The position numbers were made by a program, and so were the translations under genes. Below, in pieces: positions 1-22,073 of a stretch of 22,073 bases of DNA (position 1 is its first letter; each line of letters starts with the position of its first letter). The notes under the pieces were generated by a model, which saw only the letters and a list, made by a program, of their open reading frames with translations, was not told where the DNA came from and made no database searches. This DNA is from a virus: positions 1-22,073 of IMG/VR virus record IMGVR_UViG_3300009285_003473; one strand, written 5' to 3'.

Positions 1-2
1 CC

Positions 3-854
3 GAACAAGAAACCCGCCCCAAGCCGTTCCTCGAGCAGCTTGGCGAGATCACGCAGACGGCATCTGCCGTGGGGTTCGTCAAGCCCGGCGACGTCGCAGC
101 CAGCGGCGCAGCCGAGGGCGAGGAGATGTCGACCAGGGACCGTTTGATCCAGACGTTCGCCGAGGGCGCTGCCCAGCGCCTCCCGGAGTTGATCCAGGCC
201 ACCGGTATGGGATCGATGATTGGTCGCGTTCTTGGTGGCATGGGAGGCGGGGATGCCGCCCCTGCTGGACAAGCACAGCCAAGACGTGTCAACGTGACCC
301 AAGTGAATGCCCAACATCAGCAACTGCCGCCCCCGCAGCGGTTGATCTTCGCCGACTCTGACGGCGCTCCGGTCGAACTGCCAGGCCAGTCGCAGCGCGG
401 GCCGGACCTCGGCCCCCCCCAGCCGGCGCCAGTGCAGCAGCAGCCCGCCCAGCAGCCACAGCAGCAACCGGCGCGACAGCAGGCCCCCGTCCAACAACAG
501 CAACAGGCCCCGCAACCAGCCCCGCAACCTCCGCAGACGCCGTGGGCCGGGTTCGAGTGGACGAACCTGCCAGACGACACGCTCACCAGCGTCTTCGGCA
601 CGATCATGCAGGGCTTGAAGGACGAGGCAACGCCGGAGAAGGTCGTCGAGATCCTGTCAGCGCAGTTCACAGCCGAAATGGTCGGGGCCATCCCATCCAT
701 TGCGTCCGTGGACAAGGTCATCGCAAGCATTCGCAAGGCACCAGTCACTGCGCGCAGTCCGCTTGCCTCCCCGCAAGGGCGCGCCTACATCCGCGACGTC
801 TGGGCGGCCATGTCCAAGATGGCGGCGGCCAAGCAGGAGGGGACGACGGCATGA
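3..854 (+). CDS. Pro/Gln-rich protein of unknown function (5' end outside window)
   Basis: The reading frame is open from base 3 with no stop, so the gene probably starts upstream of the window. A GTG at 69 and an ATG at 126 are only internal alternatives. The visible product has an N-terminal helical part, a Gly/Met-rich stretch (MGSMIGRVLGGMGGG) and a long low-complexity linker of Pro and Gln (bases ~410-540). A C-terminal helical domain of ~100 residues begins at PWAGFEWTNLP. The linker suggests two folded parts joined flexibly, as in some virion or scaffolding proteins, but I recognise no family. It overlaps the next gene through ATGA, so it heads a translationally coupled operon. Function unknown; that it is coding is well supported by codon pattern and gene overlap. 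Confidence 0.75.
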   Translation, partial: EQETRPKPFLEQLGEITQTASAVGFVKPGDVAASGAAEGEEMSTRDRLIQTFAEGAAQRLPELIQATGMGSMIGRVLGGMGGGDAAPAGQAQPRRVNVTQVNAQHQQLPPPQRLIFADSDGAPVELPGQSQRGPDLGPPQPAPVQQQPAQQPQQQPARQQAPVQQQQQAPQPAPQPPQTPWAGFEWTNLPDDTLTSVFGTIMQGLKDEATPEKVVEILSAQFTAEMVGAIPSIASVDKVIASIRKAPVTARSPLASPQGRAYIRDVWAAMSKMAAAKQEGTTA

Positions 855-1285
855 TGATAAATGACCTGTTCTTCGAGGAACGAACCATCGAGATTGGCGG
901 TGATGGTGGCCCCTGGGCGCGTCTCGTCATTCGTGCGTTCAGAGTGTGCGACCGGGGCCCGATCCTGGTGCATGGCGAACAGCACTGGCTTGACTGGGTT
1001 TCCCTGTCCGTCAATGCGGTTGACGGGATCGGCAGGGTAAACGACCTCACCCGCGACGCGCAGGATTACCTCGTGTTGAATCGCCCCCTCGAGCAGATTA
1101 TCGACGAGCGCGTCTGCTTCTCCGACGAGCGCGGCACTTGGGCTGAGATCGTTGGCGCCACTTGCGACGCGCAGGCCATCCGCAAGACCATCGCCAAACT
1201 CGACAAGACGTGGGAGATCTGCCAGCCGATCTTGAAGAAGTTCCTGGCCGAGTACACGCCGGACGAGGGAGCCCCTGCCTCATGA
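851..1285 (+). CDS. Hypothetical protein, 144 aa
   Basis: Starts at an ATG that shares ATGA with the stop of the preceding gene, which fixes the start better than the longer frame reaching back to 542. The product begins MMINDLFFEERTIEIGG and looks like a mixed beta domain (residues 1-90) followed by a charged helical C-terminal part (AQAIRKTIAKLDKTWEICQP). There is no signal peptide, membrane segment or catalytic motif that I can name. Its stop again overlaps the next start (ATGA at 1282). I do not recognise the family. Being sandwiched in the operon suggests it works with the neighbouring membrane and coiled-coil proteins. Confidence 0.72.
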   Translation: MMINDLFFEERTIEIGGDGGPWARLVIRAFRVCDRGPILVHGEQHWLDWVSLSVNAVDGIGRVNDLTRDAQDYLVLNRPLEQIIDERVCFSDERGTWAEIVGATCDAQAIRKTIAKLDKTWEICQPILKKFLAEYTPDEGAPAS

Positions 1286-1518
1286 AGTACGAAGAACTCT
1301 GTGCGCACATCAAGGCCAAAACGGAGATCCGCGTCGCTGGCGTCAACATCTCCAGACATTTGCGCGGGACGATCGGCATTCCCGTCCGCATCTTCAAGAA
1401 ACTCCAGGGAGGGCGCGTCCGGCAGTACGTCGAGGTCCACGCCCGCACTGGCAAAATCCAACGTGTCGACCTGTGCCGAATCCGGTCGATGTCTGACCTG
1501 AGTGGAGTGGGGATCTGA
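1282..1518 (+). CDS. Hypothetical small basic protein, 78 aa
   Basis: Begins at an ATG overlapping the previous stop and ends at TGA 1516-1518. The product (MKYEELCAHIKAKTEIRV...) is rich in Lys, Arg, Ile and Val with no hydrophobic segment. It looks like a compact domain with an N-terminal helix followed by beta strands. The basic centre (IFKKLQGGRVRQYVEVHA) could bind nucleic acid, but this is only a charge argument. No family recognised. The tight spacing to both neighbours supports it as a real gene. Confidence 0.65.
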   Translation: MKYEELCAHIKAKTEIRVAGVNISRHLRGTIGIPVRIFKKLQGGRVRQYVEVHARTGKIQRVDLCRIRSMSDLSGVGI

Positions 1519-1522
1519 CATC

Positions 1523-1828
1523 ATGTTCAACCGAATCAAGAAGTGGAGCAGGGTCATCGCCCGTCTGCCCATGGAGAACCAGATCCTGCGCAAGGACGTC
1601 GAGCGCCTGACGCGGATCTGCAAGCAGGTCGAGTTCGAGCGGGACCGGTGGCAAGAGCTCCACCGAGCCGCGGGCGTCGGGTACATGGCCTCGCAGGACC
1701 TGATGATGCAGGAGATCGTCCGCCTGTCGAACAAGGCCAACGTCGAGCCCGACAAGCGCTTGGAGTCGCTGGTCAAGATGTACGCGGAGTCGCACTCCAA
1801 GCCGCACGCCACCACCCCCGCCGCGTAG
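1523..1828 (+). CDS. Coiled-coil protein, 101 aa
   Basis: The ATG at 1523 has a purine-rich GTGGGGAT upstream and begins MFNRIKKWSRVIARLP. A GTG at 1502 in the same frame would add seven residues but lies inside the previous gene. Residues ~15-60 form a charged heptad-like helix (QILRKDVERLTRICKQVEFE), and residues 75-90 form another helix. The tail is Ala/Pro/His-rich. There is no membrane segment. It probably acts as an oligomerising or bridging protein. The 44 bases after its stop hold no feature I can name before the hydrolase-like gene begins. Confidence 0.7.
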   Translation: MFNRIKKWSRVIARLPMENQILRKDVERLTRICKQVEFERDRWQELHRAAGVGYMASQDLMMQEIVRLSNKANVEPDKRLESLVKMYAESHSKPHATTPAA

Positions 1829-1872
1829 CGGTTTGCTCACAGTCTTGGCCCGTCCTGGATAGACTCTGGGGC

Positions 1873-3159
1873 ATGGCCGAGTTCAGTACCCCCGCCACCG
1901 TCCCCAATCCGTCCCTGCAAGACGTTGTCCTGATGGACTTTGCGTGCAATCCGGCCAAACAGGTTGCGCAAATGGGGGCGCCCCTCACATGCCCGCTCGA
2001 CAAGCCGGATGGCTCAAGCGCGTTCGAACTGGGCTGGCACCAACAGCCGGAGTTTGCGCCGCTCGTCCTCAACGTCGGGAAGGAGAACAGCCAGCAGGCG
2101 TGGTGGCAGGGCAAGCGTGCGTCCGGCGGCTCCGCTCTCAAGACCATCATGAAGGAGAACGCATCGAGGTTCCCCTCCGGAACTGCCCCTGGGCGCATTG
2201 CGGCGATCGGGTTCAGCCAAGGATGTTCGGGCATCGGAGAGATGCTTCGCGGCGAGACGGACGCAAACGCTACCGACTTCGTGTACGCCTGCGACGGGAT
2301 GCACGCACAGGTCGAGCCCAAGTCGGGCGTCGTGTACACCGCGTCAATCGAGCCGTGGATCAACTTCGCCGTGCGAGCTGCGCAAGGCAAGACCATGATG
2401 GTCGTGACGCACACGCAGATTGTGCCTTACAACAGGACGAAGGACGGCGTGGCGTCCACCACCGAGAGCGCCGCCGCGCTGCTCCAAGAAGTCAAGAAGC
2501 GCATGGGCTATGCCCAGATCGCGCCCCGCATGATCCCACGCGGGCTCATCGGCGAGGCAGGGTATGCCCCCAAGCCTCCAGACGGGACATCGTGGTCGTC
2601 ATGGGTGAACGCTCCCTCCAAGGCCGCTCGCGTCCCGGCCCCGTGGCCCACCAACAACGGGCAACCGGGTGGATACTACGAGATCCTTGGCAACCTGATC
2701 GTCGTGGGGTTCAACGCAAACTCGCCCGACGATCCAGCGGGCCCCACCGGAAGCCAAAGCGCGCACATCTTCCAGGCTTGGTGGGTCATGCGCCAAGTCA
2801 TCATGGAAGTCTTGGCGTGTAGGTGGGCCGCGAAGTGTGACACCGTCAACATCAACCCCGACGCGGTATCTGGCCTGGGAGCGCTACTCCAACCAACGAC
2901 CTACGTCGACCGGCGGTTCCCATCCGTCATCCAGAAGCCCAACCCGGCCATGCTTCGACGGGTAGGCAGCGCACGACGGGCTCTTGGCGAGGTCAGCCAG
3001 GGATGCCTCGTCGAGGGTAACTTCTCCAAGTTCAGTGCAGCCGACCTCCAAGGTGGGTTTGCAAGCGCGCTGTCGACCTACTCCCCCGCCGAGCTCGCCA
3101 TCGGCGCGCTGGGCCTCACCGTGGGCGGCATCGCCCTGTACAAGTACCTCACCCGTTGA
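1873..3159 (+). CDS. Serine hydrolase-like (alpha/beta-hydrolase type) protein with C-terminal membrane anchor, 428 aa
   Basis: ATG at 1873 begins MAEFSTPATVPNPSLQDVVL; the frame extends upstream to 1543, but that part overlaps the coiled-coil gene and reads as low-quality Arg/Pro-rich sequence. Residues 113-117 are GFSQG, the classic G-x-S-x-G nucleophile elbow of esterases and lipases, preceded by a strand-like AAI and followed by a small-residue helix. Asp141 (VYACDG) and His298 (GSQSAHIF) are plausible acid and base partners; pairing them is inference. Residues ~406-424 (AELAIGALGLTVGGIALYKY) form a single C-terminal membrane helix, so the enzyme may be anchored with its catalytic domain on one face of a membrane. 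It may act on an ester in lipid, cell wall or polymer. Alternative: a structural protein with a chance elbow motif. Confidence 0.6.
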   Translation: MAEFSTPATVPNPSLQDVVLMDFACNPAKQVAQMGAPLTCPLDKPDGSSAFELGWHQQPEFAPLVLNVGKENSQQAWWQGKRASGGSALKTIMKENASRFPSGTAPGRIAAIGFSQGCSGIGEMLRGETDANATDFVYACDGMHAQVEPKSGVVYTASIEPWINFAVRAAQGKTMMVVTHTQIVPYNRTKDGVASTTESAAALLQEVKKRMGYAQIAPRMIPRGLIGEAGYAPKPPDGTSWSSWVNAPSKAARVPAPWPTNNGQPGGYYEILGNLIVVGFNANSPDDPAGPTGSQSAHIFQAWWVMRQVIMEVLACRWAAKCDTVNINPDAVSGLGALLQPTTYVDRRFPSVIQKPNPAMLRRVGSARRALGEVSQGCLVEGNFSKFSAADLQGGFASALSTYSPAELAIGALGLTVGGIALYKYLTR

Positions 3160-3170
3160 GAGAGACGAAC

Positions 3171-3404
3171 ATGAACAGCAACGGCATCTTCACCGCTCGC
3201 AAGTACCTCGCCCCGGTCAACGGTCTTGGTTGCAATGGCGGTTGCAACGGTGGTTGCAAGGGCACCGGCGAGATCCTGGGCCAAGACCCGGCGTCCCTTG
3301 CCGTGGGCGTCGTCGCCTGGACCGCTGGCGCGATCTTCTTGTACTTCGTGTTCAAGAACCTGAACAAGCCAGTCAGCCACAAACCCTACTCCATGCTCGT
3401 CTGA
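3171..3404 (+). CDS. Small membrane protein with Cys/Gly repeat, 77 aa
   Basis: ATG at 3171 follows a GAGAGAGAC ribosome-binding sequence; an in-frame TTG at 3156 is a weaker alternative. The product starts MNSNGIFTARKYLAPV and then carries three cysteines in a short repeat, CNGGCNGGCKG (residues 21-31). One membrane helix follows (residues ~42-62, SLAVGVVAWTAGAIFLYFVF) and then a short polar tail. The repeat could bind metal, form disulfides or carry a modification. No family recognised. It sits between the anchored hydrolase and a membrane-anchored coiled-coil protein, so the three probably work at the same membrane. Confidence 0.7.
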   Translation: MNSNGIFTARKYLAPVNGLGCNGGCNGGCKGTGEILGQDPASLAVGVVAWTAGAIFLYFVFKNLNKPVSHKPYSMLV

Positions 3405-3412
3405 GGGGCGCC

Positions 3413-4183
3413 ATGAGCAACAGCGAAGCAGCGAGCCACAAGCCGCACACAGAGTGCCAACTGCACGAGGCACAGAAGGGCATTCTGCTTGAACAGCAGG
3501 CGGCGCTCGACAATCTGACCACCGACGTGCGCTTGATCGCCGCCGACCAGAGGGCGGCCTCGGACTGGCGCACCCAGCAGGCCGAGATGAACCGACGTCT
3601 GATGACCGAAACCCAAGCGTCTCGACGCGCGTCCGAGAAGTCTGCGGACGCTGCCGTGAAGGCGGTGGAGCTCGTCGAGAAGATGGACGTCAAGTGGGAC
3701 CGCAAGCACGAGGAGATCGTCGGGCGCGTCGCCACGCTCGAGGACAAGTTCGAGGAGATCGTTGGTGGGCCTCCACCCGCGACAGGCGCTCCTGCCGGAC
3801 CCCCTCCTCGTCACCCAAGCGTTCCGAGGATCATGCCCGAACTGCTCGCCGCGGATACCCTGTCGGAGGACACCAAGGTCAACCTCATGGCGGCCGACCG
3901 CAACGGTGTGCTCGAGGCGTTCATGCGCGAGCGGGAGACCACGTCCCAGCTCCGAGCGGACGTTGCAGCGATGCAGGCGCGGCTCGACGAGAAGCAGCGG
4001 CACTCCGACCGCGCACGGTCCGAGGAGGCGCAGAACGCCAAGTTGGTTCTTGCCCACAACGCCCAGAAGGCCAAGTTCAAACTCGAGGGCGGGAAGCTCG
4101 TCGTGGCGCTGGTCAGCACGCTCGTCGGCAGCGTCGGCGGTGTTTTGGGCATCCTCGAACTGCTCCGCAGGGTCGCGCCCTGA
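3413..4183 (+). CDS. Long coiled-coil protein with C-terminal membrane helix, 256 aa
   Basis: ATG at 3413, eight bases after the previous stop, has GAGGGG upstream. Residues ~20-118 are a charged helical coiled coil. Residues ~119-140 are a Pro/Gly linker (PPPATGAPAGPPPRHPSVP), and residues ~165-225 are a second Glu/Arg/Gln coiled coil. Residues ~228-250 (KLVVALVSTLVGSVGGVLGI) form a membrane helix. The architecture is that of a tail-anchored spacer or tether reaching away from a membrane. I see no enzymatic motif. The stop overlaps the next start (TGATG). Family unknown. Confidence 0.72.
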   Translation: MSNSEAASHKPHTECQLHEAQKGILLEQQAALDNLTTDVRLIAADQRAASDWRTQQAEMNRRLMTETQASRRASEKSADAAVKAVELVEKMDVKWDRKHEEIVGRVATLEDKFEEIVGGPPPATGAPAGPPPRHPSVPRIMPELLAADTLSEDTKVNLMAADRNGVLEAFMRERETTSQLRADVAAMQARLDEKQRHSDRARSEEAQNAKLVLAHNAQKAKFKLEGGKLVVALVSTLVGSVGGVLGILELLRRVAP

Positions 4184-4407
4184 TGGACACGAGCAAGGTC
4201 AACTGGCCCGCCGCTGGCCTGCTCGTCGCCGGGGTGGGAGCGGTCGTTTGGATGCTGCGCTCCAACGAGTTGTCCAGGAAGGATCGCAAGGCGTTCGGCA
4301 AGGCGATGCTTGCCACCGGAGCGACGGCGGGTGTGTACTACTGGGCAAATGGCGAGGGCCACGTGGACACCTTCGCCAAGTGGATGACGCCCAAGGTCCG
4401 GAGGTAG
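4183..4407 (+). CDS. Small membrane protein, 74 aa
   Basis: Its ATG uses the A of the preceding TGA. The product MDTSKVNWPAAGLLVAGVGA has a membrane helix at residues ~8-25. A basic loop (RSNELSRKDRKAFGK) follows, then a second weakly hydrophobic stretch (residues 40-55, AMLATGATAGVYYWA) and a basic C-terminus ending KVRR. It could span the membrane once or twice. It is the last intact gene of the plus-strand operon before the transposon-related junction. No family recognised. Confidence 0.68.
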   Translation: MDTSKVNWPAAGLLVAGVGAVVWMLRSNELSRKDRKAFGKAMLATGATAGVYYWANGEGHVDTFAKWMTPKVRR

Positions 4408-4409
4408 AG

Positions 4410-4430
4410 ATGGCGCATCGACAACTGTAA
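4410..4430 (+). pseudogene. Cut-off start of a ninth operon gene (MAHRQL then stop)
   Basis: A good ribosome-binding site (GGAGG, 4400-4404) sits five bases before an ATG at 4410. The frame reads only MAHRQL before TAA at 4428-4430, at the edge of the tnpB right-end hairpin. The simplest reading is a gene whose body was displaced when the tnpB element joined here. It could instead be a chance ATG after the last gene. Confidence 0.4.
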
Positions 4431-5643
4431 TCAACCCGGCCTAAGGGCCGGCGTTTCGTGAGGTAGCTCGGCGTGGTACACGCAAAACCACTTTCACTTT
4501 CCTGGTTCGACGGGCGCCCTGTGGCGTATCCTCCCCAGGCAGACCCGAGCGATTCACACGGGTTTTGATGTTCTTCGAGGCATTGACGTCTGCATGATCA
4601 CGATGGCCGCAAGCAGTACAGACGAAGCGCTCCCCAGAGCGGGAGGCGGCGTCTACCGCGCCGCACACGGCGCACGTCTGCGACGTGTACGCGGCGGGCA
4701 CCTTGACGAGCGTCGAGCCGTTCCAAGTCGTCTTGTACGCCAGCATCTTGGCAAGCTGGCCCCAGCCCGCTGCCAGGATGGATCGGTTCAAGCCTCGTTT
4801 TTGAGCGACGCGCTTGCCGGGGGCCTCGACGGTTCCGGCAGCGCTCCTGGTCATGTTCCCGATCTTCAGGTCTTCGATGACGATGACGCCGTGGCTCTTG
4901 GCGTACCGACTCGACTCGACGTGAAGAACGTGGTCGCGTTGCCGTCGCACCTTGCGGTGCAGCCGCGCGACCCGGAGGTTGGCTTTCTTCCTGTTGCTAC
5001 TACCATTTCGTTTGCGGCTGGCGCTGCGTTGAGCGCGAGCGAGTTGCTTGCTGGTGCGCTCGAGGTGCTTCGGGTTGACGACGATGCGACCGTCGCTGTC
5101 CGCCAACAGGTTGGTGACGCCCCGGTCGATGCCGACGACGGGCTCGGTGCGTGGGGAAGGGTTGATCTCGACCGCGCATGTGATAACAGCAAACCACTGG
5201 TCCGCGTCGCGGGTGAGCGTGCAGGTCTTCGGGGTGCCTGCGAGGGGTCGATGGATGACGGCTCGCAGGCTTCCAAGTTTCGGGAATCGGATAGTCTTGC
5301 CGTCCAGACACCACTTTTTCGGTCGGGGCTCGCAAAAGTTGAGGCTGTCGCGCCCCTTGCGTTTCCAGCGCGGAGCACGAGCGATGCGAGCGAAGCATCG
5401 CTGCCACGCCTTGTCCAGTTCCACCAGGAACTGCGCGCAGACGTCATAAGGCACGTCGGCCAACCATGGCAATTCGGCGCGGAGGGATGTAAACTCGATC
5501 ATCTGATCAAACGCCGTGGGGTAGACCTTGTCGGTCCGGCGCAGGCCCATCAGGCGCTGCTCGAGCGCAAGGTTCCACAAGAACCGCAAGGCGTCGTTCC
5601 ACGCCGTCATCCGAGCGATCTGCTGCTCGGTCGGGTAGATCAC
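4428..5643 (-). mobile_element. IS200/IS605-type tnpB element lacking tnpA and its left end
   Basis: The region codes for a nearly complete TnpB body (see the fusion CDS) and ends in a typical right-end hairpin. There is no tnpA transposase gene. There is also no non-coding left end: the TnpB coding sequence begins directly in the tail-protein frame at about 5640. The element is therefore not a clean insertion. It is either a remnant joined by recombination or the product of a deletion that removed the left end and the TnpB start. The exact limits are estimates. Confidence 0.6.
4436..4451. repeat. Perfect hairpin at right end of tnpB element
   Basis: CCGGCC, a TAAG loop and GGCCGG form a perfect 6-bp stem overlapping the tnpB stop codon. 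IS200/IS605 elements end with such a sub-terminal hairpin just after tnpB, and it also caps the 3' part of the TnpB guide RNA. It is followed, in tnpB orientation, by GTTGATTAC, which is a likely place for the element boundary. No T-run follows, so it is unlikely to be a simple terminator. Confidence 0.65.
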
Positions 5644-6510
5644 CCAGTTCTGAGACGAGGCCACCGCACGATGGCAGACCGGCACTCCCACCCCCTGGAA
5701 CTCCAGCGGAGAATCCGTCAGATCGAATCCTGGCACGATCTGCAAGCCCCACTTGCTCCACACGAACAGGCGCTCCAGCAGGTCGTTCTCCCCGCGTGGA
5801 ACAAACGTCGCGCCCGCCACGATGTTGTCCTTCGCCAGCCAATACCCGCCGTTGGTCAAATCCCAAATGCCGGACGTGAGCGCATCGGCAGGCGGCGTGT
5901 AGTCGAACACGTTGTCCCCGTCGCTCATCATCAACCGGTTCTGGAACCAGACCACGATGTAGCAGGCGGTCGGCCAGGTTCCGGTGCAGGCATTGGTGCC
6001 GCCGGACTTCTGATCCGTGTAGAGGTTCCCGTTCTTCAGCTCCGGCATCATCACGTTCGAGGCCGGATTCACTACCGCCACTTCCTGGGCTGTGGCGTCC
6101 GTGCCCACGAAGGCATAGCCATCCCCAATCGTCACGCTCCACTTGGTCACGTCCGCATCCCACGCGAACGCAGCGGAGTCCCCGCTGTTCCGCATGATCG
6201 TCCAGCTTCCCCCGCTGGCCTTTCGGTACATGGACTTCTTCCCCACCAGGAATTGCACGCCGCCCGCCGAGAACCCGCCCCGGATCACCTCGCTGGATGC
6301 GTGGACGCTGGCACTGGCATCTATCAACGCAGACCCTTTCCGCTTGGCCAGCGCTCGTTGGGAAAAGTCGATGTTGCGCTGATCGCTGGCCTCCATCGGC
6401 GCGTACTGCCCCCACCCCCCATCATTGAAGCGATGGGAGCGCGCCAGCAGGCTCAGGGCCTCGTCGGCCCAGTTCCCGCCTCCAAAGGCCCGGCAATCCA
6501 GGCTAATCAA
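4441..6510 (-). CDS. Fusion: phage tail (stabilisation-like) protein N-terminus + complete TnpB nuclease body, 689 aa
   Basis: Starts at TTG 6510, placed six bases after GGAGG and 14 bases after the previous stop. Residues 1 to ~290 (GGWGQYAPMEASDQRNIDFS, then NRLMMSDGDNVFDYTPP) are beta-rich and look like a podovirus tail stabilisation/tubular protein, fitting the position after the adaptor gene. From residue ~291 (IYPTEQQIARMTAWNDALRF) to the end the sequence is TnpB. It has RuvC-I Asp462 (GIDRG), RuvC-II Glu546 (VIVIEDLKIGNM) and RuvC-III Asp641 (DHADVNASKNI). The zinc finger has Cys613/616 and Cys631/634 (CAVC...CTAC). All catalytic residues are present. Only the first ~8-10 residues usual in TnpB are replaced. 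The tail half lacks its normal C-terminal part, so it is probably defective as a tail protein. Alternatively the join is an assembly artefact. Confidence 0.8.
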   Translation of the reverse strand: MISLDCRAFGGGNWADEALSLLARSHRFNDGGWGQYAPMEASDQRNIDFSQRALAKRKGSALIDASASVHASSEVIRGGFSAGGVQFLVGKKSMYRKASGGSWTIMRNSGDSAAFAWDADVTKWSVTIGDGYAFVGTDATAQEVAVVNPASNVMMPELKNGNLYTDQKSGGTNACTGTWPTACYIVVWFQNRLMMSDGDNVFDYTPPADALTSGIWDLTNGGYWLAKDNIVAGATFVPRGENDLLERLFVWSKWGLQIVPGFDLTDSPLEFQGVGVPVCHRAVASSQNWVIYPTEQQIARMTAWNDALRFLWNLALEQRLMGLRRTDKVYPTAFDQMIEFTSLRAELPWLADVPYDVCAQFLVELDKAWQRCFARIARAPRWKRKGRDSLNFCEPRPKKWCLDGKTIRFPKLGSLRAVIHRPLAGTPKTCTLTRDADQWFAVITCAVEINPSPRTEPVVGIDRGVTNLLADSDGRIVVNPKHLERTSKQLARAQRSASRKRNGSSNRKKANLRVARLHRKVRRQRDHVLHVESSRYAKSHGVIVIEDLKIGNMTRSAAGTVEAPGKRVAQKRGLNRSILAAGWGQLAKMLAYKTTWNGSTLVKVPAAYTSQTCAVCGAVDAASRSGERFVCTACGHRDHADVNASKNIKTRVNRSGLPGEDTPQGARRTRKVKVVLRVPRRATSRNAGP

Positions 6511-6524
6511 TCAGAGCCTCCAGG

Positions 6525-7208
6525 TTAGAATCTCCAAGGGCGAATCCGCCCAAACCCAATCAGGCTGGGAGTCGCGTCCTGCTCCGGCAGCAACGACACT
6601 CCATCATCGATCAGGCTCAATGCCCGCTGCATATCTCCCCGCTTGGCCTTGTAGTCCGCTGCGATGAAGTGCGCCAGGGCGCGGTCTGCGTTCTTGTGAA
6701 TGAAGCAGCTCGATGAAGACCCGGAACTGAATTCGGTGCGTTCGATGATCCCCGTGATGCGGAGCGTATCGGCCTGATAGGGGCGCCTGCGCAGGGCCAG
6801 CTTCAACGTCCCGGCCACGTCGATCAGGCGGGCATAGGTGGGCCTGTCCGTCCCGTTCTGATCGTCGTAGGCGCTCCACGTCGCCATGTCCGGCGCCCAT
6901 TCGATAGGATACGGATCGCTGGTACTGGCATCGATCCCCTCCAGCCAGACCGGCGCCTTGAAGACCGGTGTCGCGGGCCAGGTGTAGGTGTCCTCGTCCC
7001 CCACCACCATCGTCAGACTGGTGTTCTCGCGCGTAGCTTCCGGCCAGCGCCTACCGATCACCATGCCCAATAGCTTGAACCCGGGGCTCAACATCCCCTG
7101 GTAGATCAGGTTGGCAATGCGCAGCCCTTGCGCCGAGACGATGGTCAGGTTCCCATCGTCGGCGTAATGCCGCACGTCTTCCTGGATGTTTGTCAGCGTG
7201 TCAGCCAT
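6525..7208 (-). CDS. Head-tail adaptor / tail accessory-like protein, 227 aa
   Basis: ATG at 7208 overlaps the end of the upstream coiled-coil gene by eight bases. The product begins MADTLTNIQEDVRHYADDGN and is mostly helical at both ends. A beta-rich middle has aromatic and Pro motifs (DEDTYTWPATPVFKAPVWLE), and a C-terminal helix bears ALAHFIAADYKAKRGD. Length and layout fit the small adaptor proteins placed between portal/capsid and tail genes in P22- and N4-like phages, which prolong the portal ring. The next gene encodes the tail stabilisation-like protein, as expected for this role. Family assignment is by context and general look, not a diagnostic motif. Confidence 0.6.
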   Translation of the reverse strand: MADTLTNIQEDVRHYADDGNLTIVSAQGLRIANLIYQGMLSPGFKLLGMVIGRRWPEATRENTSLTMVVGDEDTYTWPATPVFKAPVWLEGIDASTSDPYPIEWAPDMATWSAYDDQNGTDRPTYARLIDVAGTLKLALRRRPYQADTLRITGIIERTEFSSGSSSSCFIHKNADRALAHFIAADYKAKRGDMQRALSLIDDGVSLLPEQDATPSLIGFGRIRPWRF

Positions 7209-7423
7209 TGTCGATCCTTGCCTGCTCGTCGGCGGAGACCTGCTCGTCGTACCTTGCGGCCAATTGCCGGCGCAACACTGCCTGCTCGGCCAGCACGGCG
7301 GTCATCTCCTGCTTGGCCAGCGCCGCGTCCATCTCAGGGTCCGCCCGGATCGCGGCGAGTTGCCGCCTGAGCTCCGCGTTCTCCCGCTCGATTTCTTGGA
7401 TTCTGGTCAGCGTGTCAGCCATT
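7192..7423. repeat. 18-bp direct repeat at two start codons
   Basis: GTCAGCGTGTCAGCCATT occurs at 7192-7209 and again at 7406-7423 (plus-strand reading). On the minus strand each copy covers the start codon and first codons of a gene, and both proteins begin MADTLT-x-IQE. This points to duplication of a gene start followed by divergence. It could also be a preserved start region used by both genes. Confidence 0.8.
7201..7422 (-). CDS. Small coiled-coil protein, 73 aa
   Basis: The ATG at 7422 lies directly after the stop of the GT8-like gene, with AGGTGG inside that gene as ribosome-binding site. The product MADTLTRIQEIERENAELRR continues as one charged helix with heptad character over nearly its full length (AELRRQLAAI... 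AVLRRQLAAR). It shares its first ten residues, except one, with the following adaptor-like protein. A short coiled coil before the tail genes could be a chaperone or assembly factor; nothing specific can be claimed. Confidence 0.65.
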   Translation of the reverse strand: MADTLTRIQEIERENAELRRQLAAIRADPEMDAALAKQEMTAVLAEQAVLRRQLAARYDEQVSADEQARIDNG

Positions 7424-8142
7424 CAGGCCACCTTTCGCATCATGGCGTTCCGCGCGGCGTGCCATTCCGCGGCATACGGCACATCCTGGAATCCTGGAAA
7501 CCAGGGTCCGCCTTCCGTGAAGTGGACAGCCTTGGGGTCGATGCTTGTTGGGCTGTGCCCGACCAGCCAGTTCCACTCTTGCCCCAGTTCTCCAATTTCG
7601 CTCATCTCCAGCCATTGGAACGTGTGCAGAAAGAAGCCCGGATAGGCGTTGATCTTGCGCAGGTCAAGCCCCCGGTACCGGCCGGCGATCCGGTGTGCCC
7701 GGTGCCCGCAGTTCCACAGCACGAAGCTGGACCAGTTCTTCCGCTCGTAAGGCTCCTGCACAACCCCGTCCATTTTAAAGCCAAATCCCGGCGAGTACCG
7801 GTGCTGCACTAGTTGCACGGCCTTGCTCTCGTCCCGTTGCTCCCACACCTCCCGGATATCCGCCCTGAACAGGACATCGCAGTCACAGAACAAGGCCCAT
7901 CCCTGGTATCCCATCAGGTATGGCACCAGGAACCGGGCGAAGGAGAACTCCGTGCTGAACGGCCGCCCATCGATCCCGTCATGAAACTGCACTCCATCCT
8001 GGCGATAAGGGCGGGTCATTTCAGGCCGGCGATGGTTCAACGGCTCCACCTGAAGCGGGATCGTCGCGTGACGCATCAGCGTGTGCGCACACACAGACCA
8101 AGCTTCCTGCTCGCGGCTGTCGTATCCGATGAAGACATTCAT
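7423..8142 (-). CDS. GT8-like glycosyltransferase, 239 aa
   Basis: Start chosen at ATG 8142 because it overlaps the radical SAM stop (ATGA) and begins MNVFIGYDSREQEAW, a typical first strand of GT-A transferases. The longer frame to 8232 lies inside the radical SAM gene. Residues 84-91 (LFCDCDVL) hold the metal-binding D-x-D (Asp87, Asp89) at the end of a hydrophobic strand. His207 in KAVHFTEGGPWF matches the C-terminal His of GT8-type enzymes. The protein should transfer a sugar from a nucleotide-sugar; donor and acceptor are not readable. No membrane segment. It is the last gene of the sugar cassette and is coupled to the structural genes downstream. Confidence 0.72.
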   Translation of the reverse strand: MNVFIGYDSREQEAWSVCAHTLMRHATIPLQVEPLNHRRPEMTRPYRQDGVQFHDGIDGRPFSTEFSFARFLVPYLMGYQGWALFCDCDVLFRADIREVWEQRDESKAVQLVQHRYSPGFGFKMDGVVQEPYERKNWSSFVLWNCGHRAHRIAGRYRGLDLRKINAYPGFFLHTFQWLEMSEIGELGQEWNWLVGHSPTSIDPKAVHFTEGGPWFPGFQDVPYAAEWHAARNAMMRKVA

Positions 8143-9095
8143 GTGTAGGCCACGCAGGATTCGCAGGGCGTCCCCGCCACGTTCTTGCCGAGATGCGCGC
8201 TCCGGAGCGATTGGTACGCCGGGGAGTTCCACGCTTCCATGAATGGCGTGTCCTTCAGATCTCCCATCGTGAAGTCATCCGTGTGCGAGAAGCAGCACGC
8301 AGTCAATAGCCCATCCCATGTCACATGGCCTCCTGTGAAGAGCGCCCAGCACGGAATGGGAGCGACCAAGCCCCCGACTCGCCCTGCATTGCCTGCCGTT
8401 GGCACATAGCCCTGCTTGTTGATCTGCTCGGAAGCCAACGTGTGCTGGCTGTAAAGCGGCAGGTAGTAGTGCTCGTCCAGGTACGGTCTCAGGTCATCAA
8501 CCGCCGCTTCCATGCGTTCCCGCTGTGCCCCCTCGTACAGGATGGAGCTGGCGTACAGCCCGCAGCGATGCCCTGTCTGGTCGTACACCATGTCTCGCCG
8601 CGCCTTCGCCGCCTTGATGTTCTTCACTACCCGCTCGAATGCGTTCACCTGCGTAATCTCCCGCATCTGCTCCCCGTCCGACCAGTTGAAGCTGAATTTG
8701 AGCGAGTCCAGGCCAGCATAGAACAGTTGCGTCAGCTTCTCCGGGGTGGCGAGGCGCCCGTTGGTGGTCAGAAAGACGTAGGGGTATTTGCATTGGCGCT
8801 TGGCATACTCCACCGCATCCGCGAGTTTCGGATACAGCATCGACTCGCCCAGATAGAACAAACCCAACTCCTCCACACCAGCTTCCCGCATGTCCATCGC
8901 CAGGCGCCGGAACAGATCAAAGTCCATGTGTCCCTTCTGCCGCAACCCATGGCTGGTCGCGCAGAAGAAGCACTTGTAGTCGCACACGGCTGTCAGCTCC
9001 ACCTTCACCGCGCGGGGCGGTGGAATGGCCGCCATACGATGCGAGTCCGGGATGTGCGTCACCCGGTCGATCCTGCTCGTGATGAGCGCCTTCAT
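8139..9095 (-). CDS. Radical SAM protein with SPASM-like C-terminus, 318 aa
   Basis: ATG at 9095 overlaps the stop of the DegT-like gene (ATGA). Residues 38-45 are CDYKCFFC, the C-x3-C-x2-C that holds the 4Fe-4S cluster and S-adenosylmethionine. It is followed by a YLGESMLYP segment in the GGE position and a TTNGR strand. The C-terminal ~90 residues have clustered cysteines (CWALFTGG, ACCFSH, CESC) with the TWDGLLTACC and FMEAWNSPAYQSLR patterns of SPASM domains that hold extra clusters. Such enzymes modify peptides, proteins or sugars by radical chemistry. The substrate here is unknown; neighbours make a sugar-linked or virion-protein target plausible. Confidence 0.85.
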   Translation of the reverse strand: MKALITSRIDRVTHIPDSHRMAAIPPPRAVKVELTAVCDYKCFFCATSHGLRQKGHMDFDLFRRLAMDMREAGVEELGLFYLGESMLYPKLADAVEYAKRQCKYPYVFLTTNGRLATPEKLTQLFYAGLDSLKFSFNWSDGEQMREITQVNAFERVVKNIKAAKARRDMVYDQTGHRCGLYASSILYEGAQRERMEAAVDDLRPYLDEHYYLPLYSQHTLASEQINKQGYVPTAGNAGRVGGLVAPIPCWALFTGGHVTWDGLLTACCFSHTDDFTMGDLKDTPFMEAWNSPAYQSLRSAHLGKNVAGTPCESCVAYT

Positions 9096-10249
9096 GCGAT
9101 CTCCTTGCGGATGAATTGGAATGCGTTGTCCAGATCAGCGAACTGCGCTTCGGTCGCGTTGGGATAGCACCCGATCATCAGGCATTGGGTCCAGACCCGA
9201 TCAGCCCCAGGGAAGTCATCGGCACGCCCCAGGCCCTCGAACGCCGGGTGGCGGAGCAAATTCCCCGCGATAACGGCGCGGGTTTCTACCCCCAAGTCTT
9301 CCAGCCATCGGCGGACCGTTGTGGCGGGCCTGTGCTTGCAGCGCAGCACAACCGCCATCCAACTGTGCTGCTTCGGATCGTCCGTCATCCCCACCATCTC
9401 CAACTCTGGGTGCCCGTCCAGCATGGCCGCGATACACATGGCATTGGCCCGGCGGAGTGCCACGATCTCGCCCGCGCGCGCAATCCGGCACTTGCCGATG
9501 GCTCCCTGAATCTCCAATGGGCGCACGTTGTAGCCGAGATTCGAGAACAAGAACCGGGGATCAAGCTTGGGGTGGTCCCCAATCCATATGGACGCATCGG
9601 CCCGGTCCCTGATCCACCCGTGCGCACGGAGCGCCCGGAGTGTGTTGGCGGTGGCAAGGCTGTCCGTCACGATCATCCCGCCTTCCATCGTGGTCAGGTG
9701 ATGTGAAAAGAACAGGCTGAACGACCCCATCCGTCCGAAGGTGCCGACATGGCGTTGGTCCCATTCCGCGCCGAAGGATTCACAGCAATCCTCGATGAGC
9801 GCCATCTTGCTGGCTTTCGCGTATGAAACGATCCGGCTCATGTTGCAAGCGCGCCCCAGAACGTGCACCGGCATGATGGCCTTGGCGTCCGTCTGTGCAG
9901 GCAGGATCATCTCCAGCATCTCCGGGTCAACGTCGCAGAACACTGGACGCAAGCCCAGTTGAATGACCGGCGCCACCGTCGTTGACCACGCCAGAGCCGG
10001 GACCAATACTCCATCGCCCGGCGACAGAAAGCCCCCGTTGCGCTCCAGCATGGCGTCCAACATCAGCAGATTGGCACTCGATCCGCTGTTCACCATCACG
10101 GCATAGTTGGCATGGATATAGTCAGCGAACATCCGCTCGAATTCCCGGACCTGCTCCCCCATCGTGTACCGCCCGGATTGCAGAACGGAAATAGCCGCTG
10201 CAATCTCGGCAGGGCCGAAGCCGTCAATGGCGAGAGGATATCTGTTCAT
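9092..10249 (-). CDS. DegT/DnrJ/EryC1-family enzyme with His at the PLP-lysine position (likely sugar 3-dehydratase type), 385 aa
   Basis: Start at ATG 10249 (TAATG overlap with the FkbM stop); a TTG six bases upstream is the alternative. Fold-type I PLP enzyme features are clear: SGSSAN near residue 55, VFCDVDP at 103-109 and the PLP-binding Asp154 (LIEDCCESFG). The EGG motif is at 189-191. The residue that is normally the Schiff-base lysine, six before the Glu of EGG, is His183 (SHHLTTMEGG). In ColD (GDP-4-keto-6-deoxymannose 3-dehydratase) and the E1/RfbH enzymes the same Lys-to-His change converts an aminotransferase into a C3-deoxygenating dehydratase. I therefore infer a 3-deoxysugar step rather than a plain aminotransferase. 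Substrate unknown. Confidence 0.82.
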   Translation of the reverse strand: MNRYPLAIDGFGPAEIAAAISVLQSGRYTMGEQVREFERMFADYIHANYAVMVNSGSSANLLMLDAMLERNGGFLSPGDGVLVPALAWSTTVAPVIQLGLRPVFCDVDPEMLEMILPAQTDAKAIMPVHVLGRACNMSRIVSYAKASKMALIEDCCESFGAEWDQRHVGTFGRMGSFSLFFSHHLTTMEGGMIVTDSLATANTLRALRAHGWIRDRADASIWIGDHPKLDPRFLFSNLGYNVRPLEIQGAIGKCRIARAGEIVALRRANAMCIAAMLDGHPELEMVGMTDDPKQHSWMAVVLRCKHRPATTVRRWLEDLGVETRAVIAGNLLRHPAFEGLGRADDFPGADRVWTQCLMIGCYPNATEAQFADLDNAFQFIRKEIA

Positions 10250-10812
10250 TACCAACCCATGAGTAGGTCTATTTGAAACTGCCGCACCACAACCATGCCG
10301 AGGGAGCGGAGAAAGTCCTGCGCCGCCCCGGTGGGTATCCCATAGTGCTCCGAGAGACCGTCTTTCTGTTCCAGTAACACCAGCGGGCGATTGCTGAGCA
10401 GCGTTTGCACGGCGCCGTGCAGGGCGTGAAAGTCGAACCCCTCCAAGTCCATCTTCATAAATTTCACGTTGCGCATGTTCATCGAATCCAGGCGGATTGT
10501 TTTCGCTGGACTCCCGGTGCTGGATATTCGCGCCGTATCGGTCTTGCCGGACAACCGCTCCGCCACCGCGACCTTGTGATCCTGCACCCAGCCCAGCGCC
10601 AGTTCATGTACTCTCACGTTGTTCAGCCCGCGCAGATTCGCGCGCAATGTGCGCGCTGTGACAAGATTCGGCTCGAATGCGTACACCACGTCGTGTTTCA
10701 CGGCCAGCATCCTGGTCCAGAGCCCAAAATGGGCGCCCGCATCAATCGCCACCCCACCGTGTACAGCATGTTCTTTAATAGCGGACAGCACTCGCTCGCC
10801 TTCACGATTCAC
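10249..10812 (-). CDS. FkbM-family S-adenosylmethionine methyltransferase, 187 aa
   Basis: Start set at GTG 10812, which overlaps the previous stop (GTGA) and has AAGGGGGGAAGG upstream. The frame reaches back to 10884 but that part lies inside the neighbouring gene. Residues 22-30 (AIDAGAHFG) are the SAM-binding motif I, FEPN (46-49) follows the second strand, and KMDLEGFDFHAL (120-131) is the FkbM signature. These enzymes mostly O-methylate sugars or polyketides. It is slightly short but complete. Context suggests methylation of the sugar made by the cassette. Confidence 0.82.
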   Translation of the reverse strand: MNREGERVLSAIKEHAVHGGVAIDAGAHFGLWTRMLAVKHDVVYAFEPNLVTARTLRANLRGLNNVRVHELALGWVQDHKVAVAERLSGKTDTARISSTGSPAKTIRLDSMNMRNVKFMKMDLEGFDFHALHGAVQTLLSNRPLVLLEQKDGLSEHYGIPTGAAQDFLRSLGMVVVRQFQIDLLMGW

Positions 10813-11549
10813 GCAGCCTTCCCCCCTTTCTTGAGCATCCCCTTGAGATGCACCATGTACTCGGCCAACACCGTCTTTGGCCACACGTTGAGGCCCAGCC
10901 TTCCATCCCCCTTCACGTCCTTGGACAGGTTGTTGACCTCGTGTGCCAGGCCCAGCAGGTCAAGCAACTGATCCAGCGATGAGCAGTCGTGCCACCCTCT
11001 CAATTCCAAGAATGAGCCACTGGTGAAGCATTTGCGGTATGCTTTCAGCAGGTGTCGCATCCGGCGCTCGCGGGGGTCGTACCCAGCGAAATCGCTTTCC
11101 ACGTGCATGCCCAGGTGCCTCCGCAGCAAGAACACGCCGGGAAAGCCATCCATCAGGCCGTGCAGGAACTCCGGGGGGATGAGCTTCAAGGCCCGCACGT
11201 CGGCGCCGATGAAGTAGAACGGCTTGCGTTCCAGCGCATAGTCCGTGATGGCGAACACCTTTCGCCCGAACTTGTGCGCGTTGAAGTTGTAGTGGTACTC
11301 GCCCGTCGGCAGAATGCCTTGCAGCAGCGGCACCATGCTCGTCCACTTGATGAAGTGCGCGCACTCCTCCTGAGCGAACAGGTCCCGGTACTCCACGCGA
11401 TCCTGAAACTCCGCGGGAGCCTCATGCTCGTAGTACGCGACGATGGGGCCTGGCCAGTACCGCACCAGCGATGCCAGTCCCTCGCGCCCCCACTTCTCGT
11501 AATACTCAGGGCTGAACGTCGTGATTGCCGTCGGGCTGTCTGATGTCAC
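10809..11549 (-). CDS. Glycosyltransferase-like protein, 246 aa
   Basis: GTG at 11549 is six bases from a strong GGAGG. Residues 111-127 (FYFIGADVRALKLIPPE) resemble the strand and metal-binding loop of GT-A nucleotide-sugar transferases found in phages, but the usual D-x-D is reduced to G-A-D. The C-terminal motif GWHDCSSLDQL (185-195) also looks like those enzymes. There are no membrane segments. It may be a transferase with an altered metal site or an inactive relative. It overlaps the small gene upstream by 44 bases and the FkbM gene by four. Confidence 0.5.
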   Translation of the reverse strand: MTSDSPTAITTFSPEYYEKWGREGLASLVRYWPGPIVAYYEHEAPAEFQDRVEYRDLFAQEECAHFIKWTSMVPLLQGILPTGEYHYNFNAHKFGRKVFAITDYALERKPFYFIGADVRALKLIPPEFLHGLMDGFPGVFLLRRHLGMHVESDFAGYDPRERRMRHLLKAYRKCFTSGSFLELRGWHDCSSLDQLLDLLGLAHEVNNLSKDVKGDGRLGLNVWPKTVLAEYMVHLKGMLKKGGKAA

Positions 11550-11712
11550 GGAAATCCTCCATGGTCATGCTGGGCATTGGCTCCCAGAACCGTGCGAACT
11601 GGGCCTCCATTTCTGCATCGGACGGGTCAGGATGCTCGGCTTTCCACGCCTCCCATCCGGCTTGATCGGTCAGCTTGAAGAACCTCCAGTCCACCGGTTG
11701 TGCGGGCTTCAT
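11506..11712 (-). CDS. Small protein overlapping two neighbours, 68 aa
   Basis: ATG at 11712 has GAGG eight bases before it. The product MKPAQPVDWRFFKLTDQAGW is acidic with many Trp and Phe (EAWKAEHPD, FARFWEPMP) and looks coding. It overlaps the TPR-transferase gene by 86 bases and the next gene by 44, which is unusual even in compact phage genomes. Alternatives are a spurious frame or a sign of a frameshift at the end of the TPR gene. Family unknown. Confidence 0.5.
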   Translation of the reverse strand: MKPAQPVDWRFFKLTDQAGWEAWKAEHPDPSDAEMEAQFARFWEPMPSMTMEDFRDIRQPDGNHDVQP

Positions 11713-13093
11713 AGCGCCTCTTGTAGTCGATGAGTTTTTGGGCGGTCTTATCTACCGTAGGAGCCCATGTTTCGCCTTCCTTCTGCCGGATAAGCTCTAC
11801 GGTCTTTCCGTACCAGGCCATGTGGTCCCCGCTGACCCCGTAGCGCCATGCCGGGCGCGCGGGGGTCAGGCACCAGCAAGAGCGCCCCAGCGCCCCAGAG
11901 AAATGCACCGCGGACTGGCACACGGAGATCACCAGGTCCAGGGCCGAGATCAAGGCGAACTGATTCTCGAAGTTCTCCGCCGCGCTGTTGGCCTCTTTGA
12001 AGTTGTGTATCCCAGCCTGGTCCGCCTCCTTGTCGTGCCCCCACTTGTCGTATTGCAGGGATGTGAACGTGCAGCCGGTGGCAAAGATCGGCCCCCACTG
12101 GCTCAGCGGGATTGAGCGGTAGTCGAACCGGGTCTTCTTTTCACCGCCGAACCATGCGATCCCGACATAGGGGCCGGACCCCAGTTTCTCCAACTCCGCC
12201 CGGTAGTGGCGGACCCGCTCAGGGTCAGCTTTAAGATACGGAGTCCCAGGGAAGGCGTTTGCAGACTTCCGGAACAGAGACGGCAATGAGCCGAACCCGA
12301 TCTGCGAATCGATGGGGTGCTCATGGTGCCATGTGATCTGATCCGTCTTCCGCGTCCCGTAGACCGGCACTCCTGGGAAGTTGCGCTTGAAGATCGGCTC
12401 CAGACGCGGGTGGCAGTCGATGATCGGGTGCTTACAATTGGCGATGAAGTCCGGCAGGCAGGAGGCGAACATGACCTCATCACCCACACCCTGCTCGCCC
12501 CACGCCACCGCACAGCGGTTGCGCTTACCGTCCCACATGCGCATCTGGTCCCCTTCCTTGTAGGACCGCTGCTGCATCTTGCGCTCGCCTTCCAGGTACC
12601 CAGGCCAGCCACGCTCCCAATCCCCCTGCTCCAGGTAGCCGATAGAACGGTTCCAAAGTGCTTGGCGCATGCCAGGCTCAAACTCCAGCGCCTTGTTCGC
12701 CCATTCGATCACCTTCCCAGGCTGGCCCTGGTTGATGTAACAGGCAGCCATGGAGTTGTAGATGCCGGGCTCCCTGGGATCGATTGCGATGGCCTTGTCG
12801 AAGGCGTATTCGGCTTCCTCCTGGTAGCGCTCCAGCAAAAGCGCCTGGCCGATGTTGCTCCACATGAGGGCCTTGGCATCGGTCGGCATGTCCGTCCATT
12901 CCCGCAGTAGATAGCGATAGAGATGGATGGCCAGTCCGTGATTCGCCCTCCGCATCATGGAATCGGCGTAGTTCCCCAGGACGTGCAGGTCGCTCGGGTG
13001 CCGATCCATCCAACGTAGGAATGCCTCGTCCGCCTTGTTATGCTTGCCCTTTTCAACCAAAGAGGCGACGGAGGTTTTTGTGCGTTCGCTCAT
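11627..13093 (-). CDS. TPR protein with GT-B-type glycosyltransferase domain, 488 aa
   Basis: ATG at 13093 with TTGAGGTTGC upstream, eight bases after the terminator T-run. Residues ~10-175 are tetratricopeptide repeats (AEYAFDKAIAIDPREPGIYN and KVIEWANKALEFEP are typical units). Residues ~190-460 are a transferase-like domain with WGEQGVGDEVMFASCLPDF and the C-terminal DLVISVCQSAVHFSGALGRS, the pattern of TPR-linked family 9/41 glycosyltransferases. These can glycosylate proteins or build surface polymers. The last ~30 residues are Arg/Ser-rich and overlap a small gene in another frame. It leads the sugar cassette. Confidence 0.72.
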   Translation of the reverse strand: MSERTKTSVASLVEKGKHNKADEAFLRWMDRHPSDLHVLGNYADSMMRRANHGLAIHLYRYLLREWTDMPTDAKALMWSNIGQALLLERYQEEAEYAFDKAIAIDPREPGIYNSMAACYINQGQPGKVIEWANKALEFEPGMRQALWNRSIGYLEQGDWERGWPGYLEGERKMQQRSYKEGDQMRMWDGKRNRCAVAWGEQGVGDEVMFASCLPDFIANCKHPIIDCHPRLEPIFKRNFPGVPVYGTRKTDQITWHHEHPIDSQIGFGSLPSLFRKSANAFPGTPYLKADPERVRHYRAELEKLGSGPYVGIAWFGGEKKTRFDYRSIPLSQWGPIFATGCTFTSLQYDKWGHDKEADQAGIHNFKEANSAAENFENQFALISALDLVISVCQSAVHFSGALGRSCWCLTPARPAWRYGVSGDHMAWYGKTVELIRQKEGETWAPTVDKTAQKLIDYKRRYEARTTGGLEVLQADRSSRMGGVESRAS

Positions 13094-13100
13094 GCAACCT

Positions 13101-13130
13101 CAAAAAGAGGCGAGGGCCGAAGCCCTCGCC
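13101..13130 (-). terminator. Rho-independent terminator with UUCG loop
   Basis: On the minus strand a 9-bp perfect stem (GGCGAGGGC with GCCCTCGCC) closes a TTCG tetraloop, followed by TCTTTTT. It lies ten bases after the stop of the small head-protein gene and immediately before the start of the TPR-transferase gene. It should end the packaging/head transcript, so the cassette depends on read-through or antitermination. Confidence 0.9.
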
Positions 13131-13139
13131 GGAGCGATC

Positions 13140-13574
13140 CTAGTCGCGCTGAAGCAGAGCCATCACCGAGATCACCGGAGATGGCGTCAGCGTGCCCGAA
13201 GCGCAGACCGCGATGGTCACGACCAGCGGCTTGGCCAGCGGGAAGGTGTCGGAATCCGTGATGGTCACGGTGTGCGGCAGCCCTTGGTTGAACCGCAGGG
13301 ACTTGTTGGTGAGTACTTCCGTGGCCGCCATGAACAGGGAGTCATCGTCGATCCAGCCGACCTTCAGGTCCATCGAGAAGGAGCTGGAGAACACGGCCTT
13401 GACCCATCCATCCAGAACCGTCACGCGGTCCGGAATCGGCAGCATCAGGAAAGTCTGTGAAGCGGACGGCGTTGCCGTACAGGTGAACGACCCGTAAGCG
13501 GCAAAGATGCCCGCGTGAATGTCGCGCAGAGACCCCGACTTCACAAGAGTCGAGGTGAAGGTCGTTGCAGCCAT
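13140..13574 (-). CDS. Small head protein (decoration-like), 144 aa
   Basis: ATG at 13574 follows GAGGAGATAAGTC. The product MAATTFTSTLVKSGSLRDIH is beta-rich and poor in charge, with many Thr, Ser and Val (AVFSSSFSMDLKVGWIDDDS). There is no signal or membrane helix. Its place directly after the major capsid gene, with its own terminator, is the usual place for a decoration or cement protein that binds the capsid lattice. That assignment rests on context and composition only. Confidence 0.6.
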   Translation of the reverse strand: MAATTFTSTLVKSGSLRDIHAGIFAAYGSFTCTATPSASQTFLMLPIPDRVTVLDGWVKAVFSSSFSMDLKVGWIDDDSLFMAATEVLTNKSLRFNQGLPHTVTITDSDTFPLAKPLVVTIAVCASGTLTPSPVISVMALLQRD

Positions 13575-13595
13575 GACTTATCTCCTCAGCTCGGG

Positions 13596-14681
13596 TTAGG
13601 AGGGATCGGGCGAGAAGGTGGAGGCGACGATTGTTCCGAAGTCTTCCGTCGATCCACCGATGGTGTACTGGGACTTGACCATGCCGTAGATCATGCCGGC
13701 GGACACGCCCAGCTTGTTGCCGTAGTCGAACAGCTCCTCGAACCACGCGGGGCTGTCCGGACTGTAGTTGTTGCCGAGCACCAGATTGACGGCCTGGGCG
13801 CCACAGAGCACCGCCCGGTAGACGCTGGCAGTACCGATGTTGGTATTCCCGGTGCTGCCGCCGCACACACGCTCGGACTCGTGGATGATGGCACCGTTCC
13901 ACTCGCCCACAGCGCCCGTATACAGGGGGTTCCCGCTGATCTGCCCGCCCTGGATCGCGGCTTTCTGGATGTCCAACCAGTTGCCGGACGCCGCTGCCGT
14001 GGTGCGCAGTTGGTGCAGTTGGAACGTGTGGATGAAGACGGCGTACTTGTCCTCGCCGCCAATGCGCAGCGGGCGAATCTTCTGGTTCGCCTTGGTCTTC
14101 GCCCGCGTAACCATCCGGTCGATGGTCGTCAGGGAGAAAGCCGAGGAAGCAGATGCGGAAAGAGATGCTTCCGCCGTGCCGCCGACGAACAGGTGGTTGT
14201 TGGTGGAAGGCGCGCGGGTCGCGTTGTTCCCCGTGTAGCGCGTGTCGGACTGGTTGGTGTTGCCACAAATGTGGTTGAAAAAGTTCTCATCCAGACGGGT
14301 GGCATACCAATCCGCGAGGCCGATGAAGGCTTCGTTGCGCATGGAGAACGGCACGCGCTGCTCGGAGGCGCGCCCTGCGGAACGGACGGCATGGCGGAGC
14401 TGATCCAGGGTCACGCTGTCGCGCGAGGTCTGGAGTTGCTCCTCATTGCCTTCCAGGGTGCCGTCTCCCTGGATACCGGCGCCGGTCAGTTGGGCGCGCA
14501 GCATCGGGTAAACGGTGTCGCCGGAGTTCTTCTGCAACTCGGTGTGAAGTTGGACCAGGGAGTTGGAATCCTCCCCCACGAACTTGTTGAACCACGAGCG
14601 TGTGCGCGCCTCGTGGATCATCTTGCGGGTCCAGAACTTTACCGCGAGTGCATGATTGACCCCGAAAGAGGTATCAGCCAT
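13596..14681 (-). CDS. Major capsid protein, N4-gp56 type, 361 aa
   Basis: ATG at 14681. The product begins MADTSFGVNHALAVKFWTRK and carries segments typical of the N4-gp56 capsid family: KNSGDTVYPMLRAQLTGAG, a LDQLRHAVRSAGRASEQRVP helix, and an IGLADWYATRLDENFFNHIC stretch. The length (~360) is normal for this HK97-fold protein. It assembles into the icosahedral shell on the scaffold encoded just upstream. The ribosome-binding site is weak (GAG, nine bases away), and a 324-base folded non-coding region separates it from the scaffold gene. It may be affected by that insertion. Confidence 0.85.
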   Translation of the reverse strand: MADTSFGVNHALAVKFWTRKMIHEARTRSWFNKFVGEDSNSLVQLHTELQKNSGDTVYPMLRAQLTGAGIQGDGTLEGNEEQLQTSRDSVTLDQLRHAVRSAGRASEQRVPFSMRNEAFIGLADWYATRLDENFFNHICGNTNQSDTRYTGNNATRAPSTNNHLFVGGTAEASLSASASSAFSLTTIDRMVTRAKTKANQKIRPLRIGGEDKYAVFIHTFQLHQLRTTAAASGNWLDIQKAAIQGGQISGNPLYTGAVGEWNGAIIHESERVCGGSTGNTNIGTASVYRAVLCGAQAVNLVLGNNYSPDSPAWFEELFDYGNKLGVSAGMIYGMVKSQYTIGGSTEDFGTIVASTFSPDPS

Positions 14682-14685
14682 TGCG

Positions 14686-15005
14686 GTTCACTCGGTAGAG
14701 AAATTGGTAAACGCGGACGCTCGTGCGCAATGCGCGAGCCCGGTTCCGATTCCCCTTCACGCTGGGATTAGCGATTCACCGAGTGACGCTGGTGAGACGT
14801 ATGACGGCTTGGGCCGTCGGTCCTTCTGCCGCGATGACGGTGCGGCTCCCGTGCGCCCGTAATGAGGGCGAGTCAAAGGGCGGAGCGCCCAATTCTTTAC
14901 CCGCGCGATTTAACCCTCACGCGGTATGCACTCCACGCAGCAAGTATGCATCACCCGACTTAACGGGATGTAGCCTTATGCATGGAATCCTTTGGACGCT
15001 CCCGA
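14686..15005 (-). ncRNA. HEARO/omega-RNA-like structured RNA without an IscB gene
   Basis: This stretch has no convincing ORF on either strand and is dense in hairpins. On the minus strand it reads CATCCCGTTAAGTCGGGTGA, then GTGAGGGTTAAATCGCG, GGGCGCTCCGCCC, CTCGCCCTCATTACGGGCG and GACGGCCCAAGCCGTC. From memory this series of motifs matches HEARO RNAs, the guide RNAs of IscB nucleases. HEARO elements are reported to integrate next to ATGA or GTGA, and GTGA is exactly here at the scaffold stop (15006-15009). In IscB loci the nuclease gene follows; here the capsid gene does. Limits are approximate and the guide would be the adjacent scaffold 3' end. Other possibilities are a capsid mRNA leader or another mobile palindromic element. 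Confidence 0.55.
14688..14786. repeat. 9-bp inverted repeat flanking a hairpin, before capsid start
   Basis: TCACTCGGT (14688-14696) and ACCGAGTGA (14778-14786) are perfect complements enclosing ~80 bases that contain a strong hairpin (GCTCG/CGAGC, around 14719-14739). It sits at the 3' side of the HEARO-like region and covers the upstream region of the capsid gene. Confidence 0.7.
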
Positions 15006-15989
15006 TCACGCGCCAAAGAGCTTCTTGACCTTCTTGGGGTCAGAGGCGATCTTGGCAAATTCTTCTTCTGACATACCGACAACGGCCTCCAATGTCAACT
15101 CCTTGGATGTGTCGCTGTTTTTCGGATTCCTGGCCGCGGACTTGCCATCCGCCAGCGGCTTGAGTTGTGAAGCGTCGATCTTGGCGGTCTCAGTTGGTTT
15201 CTCACCTGCATCAGCGGGCTGCTTGCCTGCTTTGGCACGCGAGATGACGGCTTGGGCTTCCTTGTAGGCAATCTTGGCGAAGTTCACACCCTTGGACTTG
15301 GCGAAGGTCGCCCGCTGCAAGATGTACTCATTGATCTCCCGCTCCGCCAGCTCGGTGGCTTGATCTTCCGATGCGTCCAGTTCCATCAACTCCCGCGTCC
15401 TGTTCTCAATGGCGATTTCGCGCGCCGCCTTGATGGTTGAATCGTAGTCGGCGTGCTGTTTTGCAAACTCCACCTCTTGCGGGTAGGCGTAGTCGATGAT
15501 GCCCCGGATTTCCTCGTTCCGCGAGGTCTTGGCCCGCTCCTGCTCATGTTCCTGGGCTTTCTCGGCCTCCACCTTCTCCATGTAGCGGGCGTGCGCTTCG
15601 GGCTCCATCTCCTTGTCCGGGGCCTGTGCTTGCACCTGGAACTGAGTCAGGGTTTCAAGGCGCTGCTGGGCCTTCTTCCGGAACTCATCGAACTCCTTGA
15701 CCTTGTTGCGCAGTTCCCGCCGCTCCGCCCGCAACTCGCGGATGGTGTCGATGGGCGTGCGCCTCTTGAACGGCTCTACCGCCGCTTCTTTCTCCCCGCC
15801 CGCCTCTTCCTCCGCCCCTTCGGTTTTCTCGCCCTCAGCGCCCTCCTGGGTGCCTCCCTTGGCCTGTTCATCGGCCTTGGCGGGCGCCTCCTCCTTCTCA
15901 ACCTCTTGAACTGGAGCGGGTTCAGCCTTCTGCCCCGTCTCCGCCTCCAGGTAGGCTTGCTCCTCCGGGCTCAGTTGCAGCTCAGTCAT
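15006..15989 (-). CDS. Capsid scaffolding protein (putative), 327 aa
   Basis: ATG at 15989 overlaps the portal stop (ATGA). The product begins MTELQLSPEEQAYLEAETGQ; residues ~18-75 are extremely Glu/Ala/Lys-rich and disordered (EKEEAPAKADEQAKGGTQEG). Residues ~90-235 form long charged helices, and the C-terminal ~30 residues (EEEFAKIASDPKKVKKLFGA) make a basic helix of the kind that docks scaffold to capsid. Position between portal and capsid genes, acidity and helix content all fit a scaffold, which fills the procapsid and leaves on packaging. There is no protease motif. Confidence 0.75.
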   Translation of the reverse strand: MTELQLSPEEQAYLEAETGQKAEPAPVQEVEKEEAPAKADEQAKGGTQEGAEGEKTEGAEEEAGGEKEAAVEPFKRRTPIDTIRELRAERRELRNKVKEFDEFRKKAQQRLETLTQFQVQAQAPDKEMEPEAHARYMEKVEAEKAQEHEQERAKTSRNEEIRGIIDYAYPQEVEFAKQHADYDSTIKAAREIAIENRTRELMELDASEDQATELAEREINEYILQRATFAKSKGVNFAKIAYKEAQAVISRAKAGKQPADAGEKPTETAKIDASQLKPLADGKSAARNPKNSDTSKELTLEAVVGMSEEEFAKIASDPKKVKKLFGA

Positions 15990-18127
15990 TCAGCGCCTCC
16001 ATTGGCGGGTTTCTGCCGCGCGACCTCGCGCTGCGTGGCGAGTTCCATCATTTTCAGGTCCCGCTCCTGCTCCAGCTTGCGGATTTCCAGATCGTAGTCC
16101 AGGCGCATCTTCTGCCGTTCCAGATCGAGTTCTTCTTCCTGGGCGTCGTCCTTCTGATCGAGCTTGGCGCTGTCCATGGCCGTTTCAGCCATCATCTTCT
16201 GCATCTCGATCCCGGCCTTGGCCCTGAACATCATGTTTTCCTGCTGGAGCTTCTGGAGTTGCGCTTGCAGGGCTTGGCCTTCCGGCGTATCGAGCGGATT
16301 CTGTGTGAGCGCCTTGACGATCTCGCCTTGAGTTTCGATATCCAGGGGGGTGTTCTTAATCATCAGCGGCATCAGCTTGGCCGCGGATTCCGGAGCTTGC
16401 CGCAGAACTTCCATGAGGATGTTAAGTGTGTACTCCTTGGCGTTCGGGGATGTGGGGGCATCGTCCACAATCACGTCGTAGTTCCGCACGTCCAGAGAGC
16501 GCAGCGCCTCCAGGACTTCCGGCGGAATCGGCCGCCCCACGATCCTGGCGAGTTGAGCGTTGGAAAAGTAGCGCGAGATGTAGTGGATCAGCACCTTGCC
16601 CTGGCGCTTGTGATGGCGCCGCTTGGCGTTGAACAGAGGCGCCAGCACAGCCATGGACGCCTGTTTGCGCATGTTCTCCAGAATGCCGGGCTGATCCCTG
16701 GACACCAAGCCCATCGTCTCCGGCGTCAGGCCGTCCAGGGCCGGCAGAGAATCGATGGCAAACGCGGTCAGTTTGTCCAGGTCCGGGGGATACTGGCCTG
16801 GCTTGACGGGCAGGAAATCGTTCTGCAGGTTGGCGTCATCGCGCGCCCACTGCACTGCATCCGGGCTAGCGATCTTAGACTCGAACTCGGAAGGGTTTTC
16901 AACCGCCCGCTTCTTGACGATCCAACCACCCTTGGGATTGACCGTGTAGATGTAGATGGCCTGAGACAGAAACTTGTTGCTCCACTCCTGCGGATCGATC
17001 AAGCCCGCCACCATGCCGATGAAATGCCCCTCTGTCTCATCGCGCCAGCCGGTCATGAAGGAGTCCGTGAATCCGTATGGGCAGGGCGATTCCTTGTCTT
17101 CCAACAATTCATTGCCGGTGAAGTAGGCGCGCCGGTATTCCTTCTCCATCTGTTCGACATAGGGCAGGATCAGCACCGGGCCTTCCGGAACCGTCTGCAT
17201 TCCGGCCGGCATGTCATCCTCGAACTCGGCAAACTGCACGCTCAGGCCACGCGCGGCCATCATGGCGGTAATCTCGCTGGCCTTCTCCGGGCGCGTGAAG
17301 CGCATGGAGCCGTCTGGCGTCATCACCCGCCAGACCTTGACGCGCTTGATGTAGTGGTAGCGCACCAGGCGCACCTTCTGGCCCCGCTTGTACTCGTCCC
17401 TACCACCCGCCATCGGGACCTCGTTCTCGTAGAACTTGTCCCGGTCTGCATCATGCGGCTGTTCCTCCTGCTGTTCCCACAGGTCTTGCACGCCAAGCGC
17501 TCCAGCCCGGGCCTTGGAGATGGGAAATCCCATCGCCTCGAACTGGTCGCGCGTGATGTCCTGGGAATAGAAGTAGTGCTCCGCGTCAGTGAAATTGGCG
17601 TCGGTGGCATTGCTGTCCCAGTCATAGCCCAGCGGAGAGCGGCGCATCGTCACCGCAATCCCGTCCGGGTTCTCCTCGTAGTCCATGACGGTCTCCGAGC
17701 ACCCAATCCCCGAGATCACCATGTCCTGGAACTGTTCCGTCTCGTGATCTTCCGTCTCGGCCTGATCGCGGGTCCATTCGGACGCCTTGTTGAGCACGGA
17801 GACCAGCATCTCATCGGCTTCTTCACGCGGCGCGTAGCGCAACTCCTGCCGGTTGCTGATTTCCATTCCCACCACAGCCGAGACGCGCGGCTTGATCCGG
17901 TTCATCACCACCGGGGCCTTGCCTGAGGCTTTCAGTTGCGTCTGCTCTTCCTCGGTCCACTGGCGCCCGGCGTAGTATGCGTAGCACTTCTTGGCAAGCC
18001 GCTTCCACGGGCCCCAATGCCGCCGGGCGCGCAGGTACTTCTCGCGAACCTCGGTCACGAAGTCTTCCGACCCGTCCCCGTAGTAGGACGAATCCTGCTC
18101 CACGGATTGGGATGTGCGCTCGGTCAT
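15986..18127 (-). CDS. Portal protein, P22-like, 713 aa
   Basis: ATG at 18127 overlaps the terminase stop (ATGA). The N-terminal region (WKRLAKKCYAYYAGRQWTEE then VVMNRIKPRVSAVVGMEISN) is the typical opening of P22-type portals. The length (713 residues; P22 portal is ~725) also fits. The C-terminal ~110 residues are long Gln/Glu/Lys helices (QENMMFRAKAGIEMQKMMAE, LRLDYDLEIRKLEQERD-like), as in the portal barrel. Twelve copies form the ring through which DNA enters the head and on which the terminase motor docks. Order terminase, portal, scaffold, capsid is the expected one. Confidence 0.9.
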   Translation of the reverse strand: MTERTSQSVEQDSSYYGDGSEDFVTEVREKYLRARRHWGPWKRLAKKCYAYYAGRQWTEEEQTQLKASGKAPVVMNRIKPRVSAVVGMEISNRQELRYAPREEADEMLVSVLNKASEWTRDQAETEDHETEQFQDMVISGIGCSETVMDYEENPDGIAVTMRRSPLGYDWDSNATDANFTDAEHYFYSQDITRDQFEAMGFPISKARAGALGVQDLWEQQEEQPHDADRDKFYENEVPMAGGRDEYKRGQKVRLVRYHYIKRVKVWRVMTPDGSMRFTRPEKASEITAMMAARGLSVQFAEFEDDMPAGMQTVPEGPVLILPYVEQMEKEYRRAYFTGNELLEDKESPCPYGFTDSFMTGWRDETEGHFIGMVAGLIDPQEWSNKFLSQAIYIYTVNPKGGWIVKKRAVENPSEFESKIASPDAVQWARDDANLQNDFLPVKPGQYPPDLDKLTAFAIDSLPALDGLTPETMGLVSRDQPGILENMRKQASMAVLAPLFNAKRRHHKRQGKVLIHYISRYFSNAQLARIVGRPIPPEVLEALRSLDVRNYDVIVDDAPTSPNAKEYTLNILMEVLRQAPESAAKLMPLMIKNTPLDIETQGEIVKALTQNPLDTPEGQALQAQLQKLQQENMMFRAKAGIEMQKMMAETAMDSAKLDQKDDAQEEELDLERQKMRLDYDLEIRKLEQERDLKMMELATQREVARQKPANGGAE

Positions 18128-19608
18128 GCCGCCTTCCAGTTACGGACCGCCGCCCGCACTTTCCGCTTGTAGCGGTCGATGTAGTGCTCCTCCACCTTCT
18201 GCAAGCCACCCGCGAAGGTCAGGATCAGAGCTTCGGCCAGGTCGGGAGAATTGGCGTCCAGGCGCTTCTTGAAGTCCTTCTTGGACTCCACCTGGATTAC
18301 CCCGTTCGACCGCACCTCGAACTTCGGCGTGGTCAGTTCGGACATCAGGTCCTCGTCAAAGGGGATGGAGACCGTCTGCTGCTCGAACCATTCACGGGCC
18401 AAGTACCACAGTTCATCCCGCCGGCGATGGTACTTCTCCCGGATGGAAGCCGCTTCCGAAGCGTTGAGCGAGCGGACCGGCAGCCCGTTCTCCCGCATCC
18501 GGTCATAAGGCCCTGCGCCCAGGCCCACGGTATCGACCACGATCTCCGCAGGACGCATCTCCTCCGGGGTGTCCTGGTATTCGAGCTGCAACAGCCCGGC
18601 AATCTGCATCCCATCCTTCTTGACCCACCACCTGATCGGCTCCAGCACCTTGTTCCCCCGCCGCTTGCAGAGCGCCGTGCGGTCGTCCCCGAAACGGGCC
18701 ACGTCCAGACCCCACACCACCCGGTAGGTTCCATCGTCCGGGATTTCCCGCTGAGAGGCATCGTAGACCCACTCCCACGGGATCAACACATCCGGATCGG
18801 AAGCTGGGAACTCGCCCAGGACACGGATGCGGTAGATGTTCGAGGTCTTCCCGTACCGGCCCGCCATGCGCTCCGGGTACTCCGGAGACACCAGCCGGGA
18901 CATCTTGCCATCCGGGTAGATGCACGGGATGTGGATGGGGTGGAATCGCCTGTCCTTGAACGCCGAATGGAAGTACCCCGAAGCCTTGGTGGGGTTCCCC
19001 ACCAGCAGCATTACCGCCCCCTCGTTGGTCAGCGCACCCTCGATGGGCTCAAAGACCTCGTTCGGGATACCGCTCGCCTCCTCTCCCACGAACAGCAGGT
19101 GCGGGCTGTGAAAGCCCTGCAAAGACTCCTGCGTAGACCCCGTGCGGGCAATGGCAAAGCGGGTCTGCTCCTCGCCCTTGATGAAGACCTTGGTCTTCTG
19201 CCACTCGAAATCATCCTTGACCAACGACATATCGAGCAGCGCGGACATCTCGGGCCACAGGTTGTCGGTCAACTGCTCCTTTTTGGGCGCCGTGCAGGGC
19301 ACTTTGGCCTCAGGGAACAGGTACAGCCACGTCAGAACGAGCATGGCAAGGCCACCTGTCTTGCCCACCCCGTGCCCGGACCGAGCTGCTACACCGAACT
19401 TCCGCTTGCCGTCCGAATCCTTGAGGAATCCGAACTTGGAAGCGAACACGGCCCGCACCAACTGCTTCTGCTCATCAGTCATGGTGCGACCGGTGGCTTT
19501 GGTGTTCAGCAGTTGGTGCTCGATGAACTCGGTCGGGCGCCGGATGTAGTGGGCAAGGGCTTCGGCATCCAGTTGAAACTGGTGCCGTTCTTCGCCCCTG
19601 GCCGCCAT
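18124..19608 (-). CDS. Terminase large subunit, 494 aa
   Basis: ATG at 19608. ATPase domain: Walker A SGHGVGKT (residues 77-84), Walker B LLFVGEEASG (171-180, with Glu in place of the usual Asp before the catalytic Glu) and coupling motif LLVGNPTKASGYFH (201-214). Nuclease domain of RNase H type: Asp302 (VVWGLDVARFGDDRTA), Asp359 (AEIVVDTVGLG) and Asp456 (SPDLAEALILTFAG). The enzyme pumps DNA into the procapsid and cuts the concatemer. Length and motif order are complete and the gene looks functional. The gene before it encodes a tiny basic protein, and the portal gene follows with a 4-base overlap. Confidence 0.95.
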   Translation of the reverse strand: MAARGEERHQFQLDAEALAHYIRRPTEFIEHQLLNTKATGRTMTDEQKQLVRAVFASKFGFLKDSDGKRKFGVAARSGHGVGKTGGLAMLVLTWLYLFPEAKVPCTAPKKEQLTDNLWPEMSALLDMSLVKDDFEWQKTKVFIKGEEQTRFAIARTGSTQESLQGFHSPHLLFVGEEASGIPNEVFEPIEGALTNEGAVMLLVGNPTKASGYFHSAFKDRRFHPIHIPCIYPDGKMSRLVSPEYPERMAGRYGKTSNIYRIRVLGEFPASDPDVLIPWEWVYDASQREIPDDGTYRVVWGLDVARFGDDRTALCKRRGNKVLEPIRWWVKKDGMQIAGLLQLEYQDTPEEMRPAEIVVDTVGLGAGPYDRMRENGLPVRSLNASEAASIREKYHRRRDELWYLAREWFEQQTVSIPFDEDLMSELTTPKFEVRSNGVIQVESKKDFKKRLDANSPDLAEALILTFAGGLQKVEEHYIDRYKRKVRAAVRNWKAA

Positions 19609-19611
19609 GGA

Positions 19612-19734
19612 CTACTTCGCTGGCGTGTGCGGATTGCCCTTGCCGCCACCCTTGGACCCGCCGGCCGAACCGATGGGCCGCTCGGAACCGGACTTCTTGC
19701 CCTTGCTTTCACCTTTGCGTGTGTCGATGGACAT
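19612..19734 (-). CDS. Tiny basic Gly/Ser/Lys-rich protein, 40 aa
   Basis: ATG at 19734 follows AGGAGATCAGCA. The product MSIDTRKGESKGKKSGSERP continues with Gly/Lys repeats and ends NPHTPAK. It looks disordered and strongly positive, so it may bind DNA or RNA, but nothing specific can be said. It ends three bases before the terminase start. Its start region is a near copy of that of the upstream zinc-ribbon gene. Confidence 0.55.
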   Translation of the reverse strand: MSIDTRKGESKGKKSGSERPIGSAGGSKGGGKGNPHTPAK

Positions 19735-19736
19735 TG

Positions 19737-20013
19737 CTGATCTCCTGATGATTGTGAATCGGGAACACCCTACCGAGACGCACCCCGCGAGCTGCGTCCT
19801 TTGTGGTATGGACACGGTTCATCCGGCGGCTGCTGCGGCGAACACCGCATGCATTTCCACGCGGACCATGTGAGATTGTCCATGTTCTGCGGAAGACGCC
19901 ACGCGAATCTCAGCCATATAGTGCCGCCGCACTGAATGCAGCTATGCGACGTTAATACAAATTTCCGCGTCCACACATGCTGAAAGGGCATCACTGATCT
20001 CCTGATGATTGTG
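19737..20013. repeat. 20-bp direct repeat containing ribosome-binding sites
   Basis: CTGATCTCCTGATGATTGTG occurs at 19737-19756 and at 19994-20013. On the minus strand it contains CAGGAGATCAG, placed just before the start codons of the 40-aa and 73-aa proteins. Identity over 20 bases outside coding constraint suggests recent duplication of a translation-start module. Confidence 0.85.
19770..19991 (-). CDS. Small zinc-ribbon-like protein, 73 aa
   Basis: ATG at 19991 with AGGAGATCAGTG before it. Two cysteine pairs, Cys18/Cys21 (SCIQCGG) and Cys47/Cys50 (KCMRCSP), are spaced as in a zinc ribbon. A further Cys60 is near CPYHKG. The remainder is basic and aromatic. It could bind nucleic acid or a protein partner. 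No specific family recognised. Confidence 0.6.
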   Translation of the reverse strand: MPFQHVWTRKFVLTSHSCIQCGGTIWLRFAWRLPQNMDNLTWSAWKCMRCSPQQPPDEPCPYHKGRSSRGASR

Positions 20014-20033
20014 CTGTTGGACTGCCCCTGCCA

Positions 20034-20357
20034 TCACACCACCCTTTTCAGCCACTCCGCCCGGTGCACGCTCTTGTCCTGCGCCGAGTTCTTGCACACC
20101 AAGTACACCTCATTGCAGGACAGGATGCGCGCCTTGGCAGCCGGATCGAAGCCCGCAACCACGGATTCCAAAGGACTCTCCACGTAATCCTCCGGAGGTT
20201 CCTCCGCCTGGGGCACGACCTCCGCCGGCTCAGCCTCAGCCTGGATTCCGGCCTCCGCCGCCTGCGCTTCGATCTGCGGACCCACCCGCATAAAAGCTTC
20301 CTCAGCCGGATTCAGCACCTTCCGGTTCCTGCTCCCCCTCGGTCGTCCCCGCGCCAT
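20034..20357 (-). CDS. AT-hook-like small protein, 107 aa
   Basis: ATG at 20357 has CAGGAG upstream and a promoter-like sequence ~30-57 bases before it. The N-terminus MARGRPRGSRNRK contains the Arg-Gly-Arg-Pro core of AT-hooks, which grip the DNA minor groove. An acidic Glu/Ala/Pro linker follows (residues ~27-65), then a C-terminal domain (ARILSCNEVYLVCKNS). A role in DNA binding before packaging or in regulation is possible; this is inference. Confidence 0.65.
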   Translation of the reverse strand: MARGRPRGSRNRKVLNPAEEAFMRVGPQIEAQAAEAGIQAEAEPAEVVPQAEEPPEDYVESPLESVVAGFDPAAKARILSCNEVYLVCKNSAQDKSVHRAEWLKRVV

Positions 20358-20386
20358 ACCGGCTCCTGGATCAAGATGAGACAGTG

Positions 20387-20414
20387 TGTATCAGAATGAT
20401 GCGGCCAGTGTCAA
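20387..20414 (-). promoter_or_regulatory. Sigma70-type promoter candidate
   Basis: On the minus strand a perfect TTGACA (20409-20414) is followed after 16 bases by GATACA (20387-20392), a weak -10 box. It lies upstream of the AT-hook gene and could drive it and the packaging genes below. Confidence 0.45.
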
Positions 20415-20473
20415 CCCCATCACTCAGGCTCCGTGTGGAAGAATATGCGCCAACATGTAGAATCCCGCCCTCC

Positions 20474-20587
20474 TCATCTCATCACCCGTAAGTGGCCGGC
20501 CCAAACGCCGCGACCACTCCAAAAATCAAGCTTCCCCATTCCCACGTACTCCACACCCGGGATGTCATTCAAGTCCTGTAGTGCCAT
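20474..20587 (-). CDS. Tiny ORF, 37 aa (uncertain)
   Basis: The ATG shares its A with the stop of the preceding gene (TGATG) and GAGAGG lies in its upstream coding sequence. The product is MALQDLNDIPGVEYVGMGKL plus 17 residues ending HLRVMR. Overlap favours real translation, but at this length chance cannot be excluded. No family recognised. The ~115 bases after it hold only the promoter candidate and a 17-codon frame. Confidence 0.4.
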   Translation of the reverse strand: MALQDLNDIPGVEYVGMGKLDFWSGRGVWAGHLRVMR

Positions 20588-20796
20588 CACACCCTCTCCA
20601 CTGTGAGAGGGAGCGGGCACCAATCCGGAATGTCTACTGCCTGGTTATCGCCGTCCATCCGGATAGGCAGCCAAGCCAAACTCTGGCCAGCTTCCCTTCT
20701 ATCCGAAATACTACAGTATGGAACCCCTTGTTCATGGGCCCCGTAGTCGTGGTCACACTGACAAAACGGGCAGGCCAGGCATGTTTTAACCTTCAT
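20587..20796 (-). CDS. Small cysteine-rich protein, 69 aa
   Basis: Start at ATG 20796, chosen over 20844 because GGAGGG lies just upstream. The N-terminus MKVKTCLACPFCQCDHDYGA has four cysteines in nine residues, with Cys28 and Cys60 later; IPDWCPLP near the end is a signature seen in many small phage zinc-binding proteins. It may hold one zinc. Function unknown. Confidence 0.65.
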   Translation of the reverse strand: MKVKTCLACPFCQCDHDYGAHEQGVPYCSISDRREAGQSLAWLPIRMDGDNQAVDIPDWCPLPLTVERV

Positions 20797-20920
20797 CGCT
20801 CCCTCCAAAAGAAAGGCCGTCTCTTCGGCTGTCACGCCTTGCATCTCCTGCCCAGGCTTGGATAGGGCCGCGTTCTATGCGCTCAGCCACAATCGACCCC
20901 GCAGTACGACCGGCGTTCAT
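20786..20920 (-). CDS. Small ORF, 44 aa (uncertain)
   Basis: ATG at 20920 has AATAGGAGCACG upstream, a good ribosome-binding site. The product MNAGRTAGSIVAERIERGPI continues Arg/Asp/Gly-rich and overlaps the next gene by 11 bases. It is the only plausible gene between the cysteine-rich protein and the small terminase. Support is the start site alone. Confidence 0.4.
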   Translation of the reverse strand: MNAGRTAGSIVAERIERGPIQAWAGDARRDSRRDGLSFGGSDEG

Positions 20921-21021
20921 CGTGCTCCTATTCCCGCGTTTACACCACCACCGCATATCCCACAGGGACTCCCAAGCCGTGTTCGCCAGGGTTCATGGAG
21001 AAGCCAACTCACATCAATGCA

Positions 21022-21037
21022 CGATGGGGCCCCATCG
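21022..21037. repeat. 16-bp perfect palindrome
   Basis: CGATGGGGCCCCATCG is perfectly self-complementary. It sits in the non-coding stretch between the small terminase stop and the 44-aa ORF. No T-run follows on either strand, so an operator or protein-binding site is as likely as a transcript hairpin. Confidence 0.7.
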
Positions 21038-21099
21038 AAAACAACGCAGGGGGGAGGGGTCGAAGGATCGGCCAGGGGCCCCAAGCCGGTCGATGGCTG

Positions 21100-21117
21100 C
21101 GGTAATGGTGATTACCG
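21100..21117 (-). terminator. Hairpin directly after small terminase stop (terminator-like)
   Basis: CGGTAAT, a four-base loop and ATTACCG form a 7-bp perfect stem starting at the base after the TGA stop. There is no T-run, so it may be a weak terminator, an RNA-stability element or a binding site. Confidence 0.4.
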
Positions 21118-21618
21118 TCACCTATCCACCTCAACGTACTCCACCTCGATAGGCTCGTCCTCGGCCGTGGTCTTGGCCAGGAGCTTGACGTGCTGGTCGT
21201 ACGCCTGGCGAGCTGGCGAGTGCACGTGCTGCACGCTGCCGCTCATGTGCACATCCCTCTGGTCTGTCCAGCCGAACCGATTTTTCATGTCGAAACAGGC
21301 ATATCCCTGCGCCAGGTTTTTCCCGTCACTGAGACCCTTCACGGCATAGGCAGCGGACCATTTGGCCTCGCTGATGGCCCGCGCCTGTTTTAGAGCATCC
21401 GCAAACGGTGGATAATCTGCCTCCCATTGCTCGATGGTAGTCTTGCCTGCTTTGAACAGCACGGCGATGGCGGCATACGTCGCATGCGGCAGGTCTGATT
21501 GGACGTGGGCGAGGACCTGGTCACAGTAGGCTGGGTTGTAGGTTGTGGGCCTACCTATGCGAGCTAGCTGCCAGGGCGGATAGGGAGACGGTTTGGGTGT
21601 GCGGTTACGGGTGGCCAT
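21118..21618 (-). CDS. Terminase small subunit-like HTH protein, 166 aa
   Basis: Start at ATG 21618 with TGGAGATGAG upstream; a GTG three bases earlier is possible. After a Pro/Arg-rich start, residues ~20-75 read RPTTYNPAYCDQVLAHV and TYAAIAVLFKAGKTTIEQW. That is a helix-turn-helix of the kind used by small terminases to recognise the packaging site. The acidic C-terminus (EDEPIEVEYVEVDR) would face the large subunit. Position upstream of the large terminase supports the call, although several small genes lie between them. Confidence 0.72.
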   Translation of the reverse strand: MATRNRTPKPSPYPPWQLARIGRPTTYNPAYCDQVLAHVQSDLPHATYAAIAVLFKAGKTTIEQWEADYPPFADALKQARAISEAKWSAAYAVKGLSDGKNLAQGYACFDMKNRFGWTDQRDVHMSGSVQHVHSPARQAYDQHVKLLAKTTAEDEPIEVEYVEVDR

Positions 21619-21630
21619 CACTCATCTCCA

Positions 21631-21900
21631 TCAAAACCAGTAGCGGAAACTCGCAATCAAGTCGCACAACTTCTTACGCCCGCTAGACCTCTCTTCCCAC
21701 CACAACCCGTCAGGGCCACACCTTGCGCCAACGTTACGCAGGTCTGAACAAAGCCCTGGAATATGCCCGAGCATCAGTTCAAACACCGTTAACTTAACAC
21801 ACCATAACCCCAGATGCTCATTTGGCACCGCGTGCCGGCACGTCGTACACGTCTTCTTTTGATCCCCCTGGGCCGAGGGTTGGATGCGGGTCGCGGTCAT
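21631..21900 (-). CDS. Cysteine-rich small protein, 89 aa
   Basis: ATG at 21900 overlaps the previous gene's stop (ATGA), and AGAGG lies upstream; the longer frame from 21984 is rejected for that reason. Cys18/Cys21 (KTCTTCRHA), Cys34 (GLWCVKL), Cys51 and Cys61 could form a zinc site. The end is basic and aromatic. Comparable small cysteine-rich proteins are common in early phage regions. Function unknown. Confidence 0.65.
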   Translation of the reverse strand: MTATRIQPSAQGDQKKTCTTCRHAVPNEHLGLWCVKLTVFELMLGHIPGLCSDLRNVGARCGPDGLWWEERSSGRKKLCDLIASFRYWF

Positions 21901-22073
21901 CGGTTGGCCTCTGGGCGTCGGGTTGTGGTGGCGGTTGGGAGCACCTGCCGGATGCCTGCTAGGCTCTCCCGGTAATTGCGGCACGGGATGCAGTAATCGC
22001 CGTCCCCGAGCCTGTTACCACAAGCACAGAGTGAGCGATGGTCAGGGGTGCGCTTGGGCGTGCGCACCTTCAC
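21897..22073 (-). CDS. Zinc-ribbon protein, partial (58 aa visible)
   Basis: The frame is open to the window edge and ends at TGA overlapping the next ATG. It contains CACGNRLGDGDYCIPC, a compact zinc ribbon (Cys16/18 and Cys28/31), after a basic N-terminus VKVRTPKRTPDHRSL. The GTG at 22073 may be its start, or the gene may continue outside the window. Confidence 0.55.
   Translation of the reverse strand: MKVRTPKRTPDHRSLCACGNRLGDGDYCIPCRNYRESLAGIRQVLPTATTTRRPEANR

Follow-up and report, generated by a model that had tools for sequence, protein, structure and literature searches.

In MS2-type operators, the coat protein binds an RNA hairpin and represses translation. The coat operators of MS2, PP7 and Q-beta are short hairpins with a constant loop beside the capsid gene, their stem sequence being free to vary, and in these respects they resemble the hairpins described here; they lie over the start, however, whereas the present family belongs to tailed dsDNA phages, forms arrays whose distance to the downstream start codon exceeds 40 nt and carries an RCGUYA loop. 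The scaffolding protein gene of P22 is subject to post-transcriptional autoregulation, so a procapsid assembly gene is controlled there too, in phages with P22-type portals. We know of no RNA element of the RCGUYA type described in P22, and the present element differs in that it precedes the capsid gene, and the scaffold gene only in some relatives. To our knowledge, how tailed phages set the ratio of capsid to scaffold and its timing from one late transcript is largely open. The open-licence literature yielded no described capsid-leader hairpin, and a prior description elsewhere is possible; both the RCGUYA motif and its location in tailed dsDNA phages are apparently novel, while leader-hairpin control is of a known kind. 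The conserved hairpins reported below point to what may be an undescribed RNA signal for the control of capsid production.

The DNA analysed (the window) is the 22,073-nt stretch at positions 1 to 22,073 of the IMG/VR virus contig IMGVR_UViG_3300009285_003473, about 22 kb. Its structural genes and the features of the gap under study are collected in Table 1. The acidic ORF in the scaffold position had no family match, and its start overlaps the stop of the portal gene (gap -4); a portal-scaffold gap is therefore absent in this phage. The first-pass annotation had described a 324-base, non-coding and heavily folded stretch between scaffold and capsid genes, and this location agrees with the gene assignments, the scaffold role being assigned by synteny.

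Table 1. Features of the structural-gene region of the window and of the leader of the capsid gene.
Feature	Position	Strand	Basis or remark
Terminase-like gene	18124-19608	minus	Ahead of the portal gene in transcription order
P22-type portal gene	15986-18127	minus	PF16510
Acidic 327-aa ORF, scaffold position	15006-15989	minus	Between portal and capsid; putative scaffold, by synteny only
Non-coding leader (5' UTR / intergenic) of major capsid gene, 324 nt	14682-15005	minus	Fold, no conserved ORF, gap in relatives
Hairpin-like covariance-model match, GCGUGA core spanning the scaffold stop codon	14999-15018	minus	Model R1 rank 2 in contig, E about 0.8; weak alone
5' domain, 126 nt	14877-15002	minus	Closed by 11-bp helix GGAGCGUCCAA/UUGGGCGCUCC; fold z -5.6; contains CCCGUUAAGUCGGG
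Weak hairpin ACC[GCGUGAG]GGU, 3 pairs, borderline	14913-14925	minus	Competes with a longer hairpin in the minimum-energy fold
Hairpin GCCGC[ACCGUCAUC]GCGGC, CGUCA loop	14828-14846	minus	Motif rule
Hairpin UCACC[AGCGUCACUC]GGUGA, GCGUCA loop	14776-14795	minus	Motif rule; best match to family motif
Hairpin UCCC[AGCGUGAA]GGGG, CGUGA loop variant	14752-14767	minus	Covariance-model match 14750-14769
Capsid start-proximal segment ACCGAGUGA	14688-14696	minus	Complementary to 14777-14786
Major capsid gene, Phage_capsid_3 / N4-gp56-like	13596-14681	minus	PF13252, E=2.4e-68; phrog_334 major head protein

Stops interrupt the gap in every one of its three sense frames, none of its reading frames has a relative in the fetched phages, and the conserved ORF that would have argued against a non-coding stretch was looked for and not found. 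The minus-strand RNA folded well below its dinucleotide shuffles (z of -4.5 or -3.6 in two runs, the latter on the full 324 nt), while 66 other 324-nt stretches of the contig gave a mean z of 0.0 (sd 1.1, minimum -2.8) and the plus strand of the gap a much weaker -1.3. Since the minus-strand fold exceeds the shuffles, the other stretches and the plus strand, and no ORF is present, the basic observation of the first-pass annotation was correct. No tRNA or tmRNA was found, no Rfam family reached its gathering score in the window or in 32 related loci, and no DNA homologue of the gap was found in phages or plasmids. No promoter was recognised in it by consensus, and transcription from upstream is therefore assumed. 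The very stable 5' domain, which the RCGUYA motif does not explain, had no homologue in anything searched, and exact 17- and 19-mers from it were absent from the viral contigs.

The same annotation had read the stretch as a stand-alone HEARO or omega RNA, a guide RNA without its IscB nuclease. HEARO is likewise a structured non-coding RNA of similar length located 5' of a gene; the gap is non-coding and folded, with GTGA at the scaffold stop, and a resemblance to the consensus can be seen by eye in short stretches, GGCTACATCCCG and GATGCATACTTGC among them. The Rfam model RF02033, however, gave no match at its gathering score in the window and none at E<=10 in 14600-15100, nor in the whole contig when searched alone. 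As a positive control, 80 IscB loci were fetched from bacterial genomes and 20 of them were scanned with the same model, which detected an omega RNA beside IscB in all 20; 16 lay above the cut-off just upstream of IscB, and in the remaining four HEARO was found below the cut-off, with E values from 0.15 to 1e-15. Detection below the cut-off matters because, in a published survey, only 65% of HEARO nuclease leaders matched the Rfam model (PMC9755519). The HEARO motifs claimed for the gap thus stayed silent at E<=10 under a model that recognised every control at E<=0.15, and the covariance search proposed with the claim spoke against it.

The annotation was right that iscB is missing and that the capsid gene stands in its place, as the IscB RRXRR domain (PF14239) is absent from the contig and the gene downstream of the gap encodes the capsid protein. 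GTGA is indeed present at the scaffold stop (gcGTGAtc), where it had been taken for the integration motif, but GTGA occurs 135 times over both strands of the contig, and because a covariance-model match spans the scaffold stop, the GTGA here is probably the CGUGA loop core of that hairpin-like match. The proposed comparison with relatives lacking the insert revealed instead that this site is occupied by a gap of 60-690 nt in diverged relatives too, so 14682-15005 is not an insertion next to GTGA. With no RF02033 match at E<=10, no IscB in the contig and no insertion, we rejected the stand-alone HEARO or omega RNA, which we regard as barely conceivable at this locus. The alternative offered in passing by the first-pass annotation, a capsid leader, fared better: it is precisely in these capsid leaders that a hairpin family, conserved and strand-specific, is located.

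This family was recognised in capsid relatives taken from viral contigs and annotated phages. In almost all of them the capsid gene follows a non-coding gap, mostly of 100-330 nt (range 60-690 nt), and the DNA of this gap does not align across lineages, with 38 blastn groups among 97 leaders. In an unbiased loop test, the 5-mers in hairpin loops (stem >=6) of 66 dereplicated leaders were compared with those of 1869 chunks of equal length from other parts of the same loci. Most over-represented in the leaders were GCGTC (p=2e-15), CGTCA (1e-14) and GGCGT (6e-14), with CGTTA also among the top. The shared loop is RCGUYA, with the variants CGUGA and CGUAA, and it is carried on stems of unrelated sequence, as in L010 (GCUCUCAGG[GCGUCA]UCUGAGAGC), Rhizobium phage RHph_Y1_10 (L122; UGCCGGUGA[GCGUCA]UCACCGGCA) and Microcystis phage Mae-JY35 (L121; UGACAG[AGCGUCAC]CUGUCG). 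The phages concerned are podovirus-like, combining a P22-type portal with a Phage_capsid_3 capsid, and their leaders carry one to several of the hairpins.

Under a fixed rule (NCGTYA with N not T, stem >=5), this first set contained 52 hairpins in 39 of the 66 leaders, against a mean of 1.6 and a maximum of 7 in 200 shuffles and a single hairpin in the antisense direction; the density was 3.5/kb in the leaders, about 26-fold the 0.13/kb measured over the remaining parts of these loci. For replication, with the motif class fixed beforehand, 59 leaders dissimilar to the first set were drawn from the matches listed (at least 595 capsid relatives). Among these listed matches, 25 of the 59 leaders held 30 hairpins (shuffles: mean 0.5, maximum 3, n=100; antisense 0), at 2.5/kb in leaders and 0.10/kb elsewhere. 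When the class also included CGUAA, 60 of the 108 leaders listed had at least one hairpin with five or more pairs; the other 48 had none of that length, and some of them had none at all. Because hairpins picked for their stems make a covariation count circular, covariation was left out as evidence, and the fraction of core sites that bear a stem was used instead: leaving the window aside, stems of at least five Watson-Crick pairs carried 40 of the 76 GCGTYA sites in leaders, compared with 7 of 237 elsewhere in the same loci.

Across 82 hairpins, the base before CGU was G in 49, A in 23, C in 10 and never U, and the variable loop base was C in 39, U in 25, A in 9 and G in 9. The loops centre on CGUNA and are mostly 6-9 nt long, only three of the 82 having 5 nt; one clade has C[GUGAU]G loops. 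Loop constancy on stems that change freely is reminiscent of a site recognised by an RNA-binding protein. We suppose that the RCGUYA loops would be recognised by such a protein, encoded by the phage or by the host, and that its binding would set the amount of capsid, and of scaffold, made from the shared transcript. Taking these features together, we consider the stretch, on balance, to be probably a cis-acting leader of the major capsid gene that would control procapsid genes via its hairpins, a judgement drawn from comparison of sequences.

The position of the hairpins bears on how such a leader might act. Among the 108 leaders listed, no hairpin comes closer than 40 nt to the capsid start codon, which makes simple steric hindrance of the ribosome unlikely as a rule for the whole family. 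Hairpins well upstream of the ribosome site would also suit a role in mRNA stability or processing, in which tandem hairpins serve as barriers or RNase landing sites and the capsid segment outlives the rest of the transcript with no need of a specific partner. Stabilising this segment would make sense, since no product is more abundant than the capsid protein, and in some relatives the hairpins form arrays with single-stranded UCGY spacers. A generic barrier, though, needs no constant loop, while here the loop varies far less than the stem and the hairpins are orientation-specific; we therefore hold this explanation to be rather unlikely, although worth keeping in mind.

In 34 of the 82 hairpins, UUCG stands within 14 nt upstream of the stem, where 8% would be expected. 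A lambda-type nut site (boxA-boxB) has this layout as well, in which a conserved unpaired element precedes a short hairpin whose loop is conserved, and an antitermination or pausing signal of the nut/boxB or put type could let polymerase run through the late operon. Nut sites, however, have a GNRNA pentaloop and lie at the transcript start, whereas the CGUNA-centred loops, mostly of 6-9 nt, occur inside the structural operon, before the capsid gene and sometimes the scaffold gene, and we regard this role as improbable.

Genes of the HNH type also occupy the scaffold-capsid gap of L119, L120 and L122, so this spot is a target for mobile genes, and the motif might act at the DNA level, as a cruciform, a protein site on DNA or a homing target, or in trans as a separate small RNA. 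In L122, though, the hairpin is kept between the HNH gene and the capsid gene, and the motif is oriented with the capsid gene (one antisense hairpin in the 66 leaders, zero in the 59 listed), as expected for a cis-acting RNA. Roles of this kind seem more improbable still.

The leader in the window fits the family. It holds four hairpins with CGUNA loops and at least four Watson-Crick pairs, which occurred in none of 3000 shuffles and in none of 266 other windows of the contig, and two of the hairpins have five pairs, the stems being short overall (4-5 bp). They lie on the sense strand, in the non-coding gap upstream of the Phage_capsid_3 gene, the position that is typical of the family. Near these copies the sequence is AUCGCU and AUCGGA, not UUCG. 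Covariance models of single hairpins hold about 14-18 bits, too little for individually significant matches. A weak model built from 35 hairpins of relatives, none of them from the window, placed three sites in or at the edge of the leader at ranks 2-4 in the contig, each not significant alone; the hairpin at 14776-14795 is among these three leader matches within the model's four best.

This hairpin may also reach the capsid start. Its loop and 3' arm, UCACUCGGUG, are complementary to ACCGAGUGA, which lies a short way upstream of the capsid start, and a two-state switch is proposed from this complementarity. With the hairpin formed, and possibly bound, the capsid start site would be open; with the hairpin opened and paired to the start-proximal segment, the site would be closed. 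The pairing exceeded that with the start regions of every unrelated leader tried in a swap test, was equalled in one of 100 shuffles, and is contained in the minimum-energy fold of the leader. Similar arrangements occur in L010, L164 and L215. Across the family, complementarity to the start was mildly enriched (mean percentile 0.59, p about 0.01; 8 of 74 above 0.95), and negative controls were flat. Given the result in the window and the mild effect in the family, a switch between hairpin and start region is likely in this phage and unproven in general; anti-start pairing, which is weakly supported across the family, is not claimed as its common mechanism.

The hairpins are not confined to the capsid leader. 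Of 48 strict sense matches in the 66 loci, 41 were in capsid leaders, and five of the other seven were located 1.1-1.5 kb ahead of the capsid gene, within or close to the gap between portal and scaffold, where hairpin arrays were seen directly in several relatives. The array of L129 reads CCGGC[AUUCA]GCCGG - CUUCGCCC - GCACGA[GCGCA]UCGUGC - UGUCGCA - AGCAACA[GCGUCA]UGUUGCU - GUCGUAA - GCCC[ACGUGAC]GGGC. Other gaps of the structural operon in complete genomes had no such hairpins.

Distant relatives, with about 30% capsid identity, have no RCGUYA hairpins and carry a CsrA-like gene exactly between scaffold and capsid. CsrA/Rsm sites are hairpin loops in leaders, and here the gene of an RNA-binding protein stands at the very junction that the RCGUYA hairpins occupy elsewhere; the loops bound by CsrA, however, carry GGA, and the RCGUYA family shows no CsrA-like gene at the junction. 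Because the distant relatives without the motif have a CsrA-like gene there, the comparison suggests that the scaffold-capsid junction may have come repeatedly under RNA-level control. In L123, L230 and L232 (BcepIL02, PEp14 and Skulduggery), the CsrA-like gene (PF02599) is immediately upstream of the capsid gene and is followed by a leader with a long hairpin near the capsid start. In Bcep22-like phages, a CsrA-like gene beside the capsid gene (gp47 of JC1) has been termed a moron gene (PMC9144972).

A broader model can be offered tentatively, as a possibility of lower standing than the cis-acting leader itself. A lineage of tailed dsDNA phages might couple procapsid assembly to translation through arrays of RCGUYA operators in the capsid and scaffold leaders, whose reader would be either a dedicated RNA-binding protein or one of the two assembly proteins, capsid or scaffold, itself, with the hairpin/start switch added in part of the family. 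If true, the logic of the RNA-phage coat operator would apply in dsDNA tailed phages of this kind, for which it has not previously been described. A conserved and easily mutated motif precedes these genes in the cultured phages RHph_Y1_10 and Mae-JY35, which makes the question of ratio and timing directly testable, and the motif offers new help in annotating leaders across hundreds of metagenomic phages.

Several further observations were made at these loci. In the branch of L012, L013 and L033, the capsid gene is directly preceded by two hairpins with an AGNA-type loop in either or both, such as CCUGCGC[AGUA]GUGCGGG and GGCGC[AGAA]GUGCC; this branch perhaps uses a different loop code at the same place. 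Sigma-70-like promoters were seen by eye in gaps next to HNH genes before the capsid gene, in L126 at about 6590-6640 and in L124 at 31729-31826 (TTGACA-17-CATAAT; TTGAAC-17-TATAAA), which suggests that, where the operon is interrupted by an HNH gene, the capsid gene can be served by a promoter of its own.

Elsewhere in the window, a 689-aa ORF (4441-6510, minus strand) begins with about 285 residues that have no Pfam match and are phage-like by position, and runs on in frame into a near-complete TnpB, with OrfB_IS605 and Cas12f1-like TNB domains; its residues of about 291-651 align with ISDra2-type TnpB structures. This has the appearance of a tnpB inserted in frame into a phage gene. Between the capsid and tail-side genes, 8139-11549 (minus strand) encodes a radical SAM/SPASM protein, a DegT-type aminotransferase and an FkbM methyltransferase, and a TPR protein is encoded beside this cluster at 11627-13093; together they look like a sugar or surface-modification cassette. 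In MW202512, a phage with a related capsid, TPR and FkbM genes are likewise located downstream of the capsid gene.
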